Shown here piece after piece: positions 1 through 64,000 of a DNA stretch of 64,000 bases. The notes beneath the pieces are model-generated. The model ran no database searches and was not told the origin of the DNA. It worked only from the letters and a program-made list of their open reading frames with translations. Location of the stretch: positions 1 through 64,000 of the forward strand of contig CAMDCV010000011.1 in assembly GCA_945890645.1 (NCBI GenBank). The letters are read 5' to 3'. This DNA comes from Akkermansia muciniphila (GTDB lineage: Bacteria > Verrucomicrobiota > Verrucomicrobiia > Verrucomicrobiales > Akkermansiaceae). A program made the position numbers and the translations under genes. Within the stretch, counting starts at the first letter, position 1, and each line of letters opens with the position of its first letter.

Positions 1-530
1 CTTCCCTTACCTACCATGATGACGGAGTTGCTGTCGTCCCACCCACTGAGAGTAAGCGGAGCATCAGCGCTTGCTGCGAGAGAATCCGGGATTGATAGCA
101 ACCAGCGACGGAACATGTTTTTGCGCTGGGGCGTGTAAGTGTCTTGAATTTTCGCAGATCCTCCACCGTCAGGAATGGAATATGTGCCATTCAACCAAGT
201 GCCCCAGGAATTATAACTCGCTAGCCAGTGAGGTTGAGCAACGCCCTCGATCGATGCTGTTGCTTGATTGGTGTCAAACAGAGCGGCCTCTGCACTGACC
301 CTCATATCGGGGCCCATTTGTTTTTGTAATTCACCCAGCGCAATCATTAACGCAAGTCGAGCATTGGCGCGGGCAATCGCTTGTGCATCACCCCTACTTG
401 TCGTGCGGAGTGTCACAGATGATAATGACAAAAGAGCAATCGACACTATAACCAGCAATACCAGCATGGATATTGTTATAATAAGGGTGAATCCTCTGTG
501 TTTGTGTAGGCTGAGTTGGGATTTTTTCAT
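1..530 (-). CDS. Large prepilin-like protein, N-terminal part (runs off left edge)
   Basis: Reading the minus strand from an ATG at 530 gives an open frame with no stop to base 1. The start is a basic leader (residues 1-12) followed by R-G-F-T-L and a long hydrophobic helix at about residues 15-38, the layout of a type IV prepilin cleavage site, although residue +5 is Leu rather than the usual Glu. Next comes an Ala-rich amphipathic helix, with A-R-A-N-A-R-L-A-L and A-L-G-E-L-Q at about residues 50-65, resembling the start of GspK/PilX-type large pseudopilins. Large Verrucomicrobial proteins with this N-terminus are familiar to me, but no function is known. It lies downstream of rex on the same strand and has its own candidate promoter. 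The gene is cut by the window edge; its full length cannot be judged. Confidence 0.72.
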   Translation of the reverse strand, partial: MKKSQLSLHKHRGFTLIITISMLVLLVIVSIALLSLSSVTLRTTSRGDAQAIARANARLALMIALGELQKQMGPDMRVSAEAALFDTNQATASIEGVAQPHWLASYNSWGTWLNGTYSIPDGGGSAKIQDTYTPQRKNMFRRWLLSIPDSLAASADAPLTLSGWDDSNSVIMVGKG

Positions 531-554
531 AATCTTGCGATTTGAGATATTTAC

Positions 555-582
555 ATAGTATGACAAAAATTTTCACTGCCAA
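555..582 (-). promoter_or_regulatory. Candidate sigma-70 promoter for the prepilin-like gene
   Basis: On the minus strand TTGGCA (582-577) is followed after 16 bp by TACTAT (560-555), about 25 bp before the ATG at 530. This is a fair match to the housekeeping consensus, and the stretch between rex and the prepilin-like gene is AT-rich. Sequence match only. Confidence 0.4.
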
Positions 583-654
583 GCACGAATTTCGAAAAAA
601 GGAAAATATTTCATGTGCCGAAAACTTCATCTCTGAATGGTGCCATAACCCCAA

Positions 655-1281
655 TCAGCGAATGAAATAACTCAAATTTTCGAGTTCTGAAGCCAGATCC
701 ACGCTATTTACGACGATTTCTTTGGGCACTTCTAGTACGGCTGGTGAGAAATTGAGGATACCTTGGATGCCCGCATTCACCAAACGATTCGCCACTCCTT
801 GGGCAAATTCGGCGGGAACGCAGAGTATCGCAATGCGAACGTGATGTTCTAACAGATACGCTTCCAGTTCTTCTTCTTGGTACAGTGGAACACTGACACC
901 ACGCTTGAGAGCCGCTGCCGGATCTGAGTCAAAGGCCGCCATGACTTCAAAGCCTTCCTTTTGAAATCCTTGATATCGCAGCAGAGCAGAGCCGAGATTA
1001 CCGGCACCCACGAGGATCACCGGTTGCAGCTTTTCCTGACGCAAGGCATCACGAAGCGCTGTCATTAGTGTTTCTACTGGATAGCCGAGACCACGTGTGC
1101 CCCACTGACCGAGGTAAGCGATGTCTTTGCGCAACTGCGAAGAATTCACCCCTGCGGCTTTCGCCAAAGTGCCGGAACTGACAGTGTCGATCGAATTGTC
1201 CGCCAAGCGCTGCAAGCAACGATGATAAGTGGACAGGCGGTAAATCACCTTCTTCGGAATGGCACTTTTTTCCGTCATCAC
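655..1281 (-). CDS. rex: Redox-sensing transcriptional repressor Rex
   Basis: Rex senses the NADH/NAD+ ratio: it binds DNA when NAD+ is high and leaves when NADH binds. The protein has the usual length (208 aa) and layout: an N-terminal winged helix at about residues 1-80, including S-S-Q-L-R-K-D and G-T-R-G-L-G-Y, then a Rossmann domain with G-A-G-N-L-G at 92-97, and a C-terminal swapped helix with V-D-L-A-S-E-L. It follows rpoD with a 14-nt gap on the same strand, so it is probably co-transcribed with the main sigma factor. A perfect Rex-type palindrome lies upstream of nuoG at 46900-46917, giving a likely target in this window. Met1 and Met2 are adjacent, so the start could also be 1278. 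Confidence 0.95.
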   Translation of the reverse strand: MMTEKSAIPKKVIYRLSTYHRCLQRLADNSIDTVSSGTLAKAAGVNSSQLRKDIAYLGQWGTRGLGYPVETLMTALRDALRQEKLQPVILVGAGNLGSALLRYQGFQKEGFEVMAAFDSDPAAALKRGVSVPLYQEEELEAYLLEHHVRIAILCVPAEFAQGVANRLVNAGIQGILNFSPAVLEVPKEIVVNSVDLASELENLSYFIR

Positions 1282-1295
1282 GGGAAACGAAAATG

Positions 1296-3320
1296 TTAGG
1301 CTCCGGGAAGCTCGATAAAGCCCTCTAGCTTGCGAATGCGGGTAGGGTGGCGCATTTTGCGCAGTGCTTTCGCTTCGATCTGACGAATGCGCTCGCGTGT
1401 GACTTGGAATTGACGTCCGACTTCCTCAAGTGTGCGAGAGTAGCCATCCTTGAGTCCGAAACGCTGTTCTAACACTTCGCGCTCGCGCTCCGTAAGGCTA
1501 TCGAGTACATCCTTGATCTTGTCTTTCAGCATCGAGAAGCCGGCTTCTTCCATCGGATTGTCTGCGGACTTGTCTTCGATGAAGTCACCAAACGAAGTAT
1601 CATCGCTATCACCCACGGGTGCTTGCAACGAGATCGGTTGCTGTGCCATTTTAAGAACAGCGCGCACACGTTCTACGGGCAAATGAATTTCCTCGGCAAT
1701 TTCCTCGGGGGATGGCTCGCGACCATATTCCTGCACGAGCTGCTTCTGCACACGCATGAGTTTATTGATCGTTTCGATCATGTGCACAGGAATGCGGATC
1801 GTGCGAGCTTGGTCGGCAATCGAACGAGTGATCGCTTGACGGATCCACCACGTAGCGTAAGTGGAAAATTTATAGCCACGACGGTATTCGAATTTCTCAA
1901 CCGCTTTCATCAGGCCCATGTTGCCCTCCTGAATCAAATCGAGGAACGAAAGACCACGATTGGTGTATTTTTTGGCGATCGAAATCACCAAGCGCAAGTT
2001 AGCCTCGACCATTTCGGTCTTTGCTTTGAGTGCCATCTTCATCCAATGGCGCAAATTCGAATGAGCTTGGTCAAATGTAACGATGGTTTGCCAGGCGTGC
2101 TGTTGAAGTTCACGCACGATATTTTGCGTAGCCTTGTCATCGGGAGTCGCTTGCAATTTGCGACCGTATTTCCAGAATTTCTGCTGATACTCATCCACTT
2201 TCTCGCAGAAATCTTCGACGATCTTTTGCTTGAAGTAAAATTTGATGTAATGGCGGTTCAGATTGCCAATGTTCTTGGCGAATTCCTCTTGGAGCTTTTT
2301 GAGACCACGGGGATTTTTCGCGGTCATCTGGCGAAACAAATCATCGTTCTCCGCATGCAAAGCTTTCAATTGCTCGCACAAACGCGGTAGGCCTTTCATG
2401 TAGCGCTCACGACTTTCGATCTTCTTATCGAGAATCACGCGGTCAAACCGTTCCTTGCCCTTCACTAGCTTATCTGCGAGGTCGAGGTAATCGAGGTGCA
2501 TGAAGCCAAACTGATGCAAATGGCGCGCCACTTCGATTTCTGCATCTTCAATGCGTTTGCTGATTTCCACTTCTTGCTCGCGTGTCAGCAATGGCACTTG
2601 ACCCATTTGCTTGAGATACATGCGAACCGGGTCATCGAGGATGTCGAGCTTCTGTTCGCTCTTGCTTTCATCTTCATCAATTTCGCTTTCGTCACCGCGA
2701 CGGTCTTTAAAGCGATCGACTTCCGAGGCGTCAATGATATCGAATTCCATCGAGCGCAACTGCTCCATGATCGCCTCGACATCGTTGGGATCGACGATGT
2801 TATTGGGCAAAATTTCGTTAATGTCGTCGTAGGTAAGATACTCCTGCTCCTTCGCGAGTTTGATCAGCTCACGAATTTTTTCTTGGATTTCTGGAGTGTG
2901 AATGCGGGGCTTTTCCTTGGCTCCTTTTTTCGATGACTTCTTGGCATCAGGCGCAACTACTGGAGGGGCAATCGCTTGCTTGGTAGCCTTGGCTGCGGGC
3001 TTAGCTGGCGCGGGTTCAACTTTGGTGGCAACCTTAGCAACAAGCTTTTTGCTTTCTACTTTCGCAGGAACGGGCTGTTTTATGCTCGCTTTTACGGGTG
3101 CGGCAGGTGGCTTTTTCGCAGCTACCGGTTTCGCAACTGGTTTAGTGGCTTTCTTAGGAGCGGCTTTGACTGCGGTGCGAGCAGCAGGCTTTTTAGCGGG
3201 AGGAGCCACTTTCGCTCTCGGGCTCACTTTCGAGCTCGTTTTTGGGCTCTTCGCGGACGATTTAGAGCTTGCGGGGGAAGTGGATTGTTTTGGTTTAAGC
3301 GGTGCTTTTTTGGTTCCCAT
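1296..3320 (-). CDS. rpoD: RNA polymerase primary sigma factor RpoD with H1-like N-terminal tail
   Basis: Housekeeping sigma-70 factor, about 674 aa from the chosen ATG at 3320; an upstream in-frame ATG at 3341 is less likely. Residues 1 to about 140 are a Lys/Ala/Pro/Ser tail resembling histone H1. Region 1.1 follows (about 140-200), then region 1.2 starting D-D-P-V-R-M-Y-L at about 230, a long non-conserved region, region 2 ([12 protein letters not shown] and the [10 protein letters not shown] promoter-melting motif), region 3, and region 4 with the -35 helix-turn-helix (R-E-R-I-R-Q-I-E). Rex follows in the same direction. A good TTGACA promoter lies about 100 bp upstream. The tail is the odd feature: it is far more basic than normal region 1.1 leaders and could bind DNA, which is inference. 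Confidence 0.97.
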
Positions 3321-3388
3321 AAAGTTGTTAGATCCAGTCAATCAATGAAAAATCGGGAATTTTTGGACAAAATTCACCTATGCTAGGG

Positions 3389-3442
3389 GCTTGCCGACCG
3401 GCAAGCGGGGCGGAAGCTAATGTGCTGATTAAATTTTGTCAA
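3389..3442 (-). promoter_or_regulatory. rpoD promoter and 5' leader hairpin
   Basis: On the minus strand TTGACA (3442-3437), a 17-bp spacer and TAGCTT (3419-3414) form a candidate promoter. Immediately downstream, 3406-3389 is a perfect 7-bp inverted repeat (GCTTGCC / GGCAAGC) with a 4-nt loop. It would sit at or very near the 5' end of an rpoD-rex mRNA. It could stabilise the mRNA, or instead end the lpxA transcript, although no T-run follows it. Confidence 0.5.
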
Positions 3443-3482
3443 GAAGGAATGAACGAAATTTACGATTTTCAAAGCTGCTTGC

Positions 3483-4322
3483 TTACCGGGTTACACCACG
3501 AGGCGAATTTTCCACAAAAGCAATGAGGTCCGCCACGTGCAGATTGCTCGCCGCTGCAGTTGCTTTCAAGGAACTGAGCGCGATGCTCATGTTCTGATCT
3601 TTCTTCAAAAACAGCTTTTTGTAGGCGGACTTCAAGGCTCGGATATCGTCCTCAGAAAACCCTCGTCGCTGCAGGCCAACTTGATTCAAGCCGCGCGTCG
3701 ACGCTGGATTGCCATCAACGATCATATAGGGCGGAATGTCCTGAACGATTTTCGAGCAGCCACCCGTGATGGAATGCTCACCAATGCGGCAAAACTGATG
3801 CACGGCGGTCAAACCAGAAACGATAGCGTAATCGCCGACTTCGACATGGCCTGCCAGTGTTCCATTATTTGACATGATGACATGATTGCCGACTTGGCAA
3901 TCATGAGCGACATGCGCGTAACAAAGAAAAAGATTGTGATTACCGATGCGGGTTGGGATTTCAGCATGGGTGCCGCGATGAACGGTGGAATTTTCGCGAA
4001 ATACATTGTGGTCGCCAATCTCCAGATACGTCGGCTCGCCTATGTATTTAAGATCCTGAGTTCTGCCGCCAATCGCAGCAAAAGCGAAAAATTCATTGTC
4101 GGCACCGATTTTGCAAGGTCCCTCGATGACAACGTGCGAGTGAAGCACACAGCGATCGCCAATGGCAACTCCCTCCCCGATCACGCAATAAGGTCCAATC
4201 GTGACGTCCGTGCCAAGTTCGGCCGTGGGAGAGATGATGGAAGTGGGATGTATCACAGGAAAAAAATGAGGTTGTTGCGGAAGGGTTGCCCGATGCGCGC
4301 GCTCCGTCGGAAATGAACTCAA
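3483..4322 (-). CDS. lpxA: UDP-N-acetylglucosamine acyltransferase LpxA
   Basis: First step of lipid A synthesis: O-acylation of UDP-GlcNAc from acyl-ACP, in the cytoplasm. The protein shows the left-handed beta-helix hexapeptide repeats from about residue 24 (I-H-P-T-S-I-I-S, I-G-P-Y-C-V-I-G), the catalytic His region (A-H-V-A-H-D-C-Q-V-G) and the C-terminal helical domain with R-G-F-S-E-D-D-I, typical of LpxA rather than LpxD. Its presence indicates a Gram-negative envelope. The ATG at 4322 overlaps the stop of the upstream phosphoesterase as ATGA, which supports this start and translational coupling; a GTG at 4256 just before I-H-P-T is the alternative and would match the usual LpxA N-terminus better. 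Confidence 0.95.
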   Translation of the reverse strand: MSSFPTERAHRATLPQQPHFFPVIHPTSIISPTAELGTDVTIGPYCVIGEGVAIGDRCVLHSHVVIEGPCKIGADNEFFAFAAIGGRTQDLKYIGEPTYLEIGDHNVFRENSTVHRGTHAEIPTRIGNHNLFLCYAHVAHDCQVGNHVIMSNNGTLAGHVEVGDYAIVSGLTAVHQFCRIGEHSITGGCSKIVQDIPPYMIVDGNPASTRGLNQVGLQRRGFSEDDIRALKSAYKKLFLKKDQNMSIALSSLKATAAASNLHVADLIAFVENSPRGVTR

Positions 4323-5041
4323 CGCCCTTCGACCAAGCGTGCTGCGAGCATTTCTGGCAAGCCGGCGTCGATGATCTTCTGCTGCGTTTTGGCGAGGTCA
4401 TATTCGAGACGACGGAAAACGACCAAGCGGTTTTCCATATCATAAATCGCATAACACGCGCGCCAATCACCATCGCGTGGCTGGCCCACAGACCCGACGT
4501 TGATGAAATATTTTGCTCCGTCCTCAATCGCCACTGACTCCGCGACTTCCTCATGGACTTTGGAATCTTTGATATAAACGCGGGGCACATGCGTGTGACC
4601 GTGAAAGCACACTTGGGTAAATTGATAAGAAAAATTCGACATCGCATCGAAGCGATTCGTAACATAGTTCCAATTGGCCGGTTGATCCAAAGTGCTATGA
4701 ACTATCGTAAAGTCAGAGACTTGACGCACCATGCGCAATTTGCGCAACCACTCGCGCTGGTCTTCACGCAATTGTTCCCGCGTCCAAATCAAAGCGCTGG
4801 CTGCAGTGGGGTTCATGGCATCGAGGGAATGATCGCCAGCGGCGTCTTCGTCATGATTTCCTTTCACCACCGGGCAATTCATCGCACGCACGATTTCCAG
4901 ACACTCCGAAGGGTTGGCATTGTAACCGACGACATCGCCGAGGCAGACAAAATCCGTGCAGCCTTGCTCGCGGGCATCGGCAAGCACGACCTCTAGGGCC
5001 TCAAGGTTTGCGTGAATGTCACCAAAGAGAGCTATGCGCAT
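4319..5041 (-). CDS. Calcineurin-like metallophosphoesterase
   Basis: A 240-aa cytoplasmic phosphoesterase with the full two-metal motif set: G-D-I-H-A-N near the N-terminus (about 7-12), G-D-V-V-G-Y, G-N-H-D-E, and C-terminal G-H-T-H-V-P. The order and length match the YfcE/ApaH-like group of small phosphodiesterases. The substrate cannot be read from the sequence; nucleotides or diadenosine polyphosphates are possible. Its stop overlaps the lpxA start by 4 nt, so the two genes are probably translated from one mRNA, but a functional link to lipid A is not established. Confidence 0.85.
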   Translation of the reverse strand: MRIALFGDIHANLEALEVVLADAREQGCTDFVCLGDVVGYNANPSECLEIVRAMNCPVVKGNHDEDAAGDHSLDAMNPTAASALIWTREQLREDQREWLRKLRMVRQVSDFTIVHSTLDQPANWNYVTNRFDAMSNFSYQFTQVCFHGHTHVPRVYIKDSKVHEEVAESVAIEDGAKYFINVGSVGQPRDGDWRACYAIYDMENRLVVFRRLEYDLAKTQQKIIDAGLPEMLAARLVEGR

Positions 5042-5131
5042 CAGAACAGATTAGATTGTCGGGTGAGTATGCAAGAAATCACCCGTCTCTGTCGAGACAA
5101 ACTATGCATAGAATGCAAAAAACATCGATCC

Positions 5132-6028
5132 TCAAGGCGGGGGCAACCGTGATTCTAGCAGCCTGATCGCATGATCCACCCCCGTAGTAGGAAGCATCTC
5201 GGCATTATTTTGTCGATATGTGGTGAGCATTTTTAATGCCTCGGCTTCGCTGGCGAAGCAGCGCTGAATCAAGTCCGTGGTCGGCGGCGCATCCGGTTGG
5301 CTCCACTCCAACACAAATAACAAACAGCGCAGAGTATCTACCCGGTTGCGCTGCTGAACGAATAATGTCCGCGCCAAATGCAGCGCTTCGCGCTCTTTTC
5401 CTTCGACTCTTGCGAGACTGTAAAGCCATGCCCGCGCTTCGTATTGTCGTGCTTTGCCCGTATTCCATGACCGTTCGTAAGCCGCCGCCGACTTCGCGTA
5501 ATCCGGATACTTACTTGGGGTGCCATAAAATCGGCCCAAGCTCGACAACAGCGACCAATCCTGCGGATTATGCACCACTCCCCGCTCCAAAAAATGCCGA
5601 CCTTTGAGCACGTAGGATCGGTGCAGCGCTTGTTGACGCGCTGCTGGCAATTCCTCGCGCTCTTTGAAATCGACTGCCGCATTGTAGGCCAAATGCCAAG
5701 CCCCCTCATCCCAATAATAGGGCGTGCGCGGTTCAAGTGCGACGATCAACTCGTATTGCTCCTCCAGCTTCAGCCACTCGCGATTTTCGAACGAACTATA
5801 GGCTTTAAGATTGAAAAATGTCGCCACCACGGTGCGCAATCCCCCCAGAGCGACCACAGCACATGTTTGGCCAATTTTTTCTCTCACGCCAACTTCAAGC
5901 GGACGAAACAACATCCCCTGCTCCGTGAAATCCCGCTGCGCACGCTCCTCCCACGGCGACTTCACAAAACCTGCCGCGAGTAAGGAAACCAACACTACCG
6001 TTATGTTTCGCCACGTTTTCATGCTCAA
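5132..6028 (-). CDS. Membrane-anchored protein of an ABC-2 transporter operon
   Basis: I do not recognise the family. A 298-aa protein with one N-terminal hydrophobic segment (about residues 8-22), then a soluble, mostly helical region. Repeated aromatic/Ala helical pairs (for example around A-A-Y-E-R-S-W and A-R-A-W-L-Y-S-L-A-R) suggest TPR-like repeats. Its ATG overlaps the stop of the upstream permease gene as ATGA, so it is the last gene of an ATPase-permease-partner operon and is probably an accessory or periplasmic part of that transporter. Role inferred from context only. Confidence 0.7.
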   Translation of the reverse strand: MSMKTWRNITVVLVSLLAAGFVKSPWEERAQRDFTEQGMLFRPLEVGVREKIGQTCAVVALGGLRTVVATFFNLKAYSSFENREWLKLEEQYELIVALEPRTPYYWDEGAWHLAYNAAVDFKEREELPAARQQALHRSYVLKGRHFLERGVVHNPQDWSLLSSLGRFYGTPSKYPDYAKSAAAYERSWNTGKARQYEARAWLYSLARVEGKEREALHLARTLFVQQRNRVDTLRCLLFVLEWSQPDAPPTTDLIQRCFASEAEALKMLTTYRQNNAEMLPTTGVDHAIRLLESRLPPP

Positions 6029-6945
6029 AATTCCTTATCGGAAAAGACAAACCACGATAGTAGCGTATAAAGCACCACATAAAATAACGTTAAACCTGCC
6101 AGCGTGCCCACTGCTGCCAGCGCGATGCTTTGACCTTGAATCGCCGCATCCGTGATGTTGAACAACTGATAATTTGGAAACACCAATGCCACCAATTTCA
6201 TCAACAAGCTGCCGAATGTTGTCGTTCCCGCCTCCGAGGAAGCACGATAGTATTCCGCCGCGTCCGCTTGAAAGTATCCCGCCAGATAGGTCATGAAGGA
6301 AACGATGATCGTAAACAAGGTGCTCGTCGAAAATGTCGAAAGCAACAATGAGACCGAACCAATGATCGCCGCTTGCAGAAATATTGCCAAGACTCCCCCT
6401 TGCAGTGACCACGTCACACCATGGGAGAGAATTTCTTGCCGAAGAGAATCGATGGCAACTTCAGTCCAGCCCTTCGCCATCGCGATCTGCACCTGCTGAT
6501 CGAGTAAAACGTTCGTGCGAAAACTCAGCACCAATGTCATCATCAGATTCATCAAACAGAGCGAAACAAAAATCAACAACAGCACGCCTAACAATTTCCC
6601 CACAAGATAATCTAGACGCGGCACGGGTTTTGCTAGGATCGTATAAAGAGTGCGATCCTCCACATCCTTAGGCAGCAATAAGGCCGTGGCAGTAATCCCA
6701 AACACAACGGCAAATAGCTTCATGATGCCCATGCACCAGCCTTTCAACAGCTGCAATTCGCCAGTGTAGATCGCCTCCACACCACCGTATTGTGGCAAGT
6801 CAAAAAACTGTGCCGCCAAAGAAATCACCGCAAAGATCATCAAAAAGTAAAACACCTTCATGCGTACCAATTGCGTGAAGGTGTTCATGGCGATCACATT
6901 CACGCGGCGCGGTTGCAGCCATCGATTGCTTCGTTCTCTCGCCAT
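6025..6945 (-). CDS. ABC-2 type transporter permease
   Basis: An integral membrane protein of about 306 aa from the ATG at 6945, which lies 4 nt after the ATPase stop; a longer in-frame start at 7044 would overlap the ATPase gene heavily and is rejected. It shows an N-terminal helix (about residues 28-46), a large loop, and then several hydrophobic segments, with the D-R-T-L-Y-T-I-L-A-K-P cytoplasmic motif typical of ABC-2 permeases of the NatB/NosY type. Paired with the upstream ATPase it would form an exporter. Substrate unknown. Confidence 0.88.
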   Translation of the reverse strand: MARERSNRWLQPRRVNVIAMNTFTQLVRMKVFYFLMIFAVISLAAQFFDLPQYGGVEAIYTGELQLLKGWCMGIMKLFAVVFGITATALLLPKDVEDRTLYTILAKPVPRLDYLVGKLLGVLLLIFVSLCLMNLMMTLVLSFRTNVLLDQQVQIAMAKGWTEVAIDSLRQEILSHGVTWSLQGGVLAIFLQAAIIGSVSLLLSTFSTSTLFTIIVSFMTYLAGYFQADAAEYYRASSEAGTTTFGSLLMKLVALVFPNYQLFNITDAAIQGQSIALAAVGTLAGLTLFYVVLYTLLSWFVFSDKEF

Positions 6946-6949
6946 ACGA

Positions 6950-7807
6950 TTATGATTTCCCTCCTTGGGTTTCTTGTAAGAACAAACGCTCCAAGGTAGT
7001 TCGCGGCTTCCCCGTGCGCAGCAACTGTGCCGTAGCATCCTCACCGATCAAATGACGTATGCGCTCCACCAGTTCGGGACTCGCGTCTTGCAAAATAATC
7101 TCGGTCTGATTTTCCACCGCGATCAAATCATCAAGCTTGCCTTCCTTCACCATTTTTCCCTGAAAAATAATTCCGACGTGATCGCACACCTCCTGCACCT
7201 GTTCTAACAAGTGGGAACAAAGAAACACCGTCTTGCCGCGATCGCGCAATTGTAAAATCAAATCACGAATCTGCCGGGAGCCGATCGGGTCAACCCCCGC
7301 AGTAGGCTCATCGAGAATCAGCAGTCGCGGGTCCTGCACCAGAGCCTGCGCTAAACCAATGCGTTGCAACATGCCCTTCGAGTAGCCGCCCAGACGTCGG
7401 TCGCGCGCATGACGAAGATCTACCAACTCTAGCAATTCATCGACACGCGCCTCTAACGCTTTTCCACGCAAATCACAAAGTTTCCCGTAAAAGCGCAACG
7501 TTTCAGCTCCTGTGAGATGCTTATAAAAATAGGGATTTTCCGGCAGAAATCCGACATCATTGCGCGAATCCACCTTGAGTGAGTCTTTTCCGAATATCGA
7601 GCATGTGCCTGAGCTTGGTGCGACCAATCCTAGCAATGCCTTCATCGTCGTGGACTTGCCCGAACCATTGGGCCCGATCAACCCATAGACTTCTCCCGCC
7701 TCAATTTGGATGGACACATCATCGACCGCTCGAAACGCCTGCTGCCCACGCAGGGGCATCCGGAAGTCTTTGACAAGATGGCAGATATCAACAGCAAGTG
7801 AACTCAT
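6950..7807 (-). CDS. ABC transporter ATP-binding protein (CcmA/NatA type)
   Basis: A 285-aa cytoplasmic ATPase with Walker A (G-P-N-G-S-G-K-S-T, about 45-53), ABC signature (Y-S-K-G-M-L-Q-R-I-G), Walker B (L-L-I-L-D-E-P-T-A-G) and the switch His (S-H-L-L-E-Q). The family energises ABC-2 permeases; the permease follows 4 nt downstream and a membrane-anchored partner after that. Substrate unknown. First gene of the operon; 173 bp separate it from the divergent small lipoprotein gene, and that space holds no other gene. Confidence 0.93.
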   Translation of the reverse strand: MSSLAVDICHLVKDFRMPLRGQQAFRAVDDVSIQIEAGEVYGLIGPNGSGKSTTMKALLGLVAPSSGTCSIFGKDSLKVDSRNDVGFLPENPYFYKHLTGAETLRFYGKLCDLRGKALEARVDELLELVDLRHARDRRLGGYSKGMLQRIGLAQALVQDPRLLILDEPTAGVDPIGSRQIRDLILQLRDRGKTVFLCSHLLEQVQEVCDHVGIIFQGKMVKEGKLDDLIAVENQTEIILQDASPELVERIRHLIGEDATAQLLRTGKPRTTLERLFLQETQGGKS

Positions 7808-7980
7808 TAAGGTGACGAGAACTTACACAAGTGTGGCGCTCATCACCAATCAAAAAGCAGGAAATTTGGAGACTAACCAGACAGCATACTTTTTCCCTAT
7901 GAATTTCATGGTAGGGATTCACCCCATGGTAGTGATCCTTAATCGGACGAAGTTGAGTTGCGAAGTATCGCATTAAAATT

Positions 7981-8229
7981 ATGAAAAACAAAAGACCTTA
8001 CACAACTCTCATCGCGCTCTGTGGAGCATCTCTCATGGCCATTTCTTGCACCAGTGGACCAAACGCACGTTCAGGAACTGCCGTTGGTGCAGTCGGCGGA
8101 GCAGCCGCAGGTGGCATTATCGGCCATCAAAGTGGTAACACGATGGAAGGCGCCCTCATCGGCGGTGGCCTCGGGGCCCTGGGCGGCAATATGATTGGCG
8201 GAAATAAAGACGAACACAATCGTCGCTGA
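7981..8229 (+). CDS. Small glycine-zipper lipoprotein
   Basis: An 82-aa exported protein: basic N-terminus, hydrophobic h-region and a lipobox-like A-I-S-C at about residues 20-23. After it come repeated G-x3-G motifs (A-V-G-G-A-A-A-G-G-I-I-G and A-L-I-G-G-G-L-G-A-L-G-G), a glycine-zipper segment as in YMGG/Rick_17kDa-type outer-membrane lipoproteins. It probably sits in the outer membrane. A second small lipoprotein follows 28 nt downstream, so they may share an mRNA. Confidence 0.8.
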   Translation: MKNKRPYTTLIALCGASLMAISCTSGPNARSGTAVGAVGGAAAGGIIGHQSGNTMEGALIGGGLGALGGNMIGGNKDEHNRR

Positions 8230-8257
8230 GACCGTTCCATTTTTACCATAACATATT

Positions 8258-8521
8258 GTGAAACTGGAACCATTCCTCACTCGACCAGTGCTCCAAACTC
8301 TAGCGCTTGTCCTACTTAGCATCAGCTCCACCAGTTGCGTGGACGACTTCGGTCACAACGGTGGCCGCCACTCTGGAAATTCCTCGAATCGACGGGACAA
8401 TGACCGCTATTCGAACTTCACAGATCAATGGAAGGACAATCAAGATCATCATTCAAACAACAACAATCACAATAACCGAGACAAAGACAAGAGAAGATAT
8501 GATTCTTTTAATCGTCATTGA
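8258..8521 (+). CDS. Small Asn/Asp/His-rich lipoprotein
   Basis: Unrecognised 87-aa protein. A signal peptide with lipobox S-S-T-S-C ends near residue 27; the rest is an extremely polar stretch rich in Asn, Asp, His and Arg with no hydrophobic core. It is likely lipid-anchored and disordered, and its many His and Asp residues could bind metal ions, which is speculation. A strong terminator follows 20 nt after the stop, consistent with the end of a two-gene unit. Confidence 0.6.
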   Translation: MKLEPFLTRPVLQTLALVLLSISSTSCVDDFGHNGGRHSGNSSNRRDNDRYSNFTDQWKDNQDHHSNNNNHNNRDKDKRRYDSFNRH

Positions 8522-8540
8522 AGAATCCTCTGCCAAACAA

Positions 8541-8575
8541 AAACGCCCGCATGACAACCATGCGGGCGTTTTTTA
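8541..8575. terminator. Bidirectional intrinsic terminator
   Basis: A perfect 13-bp inverted repeat (8541-8553 and 8559-8571, core ACGCCCGCATG) with a 5-nt loop, T-rich on its right and A-rich on its left. It therefore works for both the lipoprotein pair on the plus strand and the secretion operon ending at 8594 on the minus strand. Confidence 0.92.
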
Positions 8576-8593
8576 TGGAAAGGGAATCGTTCG

Positions 8594-11191
8594 CTATTTG
8601 CGGAATCGATCCCACATTGGTTCCTTCACCGGCTTTGCCTTCGGCGCATTATCGTAATCGATATTTGGTGCCTTTAGCGAAACAGGATTCGACACGCGAA
8701 CGGGTGGATTATCAGGAGTGTTTCCTTTGTCCTCAATGATTTCGTCAACAGGCTTGATCGGCAACACACCAGGACCATCGAAGTCGCGGATTTTGCCCGA
8801 GATCTCGTAGCGGCGGTCCATATCGCGATTGGCGGCATCCATCGAACGCTCGTCACGGATAATCTGAGGCTGAATGAAGATGATCAACTCATTGCGCGAT
8901 TTTTTGTCAGACGTAGAAGAAAACAATTTGCCCAGACCCGGGATTTGACTCAAAATCGGCACCCCGTTGATCTGCTTGGTGTTTTCCTCCGTAATCAATC
9001 CACCGAGCACCACAGTTTGGTTGTTCGGTACAGTCACGGTAGTCAGCAACTCGCGATTGATGATGTCGGGCACTTCATAAGCGTTGACACCTGTGCCGAT
9101 CTGGCGATTTTCACCCACACCTTGACTTACGAGGGAAATTTGCAAAGTCACTTCGTCCTCAGAGTTGACTAAGGGAACCACTTCAAGCGAAAGCTCGACG
9201 CGACGATATTCGATATTGGTACTCTGACCGCCGCCGTTCAAACCACCGTTGAAGCTGTTAGAAGGAACGGCGATTTCTTGACCGCTGGAAATGAAACCTT
9301 TTTGATTGTTCGCCGTGAAAATCGTAGGTCGTGAAATCACGTTAAAGTCCCCCGTTTCCTGCAGTGCCTTGAGGTAACCGGAGAGATGCTCACCGATTTT
9401 TCCATAAACTCCTAGTCCATTACTCGCAATGTTGAGATTTCCATCATCATCCAATTCCGGCAATAACTGGCCAATTTTCCCTGCCACAGCGCCACTTCCT
9501 GTTTCATCAAGACTGCGGAACCAATCGATGCCGTATTCGATATTGTTGCTCAAGGTTAACTGACCAAAAACGGTAGAGATCATGACTTGATCCGCTTTGA
9601 CATCGATCTCATCCAACAAATTATTAATGATCTCCACGCCTGCGGGTGGCCCTTGAACCACGATCGAATTGGTAATTTTGTCAGCAACCAGTAAGGTTCT
9701 GCCAACCAAAACGGAAACGGGTGCGGTATCGACTTGAGGATCACTCAGGCTAGAAGAGGAACCGCCTCCACCACCGCCGCCGAAACTACCACTGCTGCTG
9801 CCGCTGCCTCCGAACTGGCTGCCACTGCTGCTGCTTCCACCAAACTGACTGCCGCCACCTGCACGACTCGATGTGCCACCGCCGCTTCCGCCTGACGAAG
9901 AACCACCGCGTCCCAGGGAGGTGCTCGTCGATGCTCGACCTCCGCCACCACCGGAACCACCGTCTGCAGAACCACCAAACGCGCGGCTTAGCGCATCACT
10001 GGCCACGTCGAGGAAATCACCCACCGCGAGATACTTCAACTTGCGACGAAGGAAATTGCGTTGATCAGAGGGGCTATCGAACTCTTTCACCAAACTCTCG
10101 ATGAAGACCATGTCCAGTGGACGCGCCATCACAAAAATACGATTGGTGCGGATATCGGGAACGATCTGGATCGGCGGAGCCTCACCGGCGGCCGAAGATC
10201 CCGCGTTCGCAGAAGTTTGCGGCACAGCGCCATTCGTATTGTTCGTCGTTACGGGAGCGCCGCCTTGCTGGACGCGTTGCACGCCGGCAGTGGTTTGAGC
10301 AGAACTTTGGGCACTAAAAATTTCATTTAAGGTCGCCGAAAGTTCCTCGACGTCACCGTATTGTACTTTAATGAATTTTGTTTCGATGTTCGAGGAAGGC
10401 ACGTCGATCTTCGCCTGTAACTCGATCAGCGCGCGAATCAACGAAGTATTTTCCGTAATGATCAGAGCCGAGGCATTGGGCACGGCAACGACCGAGCCGA
10501 AGCTGTTGAACTGAGTGACCACCGTTTGAAACACACGAGCGACTTCATCCGGCTTCATGTATTTCAGCGTCATCACGTAGCGCACGACTTCATCGCCCTC
10601 AGGCAATGCAAGTGGACTTGTGACCAGTGGAATGTCACCCGTGCCAGGCTTAGGCCCTTGGCTGGCGGTTGTTAGCTTGTCCCATCCGTCGCCGCCGGGC
10701 GCAAACACGAAGCCGTGCATCAAGCAGGAAGCTTTGAGCAAATCGATCGCTTCACCGTACGTGATCGGTGGTGGTTGAACGAAATAGATTTCCAGATCTT
10801 TGACCTCAGCGGTCATCACCACTCGACGTCCGGTAAGCTGGCGGTATACGAAACCAAGTTGCTCGGCATTCAGTTTGGGGAAATTGAAAGGAACGTCAGA
10901 AATATCATTGGGGTTGGGAGCTTTGATCGCCTTGTTAATCTGCCCTGCCGGAATGGTGGGCAATTTACCGTCAGGTGAAATGCCATTGGTAGCACGCGGT
11001 GCCGCAGGATTAACTGGGGGACGCGGAACGTTGCCATTACTGGGCACCAGCGGAGGTGCCCCTTGTGGAGATACTGGAATCGGTTGCGCGGCAGGCTGCG
11101 CTGGCGGTGGAGCAGTTTCTGGTGTTTGTCCGACAACCCAAACGAGAAGCAAAGAGGCAAGTCCGACGTAATAAAGAATTCGATTTGACAT
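8594..11191 (-). CDS. gspD: Type II secretion outer-membrane secretin GspD
   Basis: Forms the outer-membrane ring through which folded proteins leave the periplasm. About 865 aa from the ATG at 11191, which opens a signal peptide; the longer frame from 11344 has no signal. N0-N3 domains occupy roughly residues 80-560, with N-domain motifs such as V-T-S-P-L-A-L-P and P-D-I-R-T-N-R-I-F-V. The C-terminal secretin domain carries V-P-N-N-Q-T-V-V-L-G-G-L-I and I-P-G-L-G-K-L-F. A long Gly/Ser-rich insertion (about 9740-9975) lies between the N-domains and the secretin domain. Last gene of the gspG-to-D operon, ending at a terminator. Unusually for T2SS, gspD is at the distal end. Confidence 0.93.
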   Translation of the reverse strand: MSNRILYYVGLASLLLVWVVGQTPETAPPPAQPAAQPIPVSPQGAPPLVPSNGNVPRPPVNPAAPRATNGISPDGKLPTIPAGQINKAIKAPNPNDISDVPFNFPKLNAEQLGFVYRQLTGRRVVMTAEVKDLEIYFVQPPPITYGEAIDLLKASCLMHGFVFAPGGDGWDKLTTASQGPKPGTGDIPLVTSPLALPEGDEVVRYVMTLKYMKPDEVARVFQTVVTQFNSFGSVVAVPNASALIITENTSLIRALIELQAKIDVPSSNIETKFIKVQYGDVEELSATLNEIFSAQSSAQTTAGVQRVQQGGAPVTTNNTNGAVPQTSANAGSSAAGEAPPIQIVPDIRTNRIFVMARPLDMVFIESLVKEFDSPSDQRNFLRRKLKYLAVGDFLDVASDALSRAFGGSADGGSGGGGGRASTSTSLGRGGSSSGGSGGGTSSRAGGGSQFGGSSSSGSQFGGSGSSSGSFGGGGGGGSSSSLSDPQVDTAPVSVLVGRTLLVADKITNSIVVQGPPAGVEIINNLLDEIDVKADQVMISTVFGQLTLSNNIEYGIDWFRSLDETGSGAVAGKIGQLLPELDDDGNLNIASNGLGVYGKIGEHLSGYLKALQETGDFNVISRPTIFTANNQKGFISSGQEIAVPSNSFNGGLNGGGQSTNIEYRRVELSLEVVPLVNSEDEVTLQISLVSQGVGENRQIGTGVNAYEVPDIINRELLTTVTVPNNQTVVLGGLITEENTKQINGVPILSQIPGLGKLFSSTSDKKSRNELIIFIQPQIIRDERSMDAANRDMDRRYEISGKIRDFDGPGVLPIKPVDEIIEDKGNTPDNPPVRVSNPVSLKAPNIDYDNAPKAKPVKEPMWDRFRK

Positions 11192-11207
11192 AAGTGTGAG
11201 GAGAAAA

Positions 11208-11792
11208 TTATTGTTGTGGTTGAACTTGTGGTAATTGGCCCTGTTGTGGCTGACCTTGAGGTGCTTGTCCTTGCCCGGGTTGGACGAGAGTGCGTATGCG
11301 AGGCGGAAGGCGACCGCCCGTAGGACTACCGCCGGGTAAACCATTAGGCAGGGCCGGCTGGCCCGCTTGCTGTCCCTCTTGCGCTGGATTTTGCGAAGGT
11401 GATTTTACGACTAATAATTTTTTGTCAAAACTTACCGTTCCTTGCGAGGAGCCGTAGCGCAATTTGACGGTTGTCTCCGTGTAGTCCATGCCGCCGTCGG
11501 TAACTTCAATGACTTCGAACTCCGAATGCATACCGGGCTGAATGACCTTTTTCTCGTCGGGCTTTTTCTTGTTGAGCAAGATCACGAAGTAACCATCGGG
11601 AAACTTAGTCACGCCACCGAGCGCCCAATCTTCGAGAGGATTAACGACGGGTGTGTTGTTGATAATGGGAGGCGCAGGAGTAGTGAATGGGGAACTGGCG
11701 TGAAGTGATGTGTAGCGACTTTGCAGAGGCTTTTTCGGTGCATCTGCGAGCAGAGGCAATGGCAAAAGACAGAGGACGATAAATGTTTTCAT
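11208..11792 (-). CDS. Secretion operon periplasmic protein, GspC/PilP-like
   Basis: A 194-aa protein with an N-terminal signal peptide ending near A-D-A (residues 16-18), a compact beta-rich middle part (about 50-130) containing W-A-L-G-G-V and G-Y-F-V-I-L-L-N, and a Pro/Gln/Gly-rich tail. The position directly upstream of gspD and the W-x-L-x-G-V motif recall the HR domain of GspC or PilP, which contacts the secretin N0 domain. There is no clear membrane anchor beyond the signal. Family match is tentative; the operon role is well supported by context. Confidence 0.6.
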   Translation of the reverse strand: MKTFIVLCLLPLPLLADAPKKPLQSRYTSLHASSPFTTPAPPIINNTPVVNPLEDWALGGVTKFPDGYFVILLNKKKPDEKKVIQPGMHSEFEVIEVTDGGMDYTETTVKLRYGSSQGTVSFDKKLLVVKSPSQNPAQEGQQAGQPALPNGLPGGSPTGGRLPPRIRTLVQPGQGQAPQGQPQQGQLPQVQPQQ

Positions 11793-11803
11793 GGCTTTGG
11801 GTA

Positions 11804-12349
11804 TTAGAGATTGGGATCAAGGGGCACATACCATTGATCGAAAGTGACAGTGCAGTCGATTTGGGAGGTTTCCTCGCGATTCGGACTCATCGTGATTTCT
11901 GAAATGACACGAAAATCATTAGGTGAATGCATTTTGTCGAACCAGCTATACAAATTGCGTTCTTCACCGGTGATTTGGAATTTAACCTGTGCCACTTTGT
12001 AGTGAGTTACGGTTTCACTTTCTGCTGAACGGTCAGGCAAAATATCGCTCTTTTTAACGGTCAGTCCGGCACGGGCCAATTCAGTCGCAGCAAGTTCTTG
12101 CAGCTTGGTAGGAACTTGTTCGCTGGCTTGAGGTTCAGGCTCGTGTGACGCTAGCCATTCAATTTCATCTTGGATCGAGTCGCGCTGGGACAGATACAAT
12201 TGACCCTCTTGCAATTCAGTTTTTGCGGTTTCTCGGTCAATATTGATCGCAATGCGTTTATTTTGATAAGACTTGTAACCCCACAACGAAAGGAGAATCA
12301 CCCCCGCTGCGGCAAACATTGTCAGTAATTTTCTCTCTCGTTCGGACAT
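11804..12349 (-). CDS. GspM-like inner-membrane assembly protein
   Basis: A 181-aa bitopic protein: cytoplasmic start, one transmembrane helix at about residues 9-25, a coiled-coil-prone segment, then a small alpha/beta periplasmic domain. This is the size and layout of GspM/PilO, which joins the GspL/PilN platform. It follows the GspL-like gene and precedes the GspC/PilP-like gene, the expected order. Sequence conservation in this family is low, so the call rests on topology and position. Confidence 0.65.
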   Translation of the reverse strand: MSERERKLLTMFAAAGVILLSLWGYKSYQNKRIAINIDRETAKTELQEGQLYLSQRDSIQDEIEWLASHEPEPQASEQVPTKLQELAATELARAGLTVKKSDILPDRSAESETVTHYKVAQVKFQITGEERNLYSWFDKMHSPNDFRVISEITMSPNREETSQIDCTVTFDQWYVPLDPNL

Positions 12350-12433
12350 CGGTAAAAATGAATCAGTTCTCTTCTGGAATAAACCCGCCTGTGCGGCAAT
12401 GTGTTTGTAAAAGTGGGAACATTTGCAAAAGTC

Positions 12434-13678
12434 TTATTGTTGTTCCTGCGGGACCGCTCCTTGGATGACAAATTCCCAACCCTTGGCAGAATTGGTAGGC
12501 GGCGGTGCAGAGAACTTGAAACGGGTCAATTCCTCGCTTTTGTTGATGGCAAAACTAAATTGGCCAATCGGCGACGGTTGATTGGAGGCACCCTTAATGC
12601 GGATTTCGTTGTTGTTAATCGTCGCCTCGGATAGGCGTATCACTCCCTTCGGCATCGGCATGCAGCGTGTGATGCGATACAGTGTTTCGACTGGCCATTG
12701 ATCTTGATCGACGAGTGGACCGAGTTCCCGCCATTTAGCTTTGTGCTCATTATACGCTTCACGCTCAGGCTGGAGAGCTTTAGCGGCTAATTTTAGTTCG
12801 TTCGTAGCCTTAATGTCCTGCCACAAGGTCCAACCAGCCCACCCGAGAAGACCTACGACAACTGCGGCAGCAGCCGAACTGGCCATGATGATTTGTTTGC
12901 GTTTCGCTGTCTGACGGCGCTGCGCGAATACATCGGCTGGTAGCAATTTGCAATCGGTGACGGGCACCATGGGATCGGGGCGATTGGTCACATCTACCGC
13001 GAAATCAAACGCTTTAGCAAAGACTCCAGCCTCCCCCAGTTCACCAGCGGGATGCCATACCTTGGTACTGCGCGGTGTGAAAGAAATTCCTTGGAATGCC
13101 AACTGCACAAGAGCCAGTTTTACATCCCGCAGCAATGACTCATCAGGATGCTCGCCATCGTTCGAAGTCGATTGCGCATATAGCATTTTGCCTTGGTCGT
13201 AAAAGGCGAAAACCCACTGTCCCCATTCTTTCCACAGCGCTATACCATCGCCCTCAAAAGCATAGGCACGCGGGGCGTAGTCGAACTCTTTGGGACTGCG
13301 AATCGTCAATTCTCCTTCTCCGGGTGCACGCAGCACCACGGTAGCGAGAACGGCACTTTCCTCGCTTTTTTGCATCACAAAATAATCGATCAACTGCCCG
13401 GCACCAGGGTCTGTGCGAATGCCCATGCGCTCGCTGTGCATTTGTGCCAAATCCGCGAACAGATGTTCATCACCCGTGGTCGTTTTGAATGGCATGACCG
13501 TCGCATCCTTGACGGAAAAAAAGAACATTACGTCCAATGCAGGTAAAGTTGTGATCTCTCCTGCAATCTCGGTGGAAGTAACTTCGCGACGCCCAAAACC
13601 ACTAGCCGGCGTCCCCTCCCACACTTCCCAGCCAGAAACACCCGGGACCAAAATAATGATATCTCCTTTATTACTCAC
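12434..13678 (-). CDS. GspL/PilM-PilN-like assembly platform protein
   Basis: A 414-aa protein with a cytoplasmic domain of about 265 residues, one strong transmembrane helix at about 268-288 (S-S-A-A-A-A-V-V-V-G-L-L-G-W) and a periplasmic part ending in a small alpha/beta domain. This matches GspL (an actin-like domain plus a ferredoxin-like periplasmic domain), which in T2SS recruits the ATPase GspE. The ATG overlaps the gspK stop as ATGA. The ATPase phosphate motifs are not obvious. GspE itself is not in the window. Confidence 0.68.
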   Translation of the reverse strand: MSNKGDIIILVPGVSGWEVWEGTPASGFGRREVTSTEIAGEITTLPALDVMFFFSVKDATVMPFKTTTGDEHLFADLAQMHSERMGIRTDPGAGQLIDYFVMQKSEESAVLATVVLRAPGEGELTIRSPKEFDYAPRAYAFEGDGIALWKEWGQWVFAFYDQGKMLYAQSTSNDGEHPDESLLRDVKLALVQLAFQGISFTPRSTKVWHPAGELGEAGVFAKAFDFAVDVTNRPDPMVPVTDCKLLPADVFAQRRQTAKRKQIIMASSAAAAVVVGLLGWAGWTLWQDIKATNELKLAAKALQPEREAYNEHKAKWRELGPLVDQDQWPVETLYRITRCMPMPKGVIRLSEATINNNEIRIKGASNQPSPIGQFSFAINKSEELTRFKFSAPPPTNSAKGWEFVIQGAVPQEQQ

Positions 13679-14634
13679 GGCACTACTTCTTCTGTTTTTT
13701 CTAAAATGGCTGGTTTCCCCGCGCGATTGCGCAGAACGAGAACGATTTTTCTTTTGGTGACACCGGATTGCCCGGTGCTTTCAATGCGAGTGGTGCTGTC
13801 GTTCGCCCCAAGGCGAGGAGTCACCACCGGCGCGTAAAAATCTGGCACCCGCAAGATTTCAAACACAGTACCGCCGCTTTGTCCACTATTGAGACTCTGA
13901 AAAGGCATGTCATCCTCGGTGCCGCGAATCCCATCCGCACCGCGTACCGTTTCCACCAAGGTCAGGGCATCCTCCAGATTGCACTCAGCGGCGATTGAAA
14001 TTTTTTCCGCGCTCGCCTCGTTCACATCCAATCCTCCAGCGCTCCAAATCGTGAACCAGTCGCGCCAATCCGGTTTGACTTGCTCAACAATTTCCATGCC
14101 CCGCACCAGACGCATTTCATCCAAGGAATAAAACGGTCGATTGAAAGGTTGGTTGATGCGTCCCAGCTCTTCGTAGTATGGCTTTTCAGCGCCATTCATT
14201 TGCTCTTCTTCATTCGAATCCACCCAGTCGAGCATCGCGTCCGCAATTTCCTGCGCGATGTCTTCTTCAATGCCCCAATAAATGAAAATCCCTTTGAGCA
14301 AATTTTTGTCGTTCGTGTTCAGCAACATGTGGTTGATGTTGAAACGTTCTCCTTCGGACCGCAGTTCGACTCGATAACTAGCTCCCTCTTCCCCACTCAG
14401 TTGCAACAAAGGATCGTCGCGTTTGACCGCAGGATTAGCCCCTACAGCGATACCCATTTCGGCGGCCTGACGCGCGCGAAAGCCGTTAATTTGTGAATCT
14501 GCCACATCCAGTTCGAACGACAATAACTGGATAGCTGTTAAAGCGGCAAATGCCAACACAGCGATCAACCACAGCACCGCAGCCAGCGCCATGCCGCGCG
14601 GCTGAGATCGTCGATCTATGTGGGAAAGTTTCAT
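13675..14634 (-). CDS. gspK: Type II secretion minor pseudopilin GspK
   Basis: Tip subunit of the T2SS pseudopilus, about 319 aa from the ATG at 14634, which gives a short basic leader ending R-G before M-A-L-A-A-V-L-W. The longer frame upstream lacks a leader. After the N-terminal hydrophobic helix come R-A-R-Q-A-A-E-M-G, then the large GspK domain with D-W-V-D-S-N-E-E-E and the helix-hairpin segment beginning G-L-D-V-N-E-A-S. GspK lacks the Glu at +5 found in other pseudopilins, as here. Confidence 0.88.
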   Translation of the reverse strand: MKLSHIDRRSQPRGMALAAVLWLIAVLAFAALTAIQLLSFELDVADSQINGFRARQAAEMGIAVGANPAVKRDDPLLQLSGEEGASYRVELRSEGERFNINHMLLNTNDKNLLKGIFIYWGIEEDIAQEIADAMLDWVDSNEEEQMNGAEKPYYEELGRINQPFNRPFYSLDEMRLVRGMEIVEQVKPDWRDWFTIWSAGGLDVNEASAEKISIAAECNLEDALTLVETVRGADGIRGTEDDMPFQSLNSGQSGGTVFEILRVPDFYAPVVTPRLGANDSTTRIESTGQSGVTKRKIVLVLRNRAGKPAILEKTEEVVP

Positions 14635-14647
14635 GATTCTTCGATGA

Positions 14648-15463
14648 TTAGCCACCTCCGCCACTATTAGACGGAACGCCGGGAGTGATGGGCCCCCCGG
14701 GAATAACGACTGATCCACCGCCACCACTTCCACCTCCGGTACCGCCGCTGCCACCACCCGTTCCGCCCTGTCCAGATCCCTGCTGCTGGTTTTGATTATT
14801 GCTACGAATCACTGTCGACGGACTGACTTTCGGCACAATCCAAAAAATTTGTTTCATCTCATCGCCATACGCTCCCTGTGCCGTTACGAGCTCAAGTTGC
14901 AAAGGCAAACGCCCCTGTAAATCCCAATCGAGTTGCCAGTCCATCGTGCGGCCATCCAACGCCCGCCACTCAAAGAAGCGCAGGTCTTCCATCAAAATCA
15001 CTTCCGCGAAGGGCTCTTCCTTGCGTGCATCAGCGATGTTTTCGGTATCGGAGAGAATCGGATTTTCATAATAGCGCATCACGACATTGATGAAGCCATC
15101 ACGACGCTTGACCCCAGCAATTTCGACCGCCTTTGCGATGCGCTCGACACCGCCCCAGGTAAAGGCCAGTGGCACGTTTTGCAAAACTAGCGTGTATTCA
15201 AATGGCTGCGTGCCCTTCGTGTAAATCAGCTCCATGCGAGTATTCCCTGGCAAGGAAGTGAGCTGCATTTTCATCATGTCGAAAAAGCTCTCGCGCAAGC
15301 TATTCTCCGACTGCTGCTTGTTAATGCCATTGGCGAGTTGGATATTGGCCGTCGCAATAAAAGCACAGGATATGATCAGCGCCGACATCAGACCAAGCGC
15401 GATCACGACTTCGATCAAAGTGAAGCCGGAGCGAGGTTTTCTGCGAATGGAGGAAAGGTTCAT
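14648..15463 (-). CDS. gspJ: Type II secretion minor pseudopilin GspJ
   Basis: About 271 aa from the ATG at 15463, which overlaps the gspI stop as ATGA. Prepilin leader R-K-P-R-S-G then F-T-L-I-E-V-V-I-A-L with Glu at +5. A beta-rich domain follows, and the protein ends in an unusual Gly/Ser/Pro-rich tail of about 50 residues (14650-14800) that is not part of typical GspJ. It forms the pseudopilus tip with GspI and GspK. Confidence 0.85.
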   Translation of the reverse strand: MNLSSIRRKPRSGFTLIEVVIALGLMSALIISCAFIATANIQLANGINKQQSENSLRESFFDMMKMQLTSLPGNTRMELIYTKGTQPFEYTLVLQNVPLAFTWGGVERIAKAVEIAGVKRRDGFINVVMRYYENPILSDTENIADARKEEPFAEVILMEDLRFFEWRALDGRTMDWQLDWDLQGRLPLQLELVTAQGAYGDEMKQIFWIVPKVSPSTVIRSNNQNQQQGSGQGGTGGGSGGTGGGSGGGGSVVIPGGPITPGVPSNSGGGG

Positions 15464-15876
15464 GGTTGATACAAGCGTCCGTAGCGCCACGTCACGGCAC
15501 TGCGATTCAGTTGGGTGTTCCCTTGCATAAAATAAGCGGTCACCGTGATGCGCCACATTTCCTGCAACAATTGGCCATCTTTGTTTTCTATTTCTTCCAT
15601 CTTTTCATACCTCGTCACGATCTCCATCGACCGCTCTTCAAGCTTCTGCGAAAATTCGCCTTCCTCCAGATTGGGAATGGAAATCGCTTCGTCCAGTGAG
15701 CTTTGCAATATTCGTGTCACCTGCATTTCCCGCGCCGCCATGTCCGAGGCATCGGCCGACTTCTGCAATGCAATCGAAAATCCTGTGGCCGCAAGAGCAA
15801 AGATACCCATTGCGAGCACTACCTCTAACAGCAAATACCCATTCGCGGATCGACGATGTAATGTAGCAGTATTCAT
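15460..15876 (-). CDS. gspI: Type II secretion minor pseudopilin GspI
   Basis: 138 aa, the normal size for GspI. Leader ends A-N-G; the mature start is Y-L-L-L-E-V-V-L-A-M with Glu at +5, then Q-K-S-A-D-A-S and a small alpha/beta domain. The Tyr at +1 instead of Phe is tolerated in this family. It overlaps gspH upstream (ATGA) and gspJ downstream, so H-I-J are translationally coupled. Confidence 0.85.
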   Translation of the reverse strand: MNTATLHRRSANGYLLLEVVLAMGIFALAATGFSIALQKSADASDMAAREMQVTRILQSSLDEAISIPNLEEGEFSQKLEERSMEIVTRYEKMEEIENKDGQLLQEMWRITVTAYFMQGNTQLNRSAVTWRYGRLYQP

Positions 15877-16460
15877 CGTTTTGCCTCCATGCTTCGTTCA
15901 CGGACATTGGCCGAGAGTGGGTGAAATTCCATTTCCATCCAGCCGTCCTCGTATTCGATCCTTAAGCCCACCGGTTCGCAAATGCCATTCGGGTCGAAGC
16001 GCCACACTTGAGGGTCATTACGACGCATGGGCACCCAGTTGTTTGATCCCCATCGACGCACAAACAAATCGAAATTGGATAGTGAAACTGTCTCACGCAC
16101 AGGATTGAACTTTGGCGCCTTGCCCCCGGCTTCGAGGGCATCCGCTTCCAGTTCCTGACGTGCTTTGATTTCATCATCGCTGTAACCCGCCTCCACCAAT
16201 GGACTCAGCCGCACGGAGTTTTCGAAGAACGTTATCGCGTAAGGCGTCTGCTGCACCATAGCCACCGAGCGTGCGCGCTTTGCCAGTAATTCCACATCGC
16301 CCGCTGCACTTTTCAGCTGTCGTTCTGCCGAGGTCGTAATAAACAAAGTAATCGCACCACCCATCGCAAGACCAATCAAGGCCAACACAATCACCATCTC
16401 CAACAACGTAAACCCAGACGCACTGCGCTGGGTCACGGGGGAAAGTGGGTGACGATTCAT
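15873..16460 (-). CDS. gspH: Type II secretion minor pseudopilin GspH
   Basis: 195 aa. The prepilin signature A-S-G-F-T-L-L-E-M-V-I-V-L-A lies at about residues 14-27, followed by L-K-S-A-A-G-D-V-E-L-L-A-K-R-A-R, the usual GspH helix, and a C-terminal beta domain (V-G-L-R-I-E-Y-E-D-G-W). GspH links the GspG filament to the I-J-K tip. It follows gspG by 19 nt. Confidence 0.86.
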   Translation of the reverse strand: MNRHPLSPVTQRSASGFTLLEMVIVLALIGLAMGGAITLFITTSAERQLKSAAGDVELLAKRARSVAMVQQTPYAITFFENSVRLSPLVEAGYSDDEIKARQELEADALEAGGKAPKFNPVRETVSLSNFDLFVRRWGSNNWVPMRRNDPQVWRFDPNGICEPVGLRIEYEDGWMEMEFHPLSANVRERSMEAKR

Positions 16461-16479
16461 AAAAGATCTGAGGAAAAAC

Positions 16480-16920
16480 TCAGTCTTGGCTCGACATATC
16501 GTCTTCCGTACCTAGTTGGCCGTCCTTGCCTTTGGTAACCAGCTCAAATTCAGTCGCTACTTTGCTACCGGGGAATTTGTAAGTGTATTCCTGACCCCAC
16601 GGATCGAGAGGCACTTTATCCGCCAGCGCGGTCCATGATTTGGGTGCCGGGGTTCCGCCCGGACGCGTTACGAGAGCTTTCAACCCTTGTGCCGTCGAGG
16701 GATAGAATCCGTTGTTGATTTTATACATCTTCAATACGCTACCAAGAGAGTTGAAGTCACCTTTGACCCGTTGGATGGCGGCACCTTCACCGACTTTGCC
16801 CATCACTCCGATGGCGCCACCAATGATCAGACCGATGATGCCGAGCACGATCACCATTTCCAAAAGCGTGAAGCCCTTGAGTTTCCGTTTGTTGCGTTTG
16901 GTATAACTGTTTGTTTTCAT
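16480..16920 (-). CDS. gspG: Type II secretion major pseudopilin GspG
   Basis: 146 aa from the ATG at 16920; the longer frame to 17043 has no sensible leader. Leader K-R-K-L-K-G, then F-T-L-L-E-M-V-I-V-L with Glu at +5. GspG-specific features are present: Y-P-S-T-A-Q-G-L-K-A-L, V-P-L-D-P-W-G-Q-E-Y and the Ca2+-binding C-terminal loop (K-G-K-D-G-Q-L-G-T-E-D-D). It forms the main pseudopilus shaft. First gene of the operon here; gspE and gspF do not adjoin it. Confidence 0.95.
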   Translation of the reverse strand: MKTNSYTKRNKRKLKGFTLLEMVIVLGIIGLIIGGAIGVMGKVGEGAAIQRVKGDFNSLGSVLKMYKINNGFYPSTAQGLKALVTRPGGTPAPKSWTALADKVPLDPWGQEYTYKFPGSKVATEFELVTKGKDGQLGTEDDMSSQD

Positions 16921-17163
16921 AGTTCGTAATAAGTAAGTGAAAAAATGAGGGTCACAGAAGTAACACCACACGAGCTCAGATTTGTCAGTATGTTTTGTGA
17001 AGATTAGCATTTTTTTGCACTTGATAACAGCTTCTTGCCCCAATGGATCATTCCCCGCCTTGGGGAAGTGATCTGATATTTCTGATCAAAATTCAGGCCT
17101 TTAAGGCTGAATCTTTGCAAGATCAGACTTGAAAACTCCCCCACCCGCCCCTATGAAACGCGC
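16921..17163. other. Divergent intergenic region gspG / dehydrogenase with hairpin and repeats
   Basis: 243 bp without a gene. It holds a perfect hairpin TTCCCC/GGGGAA (17051-17056 and 17062-17067) and, just after it, a cluster of related short words around 17069-17127: TCTGAT twice, TGATC and GATCAGA, partly as inverted repeats. Such a cluster between divergent genes could be a regulator site. No clear -10/-35 pair was settled on. Confidence 0.35.
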
Positions 17164-18390
17164 ATGTCACATGTTCTCATTATCGGAGCGGGCGGAGTCG
17201 GTAGCGTGGTCGCTCACAAATGCGCCCAAGTGCCCGCCGTTTTCACCAAAATTACACTCGCCTCACGCACCAAATCCAAGTGCGATGCCATCGCCGCCTC
17301 TGTCCTCGAACGCACTGGCGTGACCATCGATACCGCCGCACTCGATGCCGATGACGTCGCAGCGACCACCGCCTACTTACAATCGCTCAAGCCCGACCTC
17401 CTCCTCAACGTCGCCCTCCCCTACCAAGACCTGCCCCTCATGGACGCTTGTCTTGCTGCTGGCATCGATTACCTCGACACCGCCAACTACGAACCCCCCG
17501 ACGTGGCAAAATTCGAATACTCCTGGCAGTGGGCGTATCAGGAAAAATTCACCAAAGCCGGCCTATCCGCACTTCTCGGCTCCGGCTTCGATCCCGGCGT
17601 GACGAATGTTTTCACCGCCTGGGCGCTAAAGCATCACTTCGATGAAATCCACACCCTCGATATCATCGACGTCAACGGCGGTAATCACGGTCATGCCTTT
17701 GCGACGAATTTTAATCCAGAAATCAACATCCGCGAAGTCACCGCACCTTGCCGCCATTTCGAGAATGGTGATTTCGTCGAGACCCCTGCCATGTCGAAGC
17801 ATCAGGGCTTTACCTGCCCCGAGGGCGTCGGCAGCTTTGAAATTTATCGCATGTATCATGAGGAACTTGAGTCACTTGTGCAACACATCCCCACGATCAA
17901 ACGCGCCCAATTTTGGATGTCGTTTTCGCCGAACTACCTCAAGCACCTCGAAGTGCTGCAAAATGTCGGCATGACTCGCATCGATCCCGTCACATACAAC
18001 GGCGTCGAAATCATCCCTCTCCAGTTCCTCAAAGCCGTTCTCCCCAATCCGGGCGACCTCGGCATCACCACCAAGGGCAGAACCTGCATCGGCAACATCA
18101 TCACCGGTGTCAAGGACGGCAAAGCCAAATCGATTTACATTTACAATATCTGCGATCACGAAGCCTGCTTCGCGGAAGTCGGCTCACAAGCGATTTCTTA
18201 CACCACCGGCGTGCCCGCCATGATTGGTGCCAAGCAAATGCTCGAAGGCACTTGGCGCAAGCCCGGAGTCTGGAACATGGAGCAATATGATCCCGATCCC
18301 TTCATGGCTGACCTCAACGTCCACGGCCTGCCCTGGCAATGGTTTGAGCTAACCCCTGAGCAAGCGGCGAGCTTCACAGTCGCCCCGTAA
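17164..18390 (+). CDS. Carboxynorspermidine dehydrogenase (saccharopine dehydrogenase family)
   Basis: A 408-aa NAD(P)-dependent enzyme. The N-terminal Rossmann motif G-A-G-G-V-G-S-V-V is at about residues 8-16; S-R-T-K-S-K-C follows, then D-Y-L-D-T-A-N-Y-E and G-F-D-P-G-V-T-N-V-F, both typical of the saccharopine dehydrogenase-like group that includes carboxynorspermidine synthase. That enzyme joins a diamine with aspartate semialdehyde on the alternative spermidine/norspermidine route in the cytoplasm. The decarboxylase partner (nspC) is not adjacent, so the exact substrate is inferred. It is divergent from the secretion operon. Confidence 0.82.
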   Translation: MSHVLIIGAGGVGSVVAHKCAQVPAVFTKITLASRTKSKCDAIAASVLERTGVTIDTAALDADDVAATTAYLQSLKPDLLLNVALPYQDLPLMDACLAAGIDYLDTANYEPPDVAKFEYSWQWAYQEKFTKAGLSALLGSGFDPGVTNVFTAWALKHHFDEIHTLDIIDVNGGNHGHAFATNFNPEINIREVTAPCRHFENGDFVETPAMSKHQGFTCPEGVGSFEIYRMYHEELESLVQHIPTIKRAQFWMSFSPNYLKHLEVLQNVGMTRIDPVTYNGVEIIPLQFLKAVLPNPGDLGITTKGRTCIGNIITGVKDGKAKSIYIYNICDHEACFAEVGSQAISYTTGVPAMIGAKQMLEGTWRKPGVWNMEQYDPDPFMADLNVHGLPWQWFELTPEQAASFTVAP

Positions 18391-18395
18391 TCACC

Positions 18396-19418
18396 TTATT
18401 CACCGTCGTCCTTACCTCCGGGGGCGGCGGCTTTTTGCTTAGGAATGGGCGTTTTAGATGGACCCTCTTTGGCCTCCAAAGTCGCGAGTCTGGTAATCTC
18501 TTCAGGATTTGATGCCGCTTCAGCGAGCAAACGGATCGCCTGCGCTGGTATGCCGATGTGCACCATCAAATAGGCGGATGTTTCGCGATTTTTCGACATA
18601 CCGGAAATTTCTGACACGTGTCCGATGGCATTGCCCGCCTGATCGACCACAGCCGAGCCACTGCTCCCAGGGGCCCAGTCGGTGCTGAAATTCACCCGCA
18701 AATGCCGTGCGACATCAAGTTTTTCTAACTCGCCGCCCTGATACTTTCCATTCCAGTAAAAGCGGTTTACGATACCATCACTAAAGTAACCATGCTGGCC
18801 CATCGGTGAGCTGTAGCAGAACGCCGAGGCCCCTTGTTTCACTTTGCCATTGAGCGGTAGCGGTAAAAACTTCGCATCGGCCACTTTGAGAATCGCTGCG
18901 TCCATGGCGGCAGAGCGAGCGATCACTGCAGTCACCGGAAAAACATTTCCGTCATGATCAGCGATGATTAGATAGCCCTCGCGCATGGCAGTGGCTGAGT
19001 TGATCACGTGATCACAAGTTGCCACCACATCCTCTGCGATCGCATAACCACCGGCTAGATTCAGATGCCAATTGTCACAACGCTCACAAAGATAACAATA
19101 ACCCACGCGAAGGTTCGACTTGCGCGCTAGTGTGGAAACTTCTTCCAAAGGCAGAGCAGCAGTTTTCACCGGAAGCAAGGCAACCGCTTGCGGTTTCGGT
19201 TGGAGCAACTGTTTTTTTACCTCATCGCGCGAGATAGGTTTTTGATCTTTGATCAATTGTCGGGCTTTTTCGATAATCGCCTGCTCGGCTTTTTTGAGGC
19301 CTGCGGGAGACATGTCCACAATCGGGGTATCAACACCCTGTGCGAATACAGTGTGCGATTGCGTTAAGATCAAACTGGCACACAAAATTCCGATGCGATA
19401 GGCAGAATTCACATTCAT
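18396..19418 (-). CDS. Secreted trypsin-like serine protease with Cys cluster
   Basis: About 340 aa from the ATG at 19418, which opens a signal peptide ending near V-F-A-Q (about residue 27). The chymotrypsin-fold triad is visible as His137 (C-D-H-V-I), Asp173 (M-D-A-A-I-L) and Ser253 (P-G-S-S-G-S-A), as in DegP-like or V8-like proteases. No PDZ domain is seen. A C-x2-C-x2-C cluster (residues 108-114) precedes the catalytic domain and may bind a metal or form disulfides. The C-terminal tail is Lys/Pro-rich. Acts in the periplasm or outside; substrate unknown. Confidence 0.82.
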   Translation of the reverse strand: MNVNSAYRIGILCASLILTQSHTVFAQGVDTPIVDMSPAGLKKAEQAIIEKARQLIKDQKPISRDEVKKQLLQPKPQAVALLPVKTAALPLEEVSTLARKSNLRVGYCYLCERCDNWHLNLAGGYAIAEDVVATCDHVINSATAMREGYLIIADHDGNVFPVTAVIARSAAMDAAILKVADAKFLPLPLNGKVKQGASAFCYSSPMGQHGYFSDGIVNRFYWNGKYQGGELEKLDVARHLRVNFSTDWAPGSSGSAVVDQAGNAIGHVSEISGMSKNRETSAYLMVHIGIPAQAIRLLAEAASNPEEITRLATLEAKEGPSKTPIPKQKAAAPGGKDDGE

Positions 19419-19449
19419 CACGCCAATGCTAGCGAGCCAGAAACCGATG

Positions 19450-19902
19450 TCAAGCGAGGCAAAGCTGATGCTTGTGCACCGCCGGATTGACGATGTCCTT
19501 GATAAAACGTGCCGAAATGGCAGTCGCATCACCTTTTCCGAAAATGTAAATCCGCTGAGAAATGTGAAGTTGCTTCAGCACAAAAGAATCGCCAGAACGG
19601 CCACGGTAGTAGTTCATGATCGCTTCTTTTTCCAAATCCAGCGCGCCAGGCTTCATGCTGTAGTCAAGATGGAATAAGGCGTCTTTGACCACAGGATCGC
19701 TGCCATCGGAAATTTCCTGACTGACTTCATCAACCAATACTGCACGCGCAAATGCCCGCAGTGCTTGCTCATCGCCCTCGAACTCGAAGCGGTAGGTGCG
19801 GCTGTGTTTCATCGTCAACCCCGCTTTCATCGGAGTATAGAGCAGGGCATCGGCATCACTCGCGTGTTGCCCTTTGCGGATTACTTCGCATTCGTAGTTC
19901 AT
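19450..19902 (-). CDS. PurS-like / FGAM synthase N-domain-like protein
   Basis: A 150-aa protein whose ATG overlaps the purC stop (ATGA). Its middle resembles the PurS-type domain of formylglycinamide ribonucleotide amidotransferase: a strand-helix unit, then D-G-S-D-P-V-V and M-K-P-G-A-L-D-L-E-K-E-A-I. In many bacteria purS follows purC and supplies the small subunit joining PurQ and PurL. This copy is longer than ordinary PurS (about 80 aa), with extra residues at both ends. purQ and purL are not in the window. Function is inferred from context and weak similarity. Confidence 0.55.
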   Translation of the reverse strand: MNYECEVIRKGQHASDADALLYTPMKAGLTMKHSRTYRFEFEGDEQALRAFARAVLVDEVSQEISDGSDPVVKDALFHLDYSMKPGALDLEKEAIMNYYRGRSGDSFVLKQLHISQRIYIFGKGDATAISARFIKDIVNPAVHKHQLCLA

Positions 19903-20609
19903 GATAATTCTTGCAGGCGTTTGAGCACTTCTTCGTAAGCTTCCATCACACCACCAAGGTCGCGGCGGAAGCGATCTTTGTCCATTTTTTCACCGGTCGC
20001 AATGTCCCACAAACGGCATCCATCGGGGCTGATTTCATCAGCCAAAACAATCACGGAGGGATCGCTGGCAAGCCGACCGAACTCTAACTTAAAGTCAATC
20101 AAACGCAGACCCGCTTTGGCAAACAGCCCCGAGAGGAAATCATTCACCCGCAGCGCCGAAACTCGCAAAAAATCCATTTCTTCTGGCGTCGCCAGCTTCA
20201 ACTCGCGAATGTAATCATCGTTCACCAAGGGGTCGCCGAGCTCATCGCTCTTGAGCGAAAATTCGATGATCGGTTGCGAAAATGTTTGCCCCTCGGGCTG
20301 ACCGGTGCGTTTGCAATAACTGCCCGCCGAAACATTGCGGATGATCACCTCGACCATCACGATTTCGACTTTTTTCACCAGCACGTTGGTGTCATCGATC
20401 TGCTTCACGAAGTGCGTCGGGATGCCAGCGCGTTCCAGTTGGCCATAGATCAAGGTGCTGATCGTATTATTCAGTCGGCCCTTGTTTTCAAATTGGGCTT
20501 TTTTCTCCCCGTTGAAGGCGGTGGCATCATTCTTAAACTCCATCCGCAATACCTGTGGGTCTTCCGTGGTCCACAGACGTTTTGCCTTGCCTTCGTAAAG
20601 TGCTTCCAT
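19899..20609 (-). CDS. purC: Phosphoribosylaminoimidazole-succinocarboxamide synthase (SAICAR synthetase)
   Basis: Purine biosynthesis: ATP-dependent ligation of aspartate to CAIR in the cytoplasm. 236 aa, the normal bacterial length. Conserved parts include L-Y-E-G-K-A-K-R at the start, F-K-N-D-A-T-A-F-N-G, the R-N-V-S-A-G-S signature, L-I-D-F-K-L-E-F-G and L-A-D-E-I-S-P-D-G-C-R-L-W-D. First of a coupled pair with the PurS-like gene. Confidence 0.96.
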   Translation of the reverse strand: MEALYEGKAKRLWTTEDPQVLRMEFKNDATAFNGEKKAQFENKGRLNNTISTLIYGQLERAGIPTHFVKQIDDTNVLVKKVEIVMVEVIIRNVSAGSYCKRTGQPEGQTFSQPIIEFSLKSDELGDPLVNDDYIRELKLATPEEMDFLRVSALRVNDFLSGLFAKAGLRLIDFKLEFGRLASDPSVIVLADEISPDGCRLWDIATGEKMDKDRFRRDLGGVMEAYEEVLKRLQELS

Positions 20610-20672
20610 GCCCGCTATGTAGGGATCACCCGCATTTCGGTCAAGCAGAACAGTGACGCGCCACTGATTTTC

Positions 20673-21269
20673 CTAACTACGCAAAAACCATCCGGTGATG
20701 CTCATACGCGGCTTGTGCGAAATCAACACCTCGTGCCAGTGGTCATCCGCCATGAAACACACGAGCTTTCCTATCCGCGGCTCAATTAGCACCGATGATC
20801 CCTGCGCCTTGCCCGGTGTTGTCCACAACCGCAGCTCGCCGCCATCACCTGGCAGCCAGTCCTCATTCAAATACAAAATCACCGTCACGATACGCTTCGT
20901 GGCACCCGCATGTTGATCGCGATGCGCTTTGTAAAAACCACCAGCCGGATATACCGCAAAGTGACTCTCGAAATCAAACAGTCCCAGAAAAAATTGCTCA
21001 TTCAATGCCAGACGCAATTGTTCCATTTGCGTTTGATATATTTTCTTAAACTCTGCCCCAGATCCAGAATCCAGCCATGAAATGGAATCGTTGCGGATCG
21101 CTTCTCGCACCCCCATGCCCATTCCTTTTCCGACCGCTGCTTGATGGAGTGGATTGTCGACCATCTTAGTCAAACATTCATCGCGCAAGTTACAGCAAAA
21201 CGATCGTTCAAAAAAATCTTCGTGCTCGAACCAACCTACCGTGGAGATTGCTGTTAGAAGATTATTCAC
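20673..21269 (-). CDS. Fe(II)/2-oxoglutarate-dependent oxygenase
   Basis: A 198-aa cytoplasmic protein of the prolyl-4-hydroxylase/SM-20 type. The iron ligands fit the family: His116 and Asp118 (A-H-R-D-Q-H), His179 (H-W-H-E) and Arg188 for 2-oxoglutarate (R-M-S-I-T-G-W-F). The strand V-T-V-I-L-Y-L-N-E-D-W and G-G-E-L-R-L-W are typical. Substrate unknown; protein prolyl hydroxylation is the commonest role in this group. It stands alone between purC and rodA. Confidence 0.87.
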   Translation of the reverse strand: MNNLLTAISTVGWFEHEDFFERSFCCNLRDECLTKMVDNPLHQAAVGKGMGMGVREAIRNDSISWLDSGSGAEFKKIYQTQMEQLRLALNEQFFLGLFDFESHFAVYPAGGFYKAHRDQHAGATKRIVTVILYLNEDWLPGDGGELRLWTTPGKAQGSSVLIEPRIGKLVCFMADDHWHEVLISHKPRMSITGWFLRS

Positions 21270-21352
21270 TAGGCAAGAAACAGCAATTTCGTAATAACTA
21301 CAATGATTTTAAGCTTTTTGCCCAATATGAAAATCACGTTAAAAATAACGAA

Positions 21353-21412
21353 CCCCGCTTCGGCAAACTGAGAGTCTCCCCCCAGACACTCTCAATCTGT
21401 TCCGAAACGGGG
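21353..21412 (-). terminator. Two-tier inverted repeat downstream of rodA
   Basis: Outer arms CCCCG-C-TTCGG (21353-21363) and CCGAA-A-CGGGG (21402-21412) pair over 11 positions with one mismatch, and inside them TGAGAGT (21369-21375) pairs with ACTCTCA (21388-21394). It lies after the rodA stop on the minus strand. There is no immediate T-run, so it may be a factor-assisted terminator or mRNA end protector rather than a classical intrinsic terminator. Confidence 0.45.
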
Positions 21413-21490
21413 AACAGAAAAGAACATATGAAGAAAATGAATTTTAGCAACAAAAATTAGAATTATTTCTCAAATTCGTTAGTTACGCAC

Positions 21491-22687
21491 TCAGTCGAAA
21501 TCGCTGACCTTAACAATTTCCATCGCATTCCGATGAATCCAAACGCTTTGCACGAGGCCCAGCATGAACATGCACATGACCACAAAGGTGCCGGAGTAAC
21601 TGATTAGTGGCAACGGGATCCCTGTAATCGGCATCAACAATACGCACATGCCTATGTTTTCAAAAATGTGGGCAAAGAAAAACGCTACTACGCAAGCTAC
21701 GACGAGACGCCCCATCAAGTCCCTGCTGTAAAAGGATACGAAAAGACAAAGGATCAACAAGGTGGCGAACACCGTGATCAAAAATAGACTCCCTCGAAAT
21801 CCGAATTCTTCGGCAAGCACTGCGAAGATGAAGTCATTATGAGCCGTTTTCCAAGGGATGTAGCGTTTCGCATGCAGTGAACCACGCGTTTCGGGGGCAT
21901 TCCACCCCGTACCCATCATACCAGCCTTGCCTACCGCCATCGAGGCATAGTAGGCGCCATACGCGGGACCCGATGTATCCACAGGCTTTTCTTGCAGCAT
22001 GTCCAAATACAACTGAATCCGCTCGGGACCGCGTGTCGAGACACTCGGAAGGACAATCAAATACATCATCGGCACAAAACCAATGCCGAGAATCGCCATG
22101 AGCGATAAATAGCGAAAAGGCACGCCCCCAATCAACAATGCCACGATCGCCACGGGAATCCATACCAAAGCCGATCCCATATCGCCCATTTTCATCATCA
22201 TTAAAAAGGGCAATCCTGACAATCCCGCGATGATGGCAATGCGAACAATCGGGAGCCCGAAGAGTCGGTGCAATCGCGGTAAATCCTGCAACAACCATGA
22301 GATCATCAACACGCCCGAGGCCACCCCCAACTGCGCTGGCTGAAAGGTGATCGGACCAATGCTCAACTGGTGAACTTCCGTATCGCTGCCCATCACTTTT
22401 GCCATGCATACCAAACTCACCACGTAAATCGGCAAAGCCAGCCAGCGTATCCATCGGTAGTCAAACAAAGCCGTCCCAAAATAAACGACAGAGCCAATAA
22501 CGATCCACTTTTTTTGCTGGTCCGCGTAATACGCGCCCGCGGTTCCGAATTCCTCTAACAATCTCGCACTTACCGGCAGGTGACGCGCAGCGCTTTCGAT
22601 GGCGTAAATGCCAAAGATGAGCAGTGCATACATGAGCAATACCAACACCCAATTCATTCCGAGGATTTTGCGTAAAATGGGCGACAT
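21491..22687 (-). CDS. rodA: Rod-shape protein RodA (SEDS glycosyltransferase)
   Basis: A 398-aa polytopic inner-membrane protein of the FtsW/RodA/SpoVE family, which polymerises lipid II glycan for side-wall elongation together with a class B PBP. About ten hydrophobic segments are visible; conserved family parts are Q-P-A-Q-L (about 117-121, the lipid-II site region usually written Q-P-S-E), the H-N-D-F-I-F-A-V-L-A-E-E-F-G-F signature, and the C-terminal P-L-P-L-I-S-Y-S-G-T. The P-A-Q variation from P-S-E is notable. No mreBCD or pbp2 gene adjoins it on the right; deoB is upstream. Confidence 0.9.
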   Translation of the reverse strand: MSPILRKILGMNWVLVLLMYALLIFGIYAIESAARHLPVSARLLEEFGTAGAYYADQQKKWIVIGSVVYFGTALFDYRWIRWLALPIYVVSLVCMAKVMGSDTEVHQLSIGPITFQPAQLGVASGVLMISWLLQDLPRLHRLFGLPIVRIAIIAGLSGLPFLMMMKMGDMGSALVWIPVAIVALLIGGVPFRYLSLMAILGIGFVPMMYLIVLPSVSTRGPERIQLYLDMLQEKPVDTSGPAYGAYYASMAVGKAGMMGTGWNAPETRGSLHAKRYIPWKTAHNDFIFAVLAEEFGFRGSLFLITVFATLLILCLFVSFYSRDLMGRLVVACVVAFFFAHIFENIGMCVLLMPITGIPLPLISYSGTFVVMCMFMLGLVQSVWIHRNAMEIVKVSDFD

Positions 22688-22791
22688 GGATGAAAAGAGT
22701 AACTGCCAAATACTGCCGTATCAGCGGTGCACTGGCAAGACACTGTTGCAAATCCATTGCAGAAATATTGAGCAATGGTGAATCAACTCAC

Positions 22792-23922
22792 TTACTCGTT
22801 TCGCAAAAAGAATCTTTCCAATAACTCCGCCACCTGTGTGAAATCACCTGATTGATGCAAAGGTGAGGGACTGTGCAAGGTCAGAAGTGGCACCTGCTCC
22901 CGTGTGTGATCGGTGCCAGGATGATAAGGATCATTGCCATGATCGGCCGTAATGCAGACAAATTCTCCCTCCGCTACCTGCGGTAACCACCGTCCGAGCC
23001 ATGCATCGAATTCCCGCAATGCCTGCGCGTAGCCCGTGGGATCGCGTCGATGCCCATACAGCATGTCGAAATCCACCAGATTCGCCACAATCAATTCATC
23101 GCCCTCGCGCTCTCGCTGCCACAAGCGCTCCATCACGGCCATGCCCGCGGCATTCGATTTGGTCGGCACACTTTCCGCCAATCCCCTACCCGCGAAAATA
23201 TCAGAAATTTTCCCCACGCCCGTGATTTTCACCCCGGCTTCTTGCAGACGGTCCAACACCATCGTGGGTGGCTCTAACGAAAAATCCCGACGGTTCGCCG
23301 TGCGACTAAATCCCTCCTGCGCATTCCCCGCAAATGGCCGCGCAATCACCCGCCCGACACGCAACCCCCGCGCATCCAGCAAGGCCCGCGCCTGCGCACA
23401 AATCTCCAGCAATCGAGCAAGTCCGAAGCATTCCTCATGCGCCGCAATCTGCATCACGGAATCCGCACTGGTATAAAGTATAGGCATTCCACTGCGACAA
23501 TGTTCCTCACCGAGACGCACCAAAATTTCCGTGCCCGATGCCACGCAATTGCCAATAAAACAAACGCCTGTTCGCGCTTCCAATTCTGCCATCAGCTCCT
23601 CCGGAAAACTCGCAAAGGTCACAAACGGCTGCTCTAACACAACTCCCGCTAACTCCCAATGCCCCGTCGTTGTATCTTTTCCAATCGACTTCTCCGTCAA
23701 TCGACAAGCCGCCGCGCCCGCCCGCAAGGGCACCGCCTCCGGCACCACCGCACTGCGCCCGCGCATAATTTCATACAGCCCCAAGCTCGCAAGATTCGGC
23801 AATTCCAAACCTTCGTGCTGAAACAAATGACCCAAGGTATCCGCCCCCGCGTCACCAAAATCCACCGCGTCCGGAGCCCCACCACAGCCCACCGAATCCA
23901 TCACCAAACACAATGCGCGCAT
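22792..23922 (-). CDS. deoB: Phosphopentomutase DeoB
   Basis: Interconverts ribose-1-phosphate/deoxyribose-1-phosphate and the 5-phosphates in nucleoside salvage, in the cytoplasm. 376 aa with the alkaline-phosphatase-fold metal sites: D-S-V-G-C-G-G-A-P-D at about 9-18, G-A-D-T-L-G-H, the phospho-Thr region G-K-D-T-T-T-G-H-W-E, and C-terminal T-A-D-H-G-N-D-P plus D-H-T-R-E. A second GC-rich frame over the same DNA is a shadow. Neighbouring rodA is on the same strand 104 bp away. Confidence 0.94.
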   Translation of the reverse strand: MRALCLVMDSVGCGGAPDAVDFGDAGADTLGHLFQHEGLELPNLASLGLYEIMRGRSAVVPEAVPLRAGAAACRLTEKSIGKDTTTGHWELAGVVLEQPFVTFASFPEELMAELEARTGVCFIGNCVASGTEILVRLGEEHCRSGMPILYTSADSVMQIAAHEECFGLARLLEICAQARALLDARGLRVGRVIARPFAGNAQEGFSRTANRRDFSLEPPTMVLDRLQEAGVKITGVGKISDIFAGRGLAESVPTKSNAAGMAVMERLWQREREGDELIVANLVDFDMLYGHRRDPTGYAQALREFDAWLGRWLPQVAEGEFVCITADHGNDPYHPGTDHTREQVPLLTLHSPSPLHQSGDFTQVAELLERFFLRNE

Positions 23923-24181
23923 GAATTCACTCTATCGCATCCCCCGCGACAGCAAAGCATATTTATGGCAGTGCACAAAAGCGCGTAATTCGACATCCTG
24001 GGGACTCTACTATGTTAGGGCACTGTCGTTATATCATGCATTAAATCCCTTCCCTGAAGACTACGAGATAATGAGGCTGATATACAGAAGCCAAGCAAAA
24101 AATCTTGCCATACCGGGTGTCGGCTGCTTTTCTCTATTCGAAGCACACTTGAGATATGACATGCCATGTGGCTACGAATAA
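23921..24181 (+). CDS. Small unknown ORF, possibly a remnant
   Basis: An 86-aa frame starting 2 nt inside the end of the divergent deoB start region. No domain recognised, no signal peptide, no hydrophobic helix. Composition becomes AT-rich through this ORF, unlike deoB. It could be a real accessory gene or the remains of one left by an insertion; the first half looks less gene-like than the second. Confidence 0.3.
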   Translation: MNSLYRIPRDSKAYLWQCTKARNSTSWGLYYVRALSLYHALNPFPEDYEIMRLIYRSQAKNLAIPGVGCFSLFEAHLRYDMPCGYE

Positions 24182-24202
24182 ATACTGTTAGCCAGACAAT
24201 TT

Positions 24203-24501
<299 letters not shown>

Positions 24502-24523
24502 TAAAAATACTACATTTCATATC

Positions 24524-25117
24524 ATGCCTGATGAACACAACAAATCATGGGATTTCCCCAACAACATTACTCTTTGGGAGAAAATCACTTATCTTAGGTT
24601 TAAGAGACCTAATTGGGTTAATGGTAATGAAGGAGATGATCTAAGAATTTTGTATGACAATATCGATCGCTTATTTACTCATGGAATAGTGACTTGGGGG
24701 CACATTATTCAAGTTAACGAAGAATTATTCAATGGTGGTTCAGATGATCTACCTGGTGAAGTTGTCTATTCTATTGATGATAAGGAGACTGTAAGTCTTA
24801 TTGATTTAGAAGATATAGCCCACAAACTATATGATCTTAAAGGTCAAGAACCTAACAATCCTCAATTATCACCTATAGCCAATTACCTTACTAATGAATA
24901 TAAACGTGTTTTTGGTCTTCAAGTGCCTAGTATGATCAGTCCAAACTCGAAGTGCCGAATATCGACGACAATGTTTATTAGAAAGCACTTACCTAATCGA
25001 CGAATCAATTTTACGGCACTTCCTATAATTGTCCATCCAAGCGAGCCATTTATTGTTTTACCACTTCCCTATAAATATTGGACTCAATACCAAAAAGATC
25101 AGGTAAAAGCCCATTAA
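24524..25117 (+). CDS. Unknown AT-rich protein (197 aa)
   Basis: Begins 22 nt after the attC-like site. The soluble protein is rich in Asn, Ile, Asp and Tyr, with motifs F-P-N-N-I-T-L-W-E-K-I-T-Y-L and G-I-V-T-W-G-H-I-I-Q-V and G-E-V-V-Y-S. I believe similar hypothetical proteins exist, but I cannot name a family. Codon use is strongly A/T-ending, unlike leuB and deoB beside it, which indicates transfer. Likely the cargo of a cassette or small island. Confidence 0.75.
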   Translation: MPDEHNKSWDFPNNITLWEKITYLRFKRPNWVNGNEGDDLRILYDNIDRLFTHGIVTWGHIIQVNEELFNGGSDDLPGEVVYSIDDKETVSLIDLEDIAHKLYDLKGQEPNNPQLSPIANYLTNEYKRVFGLQVPSMISPNSKCRISTTMFIRKHLPNRRINFTALPIIVHPSEPFIVLPLPYKYWTQYQKDQVKAH

Positions 25118-25270
25118 ACACTCAATAATCAAATAAAAATGCAGAACAAAACGCTACATCCAATGACGGGTAAGGCTCCTGTTTGAATTCGGCCTTCCAT
25201 CCCCACCTTGGATGCTCTCATCGCTCGCATCCCCACCAAAAAAACCCACCCAAAAACTTCCCGCTTGATT

Positions 25271-25321
25271 GTGGCGGTGATTTGGCGAACCCTGCGCCAC
25301 CGCGAATTCGCAGGTTTTTTT
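25271..25321 (+). promoter_or_regulatory. Attenuator-like leader just upstream of leuB
   Basis: A stem CCTGCG (25291-25296) / CGCAGG (25309-25314) followed by seven Ts (25315-25321) looks like an intrinsic terminator ending 4 nt before the leuB ATG. An upstream segment GTGGCG (25271-25276) is perfectly complementary to CGCCAC (25295-25300), overlapping the terminator's left arm, so the two folds exclude each other. A possible 18-codon leader ORF (25212-25268) with three Leu codons precedes it. Conditional termination is inference; a constitutive terminator for the upstream island is the simpler reading. Confidence 0.4.
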
Positions 25322-25325
25322 ACCC

Positions 25326-26420
25326 ATGCATACCATTACCATTCTATCCGGCGACGGCATCGGCCCCGAAGTCATGATTCAGGCCCTCCGCGTGCTCGAC
25401 GCAGTTGCAGAGAAGTTCCAATTTTCCATCACCCGCGGCGAACACCTCGTCGGCGGTGCGGCCATCGATGCCACGGGACATCCATTGCCACCGGAAACCA
25501 TCGCCGCTTGCGAAAAAGCCGATGCCATTTTGTTTGGATCGGTCGGCGGCCCGAAATGGGAAGCCCTGCCCCCTGACATCCAGCCTGAGCGCGGTGCGCT
25601 ACTCCCCTTGCGCAAGCATTTCGGTCTCTTCGCCAACCTGCGCCCGGGCGTCTGCCTCCCCGCGCTGATCCATGCCTCGCCGGTGAAAAACGAACTCATC
25701 CCGCAGGGCTTCGATGTGCTCTGCGTGCGCGAGCTCACTGGTGGCATCTATTTTGGCCAACCGAAAGGTCGTCGCGAAGAAAATGGCGAGCCAGTCGCCT
25801 TCGATACCATGATTTACAAAAAATCAGAAATCGAGCGCATCCTCCGCGTGGCATTCACCGCTGCGATGGGTCGTGGAAAACGACTCGTCTCCGTGGACAA
25901 AGCCAACGTCCTCGCCTCCTCAGTGCTGTGGCGCGAAACCGCCAACGAAGTCGCCAAAGAATTCCCTGAAGTCGCGCTGTCGCACATGTATGTCGATAAC
26001 GCCGCGATGCAGCTCGTCAAGCGCCCCTCTGAGTTCGATGTGCTCGTGACCGAAAACCTCTTCGGCGATATTCTCTCCGACGAAATGGCCATGATCTCCG
26101 GCTCACTCGGAATGCTGCCCTCCGCTTCCCTCGGATCGAAAAACGACAAAGGCCTCTACTTCGGCATGTATGAGCCCTCCGGCGGTTCCGCTCCCGACAT
26201 CGCTGGTCAAGGCATCGCCAATCCGATCGCTCAAATCCTCAGCGTCTCGATGCTGCTGCGTTACTCGCTGGGCGAATCCGCTGCTGCCGATGACATCGAC
26301 GCCGCTGTTGCCGCCACCATCCGCGATGGCCTCCGCACCGGTGACATCGCCACCAGCAACCCCGCCGAAACGCGCGTCAACACCAGCGCTATGGGCGACG
26401 CAGTCCTCGCCCGACTCTAA
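25326..26420 (+). CDS. leuB: 3-isopropylmalate dehydrogenase LeuB
   Basis: Leucine biosynthesis: NAD+-dependent oxidation and decarboxylation of 3-isopropylmalate, in the cytoplasm. 364 aa, normal length. Family markers: G-D-G-I-G-P-E-V at the start, [22 protein letters not shown], the metal-binding [13 protein letters not shown] and C-terminal [14 protein letters not shown]. Other leu genes are not adjacent. An attenuator-like leader precedes it. Confidence 0.97.
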
Positions 26421-26425
26421 CAAAC

Positions 26426-26815
26426 ATGCGCCAAGCCTCGCTTATTCTCGGAATCCTCATCATCGCCATCGGTTTCGCTGGCAAGCAGTTGCTGCCGGGA
26501 CGCAACGAAAGTTTCTCCTTTCTGCAAGGCGGACTTTCGTTAGGCGGGGCCTTTGTGATTTGTTATTTCTTTGCCCGCAACAACTACTGGCACGGCATGA
26601 TCGGCAGCGGCGTCGTCGCCTTGTTAGGTTTTTGTCGTAGCATGGTAAACGCACCGCGGTGGTTTGAATGGCTCAATCATGCCACACCAAAGCCACCCGC
26701 CACCCCATTGCTGGAAATGGCGGTCGCCGCGATGTGCCTATGGTATCTTAATAAAGTCGTTCGACTCTTAATGGCAGAGCGCACACGTAGGATGCTCGAA
26801 GAAAATGATAAGTGA
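26426..26815 (+). CDS. Small membrane protein, unknown
   Basis: 129 aa with about four hydrophobic segments (about 4-20, 33-50, 56-72 and 94-112) and a basic C-terminal helix ending in R-R-M-L-E-E-N-D-K. No family recognised. It starts 5 nt after the leuB stop, so it is probably in the leuB transcript, but a leucine-related role cannot be concluded. Confidence 0.65.
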   Translation: MRQASLILGILIIAIGFAGKQLLPGRNESFSFLQGGLSLGGAFVICYFFARNNYWHGMIGSGVVALLGFCRSMVNAPRWFEWLNHATPKPPATPLLEMAVAAMCLWYLNKVVRLLMAERTRRMLEENDK

Positions 26816-26860
26816 TGGTGTGTGGCTTGCCTCAGGAAGTCATTCATGTATGCTCTGGTC

Positions 26861-27370
26861 ATGGCCATTCACTCCTTTCTTGATTACCATCCGCAGATTG
26901 ATGCGAGCAGTTTTATCGCCCCGAGTGCCGATGTCATCGGACGTGTGACTTTGCATGAACTGAGCAGTGTCTGGTTCAATGCCACCTTGCGCGGCGACAT
27001 CAATGAAATCGTCATTGGCCCGCGCTCAAATGTTCAGGATAATGCGGTAGTCCATCTCTCCGACGACCACGGTTGTTACGTGGGAGAACTCGTGACTGTC
27101 GGCCACTCCGCGATTCTCCACGCCTGCACGGTGAAAGACGAAGTGTTGATCGGCATGGGAGCGATCATTCTCGATGGTGCCGTCATCGGCGAGCGTTCCA
27201 TCATCGGGGCGGGCGCTCTGGTCACGGGAAATACCATCATTCCACCCGGGTCGTTGGTTCTTGGTTCGCCTGCGAAAGTGGTGAAAATTCTTTCGTTAGA
27301 GGAGCAATCGAAAATCAAGGACTGGGCTCTCAAGTATGTGAAGGGCTCACGCTTGTATCTCGGTCAGTGA
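26861..27370 (+). CDS. Gamma-carbonic anhydrase family protein
   Basis: A 169-aa left-handed beta-helix hexapeptide protein of the YrdA/PaaY/CcmM type. The zinc-binding pattern is present: H-L-S-D-D-H with later G-H-S-A-I-L-H (three His sites), plus R-G-D-I-N-E-I-V-I-G and N-V-Q-D-N-A-V-V-H. Start chosen at the third in-frame ATG (26861), which gives the usual short N-terminus; upstream ATGs at 26822 and 26846 add an unlikely leader. Carbonic anhydrase activity is established for some family members only. Its 3' end overlaps recF convergently by 7 nt. Confidence 0.85.
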   Translation: MAIHSFLDYHPQIDASSFIAPSADVIGRVTLHELSSVWFNATLRGDINEIVIGPRSNVQDNAVVHLSDDHGCYVGELVTVGHSAILHACTVKDEVLIGMGAIILDGAVIGERSIIGAGALVTGNTIIPPGSLVLGSPAKVVKILSLEEQSKIKDWALKYVKGSRLYLGQ

Positions 27371-28428
27371 AGTGAGGTCACTTTTCCCGCTGCCACTTGA
27401 AACTGTGGTAGGCGCTGGTAGGCATCATTTTCGCGCAACCAATCCAGCGATGTCGTGGTGATCCATTTCTGTGCCTGCGGTGGTAATGCGTGCATTAATG
27501 CATTGCGACGTCCGGCATCGAGCTCACCGAAAATGTCATCGAGCAAATACACCGGCATACGTGTTCCCTCTTGTTGCAATAAAATCCCTTGGGCTAATTT
27601 CAATGCTAAAGCGAGCGTGCGTTGCTGTCCTTCACTGGCAAACTCACTCGCCGGAAGACCATTCAAATGCAGTAGCAAATCATCGCGATGCGGGCCGATC
27701 ACCGACTGCCGCACACGCCGTTCGCGATCATGGGCTTGCGCCAGACTAGCACGCATGGAAATGCTGCCGGCACTCTGGTAGCGCAAGCTTAATGACTCGC
27801 CGCCACCACTGACGGCTTGGTGCGATTCATTCGCCCACGTTTCTAACATCGTGATCATCTGCCCGCGCAGGTGTGCGAGTGGTTCACCACTCTCAATCAT
27901 GAGCTCCTCCACGGCTGCGAGTTGCTTTTCATCGATGTGACGTTCTTTCAGCAAAGCATTTTTCATCTTCAGCGCCCGACGATAGCGCGACCAATGACTG
28001 CGGTATTCCGGGTGCCACTGCACGCCCATGAAGTCGAGATAACGCCGCCGCGTCTCCCCCGCCCCGCGGACCAACTCGAGATCCTCGTTGCCCATCCACA
28101 CCACCAGTCCGCCATCATGTAAATAGCTGGACGAAGTCGCACGCGCTTCCTCATTCACTTCGCAGAGTAGCCCTCCTTTATTATAGCGCACCTTCCGCTC
28201 CATAGACCAAGCCTCCCCCGCCACGCCGAAACCCAGCTGGGAAAACCGCACCATCGAACCCAGTTTGTGCGTCCGCGGCGATTGCAAACGCAACAACACG
28301 CAGACGGCTTCAAGGATCGAAGTCTTACCCTGCGCATTCTCCCCGACAAAAATTCCGCCCATCTCCAGCATCTCCAAAGCCAACACGTCCCAGCAGCGGA
28401 AATTGACAACTCGGAGTGTGCGCACCAT
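27364..28428 (-). CDS. recF: DNA repair and recombination protein RecF
   Basis: SMC-like ATPase that loads RecA at gapped DNA. 354 aa, the usual length. Walker A G-E-N-A-Q-G-K-T-S (about 29-37), the R-R-Y-L-D region, signature-type S-E-G-Q-Q-R-T-L-A-L-A-L-K-L-A and Walker B P-V-Y-L-L-D-D-I-F-G-E-L-D. Unlike in many bacteria, it is not next to dnaA/dnaN here. A convergent 7-nt overlap with the carbonic anhydrase gene at its 3' end. Confidence 0.94.
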   Translation of the reverse strand: MVRTLRVVNFRCWDVLALEMLEMGGIFVGENAQGKTSILEAVCVLLRLQSPRTHKLGSMVRFSQLGFGVAGEAWSMERKVRYNKGGLLCEVNEEARATSSSYLHDGGLVVWMGNEDLELVRGAGETRRRYLDFMGVQWHPEYRSHWSRYRRALKMKNALLKERHIDEKQLAAVEELMIESGEPLAHLRGQMITMLETWANESHQAVSGGGESLSLRYQSAGSISMRASLAQAHDRERRVRQSVIGPHRDDLLLHLNGLPASEFASEGQQRTLALALKLAQGILLQQEGTRMPVYLLDDIFGELDAGRRNALMHALPPQAQKWITTTSLDWLRENDAYQRLPQFQVAAGKVTSLH

Positions 28429-28571
28429 GACGGAAGAGGGTTAATGGCTATAAGGGAAAATTGCCAATGAAAAATCTGAACAGCAACCTCTATCTTGGCG
28501 GCTGTGCCGCTGAAATCGCCGCTTGCGTCTCGCCGTCTGTCGATTACATTCCCCGCGAGCCAATTGACACT

Positions 28572-28943
28572 ATGAGCGAATCCACACACAAAATCACCGC
28601 CTATCTGAAAACTTTTTGCGGCTGGAGCGAGGGCGTACGCGCCGTGATGCGCAAATACAACTTGCCGTTCGAGGAAAAGGATATCATCAAAAATCCGGCC
28701 TTCCGTTGGGAAATGGAATCCAAAACCGGCCAACCGCTTTCCCCTTGCGTGGAGATCAATGGTCACATGCTCGCTGACATTTCCGGTGCCGAAGTCGAGA
28801 CCTGGATGCTTGAAAATGGACTAGTCGAAGCCGTCGATGCCGAGGCCGATGCACCCACCAACTCGTCATGCACCGATGAACAACACGCGGCCATGGCACG
28901 CGCACAATTGCCGCCGGTTTCGAAGATCAAATTCTTCAGCTAA
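28572..28943 (+). CDS. Monothiol glutaredoxin-like protein with CGWS site
   Basis: About 123 aa from the ATG at 28572; the longer frame from 28461 adds an unlikely leader. A glutaredoxin fold is indicated by A-Y-L-K-T-F-C-G-W-S (active Cys16), the central P-C-V-E-I-N-G-H-M-L (a cis-Pro region, as T-V-P-xx in others) and D-I-S-G-A-E-V. The C-G-W-S site resembles the CGFS of monothiol Grx proteins involved in Fe-S cluster transfer. The C-terminus is extended by about 40 residues containing another Cys. Role inferred. Confidence 0.72.
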   Translation: MSESTHKITAYLKTFCGWSEGVRAVMRKYNLPFEEKDIIKNPAFRWEMESKTGQPLSPCVEINGHMLADISGAEVETWMLENGLVEAVDAEADAPTNSSCTDEQHAAMARAQLPPVSKIKFFS

Positions 28944-28945
28944 AT

Positions 28946-29407
28946 TCACTGCGCTCCCGCTTTTTTCAGCTGCGCAATGGCTTCATCAAGCTTTTTGCGC
29001 AACGCAACTAAAGTCTCGTTTTGCTCGGTGATGGTTTGATCACGAAGCTTCATCGCAGCTTCCCATTCGGTGATTTGTTTTTTCAACGCATCACGCTCAG
29101 CAGTGGCTTGATCGCGTGCGGTGGTGCTTGCTAACAATTCCTCTCCCATCTGCTTGTTCACGAGTGCAGCTTCATCCGCGACCTTCTGGGTTTCTATCAG
29201 CGATTGCTTCAAATCCGCGAGATCATTGATCATAGCATCCGCGCGCTTGACGGCTTCATCGCGCTCTTCGCTGATCGCATGAGTTTGCACTTGCAGCGTT
29301 CGATAGGCCTCACGCCGTTGCTCATTCTGCGCCCACTGCATCGCGACGATCCCGAGCAGCACCACGCAGCCGATCGCATTGACGATAGTGAAAATGCTCT
29401 GCTTCAT
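28946..29407 (-). CDS. Coiled-coil membrane-anchored protein at the end of the tonB operon
   Basis: 153 aa: one N-terminal transmembrane helix (about residues 8-24), then a nearly continuous coiled coil with heptads of Ala/Leu and Glu/Lys/Gln up to the C-terminus. The ATG overlaps the exbD stop as ATGA, so it belongs to the tonB-exbB-exbD mRNA. The family is unknown; a spacer role in the periplasm beside TonB is a guess from context. Confidence 0.68.
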   Translation of the reverse strand: MKQSIFTIVNAIGCVVLLGIVAMQWAQNEQRREAYRTLQVQTHAISEERDEAVKRADAMINDLADLKQSLIETQKVADEAALVNKQMGEELLASTTARDQATAERDALKKQITEWEAAMKLRDQTITEQNETLVALRKKLDEAIAQLKKAGAQ

Positions 29408-29829
29408 GGCTTCGGCGTCTTACTTTCAAAACTAACCTTCTCGATCCCCGCCGAGCGCACGGCATCGAGCAAACGCATCACTTGCTGGTGGCGTGCATTG
29501 GCATGGGCCGCGATCAGCACATTGACTTCATCGCGGTTTTCCAACACGGCGAGTCGCTCGGTGACTTCGGTGGGCGTGAGAATTTCGTCTTTTAAGGTGA
29601 TCACGCCTTGTTCATTTACGGCGAAATGATAAGGCGGCGCTGATGTTTCCGAGAGAGCAGCTTGCGCATCCGGCAACTCAATCGGCACGCGGCTGAGTTG
29701 GGTCATGCTCAGGCTCACCAACATAAAACTCGCAAGCAGGAAAAACATGATATCGATCAGCGGCACGATCTCGATGCGTGCATCGTCGTGTCCATCCTGG
29801 TCGGCGTTAGTGGAGAGTTTGACAGGCAT
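29404..29829 (-). CDS. exbD: ExbD/TolR-family energy-transducing protein
   Basis: 141 aa. A short cytoplasmic N-terminus (residues 1-22), then the single transmembrane helix with the key Asp (V-P-L-I-D-I-M-F-F-L-L), and a periplasmic alpha/beta domain ending in a conserved region. With ExbB it forms the proton-driven motor that powers TonB. Sits 3 nt after exbB and couples to the coiled-coil gene. Confidence 0.9.
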   Translation of the reverse strand: MPVKLSTNADQDGHDDARIEIVPLIDIMFFLLASFMLVSLSMTQLSRVPIELPDAQAALSETSAPPYHFAVNEQGVITLKDEILTPTEVTERLAVLENRDEVNVLIAAHANARHQQVMRLLDAVRSAGIEKVSFESKTPKP

Positions 29830-29832
29830 GAC

Positions 29833-30489
29833 TCAGGAGCGAGGTGCTTTGAAATCCGCGAGATCGTGACCGTGTGCCTTAGCGGCGCCAGCGAGCAGTT
29901 CGCAGTGATTGATCCAGTGCTCCAGCTTGCCACGCAGCAACGAGGTTTGCTTGCGGAAAAAATTGAAGGGCAACAAACAGAGAATCGCAATGCCCAGACC
30001 AGCCGCCGTGGCGATCAATGCTTCCGCGATGCCGCCCGAAACCTTCGTCACCGCCAACTGATCATTGCCGACGAAGTTGAACGAACCCATGATGCCCACT
30101 ACCGTGCCGAGCAATCCGAGCAGCGGCGCGAGCGTGATCACGGTGCTCAAGATCCAAAGTCGGGCTTCTGATTTTTCTAACAGATTGCTCGCATGCAATT
30201 GCATGGCGGCGAGTGGTGAGGTGCCCGCGTGCGACATGCCATCGCGCAAGTTTTGCAGAAAGGGATCGGCATGTTGTTCTGTGGTTTTCCATACATCACT
30301 GAATTGCCCCAAGCCCAATGCCTCGCGTGCCACTTCTTGCTTATCGCTGCTCACGCGAGAGCGCAGACGAACCCACCAAATCACGCGGTCAAGAATCACA
30401 CATAAGGCGAGAAAAAACAACAATGCCATCGGCCACATGATCGGGCCGCCTTTATCAAAATATTCCACCAAGATGTGCGAGAGAGTCAT
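29833..30489 (-). CDS. exbB: MotA/TolQ/ExbB proton channel protein
   Basis: About 218 aa from the ATG at 30489, 5 nt after the tonB stop; a TTG at 30498 is possible. Three transmembrane helices: about residues 15-35, 115-135 (L-A-P-L-L-G-L-L-G-T-V-V-G-I-M) and 155-180, with the long cytoplasmic loop between the first two, as in ExbB/TolQ. The G-L-L-G-T-V-x-G motif is diagnostic. Partner of ExbD and TonB. Confidence 0.92.
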   Translation of the reverse strand: MTLSHILVEYFDKGGPIMWPMALLFFLALCVILDRVIWWVRLRSRVSSDKQEVAREALGLGQFSDVWKTTEQHADPFLQNLRDGMSHAGTSPLAAMQLHASNLLEKSEARLWILSTVITLAPLLGLLGTVVGIMGSFNFVGNDQLAVTKVSGGIAEALIATAAGLGIAILCLLPFNFFRKQTSLLRGKLEHWINHCELLAGAAKAHGHDLADFKAPRS

Positions 30490-30494
30490 AGGTA

Positions 30495-31202
30495 TCAATT
30501 AAGTCGGAAAACGATGGGGATTTTGTAACGTCGGGCCGCGCCCGCCGCGAATTTCCAGCGGCTGCGAATCGTCGAGAGCGCGGCGTTGTTGAGCAATTCA
30601 TAAGGACATGGTGTCTTGATCCAAGCACTCAGCACTTTGCCATCTGTGCCAACGATAAACTCGATCATAACGGTGCCTTGCTGATTGCTACGACGCGCTT
30701 GCAAGGGATAACTTGGGGCGGGTTGACGTCCGGCACCACTCCCAAAAGACAACGTTGTCGCCGCGGCGGGCGGGGTGTTCCCCGTGGCTTTTTTTTCCGT
30801 GGCGGGTCTATTGGCCTCGCTCACTTTTGTCTGCGGGCGATTCGTGGCAGGAGGTGCCACTTTGGTCGCGACTTTTTTAATCACTGGCGCAGGTAATTCG
30901 GGGATTTCCAGCAGCGCTGGCATCGCCGCGATTTCCGGCATCGGGGGCGGCGATGGAGCCACTGCCGTGATGGGAACCAAGGTAGTTTCGGTAGGCTCTT
31001 CCGATGCAACGGATGCTTCCGTTTGTGGAGCCTCAGGTGCTGCGATGTCGATGCTGGTCATCACGCTAAGCGGCTTCGGTTTCACCGCAAAAGCCACAGT
31101 CCAATCCTGTCGCACGGAAAATCCAATCCACGCTCCCAAACCCGCGCTCAGCCAAGCAGCCAGCGTGATCACATTTAGGGCATAAACAGCTTTTTTTGAC
31201 AT
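30495..31202 (-). CDS. tonB: TonB-family periplasmic energy transducer
   Basis: 235 aa: N-terminal transmembrane helix (about 10-28), a Pro/Ala/Lys/Glu-rich periplasmic spacer of about 120 residues, and a C-terminal TonB domain with P-S-Y-P-L-Q-A-R-R-S-N-Q-Q-G-T-V and V-G-T-D-G-K-V. It couples the inner-membrane proton gradient to TonB-dependent outer-membrane receptors. First gene of the operon. A Fur-type palindrome lies 16-36 bp upstream of the start. No TonB-dependent receptor is in the window. Confidence 0.9.
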   Translation of the reverse strand: MSKKAVYALNVITLAAWLSAGLGAWIGFSVRQDWTVAFAVKPKPLSVMTSIDIAAPEAPQTEASVASEEPTETTLVPITAVAPSPPPMPEIAAMPALLEIPELPAPVIKKVATKVAPPATNRPQTKVSEANRPATEKKATGNTPPAAATTLSFGSGAGRQPAPSYPLQARRSNQQGTVMIEFIVGTDGKVLSAWIKTPCPYELLNNAALSTIRSRWKFAAGAARRYKIPIVFRLN

Positions 31203-31217
31203 GTCGTCTGGCGATAC

Positions 31218-31238
31218 TATTGAGACTGATTCTCAATA
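31218..31238 (-). promoter_or_regulatory. Fur-type iron box upstream of tonB
   Basis: TATTGAGA, 5 bp, TCTCAATA: a perfect 8-bp inverted repeat over 21 bp, close to the known Fur consensus (TGAGA..TCTCA core). It ends 16 bp before the tonB ATG, a position where a bound repressor would block transcription or the start of elongation. Binding is inferred. Confidence 0.75.
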
Positions 31239-31271
31239 AGGCAAGAAATATTTCGAAAAATCGGCAAATGA

Positions 31272-32675
31272 TTAACGCGTTTCGACGGCCTGTGCGATGC
31301 GCAACAGCAATGCTTCTTGCAAGTGCGGCGTGATGATTTGCAAACCGATGGGCAAACCCAATACTGGTAAGGGAACTGAAATCGCCGGCAATCCCGCCAG
31401 GTTTACAGGGATGGTGCAAACATCCGCGAGGTAGTCTTCGAGTGGATTGCCGCACTCGCCGATCTTGCGCGCGGGACTCGGTGCGATCGGAGAAACAATC
31501 GCATCGACCTGCTGGAAGGCGTTTTCGAAATCGCGACGGATCAAGGTGCGAACTTTTTGCGCCTTATTGTAATACGCATCGTAATAGCCCGAAGAGAGAA
31601 CGTAGGTGCCTAACAGAATCCGACGTTTCACTTCTTCTCCAAAACCTTCTTCGCGTGATTGTTGGTAAAGTGATAAAATATCAGCAGGCTTCGCAGTGCG
31701 ATGACCGTAGCGCACGCCATCGAAGCGCGAAAGGTTCGAGGAAGCCTCTGCCGGTGCGATGATGTAATACGTCGCCACCGCGTATTCGGTATTCGGCAAG
31801 GAAATTTCTACGGCAGTGGCCCCCTGCTCTTCCAAGCGGGCGATGGCAGCAGTCGTCGCCGCTTTCACCGCAGGGTCGAGGCCTTCAGCAAAGTATTCTT
31901 TTGGGATGCCGATGCGCAGACCTTTGACACCTTGTTTCAGGCCGCTGAGGTAGTCGTCCACGGCTACGGGCAGACTAGTCGAATCTAACGGATCGTGGCC
32001 CGCGATGCTTTGCAACACCAGCGCGGCATCTTCCACACTGCGCGTCATCGGTCCGATCTGATCGAGCGATGACGCAAAGGCCACCAGACCATAACGAGAA
32101 ACGCGACCGTAAGAAGGCTTCAGACCGACGATGCCGCAGTGCGAGGCTGGTTGGCGAATCGAGCCGCCGGTGTCGGAGCCGAGTGCCGCGGGCACAAAAT
32201 GCGCAGCCACCGCTGCCGCAGAGCCGCCCGAAGAACCACCGGGAATGTGACCGGGAGCGGCGGGATTTTGTGTCGTCTGCAAGGCGGAATTTTCTGTCGC
32301 CGAGCCCATGGCAAACTCATCCATATTGGTGCGTCCGAACAAGATCGCTCCTGCCGCGCGCAGCTTTTTAATTACGCCCGCGTCATAGGGGGATCGGTAA
32401 TTTTCGGCGAGAAATTTCGACCCGCACGTGCAGGGTTCGTCGAGGGCGTTGATGTTGTCCTTGATCGCGATCGGGATGCCGCCGAGAGGCAGTGAGAGAT
32501 CCGTAGAAGCAGCGGCAGCACGAATACGCTCGGCATCGAGTGTGAGAAAAGCACCGATCTCGCCATCGCGTTGCGCGGCTTGGGAGAGCAGGTCATCGAC
32601 GATGTCACTAGGCGAAATTTCGCCCTTGCGGAGAAGATCGCGTAGCGCGGTGATGGATTGTTGGGAAAGGCTCAT
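31272..32675 (-). CDS. gatA: Aspartyl/glutamyl-tRNA amidotransferase subunit A
   Basis: Amidase subunit of GatCAB, releasing ammonia from glutamine to convert misacylated Glu-tRNA(Gln) or Asp-tRNA(Asn). 467 aa. The Ser-cisSer-Lys triad is placed at Lys72 (A-I-K-D-N), cis-Ser148 (G-G-S-S-G-G-S) and nucleophile Ser172 (G-G-S-I-R-Q-P). Follows gatC; gatB is not in the window, so the operon is split. Confidence 0.96.
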   Translation of the reverse strand: MSLSQQSITALRDLLRKGEISPSDIVDDLLSQAAQRDGEIGAFLTLDAERIRAAAASTDLSLPLGGIPIAIKDNINALDEPCTCGSKFLAENYRSPYDAGVIKKLRAAGAILFGRTNMDEFAMGSATENSALQTTQNPAAPGHIPGGSSGGSAAAVAAHFVPAALGSDTGGSIRQPASHCGIVGLKPSYGRVSRYGLVAFASSLDQIGPMTRSVEDAALVLQSIAGHDPLDSTSLPVAVDDYLSGLKQGVKGLRIGIPKEYFAEGLDPAVKAATTAAIARLEEQGATAVEISLPNTEYAVATYYIIAPAEASSNLSRFDGVRYGHRTAKPADILSLYQQSREEGFGEEVKRRILLGTYVLSSGYYDAYYNKAQKVRTLIRRDFENAFQQVDAIVSPIAPSPARKIGECGNPLEDYLADVCTIPVNLAGLPAISVPLPVLGLPIGLQIITPHLQEALLLRIAQAVETR

Positions 32676-32687
32676 GAGAGAAAAATG

Positions 32688-32981
32688 TTAGGCATCGGCG
32701 ACGACTTTGGGCACGCGCACTTGTTGTTGCGCTTGGTCGGGTGCGTTTTGCAAAACGGCTTGCTGCGGCAAACTTTGCCAAGGAGTATCATCGCGCATCG
32801 GTGCCGCGATAGGCATGGGATAGGCGGTGGGTTCGATGCCCGTGACGTCGAGAGAGGAAAGCTGTTCGATGTGACCAAGGATCGCGTCGAGTTGCCCCGA
32901 GAAGGCCTCGACTTCCGCGTCTGAGAGTTCCAGACGAGCGAGAGTAGCGATGCGACGGACATCCATGTGAGGTTGCGACAT
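32688..32981 (-). CDS. gatC: Aspartyl/glutamyl-tRNA amidotransferase subunit C
   Basis: 97 aa from the ATG at 32981; the longer frame to 33200 is out of character. Typical GatC opening with V-R-R-I-A-T-L-A-R-L-E-L-S-D-x-E and a C-terminal half with P-M-P-I-A-A-P-M-R-D-D. It stabilises GatA and bridges it to GatB. 12 nt upstream of gatA, so they are co-transcribed. Divergent from the phosphodiesterase gene. Confidence 0.94.
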   Translation of the reverse strand: MSQPHMDVRRIATLARLELSDAEVEAFSGQLDAILGHIEQLSSLDVTGIEPTAYPMPIAAPMRDDTPWQSLPQQAVLQNAPDQAQQQVRVPKVVADA

Positions 32982-33046
32982 GCGCGGACAGTAATGAATG
33001 CCCCAACAAAATGCCACAGATTTCAAACGAGCGGATGATTTTTTCC

Positions 33047-34456
33047 ATGGCGCGACGGAGAAAAATCGCAGATAGTCGCGCCGTGCAAGCACTCGCAGTC
33101 CTGAACATCGTCGGCCTTTCCTCGCGTTGCCTAGGCGCTGCGACGCCGCGTTTGTGCGCCTTTCGCGATCGCGCGGGACTGCAATCGTTTGCCCCCGCAT
33201 TTCCGGCCGTCACCTGCACCGCACAGAGCCACATGCTCACGGGCACCGATGCCTCCGGTCATGGAATCGTCGCGAATGGTTGGCTCGACCGCGAGTCGGC
33301 CGAGGTGCGATTTTGGAAACAAAGCAACCGACTCATCCGCGGCGAAAAAATTTGGCACCGCCTGCAACGGGAAGTCCTTGGCTTCACCTGTGCGAATTTG
33401 TTTTGGTGGTATAACATGGCGACCGAAGCAGATCTCGCCATCACTCCGCGCCCGCTTTATCTTGCCGATGGGCGGAAATCGTTCGACGTCCACACGCAAC
33501 CGATGGACATGCGGGAGAAAATCAAAGAAGACCTTGGTGCCTTTCCCTTTACTAGCTTTTGGGGCCCAGGTGCAGGCATTGCTTGCTCGCAGTGGATCGC
33601 CAACTCAGCGCGATGGATCTATGAAAAACACAAGCCCTCGCTCAATCTCGTCTATCTTCCTCACCTCGACTACGGCTTACAAAAATACGGCCCCGATGCT
33701 CCGGAGATGGCACACGATCTCGCGCAGATCGATACCGTTGCTGGCGAATTAATCGACTTTTACGAACAACATGGCGTGCGTGTTTTAGTCGTTTCCGAAT
33801 ACGGGATTTCCGCCGTGAATCGACCCGTTCATCTCAATCGCATCCTGCGAAAAGCAGGGTTGCTTTCCATCAAGGACGAACTCGGACGCGATGGGCTCGA
33901 TCTTTTTCAATCGGATGCCATCGCCGTGGCCGATCACCAAGTCGCTCATATTTACATCAAAGACGCATCACGCATCGAGTCCGTGAAAACTCTGCTCTCG
34001 GCAGTTCCAGGCGTAGAAAAAGTCGAATACGCCCGTGACGTATGGCAGCCGGGCATCGCCCTCGAACGCGCGGGCGATTTGGTCGTGACCGCCGCGCCCG
34101 ATGCATGGTTCACGTATTATTTCTGGGAAGACGACAACCGCGCGCCCGACTACGCCCGCAGCGTCGATATCCACCGCAAGCCCGGTTACGATCCCGTGGA
34201 GCTGTTTCTCGACCCAAAGTTGTGCTGCCCCAAATTGAAAATCGCCGCCTTTTTGCTCAAGAAAAAGCTCGGCCTTCGAGCTTTGCTGGAAGTCATCCCT
34301 CTTGACGCATCACTTGTCAAAGGCTCACATGGTAGGCATGAAGTGCCCACGGATGAGCAAGCCATCGTCATCGGCGCCAAGCACCCGATCCTAAAAGCGG
34401 AAGAAATTTTCGATGAGATGTTAGCGCACTTTTTGGCCGTCGCCCCTACAAAGTGA
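33047..34456 (+). CDS. Alkaline phosphatase-superfamily phosphodiesterase-like protein
   Basis: About 469 aa (ATG at 33047 preferred over 33011). Resembles the type I phosphodiesterase / nucleotide pyrophosphatase fold: T-P-R-L-C-A-F, then F-P-A-V-T-C-T-A-Q-S-H with the putative nucleophile Thr, and G-T-D-A-S-G-H-G-I. The usual S-D-H-G metal site is S-E-Y-G here, and the first-strand Asp is also absent, which I recall as a feature of an EboF-like subgroup. Catalytic ability is therefore uncertain. No ebo genes flank it; gatC is divergent. Confidence 0.72.
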   Translation: MARRRKIADSRAVQALAVLNIVGLSSRCLGAATPRLCAFRDRAGLQSFAPAFPAVTCTAQSHMLTGTDASGHGIVANGWLDRESAEVRFWKQSNRLIRGEKIWHRLQREVLGFTCANLFWWYNMATEADLAITPRPLYLADGRKSFDVHTQPMDMREKIKEDLGAFPFTSFWGPGAGIACSQWIANSARWIYEKHKPSLNLVYLPHLDYGLQKYGPDAPEMAHDLAQIDTVAGELIDFYEQHGVRVLVVSEYGISAVNRPVHLNRILRKAGLLSIKDELGRDGLDLFQSDAIAVADHQVAHIYIKDASRIESVKTLLSAVPGVEKVEYARDVWQPGIALERAGDLVVTAAPDAWFTYYFWEDDNRAPDYARSVDIHRKPGYDPVELFLDPKLCCPKLKIAAFLLKKKLGLRALLEVIPLDASLVKGSHGRHEVPTDEQAIVIGAKHPILKAEEIFDEMLAHFLAVAPTK

Positions 34457-34622
34457 CAAGGTTCCGCCGCAGAATGTGACGCCTTAGTCACAAAATTTTG
34501 GGTTGCAAGGAACGATTTCCGTATTTACATCGTGCTGGCATTAATCTTGCTCTCCATCAATCGCCCTCATGATTCTCACGACCCAACGAACTCCGCTTCC
34601 ATCGCTTTGGCGAAGGCAGTCA

Positions 34623-35258
34623 ATGCTTCGTAAAAAGGGCTTCTCCCTAACGGAATTGCTTGTGGTGATGGTGATCCTGATGATTCTCATGGTCGCTGTG
34701 GCCCCGGTATTCATGAAATCAAGCCAACGGGCCCGCCAGAGCGCACGAGAGTTGGTCACAGGCCACTTGCAGCGTGCTCGTTCTCACGCAATTGCCACGG
34801 GTGCGAGCACGGCAGTGATTATCCCAGACTACAATGCGGGCAATGACATCGGCGGCAAAATGCTCGGAATCGCCGAAGTCAACTGGGTCTCCACACCTGA
34901 CGGAACCGGTGGCACCTATGAAATCTCCAAACTTCTGCAACGCTGGGAATCGCTACCCGGCAGCATGCTCGTTCTTTCGCAATCGACTGTGGGTCATCCT
35001 CGACCCACTTTGATGGAGCAGTCGCTTCGCTCTCCGATGACGATTTCGGGAAAATCCATCACTGGCGCGGTGATCGTATTTTCTCCCACCGGTCAGATCA
35101 TTTCCCCCTCTGATGGCGTGATGGAAATTGTGCTCGGCCAAGGTCGGGTGATTGCGGGACAAGTTACTGCTACGGAAAAAACCGACAATAAAGTTTCTTA
35201 CGACCTTTTACAAATCAATCGCCTCACGGGACGCGCCCGACAACTTGATCCTTTATGA
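34623..35258 (+). CDS. Minor pseudopilin, GspH-like (Verru_Chthon cassette D type)
   Basis: About 211 aa from the ATG at 34623, giving the 6-residue leader M-L-R-K-K-G before F-S-L-T-E-L-L-V-V-M, with Glu at +5; an ATG at 34569 would give a 24-residue leader. After the N-terminal helix comes the GspH-type V-T-G-H-L-Q-R-A-R-S-H-A-I and a beta domain. First of four genes overlapping end to start. It matches what I recall as cassette protein D in Verrucomicrobia. Exported and processed by a prepilin peptidase encoded elsewhere. Confidence 0.78.
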   Translation: MLRKKGFSLTELLVVMVILMILMVAVAPVFMKSSQRARQSARELVTGHLQRARSHAIATGASTAVIIPDYNAGNDIGGKMLGIAEVNWVSTPDGTGGTYEISKLLQRWESLPGSMLVLSQSTVGHPRPTLMEQSLRSPMTISGKSITGAVIVFSPTGQIISPSDGVMEIVLGQGRVIAGQVTATEKTDNKVSYDLLQINRLTGRARQLDPL

Positions 35259-35791
35259 ATCTTCGTTTCCATCGTCGTCTAGCCCATCGCCATCGCGGTC
35301 TCACGCTGATGGAGGCAGTAGTTGCACTCGGCGTCATCGCGGTCGCCGTTCCCTTGATTCTCTCTGCCACGGCGGTGAGCGCACGCACTCGGATGAATGC
35401 CGAAACCGATACCCGCTCCTCCTGGCTCGCACGCACCGTTCAACGCGAACTCACCGATGCCTGGCGCGACCTGCCGTCCACCATGTTTACACCGAAACCT
35501 GCCTTCCCTGCGATCGGGTCCGTTGATGCACCCGAAGTGCTGCTCTTCGATGCCGACGGAAAATATCTCACGCGCGGAAACAGCAACGACTACGTCGAAG
35601 GAACCCGCAATGACAAAGCCGTCTATGTGGTGAGCCTCTACGCGCAGAAACAAAATCCTGCCAATTTCACAGTGAATGATGATTCTCTCTCACGCGTTCA
35701 AATCACCGTCGGTCATAACGCTCGTGCGCCCGTCGGCAAACGCAACACTCACTCGTATTCGATCTTGATCCCCCGTCAAACCTCTCCATGA
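35255..35791 (+). CDS. Minor pseudopilin, GspI-like (Verru_Chthon cassette B type)
   Basis: 178 aa, ATG overlapping the previous stop (ATGA). Leader ends H-R-G; mature start L-T-L-M-E-A-V-V-A-L with Glu at +5, then the T-A-V-S-A-R-T-R-M helix region and a C-terminal domain. Size and position correspond to GspI. The leader is long and very basic (many His/Arg). Confidence 0.76.
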   Translation: MNLRFHRRLAHRHRGLTLMEAVVALGVIAVAVPLILSATAVSARTRMNAETDTRSSWLARTVQRELTDAWRDLPSTMFTPKPAFPAIGSVDAPEVLLFDADGKYLTRGNSNDYVEGTRNDKAVYVVSLYAQKQNPANFTVNDDSLSRVQITVGHNARAPVGKRNTHSYSILIPRQTSP

Positions 35792-36537
35792 AGCTAGCGC
35801 ACCATCACTCGAATTTTACGATTCCGCGCCGCCCACGCATCGCGAAGGGATTTTCGTTGGTCGAACTGCTGACTGCGATGGCAGTCACGTCGATGATGAT
35901 GGTGGCACTTTTTAGCATGGTGGGACAATCGAGCACGAATTACCGCCTCTCCCAGCGCAAGGTCAATACACTCGCCGACAGCCGCGCATTGTTTCATTTC
36001 CTCGAAAACGACCTCGCCTCCCGCGTGTCGGATACGAAATTTTTTCTCCAAACTAACCCCTCTAACCAATCCGAATTTGCATTTATCCGCACCCGCGATG
36101 CGCAGGAAAGCAATGCCACTGGCGATTTAGGGGCGAGCATTTACTACGTCGCATTCACTGCGGATGATGGCAACAGCGGCTCGCCGAAACTCTATCGTCG
36201 CAAACTGGATGGAGCCGCAACACAGAAATTGTTAGAAGCCGGAAATGCGGCTCCTTTCCCTGCCTACGATCCCACCACTGATGATCCTATCGCCTACAAT
36301 ATCGTGCGTTTCGAAATAAAAGCAGAAGAACGCGACACCACCGGTATTTGGCAAACCTGGAACAACACCATCGGCACTGCTCCCCAAGCGTTAGAGATCG
36401 CCATCGAATTGATCGATGATTTTTCCGCCCAACGACTCACGCAGGAGTCACAGTGGATCAGTCTTGCTCAGACCACGGAACCGAAGCAACGCGAGGCGGT
36501 TCGTCGCCACGTCCATCGCATTACCCTCAGCCCCTGA
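35788..36537 (+). CDS. Minor pseudopilin, GspJ-like (Verru_Chthon cassette C type)
   Basis: 249 aa, ATG overlapping the previous stop. Leader ends I-A-K-G, mature start F-S-L-V-E-L-L-T-A-M with Glu at +5. The M-V-G-Q-S-S-T-N-Y-R segment and the beta-rich domain with L-Y-R-R-K-L match the GspJ layout. Its last base is the first base of the next start (TGATG), so translation is coupled. Confidence 0.76.
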   Translation: MKLAHHHSNFTIPRRPRIAKGFSLVELLTAMAVTSMMMVALFSMVGQSSTNYRLSQRKVNTLADSRALFHFLENDLASRVSDTKFFLQTNPSNQSEFAFIRTRDAQESNATGDLGASIYYVAFTADDGNSGSPKLYRRKLDGAATQKLLEAGNAAPFPAYDPTTDDPIAYNIVRFEIKAEERDTTGIWQTWNNTIGTAPQALEIAIELIDDFSAQRLTQESQWISLAQTTEPKQREAVRRHVHRITLSP

Positions 36538-39095
36538 TGTCCCCTTCCCCTTCCTATTCAAACAGAAACCGTCGCGGATTTGCATTGCCCATGACGGTGA
36601 TGGCGATTGCCGGCATGATGCTATTGCTCATAGGCCTGATGGCAATGCTCACCCTTGAGCGCAAAACAGCACGCTCCTACTCAGATGCCACTCGCGCAGA
36701 GATGGCGATTGAAAGCGGTCTCGCTGATGCGATCGCGACGATCAGTCCCATCGCCAGCCGCGACGATACGCTCGTTTTCCGTCTTGATGATCCCACCACT
36801 CCACTGATTGCCGCGACTGCAACGCAGCCCTCACGCGAGCAATTTTTCACCTTCGGCGCTCAGTATGACACTGGCAAAAAATCTTGGCGCGTTCTGCCCT
36901 TCGTCAGTGGACTCAAAGAATTAACGGCTGGCACTACTACGGTTGATGCCACCACCCTCAACAATCAGCTCAAAACCTTTAGCACCCAAACATTGATTTC
37001 GCTCGGTCAATACGATCGACAAGTGCCGCGAGGTTCGTGGGTAAATGTTTCACCTGTCGATTCCCCCTACACCATGCGTTACGCGTGGTGGGTCGAAGAC
37101 CTGAGCGGTCGTATCGATGGCGCGAACGCCGGTGCAGAGCCACGCACGCTGGGCGCCACTCCGAAAGAGATCAACTACTATACCATATTCAATCCCACCG
37201 CTGATAAAGACGCTGTTGGTCCTGAAGACAAGTTGATCGAACAACGGGAAAAACTCCGCAGCGCAGCCAGCGCACGACTGATCCTAGGCGAGACCGATGC
37301 GAAAAAGATTGAACCGTATCTAACCTATCAATTGCCCAAGACAGTTAACCAAATCCCTCTGATCCCTCATGGCTTTGGCTATGCCGATGCAGGACAACCC
37401 GCCAAAAATCTCACCGACTTGATCAGTCAAAAAAATGTCACGGAGATTGCTGCGCACATCGACCGGAATTTGCCGAATTTTCAAACGCGTAAAGGAGGAT
37501 TTCCCTCTTCCGAAAGCTATACCAAGACCATCGCGGCTAGCATCATCGACTACAGCGACACCGATAGTGATGCGACCACTGGGATAGGTTACCGTGGAGT
37601 CGACAGTTATCCGTTTGTCAATGAACTGTTCGACCAATACGTATGGTCAGGGGCCAGTGGCTCTACCGTCACCATCCGCGTAACTACTTATGTCGAGCTA
37701 TGGAACCCCACCAATCAAACAATCAGTGGCAGCTTCCAATTGGAAAATCTCAACGTTCATGCTATCAAAATCCCACCTGCTGCTGCTCACAAATTCACTG
37801 CTGTGATGCATCCAGCACAACAAATAACGATCCCTCCTAACGGCTTCATAGTGCGCAACTGCGGCTTTAAGGACTATACCTTTCCTATGGGAGCCTTTCC
37901 TCCCAGCACCTTGGATTTCCCCTCTGAAACCAAGGATAGTAGCTACCGACTCTCATGGAATGGCACAATCGTCGATTGGGCTCGCGGCGGCGCCACGCGA
38001 ACTTCAGGGACGCTGCGTGCAGGAACAGCCAATCGAAAGTGGAAAGGAAACGCCTCACCAGCTCATGATCACAGCATCGCTCAGCACGGTGACCCGCGGG
38101 CTTCATACTACATCGCTGCGCCCATTTTCCCTAACAACTACGATGCCAATAGTAATTGGGGTGGTCGTGCGCTTAAGCCATCCATTAGCAATACGAACTA
38201 TCGCGAGGTAAAAATCACGCGCTGGCCCGATCGAGGTCCAGAATCCACCACCGGAAAAGTTGCGGGTTCAGATGCGACTCTTCCTACTGCATTAGCATTG
38301 CCCGCCAATCAACCAAATATGGCGCCAGCATACATTGCTAACAAACCTCTACTTTCACTTGCCGAAATCGGTAATGTGTTCGATCCCGCGCAGTGGAGCG
38401 CGGTGGAAACCATGGGTTCAGCTTCGTCTAGTTCCGGCGGTGGCTATACACTCGCTGTGGGACGCCCCGAGTATGCCGTTTTCGATAAAGAAGGTCAACG
38501 TGCCGCACAACTCCTCGATCTTTTTACTCTCAAATCGACGAGTTCCATTACCCCCAGCAGCCGGGTGAATCTCAATACCGCACCACGCGAAGTGTTGCGT
38601 ACACTCATCTCTGGACAAGCCCTGAACAACGACCCAAACCAAGCTATTCTCTATCCACCCAAGGACAGCACGGTCGGTGATCGCTTTGCCGATGCTGTCA
38701 TCGCCAGTCGAAATCGTGCCCCACTGCGCGGTATTTCCGATCTCAATCTGATTCGCAAAAACCCTGCTGTCGCCCGCAATTACAGCGCACCCACCGCAGA
38801 CACAGAACCATTTTTCGGAAGCACTCTGCAATACCCCGCCGCCAATCGCCCCGGCGACACTTGGGATGACGCGGGACGCGAGGAACTATTCCAGCGCGTC
38901 ACGAACCTCGTCACTTTTCAAAGCAAAACATTCCGCATCGTCGTAGCGGGCCAGGTACTCGACAAAAACGGCACAGTGATTGGTCGCCGTGCCCGTGAGT
39001 TTACATTGGAAATTTCGCCTGCCCGCGATGCCACCGGAGCCGTTCTTGCAAACCAACCACTGGTGATTCGCACTCTAACGGAAAGAAGTCTTTGA
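36537..39095 (+). CDS. Large minor pseudopilin, GspK-like (Verru_Chthon cassette A type)
   Basis: 852 aa from the ATG at 36537. The longer frame from 36453 reads through the previous gene and is rejected. The leader ends R-R-G before F-A-L-P-M-T-V-M-A-I, without Glu at +5 as in GspK, then an Ala-rich helix (R-A-E-M-A-I-E-S-G-L-A-D-A). Near the C-terminus, V-N-L-N-T-A-P-R-E-V-L followed by A-D-A-V-I-A-S-R-N matches the GspK helix-hairpin signature. It is more than twice the length of GspK, with a large middle region. It would cap the tip formed by the three previous proteins; function unknown. Confidence 0.78.
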   Translation: MSPSPSYSNRNRRGFALPMTVMAIAGMMLLLIGLMAMLTLERKTARSYSDATRAEMAIESGLADAIATISPIASRDDTLVFRLDDPTTPLIAATATQPSREQFFTFGAQYDTGKKSWRVLPFVSGLKELTAGTTTVDATTLNNQLKTFSTQTLISLGQYDRQVPRGSWVNVSPVDSPYTMRYAWWVEDLSGRIDGANAGAEPRTLGATPKEINYYTIFNPTADKDAVGPEDKLIEQREKLRSAASARLILGETDAKKIEPYLTYQLPKTVNQIPLIPHGFGYADAGQPAKNLTDLISQKNVTEIAAHIDRNLPNFQTRKGGFPSSESYTKTIAASIIDYSDTDSDATTGIGYRGVDSYPFVNELFDQYVWSGASGSTVTIRVTTYVELWNPTNQTISGSFQLENLNVHAIKIPPAAAHKFTAVMHPAQQITIPPNGFIVRNCGFKDYTFPMGAFPPSTLDFPSETKDSSYRLSWNGTIVDWARGGATRTSGTLRAGTANRKWKGNASPAHDHSIAQHGDPRASYYIAAPIFPNNYDANSNWGGRALKPSISNTNYREVKITRWPDRGPESTTGKVAGSDATLPTALALPANQPNMAPAYIANKPLLSLAEIGNVFDPAQWSAVETMGSASSSSGGGYTLAVGRPEYAVFDKEGQRAAQLLDLFTLKSTSSITPSSRVNLNTAPREVLRTLISGQALNNDPNQAILYPPKDSTVGDRFADAVIASRNRAPLRGISDLNLIRKNPAVARNYSAPTADTEPFFGSTLQYPAANRPGDTWDDAGREELFQRVTNLVTFQSKTFRIVVAGQVLDKNGTVIGRRAREFTLEISPARDATGAVLANQPLVIRTLTERSL

Positions 39096-39171
39096 GGAAA
39101 AATTGAACGGTGGCACTACCTGCTAGAGTTCGCCATTGACATAAAATCATCCTCATCGCTAGGGTTGGAAA

Positions 39172-42100
39172 ATGTCTTATCAAACTTTTGCTTCATTGTT
39201 TGACGATGCGTCAAATTGGCAAGTGGTCGCATCCGGTCAAGCAGAAGGAACCATTTGTCAAATCCAGGGACCCGATGGCAAAAGAGCTTTGCGATTGCAG
39301 TACGATTTCCATGGTGGTGGTGGATTTGTGGTCATGCGGCGCACACTACCACTCACTCTACCGACCACCTTTGAGATCGGCTTTTTGATACGCGGTGAAG
39401 GGCCTCCCAATCATTTCGAGTGCAAGGTTGCCTCACCTGGTGGATTCAATGTCTGGCGGCATCTGCGACAGGATTATACGATGTCCACTGATTGGCATTC
39501 GCTACTCATTCACGAACGGGAAATGATCTTCGCTTGGGGACCCGCCGGCGGTGGTGCGCCTGCGGAAATCGAAGCCATCGAGTTCGTGATTGCGGCCGGG
39601 CCGGGTGGCAAAGGCCAAGTTGACCTCAGCAATCCCTATTTATTGGACCAAACTTTGCATGCACCTGCATCGATCACCGCATCGAGCGAATGTCGCGGTC
39701 ATCCAGCGATCGCTGCCTTTGCGACCGATGAGCGAGAGTGGAGCGCGGATGCCGACGATGCAACTCCGTGGTGGAGCATCGATTTCGGACGATCCCAACG
39801 TTTCGGCGGCTTGATCATCGAGTGGCCTGATCATTTACCACCACGCGCCTATGAAGTGGATGCATCCGCGGATGGCCATGAGTGGAAGACGCTCTATCGC
39901 GCGGAACGAGCGAATGGTTCACTCAGCCACCTGCCCTTTCCCGCTGCTGAAGCTCGTTATTTGCGACTGCGTTTTGCCAATGCCTCATGCGCTGCCCTAA
40001 AAGCGATCCGATTGCAACCCGATGCGTTTTCTCAAACGCCTAACGAATTCATGCATTCCGTCGCGCAAGACTATCCTCGGGGTTGGCATCCGCGTTACTG
40101 GCATCGCGAGCAATCCTACTGGACGCCAATCGGAAGTCTGGAAGGTCGACGTCGCGCGCTGATCAACGAAGAAGGGTTGGTCGAAGTGGACGAGGGCGGA
40201 TTTTCGTTAGAGCCATTTCTACTTTCCTCGTCTGGACTGCTAACTTGGGCCGAGATGAATCCAGTCGTAGGACTTGCCAAAGAAGGAACTCCCATTCCTA
40301 CGGTCACTTGGAGCAATGATCACTTTCGACTGGAAATTTTGCCTTGGGTCGATGGCGAAGGAGAATCACTTACCTTGCGCGTGACGTATCGGTTGCAGAT
40401 CCTAAGTCCTCAGGAAAATCTCCAACTCGCCATTGCGGTTCGGCCCTTTGAAGTCAATCCGCCGTGGCAGTCATTTCGTATTCTTGGCGGTGTGAGCCCG
40501 ATTGTTAGAATTGATCCGACGGGGCTACTGTTGCGCATTAACGATCGAGTCATAGACAGCTGCCCTGTTGCAACTCACAAAGGTGCGGCACTGTTTGAAG
40601 AAGGTGGCATTTTAGCCTATTTTGCCAAAGGCCTCACTCCACCGGCATTGTCGATCACGGATTCCAGCGAACGAGCTTCGGCGGCACTGATTTGGGATAT
40701 CCCCGACGCTGCCACGAGTGCAGAAGTCACGGTTTCGGTGCCTTATTTTTCCCTACAAATCCCGATCGTTGATGGTGGACGTGAGGCCATGATTGAGTTG
40801 TGGATTAAAACCTTAGGTTCAGTGGAGTGGCAAGTGCCGACAAGTGCTCAAGATGCTTTTCACTGCTGGCGGACCTGCGCGGGACACATTCTCATCAACC
40901 GCGATGGGCCCGCGATTCAACCTGGACCGCGACGCTATACTCGCTCATGGGTTCGCGATTGCGTCATCATGGGCGGGGCGCTAGCGAAGGTTGGCTTGCC
41001 CGCTCCTCTGCGCATCTTCATCGAATGGTATGCGACGTTTCAGCGTGCCGATGGGTTCGTGCCCTGTGTTGTCGATCGCGACGGCATCGATTGGCTCGTC
41101 GAGCATGATAGTCACGGGCAATTTATTTGGGGCATCCGTGAGGTGATACGCACCGATCACGATTCTGTATTTCTCCAAAAACTCTTACCCCAAGCCATCA
41201 AGGCAGCTGAATATTTGCTGGAAATTCGAGCCCAACGCATGACCGAATTCTACCGAAGCGAAGAACAGATTTCTCGCTACGGGTTGCTGCCGGAATCCGC
41301 CAGCCATGAAGGCTACCTCGCCCACCCTGTGCATTCTTATTGGGATGATTTCTGGGGCATTCGCGGACTCGAGGCGTGTGCCGACCTCTGCGCACGAGCG
41401 GGCAAGCATGAAAAGGCACAACAATGGCGCGAAGAAGCCCAATTATTCGAAGCCGATGTGATGCGTTCGATCAATCGAGTCATTGCGGAAAAAAATCTCT
41501 CTTATATTCCGGGCTCGGTCGAGTGGGCGGACTTCGATCCGACTGCCACATCGAATGCCATTGCAATGCTCGACTTCGCTGATGCGCTTCCCGCACATCC
41601 GTTAGAAAAAATGCTTGAAACGTATCTCGATGGATTTCATCGCAAGCACAAAGGAGATATGCCATGGAATAATTATACCGCGTATGAAATTCGAATCATC
41701 GGCGCATTTCTCCGACTCGGAAAACGCGATACGGCGCAGGAGTTGTTAGAATTTTTCTTGTCAGACCGAAGACCTTGCGCATGGAACCAATGGCCTGAAA
41801 TCACTTGGCGCGACCCACGTGCCCCCGGTCATCTCGGCGATATTCCGCATACGTGGATCGCCGCCGAATACATCATCGCTTTGACATCAATGGTAGCTTC
41901 CGAACGCGATGCTACGAATGCCCTCGTGCTTGCCTCCGGCTTGCCGTGGAAATGGATCGCGGAAGAGTCGGGATTTTCTGTGAGAAATTTGCCCACGCAA
42001 TACGGAATTCTCAACTACAAGCTTTTTGCCACAAGCGATGATTCAATCTTTATCGAAATCGATGGCTCCTTGCAAATCCCTGCAGGTGGCCTACTGCTTC

Positions 42101-42258
42101 AGCCTCCCTGCCCCGTTGGCCGATGCATTATCGACACCAATGTCACGGAAGGTAGCTGCGAAATTGATCGCTTGTTTTCCAACACTTTGCATGTGTTAAA
42201 ACTTCCATTGCGTGCGCGTTTGCAACTCGGCGAAAATCCCATCACTCCAAATCGATGA
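39172..42258 (+). CDS. Discoidin-domain plus (alpha/alpha)-barrel glycosidase-like protein
   Basis: 1028 aa without a signal peptide, so probably cytoplasmic. An N-terminal jelly-roll region, then an F5/8-type C (discoidin) domain at about residues 164-280 (A-S-S-E-C-R-G-H-P, W-W-S-I-D-F-G), a beta-sandwich, and a C-terminal six-hairpin (alpha/alpha)6 barrel with R-S-W-V-R-D-C and H-D-S-H-G-Q-F-I-W and G-D-I-P-H-T-W-I. This is the architecture of GH15/GH94-like clan members, but the family and substrate are not identified. Its 3' end overlaps the convergent GH94 gene by 17 nt, suggesting a shared glycan pathway. Confidence 0.72.
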   Translation: MSYQTFASLFDDASNWQVVASGQAEGTICQIQGPDGKRALRLQYDFHGGGGFVVMRRTLPLTLPTTFEIGFLIRGEGPPNHFECKVASPGGFNVWRHLRQDYTMSTDWHSLLIHEREMIFAWGPAGGGAPAEIEAIEFVIAAGPGGKGQVDLSNPYLLDQTLHAPASITASSECRGHPAIAAFATDEREWSADADDATPWWSIDFGRSQRFGGLIIEWPDHLPPRAYEVDASADGHEWKTLYRAERANGSLSHLPFPAAEARYLRLRFANASCAALKAIRLQPDAFSQTPNEFMHSVAQDYPRGWHPRYWHREQSYWTPIGSLEGRRRALINEEGLVEVDEGGFSLEPFLLSSSGLLTWAEMNPVVGLAKEGTPIPTVTWSNDHFRLEILPWVDGEGESLTLRVTYRLQILSPQENLQLAIAVRPFEVNPPWQSFRILGGVSPIVRIDPTGLLLRINDRVIDSCPVATHKGAALFEEGGILAYFAKGLTPPALSITDSSERASAALIWDIPDAATSAEVTVSVPYFSLQIPIVDGGREAMIELWIKTLGSVEWQVPTSAQDAFHCWRTCAGHILINRDGPAIQPGPRRYTRSWVRDCVIMGGALAKVGLPAPLRIFIEWYATFQRADGFVPCVVDRDGIDWLVEHDSHGQFIWGIREVIRTDHDSVFLQKLLPQAIKAAEYLLEIRAQRMTEFYRSEEQISRYGLLPESASHEGYLAHPVHSYWDDFWGIRGLEACADLCARAGKHEKAQQWREEAQLFEADVMRSINRVIAEKNLSYIPGSVEWADFDPTATSNAIAMLDFADALPAHPLEKMLETYLDGFHRKHKGDMPWNNYTAYEIRIIGAFLRLGKRDTAQELLEFFLSDRRPCAWNQWPEITWRDPRAPGHLGDIPHTWIAAEYIIALTSMVASERDATNALVLASGLPWKWIAEESGFSVRNLPTQYGILNYKLFATSDDSIFIEIDGSLQIPAGGLLLQPPCPVGRCIIDTNVTEGSCEIDRLFSNTLHVLKLPLRARLQLGENPITPNR

Positions 42259-45200
42259 TCAGTTGATCGTCTTGTCCACGCGTGAATTGCTGCCATTCCG
42301 CTCGGGAAATGCGCAAACCACCGCGACGATAGGGATTGCTCAATCGTACGCCTGTTACGGGCTGACCATTGATCGTGACCGAGATCGGCCCGCATCCTGT
42401 AGCACCTACCCGATATTCCACATGCCAACGATGGCCGGCAACGGTCACCGACGCCTTGAGACCTGAAAGTACAGGGTCGATCACGGGGTCGAGGATCACG
42501 CCATCCGCCTCCAAACGGATGCCAAGAAAACTCTGTAAGATCAGCCGCACCGCGATCCCTGAACCACTGGAATACACGCGCCAACCACCTTCAAGGCTAA
42601 CATCTTCAGCCTTCACACGATGATAATTTTCGAAAGCATCGTATCGGTCAGTAAAGGCAGCGTCAGAACTGGAGTAATAACAATTCGACTGTCGCAACGC
42701 CGCGGATTTGACAATCGACTGCATGCCTATCGGATTGATTTGCTGCAATGCTATAAACAACCCAGGCGCATCGCCATAACGAGCCAAAGCCTCCGCGTAA
42801 CGAATGTGCGCATGCATATACATGATTCCAATTTCACGACCAAAAAAGCTAGCTGTTTCAGCGCGTTGGAAATTGCGGGAAATACCTCCCTGATACGGCA
42901 TCGGACGATCAAACAAACGCGCACCATCGGGACCTAACAGATTTTCTCGTAATATTTGCAAATGTTGACCTGCCTGTTCAAGAGAGAACATATCGTTGAT
43001 GATGCCATGAATGATCGGCAAAACGCTATAGGACAAGCCTGTGTTTTGATCATTGGGATGCAACATCGCTTCGCGTCCCCCTTCCGGGTGAAAATAGAGC
43101 AAGCCCGTCACGATACCATCGATCACAAGAATCTTATGAAATTGCTGCAGAATTACAGCCGCATGTTCGCGCAAGGCCTGTGCTTCCGCTGCTCGATCCA
43201 ATCGAACGTAAGCATCAGCGAGCGTGCGATAGGTTTGGTAGTTGAGGGTGACTGTCCACGAACTGCAAAGATGATCACGCATCTCCGACTTTGCTGGTTG
43301 CAGGGAATCATTCCAATCGCCATGGCCATAGGCAGCTAAAACAGTTCCAGTGATCACACGCCGACGCATCAAGTCCAGCGCTCTTTCTACATGCTCTGCG
43401 ATCGTCACCGATTCCGCCTTCATATCACCTTCTGGATGAAAATACGGCAATCGCTCGTCAAGGATCGAGCCATCGCGTGTCGCGCACAAGTATTCCGCAA
43501 GTGCCAGTACCGGCCAGTAAACGATGTCACCATGAGAGTCACCGGGGCGTATGTTGCGTTCGCGCTCGAAAAACATGAACCACTGCGGCCAATCGCCATC
43601 AGGATTCTGCTGGCGGAAAACCCGACACAATAGATCGCGCGCTGAAGAGAAATGTCCGAGCGATAGCAGCAACTCCATCGGGCCTTGGCAAACATCTCGC
43701 GTTCCCCAGCCGCCGCCAGAATATTGCTCCAATCCGCGTGGCGACAGATAATGCACTAAAGCATTGTTCACCAACCAAGGAATGATTTCCGTAATTGCCG
43801 ATACTGCCTGCACATTCGCGTTTCCTCTCTCTAACGATAATTGCCAGTCCTGTGCGCCAGCAGACCTACCGTCGAGTGGGACAGAGTTCAACAAATGTCC
43901 TTCAATGGACAGCTTCACCGACTGCATGGGCTTCGATTGCAAACACAAGAACGGCTCGTTTCGAGAAATGCCATCGTTCCAGAGCATCTCATCGCCACCT
44001 ACTTTTTCCCAAATGACGGCATCATCCCATGCGATGACAAAATTGCCTTCGGGAAAACGACGCCCGACATCGCTCTCGGCAATCGCTCGCACCACGACTT
44101 GATTCGCCTCTTGAGCAAACAAGACGGGCCCCGGTTGCAGACCGTCATCGCCGTTCAATGCAACATGATGCGACAACAAAAACCGCAGCGCTGGTCCTTC
44201 AATGACTCGTATTGATAGAGCCAATTCATGAGTCTCTTCACCAGCACTAGATACAACTTCGATAAGACCTGAAGAAAATCGATAGATCCATCGGCATTCT
44301 TTCGCCGCCATGCAAAACGCCGACGGCACACCGAGCAAACACCACACGCCATCGACCTCTACAAAGACCCGCTGACCATGGCTGCGAAATACGCCCAAGT
44401 ACGTATGGCAAGTCGAGAGAAAGCGATTGATGCTGACATGCCCCTGCGTGACCATCGAATGAAACACTCCACTCATCCAAGCAGTACTGGTCATCGATGC
44501 CTCATCCGGCACCAGCGCCGCTCCACTGCGCATGATGTGACCATGCGGACGTAGTACTTTTCCTTCCTTGGCCCGCATGACAACGTGCTCGTGTTTGGGA
44601 GTAAAGAATGACAATAGTTGACTGCCCGAAAACTCTTCCTGCAAACGTTCACTGCCGAAAAGTTGATCAAGTTCGGTAATATCGAGATCAATCACGAACA
44701 AAAAGCGCGCATCGGAAAATGTTCCACCCATCCTCTCCCGACGAGTTGAGGTCACGGGCCATGGCGGACAAATCGCTTCAGGCAGCGCTAGCGCTTGATC
44801 AACACGACTCACATCATCCATCGACAAAGCCGCTGGGTGATCCATCACGACCTGCGCAAAAAAACCTCGTTCCGTCGACTGCCCCGGATCTAACAAAAAA
44901 CATTCCTCCTGCAAGGCCACCAGAGAGTGCTCATGCTGCAATCGTTTGCCCGGCAATCCATGGCTCAGTCCGATGGCTGTTTCGGTCAAACGAAATTCCC
45001 TACCATACACAGAAAGGGCATCCGTTGCATACGAAACTGCGTTGCCCAGCGAACCGATCAACAACGACGGGAAACGACCACCCATCGGTTGATTCTGCCG
45101 CGATGCCACACACACGCCATGCTGATCATGATGAAGCGCGACATGATCAATGTACTGGCTCACATAATATTCGTTCAGTCTCGCCGCACCGTAATGTGCC

Positions 45201-45610
45201 AACCCCACGTCCTGCGTGTGGATCAGATCACATCGACAACTTTCCGAGCGAAGATTTTCGATGCGCACATACCAAAACCACACCGCTTCTGACTCCGCGA
45301 ATAAGAGCCGAACTTGCAGTCGAAGGTTTAGCCACGAGCCCTCGCCGTCCATACCTCGCTCTTCAAATTTCCAATGCAGCGGACTATTCGGTCCTAACAA
45401 AGGAATCACTTCAACGGAATCAGCGCTATGCACCCGCAAGTAAACATTGCAAGGGCCTGCCTCCACCGCACTGGTCGGAAATAAATTGATCAGACAATCT
45501 TCGCAATCGATGCGCCTCACGGAACCATTGTGATTCAGCGTGACGCGTGGACCCGCAGGACTCGATGCCACGAAGGGAAAAGCCGTAGCAAGAGAAGGGA
45601 TATCGCTCAT
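42242..45610 (-). CDS. GH94-family glycoside phosphorylase (1,2-beta-oligoglucan/cellobiose phosphorylase type)
   Basis: 1122 aa. Phosphorolysis of beta-glucosides to alpha-glucose-1-phosphate and a shorter sugar. The GH94 catalytic region is recognisable: Y-S-G-G-G-W-G-T-R-D-V-C-Q-G-P with the general acid Asp at about residue 639, Q-N-P-D-G-D-W-P-Q-W, H-G-D-I-V-Y-W-P and G-H-G-D-W-N-D-S-L. The length, well above plain cellobiose phosphorylase (about 800 aa), is nearer to 1,2-beta-oligoglucan phosphorylase, but the substrate is inferred. No signal peptide; cytoplasmic. The SbmA-like transporter gene is 27 nt upstream in the same direction. Confidence 0.85.
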   Translation of the reverse strand: MSDIPSLATAFPFVASSPAGPRVTLNHNGSVRRIDCEDCLINLFPTSAVEAGPCNVYLRVHSADSVEVIPLLGPNSPLHWKFEERGMDGEGSWLNLRLQVRLLFAESEAVWFWYVRIENLRSESCRCDLIHTQDVGLAHYGAARLNEYYVSQYIDHVALHHDQHGVCVASRQNQPMGGRFPSLLIGSLGNAVSYATDALSVYGREFRLTETAIGLSHGLPGKRLQHEHSLVALQEECFLLDPGQSTERGFFAQVVMDHPAALSMDDVSRVDQALALPEAICPPWPVTSTRRERMGGTFSDARFLFVIDLDITELDQLFGSERLQEEFSGSQLLSFFTPKHEHVVMRAKEGKVLRPHGHIMRSGAALVPDEASMTSTAWMSGVFHSMVTQGHVSINRFLSTCHTYLGVFRSHGQRVFVEVDGVWCLLGVPSAFCMAAKECRWIYRFSSGLIEVVSSAGEETHELALSIRVIEGPALRFLLSHHVALNGDDGLQPGPVLFAQEANQVVVRAIAESDVGRRFPEGNFVIAWDDAVIWEKVGGDEMLWNDGISRNEPFLCLQSKPMQSVKLSIEGHLLNSVPLDGRSAGAQDWQLSLERGNANVQAVSAITEIIPWLVNNALVHYLSPRGLEQYSGGGWGTRDVCQGPMELLLSLGHFSSARDLLCRVFRQQNPDGDWPQWFMFFERERNIRPGDSHGDIVYWPVLALAEYLCATRDGSILDERLPYFHPEGDMKAESVTIAEHVERALDLMRRRVITGTVLAAYGHGDWNDSLQPAKSEMRDHLCSSWTVTLNYQTYRTLADAYVRLDRAAEAQALREHAAVILQQFHKILVIDGIVTGLLYFHPEGGREAMLHPNDQNTGLSYSVLPIIHGIINDMFSLEQAGQHLQILRENLLGPDGARLFDRPMPYQGGISRNFQRAETASFFGREIGIMYMHAHIRYAEALARYGDAPGLFIALQQINPIGMQSIVKSAALRQSNCYYSSSDAAFTDRYDAFENYHRVKAEDVSLEGGWRVYSSGSGIAVRLILQSFLGIRLEADGVILDPVIDPVLSGLKASVTVAGHRWHVEYRVGATGCGPISVTINGQPVTGVRLSNPYRRGGLRISRAEWQQFTRGQDDQLIIDLE

Positions 45611-45637
45611 GTGGTTGTGGTTTTTGTTAGAATATAA

Positions 45638-46684
45638 TCAGTCGGAATCTGGTGGCCCAATTTTTTCACCACAGCGCTCGGCGTGATCCGTAAACTCTGA
45701 AAGTCGCGCCACCACCGAAGCATAGGACGAGATCGCTTGAAATTGTGTCACGATTAGCGAAAACGCACCTAATAGAGCAGCAAAAGCCATAGCCGATTGT
45801 CCAATCACACCAAATTCCACTTTCCCATCGATAAACAGAGGCGCGACCAGCAATACAGGAATTAGTTGAATCATATAATTGTAACCCGTACTAAAAAAAC
45901 TTAAATTCCGATTCACCGCGATAATGCGACGCATGTTAACAACCAACTCGTTGATCCGCGTGGCGATGCGATCAAGCAATTGTTTGTCATTCATGGGCTC
46001 CACTTCTTGTTCTGCGTGCTCACGTATGCGAATCAACTCCAAACGCAGATTCGCTTCGAAGTCGGAACGCTCGTAATTCAAACGAATCAAGGGACGACCC
46101 AACCAAATCGTGAATAAAGAACCGACGATGGCATACAACACAGAAACGCCAAATAACTTCGGACTAATTTGCCATAAAACACCAGAAAAAGAAATCACTG
46201 TCAGTGTAGCGTTGATCATCATCAACACAAACGACAGCGTGGTAGTCGTTAGTTGCCGCACGTCCTCAGTCATGCGCTGGTCGGGATTGCTTAAGACATC
46301 TTGGCCACAGCGCGGCAAATAGAGTTGGCGGGTAATGTAAATGTCGGTAATGCGCCGAGTCAGCCACTCTCGCCATACAAGCCCCAGATGCTCTTCGGTA
46401 TACCGAAACAAAACCGCAAACAAAGTACTCGCGGCAAATACCGCAATAAATAACCACGCGTAATAAACGAATTCCGGCCTATCCCGACCTTCGATCGCCG
46501 ACATGAAATAGCGGCCCACAAAGCTATTGGCGACATTCATTACGTTGATCGCGATCATCAACAAAAACAAAGAAATAAGCATCCATCGAGCGCGGGCTCC
46601 TACGTCTGAAACGAGAAAATAGCCGATGGCATTGAGTAATCGTCGCAACGTTTGCCTGACCGAAATAGTATTTTCCTGCTTCAT
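45638..46684 (-). CDS. SbmA/BacA-like ABC transporter membrane domain without ATPase
   Basis: 348 aa with about six transmembrane segments. It resembles the membrane half of the SbmA/BacA and YddA family: N-V-A-N-S-F-V-G-R-Y-F-M-S-A-I, then W-R-E-W-L-T-R-R-I-T-D and N-P-D-Q-R-M-T-E-D-V-R. The nucleotide-binding domain found in YddA and Rv1819c is absent; the frame ends after the membrane domain and the next gene is the GH94 phosphorylase. SbmA/BacA work without an ATPase, using the proton gradient to import peptides. Sugar or peptide import is inferred; pairing with GH94 hints at glycan import. Confidence 0.78.
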   Translation of the reverse strand: MKQENTISVRQTLRRLLNAIGYFLVSDVGARARWMLISLFLLMIAINVMNVANSFVGRYFMSAIEGRDRPEFVYYAWLFIAVFAASTLFAVLFRYTEEHLGLVWREWLTRRITDIYITRQLYLPRCGQDVLSNPDQRMTEDVRQLTTTTLSFVLMMINATLTVISFSGVLWQISPKLFGVSVLYAIVGSLFTIWLGRPLIRLNYERSDFEANLRLELIRIREHAEQEVEPMNDKQLLDRIATRINELVVNMRRIIAVNRNLSFFSTGYNYMIQLIPVLLVAPLFIDGKVEFGVIGQSAMAFAALLGAFSLIVTQFQAISSYASVVARLSEFTDHAERCGEKIGPPDSD

Positions 46685-46996
46685 GGCTGTTTTTTCAAAT
46701 CGATATTACCCCTACTTTGCCGTCTGGCATGAGACTTTCCAGAGGTGTAAGATATCGGCGAATGCAGAAAACCACGTTGTTACTCATTGGATAAGCAAGA
46801 CATACACAAATGTCGGAATGCGTGCAATCGCCATCTTTAGGCGCTCCACACTATCTTTTTTGCCGCTATGAATTGATGTAATAGCCCCACTGGATGAGCT
46901 TGTGAAATTTTTCACAAAGTAGGCTTGCACCGCCGAGGGGAAAAAGCCATAGTCCGCGCGCTAAGGAAAATTTTCTAAAGCGCATCCAATTTTGCC
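46685..46996. other. Divergent intergenic region, transporter / nuoG
   Basis: 312 bp without a credible gene. The right part carries the Rex operator (46900-46917) and the nuoG leader. The left part holds the start region of the SbmA-like gene; no regulator site was recognised there. Promoter hexamers were not clear. Confidence 0.6.
46900..46917. promoter_or_regulatory. Rex operator upstream of nuoG
   Basis: TTGTGAA-ATTT-TTCACAA, a perfect inverted repeat identical to the published general Rex consensus TTGTGAANNNNTTCACAA. It lies 79 bp before the nuoG ATG. rex itself is at 655-1281. NADH accumulation should release Rex and increase nuo expression; this is established for Rex in other bacteria and inferred here. 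Confidence 0.85.
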
Positions 46997-48757
46997 ATGA
47001 GCGACACCACAACGGCCCCTGCGGAAATCAAGCTTCCCAAAGACCTCGCTGCCGAAAAAGGCATGGTCAACGTGCAAATCGACGGCGTTTGGCACCAGTT
47101 CCCACGCGGGACCCGCATGATCGAGGCCTGCCGCGCCGTGCAAGTAGAAGTGCCGCACTATTGTTACCACCCGAAACTTTCCGCCCCCGGCAACTGCCGC
47201 ATGTGCCTTGTGCAAATGGGCATGCCCCCACGCCCTGCTCCGGGACAAGAACCAGCACGTGACGAAAAAGGCTACGAAAATATCGGCTGGATGCCGCGTC
47301 CGGTCATCGCTTGCGCGAATACCGTAAGCGAAAACATGGGCATCCGCACCAAGGGCGAGCTCGTGGAAAAATGCCGCGAGGGTGTCATGGAATTTCTTCT
47401 CATTAACCACCCACTCGATTGCCCGATCTGCGACCAAGCGGGCGAATGCCGCTTGCAAGAATTTTCCGTCGGCTTCGGCAAGGGCAGCTCGCGTTTTGTC
47501 GATCTAAAGGTCAAGAAGCCGAAAAATGTCGACATCGGCCCGCGCATCCGACTCGACGACGAACGCTGCATCATGTGCAGCCGCTGCATCCGCTTCATGG
47601 ACGAAGTTGCTGGCGATCCGGTGCTCGGCTTTACGCAGCGCGGCACCCACACGACTCTCACTGTGCATCCGGGTCGCAGGCTTGATTCGAATTACTCTCT
47701 CAACACTGCCGACATTTGCCCGGTTGGTGCTCTGACCTCGAACGACTTCCGTTTCCAAATGCGCGTCTGGTTCCTCAAGGAATCGAAGAGCATCGACGTC
47801 AACTGCGGCACTGGCACGAACATCACCATCTGGACCCGCGGTAACCAAATCCATCGCATCACCCCGCGCCAAAACGATGCCGTCAATTCCTGCTGGATGC
47901 CTGACTCGCATCGACTGAATTTTCATCACATCGATAGCGATGCCCGACTCACCGAGCCCCTGCAACGCGACGCGGCAGGCCAACACCATCCGATCACCTG
48001 GGCGGAGGCCAATCATTCGATCGCCGAGGGATTGAAGAATTTTGCCGCTACGCAAATTGCAATCATTGGTTCCGGCCGCATGACGAACGAAGAACTCTTC
48101 CTCACCAAGCAGCTTGCCGATCAATGGGGAGACACTTGGCTCAGCCTCGTGCCACGCACCGGTGAGGCCGACCATTTGTTGGTGGCCGCTGACCGCAATC
48201 CAAACACCACTGGCGCGCAACTCATCTGGCAAAGTGCCGATCCAGCCGGTTCGCTCAATTCCATCCGCGATGGCATTCGCAATGGCAGCATTAAGGCGCT
48301 CATCTCTCTCGGTGAAGACCTCATCAGCGATGCGGGCTTCACTACCGAAGACCTCGCCAAGCTTGAATTCCACGTTCACAGCAACATCCTCGCGAATCCC
48401 ACAGCAAGCGCTGCCGCTATCGTATTGCCCGCCGCAGCTTTCTCCGAAAAACGCGGCTCGATGGTCAATCTCAGCGGTCGCCTGCAACGCCTCAATGCAG
48501 CCTGCACTCCCCCTGGACAAGCACAAGACGACTGGGAAATCCTCCGCGATTTGCTCAACACTGTGGACAATGAGCCACAACAAATGCCGAACATTGAAAA
48601 CGTTTTCAAAAAACTCAGTGAAAGCATTAGCGAGTTCGAAAATCTTACCCTCTCCCGCATCACCGATCAAGGCGTCGTCATCACCGAAACCAATCACCGC
48701 ATTCCGCTTCTAGAAAATGAACGTGCTCGCAAGGCGGCCGGTGTGATTAATGGTTGA
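46997..48757 (+). CDS. nuoG: NADH-quinone oxidoreductase subunit G
   Basis: Electron-input Fe-S subunit of complex I. 586 aa, shorter than E. coli NuoG (about 900 aa) but common in other phyla. Cluster ligands visible: [2Fe-2S] Cys56, 67, 70, 106; His/Cys-ligated [4Fe-4S] His138, Cys142, 145, 151; [4Fe-4S] Cys191, 194, 197, 241. The C-terminal molybdopterin-oxidoreductase-like domain is reduced. First gene of the cluster behind the Rex operator; 25 nt to nuoH. Confidence 0.95.
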   Translation: MSDTTTAPAEIKLPKDLAAEKGMVNVQIDGVWHQFPRGTRMIEACRAVQVEVPHYCYHPKLSAPGNCRMCLVQMGMPPRPAPGQEPARDEKGYENIGWMPRPVIACANTVSENMGIRTKGELVEKCREGVMEFLLINHPLDCPICDQAGECRLQEFSVGFGKGSSRFVDLKVKKPKNVDIGPRIRLDDERCIMCSRCIRFMDEVAGDPVLGFTQRGTHTTLTVHPGRRLDSNYSLNTADICPVGALTSNDFRFQMRVWFLKESKSIDVNCGTGTNITIWTRGNQIHRITPRQNDAVNSCWMPDSHRLNFHHIDSDARLTEPLQRDAAGQHHPITWAEANHSIAEGLKNFAATQIAIIGSGRMTNEELFLTKQLADQWGDTWLSLVPRTGEADHLLVAADRNPNTTGAQLIWQSADPAGSLNSIRDGIRNGSIKALISLGEDLISDAGFTTEDLAKLEFHVHSNILANPTASAAAIVLPAAAFSEKRGSMVNLSGRLQRLNAACTPPGQAQDDWEILRDLLNTVDNEPQQMPNIENVFKKLSESISEFENLTLSRITDQGVVITETNHRIPLLENERARKAAGVING

Positions 48758-48782
48758 TAAGTAATTTTACACTCACCACAAC

Positions 48783-50039
48783 ATGGACTTTGCCCTCATC
48801 ATCACCATCCTCATCAAAATCATCACGCTCACTTTCGTAGTGGTGCTGCCTTTGGTGCCGATTTCCGTTTATTTTGAACGACGTTTTTCAGCGATCATTC
48901 AAGACCGTGTCGGACCAAACCGCGTGGGCATTCCGCTTACTTTGTTCGGAGCGAAAAAGGACTTCTCTTTTTTCGGATTGGTGCAACCAGTGGCGGATGG
49001 CATCAAGTTGTTTCTCAAAGAAGACTTCACCCCAGCTCATGTGCGGAAAGCGTTTTACTGGATGGCTCCGGCTCTCACCGTTGCTCCAGCGCTGATTACT
49101 CTCTGCGTGATTCCTTTCGGCAGCGATATTCAATTGCCCGGCATGGATCCGGTGAAATTGGTTATCGCTGATATTAATGTCGGTCCGCTCTTCATCTTCG
49201 CAGTTGCCTCGCTTTCGGTTTACGGGATTACTCTTGCGGGTTGGTCGTCGAATTCGAAATTTCCTTTCATCGGTGGCGTGCGTTCAACCGCGCAAATGAT
49301 TTCCTACGAAATTGCGTTAGGTCTTTCGATCATTCCCGTGCTGCTGTATTTCGGTGAGTTGAATCTTTCAAAAATCGTGCAATACCAAGCCGATCACGGC
49401 TGGTTGCTGCTGCCATTTTGGGGCCACGGCGAAGGGGCACTATCGCTGGCTAGCAAAATGATATTCTGGATTCCCGCTTTCATCTCTTTCTTGATTTTCA
49501 CAATCTCAATTTTCGCAGAAACGAACCGCATGCCTTTCGACTTGCCCGAGTGCGAAACGGAGCTCGTGGGTGGCTACCATACCGAATATTCTTCGATGAA
49601 ATTCGCGATGTTTTTCATGGGTGAATATGCCGCGATGGTTGTCGGCTCGGCACTGATCGTGACCTTATTCCTCGGTGGGTGGTCGGTCGGATTTGGACTG
49701 GATGCAGGCATCGCCGGTTGGGCCATCGGAGATTTCAAGATCGGCGGCTTTGTCCATCTCGGCGTCTTCCTTGCCAAAGTAGTAGCGTTTATTCTGTTTT
49801 TCATCCTAGTGCGCTGGACAGTGCCCCGTTTCCGCTACGACCAACTCATGAAGCTCGGCTGGGTTATTTTCTTCGAAGCCGCTCTCATCAATGTTTTCCT
49901 CGCAGCGCTCGTCATCGCCTCTGGTTCCGGTAAATTCACACCGCTGATCCTCGCGATCGGTGGCGTGTTGTTGGTCGTTACCACCGCTGCCATCATTTAC
50001 GTCGCCAAAGTTTCCGAACCAAAAGCTCGCATCGTCTAA
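48783..50039 (+). CDS. nuoH: NADH-quinone oxidoreductase subunit H
   Basis: Membrane subunit at the quinone site. 418 aa, about nine transmembrane helices. Family signatures: E-R-R-F-S-A-I-I-Q-D-R-V-G-P-N-R-V-G, L-V-Q-P-V-A-D-G-I-K-L, and R-M-P-F-D-L-P-E-C-E-T-E-L-V-G-G-Y. Longer than E. coli NuoH (325 aa) because of extra loops near residues 100-170 and the C-terminus. Leader has no SD. Confidence 0.95.
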   Translation: MDFALIITILIKIITLTFVVVLPLVPISVYFERRFSAIIQDRVGPNRVGIPLTLFGAKKDFSFFGLVQPVADGIKLFLKEDFTPAHVRKAFYWMAPALTVAPALITLCVIPFGSDIQLPGMDPVKLVIADINVGPLFIFAVASLSVYGITLAGWSSNSKFPFIGGVRSTAQMISYEIALGLSIIPVLLYFGELNLSKIVQYQADHGWLLLPFWGHGEGALSLASKMIFWIPAFISFLIFTISIFAETNRMPFDLPECETELVGGYHTEYSSMKFAMFFMGEYAAMVVGSALIVTLFLGGWSVGFGLDAGIAGWAIGDFKIGGFVHLGVFLAKVVAFILFFILVRWTVPRFRYDQLMKLGWVIFFEAALINVFLAALVIASGSGKFTPLILAIGGVLLVVTTAAIIYVAKVSEPKARIV

Positions 50040-50056
50040 ACTCTCTCACTTTTTCT

Positions 50057-50623
50057 ATGGCCATTGTCAAACTCACACGCCCCAAACTCTCTGTCGGAGA
50101 GAAAATCTATTTTGACGCACTGATCAAAGGATTTTTCCTCACCATGAAACACGCGGTCGCATCGCTGATGAATCGATCGCGCGGTGCCAAAGACATGGCA
50201 TCATCGGGACTCGGTGTGACCATGCAATACCCGGAACAACGCTGGGACGATCACTTGCCCGAACACTATCGCGGCGCACCGACTCTCGTCACGGATGAGC
50301 AAGGTCGCGAGCGCTGTGTCTCTTGTCAGTTGTGCGAATTCATTTGCCCACCGAAAGCGATCAAGATCATCCCTGGCGAAATCCCGTCCGATGATCCATG
50401 GGCCAAAGTGGAAAAACGTCCCAAGGAATTCGATATCGACATGATCCGCTGCATCTATTGCGGGATGTGCGAAGAAGTTTGCCCCGAGCAAGCGATCTAC
50501 CTTCGCAAGGACTATCTCATTTCCGGCCTGACTCGCGCGGAAATGGTCCACGATAAGAAAAAGCTCTATGAAATCGGCGGCGTGCGCGTCGGACTGGTCA
50601 ACAAGTGGAACGAAATCAAATAA
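50057..50623 (+). CDS. nuoI: NADH-quinone oxidoreductase subunit I
   Basis: Carries clusters N6a and N6b that pass electrons toward quinone. 188 aa with two ferredoxin motifs: C-V-S-C-Q-L-C-E-F-I-C-P and C-I-Y-C-G-M-C-E-E-V-C-P. The N-terminal part attaches to the membrane arm. 17 nt after nuoH. Confidence 0.96.
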   Translation: MAIVKLTRPKLSVGEKIYFDALIKGFFLTMKHAVASLMNRSRGAKDMASSGLGVTMQYPEQRWDDHLPEHYRGAPTLVTDEQGRERCVSCQLCEFICPPKAIKIIPGEIPSDDPWAKVEKRPKEFDIDMIRCIYCGMCEEVCPEQAIYLRKDYLISGLTRAEMVHDKKKLYEIGGVRVGLVNKWNEIK

Positions 50624-50656
50624 CGTTGCTCATTTTTTTCTAACTCATCTACACTC

Positions 50657-51253
50657 ATGCCCTCGCCCATCTTTTGGCTTTTTGCTCTTATCATGCTCTT
50701 CGGTGCTGCTGCCGTTGTGTTCCTGCCTAATCCTGTAGCGAGTGCGATGTCGATGGTGGCATCCTTTGTCGGCCTCGCGGGATTATTCATCGGTCTCAAT
50801 GCCTACTTTGCTGGAATCATTCAAATCCTCGTCTATGCCGGCGCCATCATGGTGTTGTTTATCTTCATCATCATGCTTCTGGATCTGAATACGGATAAAA
50901 AGCGCGCGCCGAAGATGATGCCCTTATTTGCCGGGTTAGGGATCGTGATTGCGTTTACGATTCAATTGATCGGAGTCATCAGCACCACACCTAACAAAGA
51001 AATGGCTGCACTCAATCTGCCCGCTGCCGCCGAGCATTACATGAACACTGTGCCAGTGGAAGGCAAACCGGGCGAGACTATAAAAGTCGCCACGCAGATT
51101 TCTAACAATCTCAGCGACAACACTTTGCCCGATGTTCACTTGATAGGTCTCAGCCTCTTTACCGAATACAACCTGCCGCTGCAAATTCTCGGCGTGCTGC
51201 TCTTGGTCGCGACGGTCGGAGTCGTGGTTCTCTCGAAAAAACAAATTCCCTAA
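50657..51253 (+). CDS. nuoJ: NADH-quinone oxidoreductase subunit J
   Basis: 198 aa, five transmembrane helices, including the conserved helix-3 stretch Q-I-L-V-Y-A-G-A-I-M-V-L-F-I-F with its pi-bulge region that links quinone reduction to proton transfer. A soluble loop of about 60 residues lies before the last helix. 6 nt before nuoK. Confidence 0.93.
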   Translation: MPSPIFWLFALIMLFGAAAVVFLPNPVASAMSMVASFVGLAGLFIGLNAYFAGIIQILVYAGAIMVLFIFIIMLLDLNTDKKRAPKMMPLFAGLGIVIAFTIQLIGVISTTPNKEMAALNLPAAAEHYMNTVPVEGKPGETIKVATQISNNLSDNTLPDVHLIGLSLFTEYNLPLQILGVLLLVATVGVVVLSKKQIP

Positions 51254-51259
51254 CTCACC

Positions 51260-51580
51260 ATGCCCTCTCTGAATGAATATCTGTTAGTCGCAGGAATCCT
51301 TTTTGCCATCGGCCTCACGGGCGTGGTGCTGCGTCGCAACATCATCATTGTCTTCATGTGCCTTGAGTTAATGCTTAGTGCCGCCAACCTTACGCTGATT
51401 GCCTTTTCGCGTTTCAATCCGAACCCACACGGTCTGCCAGATGTGCATGGTCAGATGTTAGTATTTTTTGTCATCACCGTGGCGGCGGCCGAAGTCGCCG
51501 TCGGACTTGCCATCATCGTCGCGCTCTATCGCTCGCGTCAGACGATTTACACCGATGAACTCACCACGCTGAAAGGCTAA
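51260..51580 (+). CDS. nuoK: NADH-quinone oxidoreductase subunit K
   Basis: 106 aa, the normal size, with three transmembrane helices and the two membrane Glu residues important for protons: [12 protein letters not shown] and [13 protein letters not shown]. Lies between nuoJ and nuoL. Confidence 0.96.
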
Positions 51581-51604
51581 TTTTCTACTCTAACGAATTT
51601 TCTC

Positions 51605-53398
51605 ATGTCACCCGCCTGGTATCTTCTTCTCCTTCCACTGCTCGTCGCGGCAGTGAATTATTTGCTATTCTCCAAGCAGCACTCTATCGCCGCATTGATT
51701 TCCACCGCTTCTGCAGTGGTGACGTTTGTGCTCGCAGTCACGCTGTTGGGGAGCACTGCGAGCCCTGATTCCTATACTTGGATTTCTGCAGGCCCATGGA
51801 AATTAGACATCGGCATCAAGCTCGATCCACTCTCGACAGGCATGATGATCGTCGTCACGGGCGTCGGCATGTTGGTGCATATTTTCTCTCTCGCCTACAT
51901 GAAGGAAGACAGTGCAAAAGCCCGCTATTTCACGGGCTTGTCGCTGTTCATGTTCTCGATGACAGGCATCGTGCTCGCGAACAATTTCATCATGACCTTT
52001 ATCTTCTGGGAGTTGGTCGGACTGAGCTCCTACCTACTGATTGGTCACTGGTATCAAAAAGATTCCGCTGCTGATGCCTCGAAAAAAGCGTTCCTCACGA
52101 ACCGCATTGGCGACTTCGGTTTCATGATCGGAATTCTACTGCTGTGGAATATCACTGGCACATTCACTTTTGGTGACATGAAGCTTCCCGCTGGTCTTGA
52201 CACCGGCATTATCTCCGCCGCTGTGCTCTGCATTTTCTGCGGTGCCATTGGTAAATCAGCACAGTTACCCCTCCACGTTTGGTTGCCTGATGCGATGGAA
52301 GGTCCGACTCCCGTTTCCGCTCTGATCCATGCCGCGACCATGGTGGCGGCGGGTGTTTACATGCTCTTCCGCCTTCAGATGTCCCTCGGCTTCGAAGTTT
52401 TCCAAGGTTTACAGGCGAGCACTGTGATCGCTTGGACCGGCGGCATTACTTCTCTTTTGGCAGCGTTGATGGCCATCCAGCAAAATGACATCAAACGTGT
52501 GCTCGCCTATTCCACTCTCTCGCAACTCGGTTACATGGTAATGGCCGTGGGCTTCGTGGCAGGCGATGCGGGCATGTTCCACCTTTTCACTCACGCGTGG
52601 TTCAAAGCGTTGCTTTTCCTCGGATCCGGCGCGGTGATTTACGCTTGCCACCACGAACAGGACATTTGGAAAATGGGTGGCTTGCTGAAGAAAATGCCGA
52701 TCACGGGTTTCACGTTCCTTATCGGATTCCTTGCACTGATCGCTGTTCCTGGAACATCTGGCTTCTTCTCCAAGGAATTGATTCTCGAAGCCGCGCATAA
52801 GGCAGAATCGCCCCTCTTCTGGATCGCTGCTTTTGTCGCTTTGCTCACTCCTTTTTACATGACTCGTTTGTTCGTTGTCGCCTTCCTAGGCAAGACGAAA
52901 TCTGATAATGCCGATCACGCTCATGAAGTGGGACCACTGATGTGGGGGCCGCTCGCATTGCTTGCCGTGATGGGGCTGATCGCAGGCTATCCATTCATCA
53001 ATAAGCTCGCTCCTGCGCTACCGGATCATGCGGGTGAGTTCCACTTCGGGTTTGTCGCCATCGTGTCACTTGTCGCGCTAATCGGCGGTAGTATCGGTGG
53101 CTTCCTTCTCTACAATGGAAAGGAGAAAGACCCGCTCTCGATCCCCCTGCTACAGAACCGTTTCTACATTGATCGCCTCTACGACAATGTCATCGTGAAA
53201 TACTTTCAGGATGCCTTTGCCGCGATCGTTCATTTCTTTGATGAGCTTTTCATCAATGGATTGTTCGTCGGTGGTGTCTCGCGTGGTGCCCAAGGTCTCG
53301 GCTTGCTGATCCGCCGCATGCAGTCGGGCAATTTACAAACTTACGCCGCCTTCCTCGGTGCGGGTGTGTTGTTGGTCATCTACTTGGTCGTGTTCTGA
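51605..53398 (+). CDS. nuoL: NADH-quinone oxidoreductase subunit L
   Basis: 597 aa antiporter-like proton-pumping subunit with the long lateral helix at its C-terminus. Key parts: F-W-E-L-V-G-L-S-S-Y-L-L-I-G, K-S-A-Q-L-P-L-H-V-W-L-P-D-A-M-E-G-P-T-P and the L-T-P-F-Y-M-T-R region. About 14-16 transmembrane segments are expected. 22 nt to nuoM. Confidence 0.96.
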   Translation: MSPAWYLLLLPLLVAAVNYLLFSKQHSIAALISTASAVVTFVLAVTLLGSTASPDSYTWISAGPWKLDIGIKLDPLSTGMMIVVTGVGMLVHIFSLAYMKEDSAKARYFTGLSLFMFSMTGIVLANNFIMTFIFWELVGLSSYLLIGHWYQKDSAADASKKAFLTNRIGDFGFMIGILLLWNITGTFTFGDMKLPAGLDTGIISAAVLCIFCGAIGKSAQLPLHVWLPDAMEGPTPVSALIHAATMVAAGVYMLFRLQMSLGFEVFQGLQASTVIAWTGGITSLLAALMAIQQNDIKRVLAYSTLSQLGYMVMAVGFVAGDAGMFHLFTHAWFKALLFLGSGAVIYACHHEQDIWKMGGLLKKMPITGFTFLIGFLALIAVPGTSGFFSKELILEAAHKAESPLFWIAAFVALLTPFYMTRLFVVAFLGKTKSDNADHAHEVGPLMWGPLALLAVMGLIAGYPFINKLAPALPDHAGEFHFGFVAIVSLVALIGGSIGGFLLYNGKEKDPLSIPLLQNRFYIDRLYDNVIVKYFQDAFAAIVHFFDELFINGLFVGGVSRGAQGLGLLIRRMQSGNLQTYAAFLGAGVLLVIYLVVF

Positions 53399-53420
53399 TT
53401 TTCTCTAACGCATTTTTTCC

Positions 53421-54881
53421 ATGTCCTCATTTCTTTTCTTAATCCCCTTCCTTGCCGCGATCGCCATTATCTTTGGCGCGCCCGCTCGATTGACCGCGCG
53501 CGGTGCTGCCATCGCCACGTTTTTGTTAGGGCTATTCGCTGCCGCCACCTTCAGGAATGCAGATCTTTGGTCTTATACAGTTTCCGCATTGGCCATCCCC
53601 TCGCTCGATATTGCTTTCGGTTTTCTCAACGGCACTTCTGCTGTAATGGTGGCCTTGGCCGTGATCGTATTGCTGGCGGCTGTCTTCACCGGTAAGGCTC
53701 CGGAAGGTCGTGATAAATTGTATTTCGCTTCCAGTCTTTTGATCGGTGCGGGTGCCATCGGCGCTTTTGTTTCGACTAATTTGTTTTTCTTCTATGCCTT
53801 CCACGAACTCGCGTTGATCCCGACCTTCCTGATGATCGGATTGTTAGGGCGCGGTAGCCGCAAGGAGATCGCCTGGAAAATCACCATCTATCTTGGAGTT
53901 GGCTCGCTGATCCTACTTGCCGGTCTTGTTTGGCTTGCAAGTGAAGCAGGCACTTACAACATAATCGCGATGCTCGAAGCGCAGAAAGCGGGAACCTTGC
54001 AGATCGATCCCACCACGCAGAAATCCATCGCCGCATTGCTCATCGTCGGCTTCGGCACTTTGGTCTCGCTGTTCCCCTTCCACTCCTGGGCCGCGCCCGC
54101 TTATGCCAGTGCTCCAGCTCCGACAGCCATGCTGCACGCCGGTGTGTTGAAAAAATTCGGCCTCTATGGTTTGATGCAACTCGCTGTGCCATTGCTGCCT
54201 ATCGGTATGAATGCATGGCTGACTCCTTTGCTGGTGTTGCTACTCGGTAACATTCTCTGGGTCGGATTGGTGACGATCAATCAAAAGCGCCTCGACTCGA
54301 TGCTCGGACATTCTTCGGTGATGCACATGGGCTACATTTTCCTAGCCCTCGCGGCAGTTGTGGCATCGAATGCCGCAGGAAAAACAAATGACTTCGGCAT
54401 CCCTGCCGCGACGGTGCTGATGTTTGCCCACGGCATTTCCATCGCGATGCTTTTCGGCCTCGCGGATCGTATCGAACGCAGCACAGGCACACTCGATTTC
54501 AGTGATCTGGGCGGACTCGCAAAGCCTGCTCCGATTCTGGCATTCTTATTCGGTATCGCTGGCATGGCATCACTGGGACTACCCGGCCTCGCGAACTTCT
54601 CTGGTGAAGTAATGGTTTTCCTCGCTGGCTTTGATGGCCGTGAAGCCACAGCCCCGCTCGGTCCCGTGCAAATCGCGACCATCCTTTCCCTCTGGGGCGT
54701 AGTGATCAGTGCGGTCTATGTGCTGCGCGCCTACCGCCAAACTTTCCTAGGTCCGACAGTGAACAGCACAGTCAGCGCCACCGATCTCACGATGATGGAA
54801 AAAATCCCTGCAATTCTGCTGGCCATCGCACTGCTTGTGGTGGGCATCTATCCCCGCATCTTGCTGCAACTTCTTTCCTAA
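53421..54881 (+). CDS. nuoM: NADH-quinone oxidoreductase subunit M
   Basis: 486 aa proton-pumping subunit. Conserved: F-F-Y-A-F-H-E-L-A-L-I-P-T-F-L-M-I-G, F-H-S-W-A-A-P-A-Y-A-S-A-P-A-P-T-A, and H-S-S-V-M-H-M-G. The first helices are less conserved, and the usual H-x-W-L-P-D appears as H-S-W-A-A-P-A, a variant. Between nuoL and nuoN with short gaps. Confidence 0.94.
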   Translation: MSSFLFLIPFLAAIAIIFGAPARLTARGAAIATFLLGLFAAATFRNADLWSYTVSALAIPSLDIAFGFLNGTSAVMVALAVIVLLAAVFTGKAPEGRDKLYFASSLLIGAGAIGAFVSTNLFFFYAFHELALIPTFLMIGLLGRGSRKEIAWKITIYLGVGSLILLAGLVWLASEAGTYNIIAMLEAQKAGTLQIDPTTQKSIAALLIVGFGTLVSLFPFHSWAAPAYASAPAPTAMLHAGVLKKFGLYGLMQLAVPLLPIGMNAWLTPLLVLLLGNILWVGLVTINQKRLDSMLGHSSVMHMGYIFLALAAVVASNAAGKTNDFGIPAATVLMFAHGISIAMLFGLADRIERSTGTLDFSDLGGLAKPAPILAFLFGIAGMASLGLPGLANFSGEVMVFLAGFDGREATAPLGPVQIATILSLWGVVISAVYVLRAYRQTFLGPTVNSTVSATDLTMMEKIPAILLAIALLVVGIYPRILLQLLS

Positions 54882-54899
54882 CGCATCAACCTTTTTCCT

Positions 54900-56372
54900 A
54901 TGCCCGCTTATTATTTAGAAGCTCTTACCGTTACACTCGGCATCGTCCTGCTGGTCGCCGAAGCCTTTGTGCCGGGTAAACAAAAATCTTGGGTCGGACT
55001 CGCTGCCATCGTAGGTCTGCTCGGTGTGCTCGGCCTAACGATCTGGGCCATTGGTCCTGACCAAGCCACTGAAGCCAAACCATGGACCAAGTTTGCGCTG
55101 TGGAATCTTTACAAGTTCGATGCTACCGCACGCTTCTATAAGATCCTGGCGCTTGTCTGTGCCATCTTCGTGCTGATCCTCGCCATTGACTACCGCTCTA
55201 TCCTCTCGCGCTACACGGGAGAAACCAACGACGAAAACGGCACCGCGGAATATTATTCCCTGATCGTCATCGCTACATCTGCCATGATGTGGATGGCATC
55301 GGCAAAAAATCTTTCGATGCTTTTCGTTTCGTTAGAGCTGCTTACGGTCACCTTCTACATTCTGGTGGCATTTATGAAACGTAACGTCGGCTCTCTAGAA
55401 GCGGGTGTAAAGTATCTCATCCTCGGTGCGCTATCGACAGGCTTTTTGGTATATGGCATGGCATGGATCTACGGTGCCACGGGCTCGCTCAGTTTGGATA
55501 TCATCACCATCGCCGCGAATACATCTGCACCAACCACACCACTGCTATTTGGTATCGCGTTGATGATCATCGCGCTTGGTTTCAAAGTCGGCGCCGCGCC
55601 GATGCATTTCTGGATTCCCGATGTTTATCAAGGTGCCCCTACCCCGACCACTGCGTTTCTCTCCATCGGTTCAAAAGGTGCAGGTTTTATGGCGCTAATG
55701 ACCGTGATGGCACCGTTCGCCGCAAGCCCTTATGCCGCAAAACTCTATGGCGTGCTCGCGATCCTTGCTTGTATCACGTTGATCGTCGGTAACTTCGGAG
55801 CGATTCCGCAAAACAATTTCAAGCGCCTGCTTGCCTATTCCTCCATCGCTAATGCGGGCTTCCTCTTGCTTGCGGTTGCTGCGAATCGCGATGGCGCGAC
55901 GAGCCTATCGTCGCCGCAGTTGGTGGGCTTCTACCTAGCGAGCTACTTGTTGATGACAATGGCTGCCTTTTTCATCCTCAGCATCCTGCGCGTGCAGTGT
56001 GGCAGCGACAACATCGATGCCCTCGACGGTCTCTCGAAACGCAATCCCATCCTCGCCGTCGCCGTGACAATCATCATGGCCTCGCTCGCAGGTGTGCCGC
56101 TGACCGTGGGATTTGTCGGCAAGTTCTTCGTTTTCCGCGCAGCGATGGAAGCGGGTATGGTCGTACCGGTGGTGATCGCCGCCATCACTGCCGCTGCTGG
56201 ATTTTACTACTACTTCAAAATCCTCCGCGCCGTTTGGTGGAATGCCCCCAACCACAAAGAGGCGATTCCGCTGGATGGTTCTTCCATTTTCACTTTCGCC
56301 CTTACCTTCCTCACCATCGCGATCCTAGTTTTCGGCCTGTGGCCGCAACCGCTGATGAATTTGATTAGATAA
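54900..56372 (+). CDS. nuoN: NADH-quinone oxidoreductase subunit N
   Basis: 490 aa antiporter-like subunit. Typical segments: S-L-E-L-L-T-V-T-F-Y-I-L, G-A-A-P-M-H-F-W-I-P-D-V-Y-Q-G-A-P-T-P, N-F-K-R-L-L-A-Y-S-S-I-A-N-A-G and a C-terminal Y-Y-Y-F-K-I. Last gene of the G-to-N block; a toxin-antitoxin pair follows after 53 nt. Confidence 0.96.
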   Translation: MPAYYLEALTVTLGIVLLVAEAFVPGKQKSWVGLAAIVGLLGVLGLTIWAIGPDQATEAKPWTKFALWNLYKFDATARFYKILALVCAIFVLILAIDYRSILSRYTGETNDENGTAEYYSLIVIATSAMMWMASAKNLSMLFVSLELLTVTFYILVAFMKRNVGSLEAGVKYLILGALSTGFLVYGMAWIYGATGSLSLDIITIAANTSAPTTPLLFGIALMIIALGFKVGAAPMHFWIPDVYQGAPTPTTAFLSIGSKGAGFMALMTVMAPFAASPYAAKLYGVLAILACITLIVGNFGAIPQNNFKRLLAYSSIANAGFLLLAVAANRDGATSLSSPQLVGFYLASYLLMTMAAFFILSILRVQCGSDNIDALDGLSKRNPILAVAVTIIMASLAGVPLTVGFVGKFFVFRAAMEAGMVVPVVIAAITAAAGFYYYFKILRAVWWNAPNHKEAIPLDGSSIFTFALTFLTIAILVFGLWPQPLMNLIR

Positions 56373-56390
56373 TAGATGTATGATTTTTCG

Positions 56391-56419
56391 TTGACAAAAA
56401 TCAGATAAAGTATTATTTT
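56391..56419 (+). promoter_or_regulatory. Candidate promoter for vapBC, probably leaderless
   Basis: TTGACA (56391-56396), a 17-bp spacer and TATTTT (56414-56419). The vapB ATG at 56426 is only 6 nt beyond the -10 element, so transcription would begin at or beside the start codon, giving a leaderless mRNA. The toxin-antitoxin pair could thus be expressed independently of nuo. Confidence 0.55.
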
Positions 56420-56425
56420 TTTCGC

Positions 56426-56632
56426 ATGAAAATCACAATCGACATCGATGACAACTTATTGCAAGACGCTATGAAATTGACCGGCGAGCGCAAGAAAGGC
56501 CCTGCCGTCGTCAAGGCCGCCGCGGAGTTTGTGAAGCGCGAGATGTGCAAAAAATTCGGCCACCTATTGCGCGAGGGGGAGTTTGGTGACTATCCCCTCA
56601 CTAACGCAGAAATTGAGGCCCTAGACCGATAA
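56426..56632 (+). CDS. vapB: VapB-family antitoxin
   Basis: 68 aa. N-terminal ribbon-helix-helix type segment (I-T-I-D-I-D-D-N-L-L-Q-D-A-M-K-L-T-G) typical of VapB in the MRTTI-type group, then a C-terminal region that would fill the toxin active site. 2 nt upstream of the PIN toxin. Binds DNA and autoregulates in known cases. Confidence 0.85.
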   Translation: MKITIDIDDNLLQDAMKLTGERKKGPAVVKAAAEFVKREMCKKFGHLLREGEFGDYPLTNAEIEALDR

Positions 56633-56634
56633 TT

Positions 56635-57063
56635 ATGGTATTAGTCGATACAAGTGTGTGGATTGAGATGCATCGTCGCGATGGCCGCGACGATGTAAAA
56701 CTCGGTTTGCAAGGACTACTCGATGCCTATGAGGCAACCATCTGCGGACCAGTGGAAATGGAATTTCTCGGCGGAGCCCGACCACATGAACGCGAGCGCT
56801 TGCAGGCTTGGTGCAATGTTTTACCTTACCTCCGAAATGATCAAACACTTTGGCGAAAAGCGGCAGTCAATTTTTCTCTCCTGCTCGCAAAAGGCATCCA
56901 CATGCCGTGGAATGATGTGCTCATCGCCACTCTCAGCCAGGAAGCTCAATGCCGCATCTACGCCTGCGACAAACACTTTGAACTGATGGCTCCCGTGCTG
57001 AATCTATTCCTTTACAATCCCGGCTACCTCGGCATGTATGTCGATGAAAATGGTACGTTCTAA
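56635..57063 (+). CDS. vapC: VapC-family PIN-domain ribonuclease toxin
   Basis: 142 aa with the four acidic PIN positions: Asp5 (V-D-T-S-V-W), Glu41/Glu43, Asp94 (W-N-D-V-L-I-A) and Asp112 (C-D-K-H-F). Cuts RNA with Mg2+ in the family, often tRNA(fMet) or rRNA. Partner of the preceding VapB. Sits between nuoN and nuoD, a surprising place. Confidence 0.9.
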   Translation: MVLVDTSVWIEMHRRDGRDDVKLGLQGLLDAYEATICGPVEMEFLGGARPHERERLQAWCNVLPYLRNDQTLWRKAAVNFSLLLAKGIHMPWNDVLIATLSQEAQCRIYACDKHFELMAPVLNLFLYNPGYLGMYVDENGTF

Positions 57064-57096
57064 CACCTCCAATTTTTCCTCATCAATTCTTTTTTA

Positions 57097-58347
57097 ATGA
57101 AAACAACTTACGAAGCTCCCGATACCATCGCTAAAGCCAGCCGCGGTCACGATGACTACAATGCCGAGGCTCACGATCTGCACGGCGAGCGCATGACCCT
57201 CAACATGGGTCCATCACACCCGGCGACCCACGGCGTGCTGCGTTTGATTCTCGAGCTCGATGGCGAGACGATCATCAGCGCCGATCCGGACGTCGGCTTC
57301 CTCCATCGCGGCGATGAAAAGATCGCCGAGAACATGCACTACAATCAGTTCATACCCTACACCGACCGCCTCGACTACCTCGCTCCCCTCGCGAACAACG
57401 TCGCTTACGCCTGTGCAGTGGAAAAACTCATGGGCTGGGAGTTACCACCACGCGGTCAGGCCTTGCGCGTGCTCTGCTGCGAACTCGCACGCATTTCCGC
57501 CCACATGCTAGGAGTCGGGGTTTGCGCGATGGATGTCGGTGCGATGACTGTCTTCCTCTACACCTTCACGGAACGTGAAAAAGTTTATAACCTCTGCGAG
57601 CAACTCACCGGCGCTCGCTTCACCACTTCTTACACCCGCGTCGGCGGACAGCTCCGCGACATGCCCGCTGGCTTCGAAAAAGCCGTGCGCACTTTCCTCG
57701 ATGAATGCACCATCACTATCGATGAAATTGGCAAGTTGCTCGACAAGAACAAAATCTTCATCGACCGCATGGCTGATGTCGGCGTGATTTCGCGCGAGGA
57801 AGCGATTTCCTGGGGTATGACCGGTCCAAACCTAAGAGCATCCGGCGTGAGCCGCGACCTGCGCAAAGATCGTCCTTACCTCGGCTACGAAAAATACGAG
57901 TTCGATATACCAATTGCAGACGAAGGTGACTGCTACTCTCGCTATCAAATTCGTATGGAAGAAATGCGCCAATCGATTAAAATCTGCCGACAGGTGCTCG
58001 ATACCATGCCCGATGGCCCGATCAATCTCGCTGATAGTAAATCGATGCTTCCCGACAAGGAGCGCGTGCTGATGTCGATGGAAGAACTCATCCACCACTT
58101 CATCGTCTCCACCCAAGGCATCAATGCCCCTGCAGGCGAAGTCTATTTCGGTCACGAAAATCCCAAAGGCGAGCTAGGCTTTTACATTAACTCCACTGGT
58201 GGGGGCGTGCCGCATCGCTTGAAAATTCGCAGCCCCTCCTTCTGCAATCTCGCCATCGTATCGAAACTCCTCCCGGGTCATATGGTTTCCGATATTCCTG
58301 CCATCCTCGGCTCGCTCGACTTCGTCATGGGCGAATGCGACCGTTAA
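57097..58347 (+). CDS. nuoD: NADH-quinone oxidoreductase subunit D
   Basis: 416 aa 49-kDa-type subunit of the Q-module. Characteristic N-M-G-P-S-H-P-A-T-H-G-V-L-R, D-V-G-F-L-H-R-G-D-E-K, Y-T-D-R-L-D-Y-L-A and the C-terminal D-F-V-M-G-E-C-D-R. The N-terminal NuoC domain is absent, so nuoC is separate and lies elsewhere. 33 nt after vapC. Confidence 0.96.
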   Translation: MKTTYEAPDTIAKASRGHDDYNAEAHDLHGERMTLNMGPSHPATHGVLRLILELDGETIISADPDVGFLHRGDEKIAENMHYNQFIPYTDRLDYLAPLANNVAYACAVEKLMGWELPPRGQALRVLCCELARISAHMLGVGVCAMDVGAMTVFLYTFTEREKVYNLCEQLTGARFTTSYTRVGGQLRDMPAGFEKAVRTFLDECTITIDEIGKLLDKNKIFIDRMADVGVISREEAISWGMTGPNLRASGVSRDLRKDRPYLGYEKYEFDIPIADEGDCYSRYQIRMEEMRQSIKICRQVLDTMPDGPINLADSKSMLPDKERVLMSMEELIHHFIVSTQGINAPAGEVYFGHENPKGELGFYINSTGGGVPHRLKIRSPSFCNLAIVSKLLPGHMVSDIPAILGSLDFVMGECDR

Positions 58348-58399
58348 TTTTCCTGCCTGCCTCACTGCCTTACTTTAACAATCAAAACAAAACAAAATC

Positions 58400-59083
58400 A
58401 TGAAAATGACCCTCCTCCTCACCGCATTATTCACCTCGTTCTGCTTTGGCGCCTATGAAAACTGGACCAGCAAGGACGGACGCACGGCTCAGTTTGAGCT
58501 GATCAAAACCACTGGCGAAGGCGATGCTCTCACCGGCGAGTTCCGCATGAAAAACGGCAAAACCGTTTCCATCAAAGCAGTCGACCTCGACGAAGCAGGT
58601 GCAACCAAACTCAAAGAAGCAGCGGCCCAAGTCGCGAAAGCAGCAGAACCACAAGGACCAGCTTCAGTATTCGATGCCATTTTGGACGGCAATTTGGTCA
58701 AGCTCGATGGCAAAAAACTTGCTAAGTGCAAAGACGCTACGAAGCCTACCAAATACTACATTTTTTACTACACGGCATCTTGGTGCCCACCTTGCCAAGC
58801 ATTCACGCCCTCATTGGTGAAGTTTTATGAAGACAACAAAGCTGACAATCCAACTTTTGAGCTTGTGCTGATCTCCAGTGACAACGACGAGGGCGATATG
58901 GAAAAATACGCTACCGATAAAAAAATGCCTTGGCCGCAATTGAGCCTCGGCGACGTTGGTAAATTCTCCAAAAAATTCGACCACGGTGTGTCCGGCATTC
59001 CCAGCGTCGTAGTTTGTGATTTGGAAGGTAAGATTGTAGCAAAAACTCGTGACCTCAACGAACTCAAAAAACTTGTCAAGTAA
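58400..59083 (+). CDS. Exported SHD1-like plus thioredoxin-fold protein
   Basis: 227 aa. Signal peptide to about residue 18; then a small beta-rich SLA1/SHD1-like domain opening Y-E-N-W-T-S-K-D-G-R (about 19-70); then a nucleoredoxin-type thioredoxin fold with the site W-C-P-P-C (Cys129/Cys132) and cis-Pro region G-I-P-S-V. It would act in the periplasm as a disulfide reductase or oxidase. It lies between nuoD and nuoE; a redox role in complex I assembly is possible but unproven. Confidence 0.82.
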   Translation: MKMTLLLTALFTSFCFGAYENWTSKDGRTAQFELIKTTGEGDALTGEFRMKNGKTVSIKAVDLDEAGATKLKEAAAQVAKAAEPQGPASVFDAILDGNLVKLDGKKLAKCKDATKPTKYYIFYYTASWCPPCQAFTPSLVKFYEDNKADNPTFELVLISSDNDEGDMEKYATDKKMPWPQLSLGDVGKFSKKFDHGVSGIPSVVVCDLEGKIVAKTRDLNELKKLVK

Positions 59084-59093
59084 CCACTCACGC

Positions 59094-59660
59094 ATGTCCA
59101 TCCTCGATCAAAACATCGCCTCGGAAGAAACCCCTGGTACAAAGCATTTCACGCCCTTCGCCGTCACCCCAGAACTGGAGGCGGAGGCTGCGAAACGCCT
59201 TGCTCAATTTCCGGATAACCAAAAGCGTTCGGCGGTACTGCCTTTGCTCCACTATGTGCAACACCATCACGGCTTTATTTCCGCGGCGGCGATCGACTGG
59301 GTGGGCACCCGCATTGGCATCGAGCCGATTAAGGTGCTTGAAGTGGTCACGTTTTACCCGGGGTTCCGTCAATCGGCTCCGGGGAAATTTCACATCCGCG
59401 TCTGCCGTACCCTCTCGTGCGCGATGGGCGGATCCTACGAATTAATGGATAGACTCTGCGAACTCACGGGAATCGACCGCTCACACGCCGATTCGCACCA
59501 TCACCCCATCAGCGTCTCTCCTTGTGGTGGTTTTTCGGTTGAGTTTGCCGAGTGCCTTGCCTCGTGCGGTACGGCCCCTGTTTGCTTAATCAATGATGAT
59601 TTCCATGAGGGTGTTAGCCCAGAAAAAGCACAAGACTTGCTGAAAAAGTATTCCTCTTAA
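59094..59660 (+). CDS. nuoE: NADH-quinone oxidoreductase subunit E
   Basis: 188 aa from the ATG at 59094; the frame from 59049 overlaps the thioredoxin gene and is not favoured. 24-kDa-type [2Fe-2S] subunit: ligands in C-R-T-L-S-C and E-C-L-A-S-C-G, with E-V-V-T-F-Y-P-G-F and the H-Y-V-Q-H-H-H-G-F-I segment. Works with NuoF and NuoG in the NADH-input module. Confidence 0.95.
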   Translation: MSILDQNIASEETPGTKHFTPFAVTPELEAEAAKRLAQFPDNQKRSAVLPLLHYVQHHHGFISAAAIDWVGTRIGIEPIKVLEVVTFYPGFRQSAPGKFHIRVCRTLSCAMGGSYELMDRLCELTGIDRSHADSHHHPISVSPCGGFSVEFAECLASCGTAPVCLINDDFHEGVSPEKAQDLLKKYSS

Positions 59661-59685
59661 GCTTTTTTGTTGACTTCACGCCTCG

Positions 59686-59704
59686 TTACCACACGATTAC
59701 CACA
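59686..59704 (+). promoter_or_regulatory. Direct repeat before the second toxin-antitoxin pair (possible operator)
   Basis: TTACCACA occurs twice 11 bp apart (59686-59693 and 59697-59704), ending at the antitoxin ATG. Ribbon-helix-helix antitoxins often bind such tandem sites with one helical-turn spacing. A TTGACT at 59670-59675 could be the -35 element. Operator function is inferred. Confidence 0.4.
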
Positions 59705-59985
59705 TGAGTTACTCCCTAACAAGAACGAGCATGGCGTTAGACGCTTGGACCATCCAGGCTCTGAAGGAATTGAGTGAAAAATGGAGCATCTCGAAAGCCG
59801 AGGTGATTCGCCGCGCTGTGCGTCAACTGAAAGAAAAAGCTGATCAAGAAGAGCCGACCATGGATCCCCTTCAGGCTCTAACTTGGCTTCAACAAGGCGG
59901 TGGCCTCGTGGCTGAGGATGCCGAGAAATTTCGTGCTGAGGTGAAAGCCGAGCGAGAAGAACGCAAATACTGGTGGGAATCGTGA
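59704..59985 (+). CDS. Ribbon-helix-helix (CopG-type) antitoxin
   Basis: 93 aa. The segment A-L-D-A-W-T-I-Q-A-L-K-E-L-S-E-K-W-S-I-S followed by K-A-E-V-I-R-R-A-V-R has the RHH strand-helix-helix pattern; the C-terminal half is charged and helical. It overlaps the PIN toxin start (GTGA). Probably neutralises and autoregulates. Confidence 0.82.
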   Translation: MSYSLTRTSMALDAWTIQALKELSEKWSISKAEVIRRAVRQLKEKADQEEPTMDPLQALTWLQQGGGLVAEDAEKFRAEVKAEREERKYWWES

Positions 59986-60374
59986 TACATTTAGACACCA
60001 ACCTTTTGATCGACCTAGTCACCAGCCATTCGGCGCAGGTGGAAATGGTTCGCTGGTGGTTGAAAAAAAAGGTGCCCCTTGCGGCATCAGCCGTCACTTG
60101 GTCGGAGTTCTGCAATGGGCCACATTCCAAAGAGCAAAAGGACGCCATTCATGCGATTCTCCGTGGCGGCATCCATCCCTTCACGGAAGACCAAGCGGAA
60201 TTTGCCTCTCGTCTGTTTCATAAAACCGGCCGCAAACGCGGTTCACATACGGATTGTATGATCGCGGCTGCCGCTTTTTGCACCCGCCAATCCATCGCTA
60301 CACGCAATTGCAAAGACTTTGAACGCTTTGTACCTTACGGCGTCACACTCATCAAAGTCCCGACACTCTCCTAA
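59982..60374 (+). CDS. PIN-domain toxin
   Basis: 130 aa from a GTG at 59982 that overlaps the antitoxin stop (GTGA); a GTG at 59973 is the alternative. PIN acidic residues: Asp5 (L-D-T-N-L-L), Glu42 (W-S-E-F), Asp91 (H-T-D-C-M-I-A) and Asp112 (C-K-D-F-E-R-F). Different in sequence from the VapC at 56635, so the two pairs are not a recent duplication. It sits between nuoE and nuoF. Confidence 0.88.
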   Translation: MIHLDTNLLIDLVTSHSAQVEMVRWWLKKKVPLAASAVTWSEFCNGPHSKEQKDAIHAILRGGIHPFTEDQAEFASRLFHKTGRKRGSHTDCMIAAAAFCTRQSIATRNCKDFERFVPYGVTLIKVPTLS

Positions 60375-60397
60375 CATTTCTATCTTTCAGACCTTCC

Positions 60398-60432
60398 CGA
60401 CCTCCGACCTCCGACCTTCGACCTTCGACCTT
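60398..60432 (+). repeat. Heptanucleotide tandem repeat upstream of nuoF
   Basis: Five tandem 7-bp units, CGACCTC twice then CGACCTT three times, with degenerate units on both sides (about 60389-60438). It ends 8 nt before the nuoF ATG, in the region where the ribosome loads. Copy number change by slippage could alter nuoF translation; this is inference. Confidence 0.9.
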
Positions 60433-60440
60433 CAGACCCT

Positions 60441-61841
60441 ATGATCACCTACCTTCCCGGAAAAGAGCCTCACGCCCGTGAGTATCGCTTGATTTTCAAA
60501 AACGTCGATCGCGCGGATTACGATCCATCGATCGATTGCTACCTCCGTAATGGCGGCTATGAGCAATTGAAAAAAGCCTTGGGCATGGCACCAAAGGACA
60601 TTACCGAGGAAGTCAAAAAATCCGGCCTTCGCGGTCGTGGCGGTGCAGGATTCCCGACTGGTATGAAGTGGACATTCATTCCGCCGAACAACACCAAACC
60701 CGTCTATCTGATCTGCAACGGCGATGAATCGGAACCTGGCACATTCAAGGACCGCTACATTCTCCATCAAGACCCGCATCAACTCATCGAAGGCATGGTG
60801 ATCTCAGCCTTTGCGGTTGGCGCGCATGTCGCTTACATTTACATCCGCGAGGAATTCCCTGCCGCCGCGCAAATCGTCGAGCAAGCCATCGCCGAAGCCC
60901 GTGCGAAAAATTTCGTCGGACCGAATGTTCTCGGTTCAGGATTCGATGTGGAAATCTACGTCCATCGAGGCGCTGGGGCCTACATTTGTGGTGAGGAAAC
61001 AGGATTGATCGAATCGCTCGAAGGCAAACGCCCCTACCCGCGCATCAAGCCGCCGTATTTCCCTGCGGCACTCGGCCTTTACATGTGCCCGACTATCGTT
61101 AACAACGTGGAATCACTTTGCCATGTGAAACACATCATCGATCGCGGTGGCGACGAATACGCCAAGCTCGGCGTTGCCAAAAACACCGGCACCCGCATTC
61201 TCTGCGTCTCCGGCGATGTGAAAAATCCCGGTTACTTCGAAGTCGAAGTCGGTAAACTCACCATGCGGGAACTTCTTTACGACGTTTGCGGTGGTCCGAA
61301 AGATGGTCGCTCGTTCAAAGCCGTCATCCCCGGCGGCTCCTCCTCCAAAATCCTCCGCTGCGATGAAACCTACACATTGAAAAATCCCGATGGCACCACG
61401 CGTGAACTAGGTTTCTGGGACATCCCGATGGATTTCGACAGCCTCGCCGCATGCGGATCAATGGCCGGTTCCGGTGGCGTGATTGTCATCGATGACACCC
61501 GCAAAATTTCTTGGGTTCTCAATAACCTCAACGCCTTCTATGCACACGAGTCCTGCGGTCAATGCACTCCCTGTCGCGAAGGCAGCATGTGGATGAAAAA
61601 AATCACCGACCGCCTCGTCACGGGCGACGCCTCCCCGGAAGACATCAAAACTTTAGAAAGCGTAGCCTATCAAATCGACGGTCGCACGATCTGCGCCTTC
61701 GGTGAAGCCAGTTCCTGGCCCGTCGAAGCGATTGTCGCCAAGTTCCGCGAAGAACTCCTAGCTGATACCAAAGCCGAAAACGCAGAGAAGCCCCACAACC
61801 CCGAAGCGGAAGCGCAACGCAAGTTTTTGTTAGAGGCGTGA
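60441..61841 (+). CDS. nuoF: NADH-quinone oxidoreductase subunit F
   Basis: 466 aa 51-kDa-type subunit that binds NADH and FMN. G-R-G-G-A-G-F-P-T-G (FMN/NADH), C-N-G-D-E-S-E-P-G-T, R-G-A-G-A-Y-I-C-G-E-E-T, and the N3 cluster site E-S-C-G-Q-C-T-P-C-R-E-G with a later Cys. The start is preceded by the heptamer repeat. Last nuo gene here; nuoA, nuoB and nuoC are not in the window. Confidence 0.96.
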   Translation: MITYLPGKEPHAREYRLIFKNVDRADYDPSIDCYLRNGGYEQLKKALGMAPKDITEEVKKSGLRGRGGAGFPTGMKWTFIPPNNTKPVYLICNGDESEPGTFKDRYILHQDPHQLIEGMVISAFAVGAHVAYIYIREEFPAAAQIVEQAIAEARAKNFVGPNVLGSGFDVEIYVHRGAGAYICGEETGLIESLEGKRPYPRIKPPYFPAALGLYMCPTIVNNVESLCHVKHIIDRGGDEYAKLGVAKNTGTRILCVSGDVKNPGYFEVEVGKLTMRELLYDVCGGPKDGRSFKAVIPGGSSSKILRCDETYTLKNPDGTTRELGFWDIPMDFDSLAACGSMAGSGGVIVIDDTRKISWVLNNLNAFYAHESCGQCTPCREGSMWMKKITDRLVTGDASPEDIKTLESVAYQIDGRTICAFGEASSWPVEAIVAKFREELLADTKAENAEKPHNPEAEAQRKFLLEA

Positions 61842-61872
61842 GTCGAAAAATTGTCGTTCGCACACGACGTCC

Positions 61873-62154
61873 ATGACACAACACGAAATCAACCTACAAG
61901 AATGGGCTAATCCCGAAAACTGGAGCAGCGGGTTCATAAAAGCCTACTTCAGTAAGCGCGACAATCGCGTGTTTGTCCCGAAAAGACCTTGGGGTATTGG
62001 TGACAAGCAACCCGCCTGCTATCCGAAAATTTCATTCAGAGGAACTACCGTCAATTTTGGCAATCCAAGGGGGCTTGTTTGGTTCCATTTTTTGCATTTT
62101 TTGATTCTTGCACCTTTTGTTTTTTTCGTAATTTTCTGTGCGACACAAATCTAA
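61873..62154 (+). CDS. DUF5808-like small membrane protein
   Basis: 93 aa. The pattern Y-F-S-K-R-D-N-R-V-F-V-P-K-R and V-N-F-G-N-P-R-G recalls DUF5808-type sequences, which pair such a segment with membrane helices. One C-terminal hydrophobic helix (about 70-90). Function unknown. 3 nt upstream of the NlpC/P60 gene, so the two may be coexpressed. Confidence 0.6.
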   Translation: MTQHEINLQEWANPENWSSGFIKAYFSKRDNRVFVPKRPWGIGDKQPACYPKISFRGTTVNFGNPRGLVWFHFLHFLILAPFVFFVIFCATQI

Positions 62155-62157
62155 CCT

Positions 62158-62877
62158 ATGCCCAGACGCATCGCATATTTTCTTTTCATCGGTAGCTGCG
62201 TGGGGATCGCCGTCCTTTTGCGCAATCCGGTGAACAGCAAGCTGCTCAACCTCGCTTTTCTCCTGTGCCTGGGCGGCGCATGGGTATCACTTCTTTTCCT
62301 ATTGTGGCACAAGAAAATCGCACGCTATATTCTAGCGGCGATTCCCCTGCTCTTAGCGCTACCGTTTCTCCTGCCTGAACGTGATATCAACTCCACGGAA
62401 TTGAGAGTCGATTACGTCGCACGCATGAAGAACTTGGAAAACACCCCTTATTTTTGGGGTGGAGAAAATTCCCACGGCATCGACTGCTCTGGACTGCCGC
62501 GACGTGCTTTACGCGATGCCCTTCTCTCTCAAGGATTCAAAAACGCCAATGGCTACGCCTTTCGTGAATACGCACGGCACTGGTGGTATGATACCAGCGC
62601 CCAAGCTATGAGCGAAGGCTACCGCGACATGACTCAACCGCTCGGGATTGAAGGAACCGTCCGCACTATTGATAACACTCAGCTACTTCCTGGTGATCTC
62701 GCTGTCACAAAAAACGGCATCCACGTCATGGCCTACGCAGGTGACGGCAACTGGATTCAAGCTGATCCTGGAATCGGGTGTGTGAAAACCCTAGACGGCA
62801 AAACCGCTGATAATCAGTGGTTTGAAGTGCCCGTCACACTTCACCGCTGGAAGTATTTCTGCAATTCTGCGAATTGA
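62158..62877 (+). CDS. Membrane-anchored NlpC/P60 peptidase
   Basis: 239 aa. Three hydrophobic segments in the first 72 residues, then an NlpC/P60 catalytic domain with Cys110 (G-I-D-C-S-G-L) and His189 (N-G-I-H-V-M-A-Y-A-G). The family cuts peptidoglycan cross-link peptides (gamma-Glu-diaminopimelate bonds), acting outside the inner membrane. The upstream DUF5808-like protein may be a partner. Confidence 0.82.
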   Translation: MPRRIAYFLFIGSCVGIAVLLRNPVNSKLLNLAFLLCLGGAWVSLLFLLWHKKIARYILAAIPLLLALPFLLPERDINSTELRVDYVARMKNLENTPYFWGGENSHGIDCSGLPRRALRDALLSQGFKNANGYAFREYARHWWYDTSAQAMSEGYRDMTQPLGIEGTVRTIDNTQLLPGDLAVTKNGIHVMAYAGDGNWIQADPGIGCVKTLDGKTADNQWFEVPVTLHRWKYFCNSAN

Positions 62878-62893
62878 TAGGCATACTTCACTA

Positions 62894-63160
62894 CTAACGA
62901 TAAATATCACGCCGATGCCCTACTGCCACCACTAGAACGATGAGTTCATGGTCGCGCAGTTGGCAGACAATGCGGTAGTCACCCACGCGATAACGCCACA
63001 ATCCTGCCAAATCGGCTTTCAAGGGTTTTCCGAAACGCCGCGGGGATTCGTCAGTGGCGACTCGTTCATCCAAGAATTCAAGGATCGCGAGTTGAGCTTC
63101 ACGGCCTAACTTGCGCAGTTCCTTGAGTGCTCGTTGATCAAATTGATAGACCCAATTCAT
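62894..63160 (-). CDS. RelE/ParE-family toxin
   Basis: 88 aa. The RelE-like core is clear: [27 protein letters not shown] and [11 protein letters not shown]. The family inhibits ribosomes (mRNA cleavage) or gyrase. Overlaps the antitoxin by 23 nt on the same strand. Confidence 0.92.
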
Positions 63161-63350
63161 GCTTTACTTCGTCAGCAGAATAAATTTTTCTTGGGTCATT
63201 CAAACGCTCAGTGGCTAAATAGATATCCTCCAAGTCATCCAAGTGCTGCAGGATCGCTTCTCGAGCATAAAACGTCTTCGTGCGTCCGGTTTTCTTCGCC
63301 AAGCGATCAAGGCGCTCTTCAATCTCGGCAGGTATTCGGATGGCTAGCAT
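63138..63350 (-). CDS. RHH/RelB-like antitoxin
   Basis: 70 aa with an RHH segment ([16 protein letters not shown]), then [14 protein letters not shown], and an acidic C-terminal toxin-binding tail. First gene of the pair; a probable autoregulator. Confidence 0.9.
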
Positions 63351-63393
63351 GCAGGAATCATAACGCGCTATACACGTATAGCAAATCTATTTT

Positions 63394-63852
63394 TCACAAA
63401 ATCCCGACAACCCGCAGCGCTGGTTTATTGAGAACTTCCCCCAGTCTCTTCCCCAACAACTGCTGATAGAGAGGACTGGCAGGGGTGAGCACGGTGACCT
63501 CATGACCTTCGCATTCGATTTCCAAACCTCCAGCACTGGGCGCTAGGAGAAACCATGCGTTGTGGCTACTGAAACTAGTTTCCACCAACGATCCCATTAC
63601 GATTGCATCACCACCGTCACTGATGGTCACATCGAAGGCCTCAAATAATCGCAATGCCTCTGCAAGTTCATCGACCTGTTTCGCTTGACCCGAAGCCAGA
63701 TACGATGCTTCTAAATTGCGGGTGTCGTACTTGCTTTCTGCTTTGCTTCCCGCATCCGTCGCTGCGGCATGGGCTTCTTGTGCAGCTTGTGTGAGACGCA
63801 GCAACTGCGCCCGCAATTCGTTTCGGATTTTTTCTAACAATCGCGCTTTCAT
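63394..63852 (-). CDS. GreA/GreB-like protein
   Basis: 152 aa. An N-terminal coiled coil (about 1-75) with A-E-S-K-Y-D-T-R-N-L-E-A, followed by a small beta domain with I-V-M-G-S-L-V-E and a C-terminal S-P-L-Y-Q-Q-L-L-G-K-R-L-G-E, the general layout of GreA-type cleavage factors that enter the RNA polymerase secondary channel. The acidic tip residues are not clearly conserved, so cleavage activity is doubtful; it may be a regulator of the same fold. Confidence 0.7.
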   Translation of the reverse strand: MKARLLEKIRNELRAQLLRLTQAAQEAHAAATDAGSKAESKYDTRNLEASYLASGQAKQVDELAEALRLFEAFDVTISDGGDAIVMGSLVETSFSSHNAWFLLAPSAGGLEIECEGHEVTVLTPASPLYQQLLGKRLGEVLNKPALRVVGIL

Positions 63853-63858
63853 ACAACG

Positions 63859-64000
63859 TCACGCGCGACCTTCTTCGGCATCGAACAAAGCAAAAAACGT
63901 CTGAATGTCATCGCGGTGTGACAGTCCCGCATCGGCTTTCTGCTGCTGCAAGCCGGACGATGCCGGATCATTCCAGCCGCGCTTTTGCATAAAGGTATTC
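63859..64000 (-). CDS. C-terminal end of an unknown gene (runs off right edge)
   Basis: Minus strand: an open frame enters from the right edge and stops at 63861-63859, giving about 46 residues ending D-A-E-E-G-R-A. No stop in that frame inside the window. A hydrophilic tail with Q-Q-Q and H-R-D-D; the family cannot be named from this fragment. Located 6 nt before the GreA-like start, so it is probably the upstream gene of the same transcript. Confidence 0.5.
   Translation of the reverse strand, partial: NTFMQKRGWNDPASSGLQQQKADAGLSHRDDIQTFFALFDAEEGRA

What the first reader, a model, noticed from the sequence alone, without database searches (positions are those of the whole stretch)
34623..39095. 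Second, self-contained minor pseudopilin cassette colinear with GspH-I-J-K
Seen: four end-to-start overlapping genes, each with a prepilin signature (Glu at +5 in the first three, none in the fourth), in sizes rising from about 211 to 852 aa. The last has the V-N-L-N-T-A-P-R-E-V-L motif characteristic of GspK near its C-terminus. Known: GspH, I, J and K form the tip that starts T2SS pseudopili; related cassettes have been named D-B-C-A in Verrucomicrobia without a function. Inference: this is a dedicated alternative tip complex, with a giant K-like cap, working with the main T2SS (8.6-16.9 kb) or another pilus machine. It has no own GspG, ATPase or secretin.
Basis: partly seen in the sequence, partly recalled or inferred. 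Interest (0 to 1): 0.72.

Follow-up and report, generated by a model that had tools for sequence, protein, structure and literature searches.

The report
Pilus-tip gene cassette with modular cap
Four overlapping genes in an Akkermansiaceae-type bacterium probably make the starter and tip piece of a pilus or secretion piston; such complexes are known, but the genome also holds a second three-part base and about a dozen larger relatives of the cap, which suggests tips that can be swapped.

Summary
Four ORFs overlap at 34623-39095; each has a prepilin leader, with Glu5 in the first three only; the fourth carries VNLNTAPREVL. D-B-C-A is kept in 14 of the 15 loci and is under purifying selection. 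The H-I-J-K reading is supported unevenly: C has the GspJ fold (nine pseudopilin or pilin entries at Z 11.4-12.5, next row 3.5), D is nearest H among this T2SS's pilins, B is not clearly I, and A's GspK match is only suggestive (Z 7.5, tied with unrelated rows; profiles below cut-off). It is a distant relative of NCBI's Verru_Chthon families: cut-offs are not met, and two true Verru_Chthon cassettes have another gene order. Two inferences need correcting. A is not giant here: the genome has about 13 other A-like proteins, the eleven read in full 1121-1339 aa. No conserved tie to the T2SS is seen, and the T2SS has its own pilins. D, B and C are closest to an orphan D-B-C trio that has no A-like gene directly behind it in 20 of 20 loci, while giant A-like genes are dispersed. 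Best reading: an alternative HIJK-type initiation/tip complex, more likely for the type IV pilus than the T2SS. New variant of a known kind.

The parts
34623..35258 (+). D: minor pilin, 211 aa, GspH/FimU-like (longer ATG start at 34569); leader MLRKKG/FSLTE
   Evidence: GspH model 27.6 bits and Verru_Chthon D 20 bits, both below cut-off; N_methyl over cut-off; closest: orphan D17 98.6% over 169 columns; closest T2SS pilin H
35255..35791 (+). B: minor pilin, 178 aa, second (PilV/GspI) position; leader ..RG/LTLME; 4-base ATGA overlap with D
   Evidence: XpsI model 23.6 bits, below cut-off; closest: orphan B17 98.0% over 114 columns; J, G and H score above I
35788..36537 (+). C: minor pilin, 249 aa, GspJ/PilW-type fold; leader ..KG/FSLVE; 4-base ATGA overlap with B
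   Evidence: pLDDT 85.4; 5vtm_W of the XcpVWX complex Z 12.5, rmsd 3.0, 134 aligned; orphan C17 98.9% over 167 columns
36537..39095 (+). A: K-like large last member, 852 aa, no Glu5 (RRG/FALPM); 1-base TGATG overlap with C
   Evidence: pLDDT 56.6; top row chain T of the XcpGHIJK model 9a1f, Z 7.5, rmsd 3.1, 87 aligned; tied with rows of Z 6.6-6.8 on another region
37608..38039 (+). within A: predicted beta-sandwich insert, residues 358-501
   Evidence: strands between 360 and 480; most rows, Z 5.5-6.8, lie on about 357-503: GH2 and transglutaminase beta-sandwich domains; Z under 8, so no more than a common arrangement
38565..38597 (+). within A: VNLNTAPREVL motif (residues 677-687), T2SSK-like
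   Evidence: N678, N680, T681, A682, P683 invariant in 15 of 15; NF037980 17.9 bits over 698-741 of the GTG-start form; PF03934 16.7 bits; cut-off 24.2

Best explanation
The four genes encode an alternative HIJK-type initiation and tip complex of a type IV filament. Points 1 and 2 rest on sequence and fold evidence; the rest is inference. (1) D, B, C and A are made as prepilins. (2) C has the GspJ/PilW-type fold, D is H-like, and A is a K-like last member without Glu5, with a large insert; A's fold is only suggestive. (3) D, B and C assemble with A on top and prime filament growth. (4) A, with its predicted beta-sandwich insert, is displayed at the tip, where it binds a surface, a ligand or a secreted partner; in some relatives a small protein X, exported by its N-terminus as I read it, is encoded directly behind A and may be that partner. 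(5) The filament is more likely the cell's type IV pilus than its T2SS, because the T2SS already has its own pilin set. (6) The cassette is a self-contained version of a wider arrangement in the family: one orphan D-B-C trio plus several to many separate, larger A-like proteins.
For: Order kept in 14 of the 15 loci while flanking genes change. Purifying selection against L047. C: nine entries at Z 11.4-12.5, all pseudopilin complexes or pilin TTHA1219, next row Z 3.5 (the matched chain is named J only in 3ci0_J, for the other complexes I take it to be the J subunit). One-to-one profile matches D-D17, B-B17, C-C17 over 113-169 columns (scores 86-120), against 12-126 columns and scores 21-79 for the other pairings apart from A with the giants. 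A with the giants: 95.8% over 156 C-terminal columns. A's top VIA row is a chain of the XcpGHIJK model (tied). The genome has a type IV pilus machine: Amuc_1098-family secretin (1165 bits, cut-off 750) and two PilT/PilU ATPases (431 bits each, cut-off 319.1). The T2SS has its own pilins: G over cut-off, H and K sub-threshold (K over PF21687), I and J weak and mainly by position; the five-gene set was found in 17 of 18 fetched gspD loci of relatives. Cassette 6-11 kb from a platform gene in G001, G006, G148, with ATPase genes too in L040 and L048. Literature: HIJK sets occur in T4aP and T2SS, are interchangeable for piliation, and are capped by a subunit without Glu5 (PMC10191384 passages).
Against: No complex was modelled (the tool folds single chains). 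A's model is poor (pLDDT 56.6), Z 7.5 is under the tool's caution line of 8, and rows within 1 of it are tied. A against this T2SS's K gives only 54% over 77 columns, less than A against orphan B17 (89% over 60 columns, probably the N-terminal helix); the giants against K give 9%, less than against several other pilins. B is not clearly I-like. The machine assignment is weak: linkage in 3 of 48 genomes, most assemblies in many contigs, and the ATPase and platform proteins score alike with T4P and T2SS models. In this genome the T2SS genes are the nearer machine, about 17.6 kb away, and in G026 a second, weak A-like match lies about 14 kb from one of three gspD-like genes. No X gene lies directly behind A in the window.
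Confidence: 0.55

Rival explanations
1. It is an alternative tip for the type II secretion system of 8.6-17 kb, exchanging with GspH-I-J-K to admit particular substrates.
For: Fold kinship of C with T2SS pseudopilin complexes; T2SS genes about 17.6 kb away in this genome; a weak A-like match about 14 kb from a gspD-like gene in G026. In Verruconatronum alginivorum a pulG-like pseudopilin gene of the alginate gene cluster has 67 homologues in the genome, and another pseudopilin gene outside the clusters was over-expressed on alginate (PMC13274419 passages). T4aP and T2SS HIJK sets are interchangeable for piliation.
Against: The T2SS has its own pilin genes beside gspD, kept in 17 of 18 fetched loci. 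Main A match within 30 kb of gspD only in this genome, 1 of 44 with a gspD match. D-B-C are closer to the orphan trio than to H-I-J. No conserved cargo gene beside it.
Confidence: 0.25
2. A is mainly a surface-displayed binding protein that uses a prepilin anchor, and D-B-C merely help to mount it; filament initiation is done by other minor pilins.
For: A is large, with a predicted beta-sandwich insert; large pilins with grafted modules are widespread (PMC8179133 passages). The genome has another D-B-C trio that could initiate filaments.
Against: D-B-C are kept with A in 14 of the 15 loci, as expected of a complete initiation set.
Confidence: 0.12
3. It is a full member of the Verru_Chthon cassette families TIGR02596/02598/02599/02600, with whatever function these have.
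For: Sub-threshold matches to D (20 bits), C (28.4) and A (18.9); the same four kinds of prepilin protein in one run.
Against: Cut-offs of 70, 256.5 and 332.3 bits not met; B has no match to TIGR02598 at E 0.05. Gene order differs in both cassettes examined that pass the A cut-off: A-B-C-D in L119 and B-C-D-A in L121, as read (C by leader and place only, as is B in L121). Only 2 of 145 family genomes have a TIGR02600 match over cut-off (at most four candidates scored per genome).
Confidence: 0.03

Closest known systems
GspH-I-J-K minor pseudopilins of T2SS (XcpU-V-W-X, EpsHIJK)
   Same: Four-gene arrangement with Glu5 missing in the last, GspJ-type fold of C, T2SSK-like motif in the last member
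   Different: Not beside a T2SS in relatives; last member 852 aa with a predicted extra beta-sandwich; profile cut-offs for H, I, J and K not met; B not clearly I; the genome's T2SS has its own set
FimU-PilV-PilW-PilX (PilHIJK) with PilY1 of type IVa pili, incl. the three clusters of Myxococcus xanthus
   Same: Four minor pilins, last without Glu5; several alternative sets are thought to serve one machine (PMC7541494 passages)
   Different: No PilY1 match among the cassette proteins; the variable part would be the last pilin itself; the VNLNTAP motif is GspK-like (that PilX lacks it is recalled)
Verru_Chthon cassette proteins D, B, C, A (TIGR02596/02598/02599/02600)
   Same: Four kinds of prepilin protein with one very large member, same phylum
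   Different: All scores far below cut-off; A is 852 aa against a model of 1296 positions; gene order differs in the two true cassettes examined
Modular pilins (PilB of Streptococcus sanguinis; GspK; CofB)
   Same: Large module carried by a pilin and probably tip-exposed (PMC8179133 passages)
   Different: The insert of A has no Pfam match at E 0.05; its function is unknown

Membership tests
Type IV prepilins | class III leader: basic n-region, G/F-like cleavage site, hydrophobic helix | tested here: met
   Visible in all four. PF07963 over cut-off for D and C, below for B (17.7 of 21.2), not listed for A.
HIJK-type minor pilin set | Glu5 in the first three, absent in the fourth | tested here: met
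   Sequences; cap without Glu5 described in PMC10191384 (passages).
HIJK-type minor pilin set | third member has GspJ/PilW-type fold | tested here: met
   Model pLDDT 85.4; 5vtm_W Z 12.5, rmsd 3.0, 134 aligned; nine pseudopilin-complex or TTHA1219 entries at Z 11.4-12.5, next row 3.5. Chain named J in 3ci0_J only.
HIJK-type minor pilin set | first member is GspH/FimU-like | tested here: inconclusive
   GspH model 27.6 of 80 bits, mostly the N-terminal part; H is the best T2SS partner by profile (62.0, 68 columns; G 53.5).
HIJK-type minor pilin set | second member is GspI-like | tested here: inconclusive
   NCBIfam: XpsI 23.6 and GspI 15.4 bits, below cut-off. Profile scores with this T2SS: J 61.0, G 53.9, H 45.3, I 43.6.
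GspK (T2SSK) | curated profile cut-off | tested here: not met
   NF037980 17.9 of 130 bits; PF03934 16.7 of 24.2 bits.
GspK (T2SSK) | pilin core with inserted alpha-domain | tested here: inconclusive
   Top VIA row 9a1f_T (295 residues, by size taken to be XcpX), Z 7.5, rmsd 3.1, 87 aligned, tied with rows of 6.6-6.8; model pLDDT 56.6.
T2SS component | conserved linkage to a T2SS | tested here: not met
   Main A match within 30 kb of gspD in 1 of 44 genomes with a gspD match, the window's own; many assemblies are fragmented.
Verru_Chthon cassette D, B, C, A | NCBIfam cut-offs | tested here: not met
   D 20/70, C 28.4/256.5, A 18.9/332.3 bits; B no match at E 0.05.
HIJK-type minor pilin set | the four proteins form one complex at the filament tip | not testable with these tools
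   Structure prediction folds single chains; no complex was modelled.

The most novel reading that the evidence does not exclude
Akkermansiaceae build swappable filament tips: one conserved D-B-C base without its own cap gene, encoded apart, takes any of several to some twenty dispersed giant A-like caps, most of those read here with their own small X partner; the window's D-B-C-A is a self-contained spin-off with a smaller cap. The cell would thus change what its pilus or pseudopilus binds or exports by changing which cap gene is expressed.
Probability: 0.35. Interest if true: 0.75.

Novelty: new variant of a known kind. Interest (0 to 1): 0.5.

Why it matters
It gives a testable role to a conserved but unnamed gene set in Akkermansiaceae and ties it to the HIJK tip complexes of pili and type II secretion. 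The wider pattern, an orphan three-part base plus many separate large cap relatives, would explain how one filament machine can serve many targets, and can be tested in cultured relatives.

Tried and rejected
Conserved cargo or neighbour: rejected. The flanking phosphodiesterase and glycoside hydrolase genes are not kept in the 14 loci, apart from part of the phosphodiesterase in L044. PDB sequence profiles: D gives pilin N-terminal helix matches and WRAP-T/WD-40 repeat chains over about 132-172, which I take for chance; C gives TTHA1219 at E 0.48 and geopilin at 0.19; A and B give nothing below E 0.5. Foldseek on A: arrestins and GH2 enzymes on the beta-sandwich with TM-scores of 0.25 or less, not used. 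Co-occurrence to choose the machine: all 48 genomes have the C46-type platform protein and a second one, so it does not discriminate; 4 of 48 lack a gspD match at 1e-40, too threshold-dependent to use. Promoter and terminator scan: no more sites than in shuffles. Same order as Verru_Chthon cassettes: rejected for the two examined. Literature: no paper for the TIGR names; nothing on this cassette seen in the listings. I read passages only of PMC7541494, PMC8179133, PMC10191384, PMC13274419 and PMC10540074, and only listings for the others. Rows dropped: L053 has A only; L043's A was left out of A1; L155 was left out of the trio profiles (C only); L181 gave no T2SS pilins (short stretch); 12 of the 58 genomes with a match were not handed to (ten with short or weak matches; G010 and G154 with good ones). 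Contig distances were compared by hand.
Full report
What is there. Four ORFs follow each other on the + strand with overlaps of 4, 4 and 1 bases: D (34623-35258, 211 aa; a longer ATG start lies at 34569), B (35255-35791, 178 aa), C (35788-36537, 249 aa) and A (36537-39095, 852 aa; a GTG start lies at 36453). All show a prepilin leader; mature residue 5 is Glu in D, B and C and Met in A (read). A has VNLNTAPREVL at residues 677-687, with N678, N680, T681, A682 and P683 invariant in 15 of 15 aligned proteins. No promoter or terminator stands out above shuffles. Against L047 the four genes have dN/dS of 0.07, 0.15, 0.17 and 0.08, so they are real and under constraint.

Distribution. Related contigs are titled Akkermansia, Akkermansiaceae, Verrucomicrobiaceae, Verrucomicrobiae, uncultured Verrucomicrobia or Prosthecobacter MAGs, so the window most likely comes from an uncultured Akkermansiaceae-type bacterium. 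All nine same-genus genomes searched have A, at 62-76% identity over the main match. With a profile of A, 58 of 145 family genomes have a match at E 0.001; the weakest of these match only the N-terminal stretch of larger proteins. D, B, C and A stand in this order in 14 of the 15 loci, while the genes around them differ. Behind A, five of these loci (L043, L046, L050, L051, L052) have a further gene, X, with ORFs of 229-259 aa, exported by its N-terminus as I read it; the window has none there.

What the proteins are. No NCBIfam model other than the short prepilin-leader model (D and C) reaches its cut-off. D's best model is GspH (27.6 bits; cut-off 80), B's is XpsI (23.6; 150), C's is Verru_Chthon C (28.4; 256.5); A matches Verru_Chthon A (18.9; 332.3) and GspK (17.9; 130). 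C was folded well (pLDDT 85.4): nine entries stand at Z 11.4-12.5, all T2SS pseudopilin complexes or the Thermus pilin TTHA1219, and the tenth row is Z 3.5; the chain is named J in 3ci0_J, and I take the others to be J subunits. A was folded poorly (pLDDT 56.6); its top VIA row is a chain of the XcpGHIJK pseudopilus (Z 7.5, 87 aligned), below the tool's caution line and tied with unrelated rows on a beta-sandwich at residues 358-501. I therefore call C a GspJ-type fold, and A K-like with moderate confidence at most.

Verru_Chthon. In the family, 2 of 145 genomes have a TIGR02600 match over cut-off. I read the locus around one such match in each. In L119 the order is A, B (102.5 bits, over cut-off), a prepilin taken to be C, D (115.5 bits, over cut-off). 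In L121 it is two prepilins taken to be B and C, then D (112.2 bits, over cut-off), then A. So D-B-C-A is not the order in either, and the window's cassette is a distant relative, not a member.

The wider pattern. The genome has an orphan D-B-C trio (G000:C17:19396-21819). Profile comparison pairs the window's D, B and C one-to-one with it (98.6%, 98.0%, 98.9%; 114-169 columns) better than with the T2SS pilins (best scores 62, 61 and 67 against 105, 89 and 120). A C17-type C protein is found in 132 of 145 family genomes. In 19 fetched loci of 19 other genomes, and in the window's own, the trio is in the same order with no A-like gene directly behind C; a twentieth fetched locus (L155) is a second C in G056, lying behind a giant A-like gene and its X. 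In two loci (L150, L156) a giant gene faces the trio. Giant A-like proteins were found in 16 of 16 genomes that I chose for good assemblies (3-26 matching pieces each; by my hand count of a list that was cut, about 2-20 genes). In the window's genome there are 13 places, one of them cut by the contig start (window 3-527, minus) and one (C15:8-3103) matched from profile position 183 at a contig start. Of the 11 I read in full (1121-1339 aa), 8 have an X-like gene of 227-251 aa directly downstream. The giants share their C-terminal part with A (95.8%), but match this T2SS's K profile at only 9%. The X proteins of giants and of cassettes look remotely related (86%, E 4.6e-6, against under 1% for two control families). 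This suggests one base and many caps. That the giants dock on the trio is inference.

Which machine. The T2SS at 8.6-17 kb has GspD, C/M/L-like genes by place and its own K-J-I-H-G: G is over its NCBIfam cut-off, H (50 bits) and K (66.4 bits; PF21687 over cut-off) are sub-threshold, I and J are weak and mainly by place. The five-pilin set was found in 17 of 18 fetched gspD loci of relatives. The genome also has a type IV pilus: an Amuc_1098-family secretin on C4 and two PilT/PilU ATPases on C3, all over cut-off, a two-ATPase/platform/pilin locus on C46 and an ATPase/platform pair on C13. The cassette lies 6-11 kb from the C46-type platform gene in G001, G006 and G148, 3 of 48 genomes. The main A match lies within 30 kb of gspD only in the window's own genome, 1 of 44; in G026 a second, weak A-like match lies about 14 kb from one of three gspD-like genes. 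Many assemblies are in many contigs, so distances are often unknown. GspE/PilB and GspF/PilC models score alike, so the C46 locus cannot be assigned by profile. I favour the pilus because the T2SS is already supplied; this is a modest preference.

Comparison with what is known. A review places an H-I-J-K complex, capped by a subunit without Glu5, at the tip of type IVa pili, with the same set in the T2SS, and calls the two sets interchangeable for piliation (PMC10191384 passages). Myxococcus xanthus has three such clusters, thought to serve one pilus machine (PMC7541494 passages). Large pilins with grafted modules are widespread, GspK among them (PMC8179133 passages). The cassette is thus a new variant of a known kind. 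I found no paper on these gene families in the library; most papers of subscription journals are not held. In Verruconatronum alginivorum, also Verrucomicrobiota, a pulG-like pseudopilin has 67 homologues in the genome (PMC13274419 passages), so multiplied pseudopilins in this phylum are partly known.

Verdict. Interest 0.5; the swappable-cap reading, if true, would deserve 0.75.

Noticed in passing
G000:C17:19396-21819 (L100:7397-9820): Orphan D-B-C minor pilin trio without an A-like gene behind it; a C17-type C protein is found in 132 of 145 family genomes.
   Followed up: partly
G000 contigs C4, C15, C16, C22, C26, C28, C29, C38, C48 (L101-L110): Eleven A-like proteins of 1121-1339 aa on their own, 8 of 11 with a 227-251 aa X-like gene directly downstream.
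   Followed up: partly
3-527 (minus): N-terminal piece of another giant A-like protein, cut by the contig start.
   Followed up: no
L155:5193-10282: Giant A-like protein, X and a second C-type pilin in one run on one strand (G056), the clearest link between giants and trio proteins.
   Followed up: partly
L046:10612-11301, L050:10570-11292, L052:10648-11364: X gene overlapping the stop of A; weak DUF4397 match in L052 (16.3 bits, below cut-off). Another gene family of 176-250 aa lies downstream of A in six loci.
   Followed up: partly
L119:1173-7530 and L121:4354-10759: True Verru_Chthon cassettes (A and D, in L119 also B, over cut-off) with orders A-B-C-D and B-C-D-A as read.
   Followed up: partly
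39172-45610: F5/8 type C protein of 1028 aa with a weak oligosaccharide amylase match, and a facing SOGP/GH94-type glycoside phosphorylase; not kept beside the cassette in relatives.
   Followed up: no
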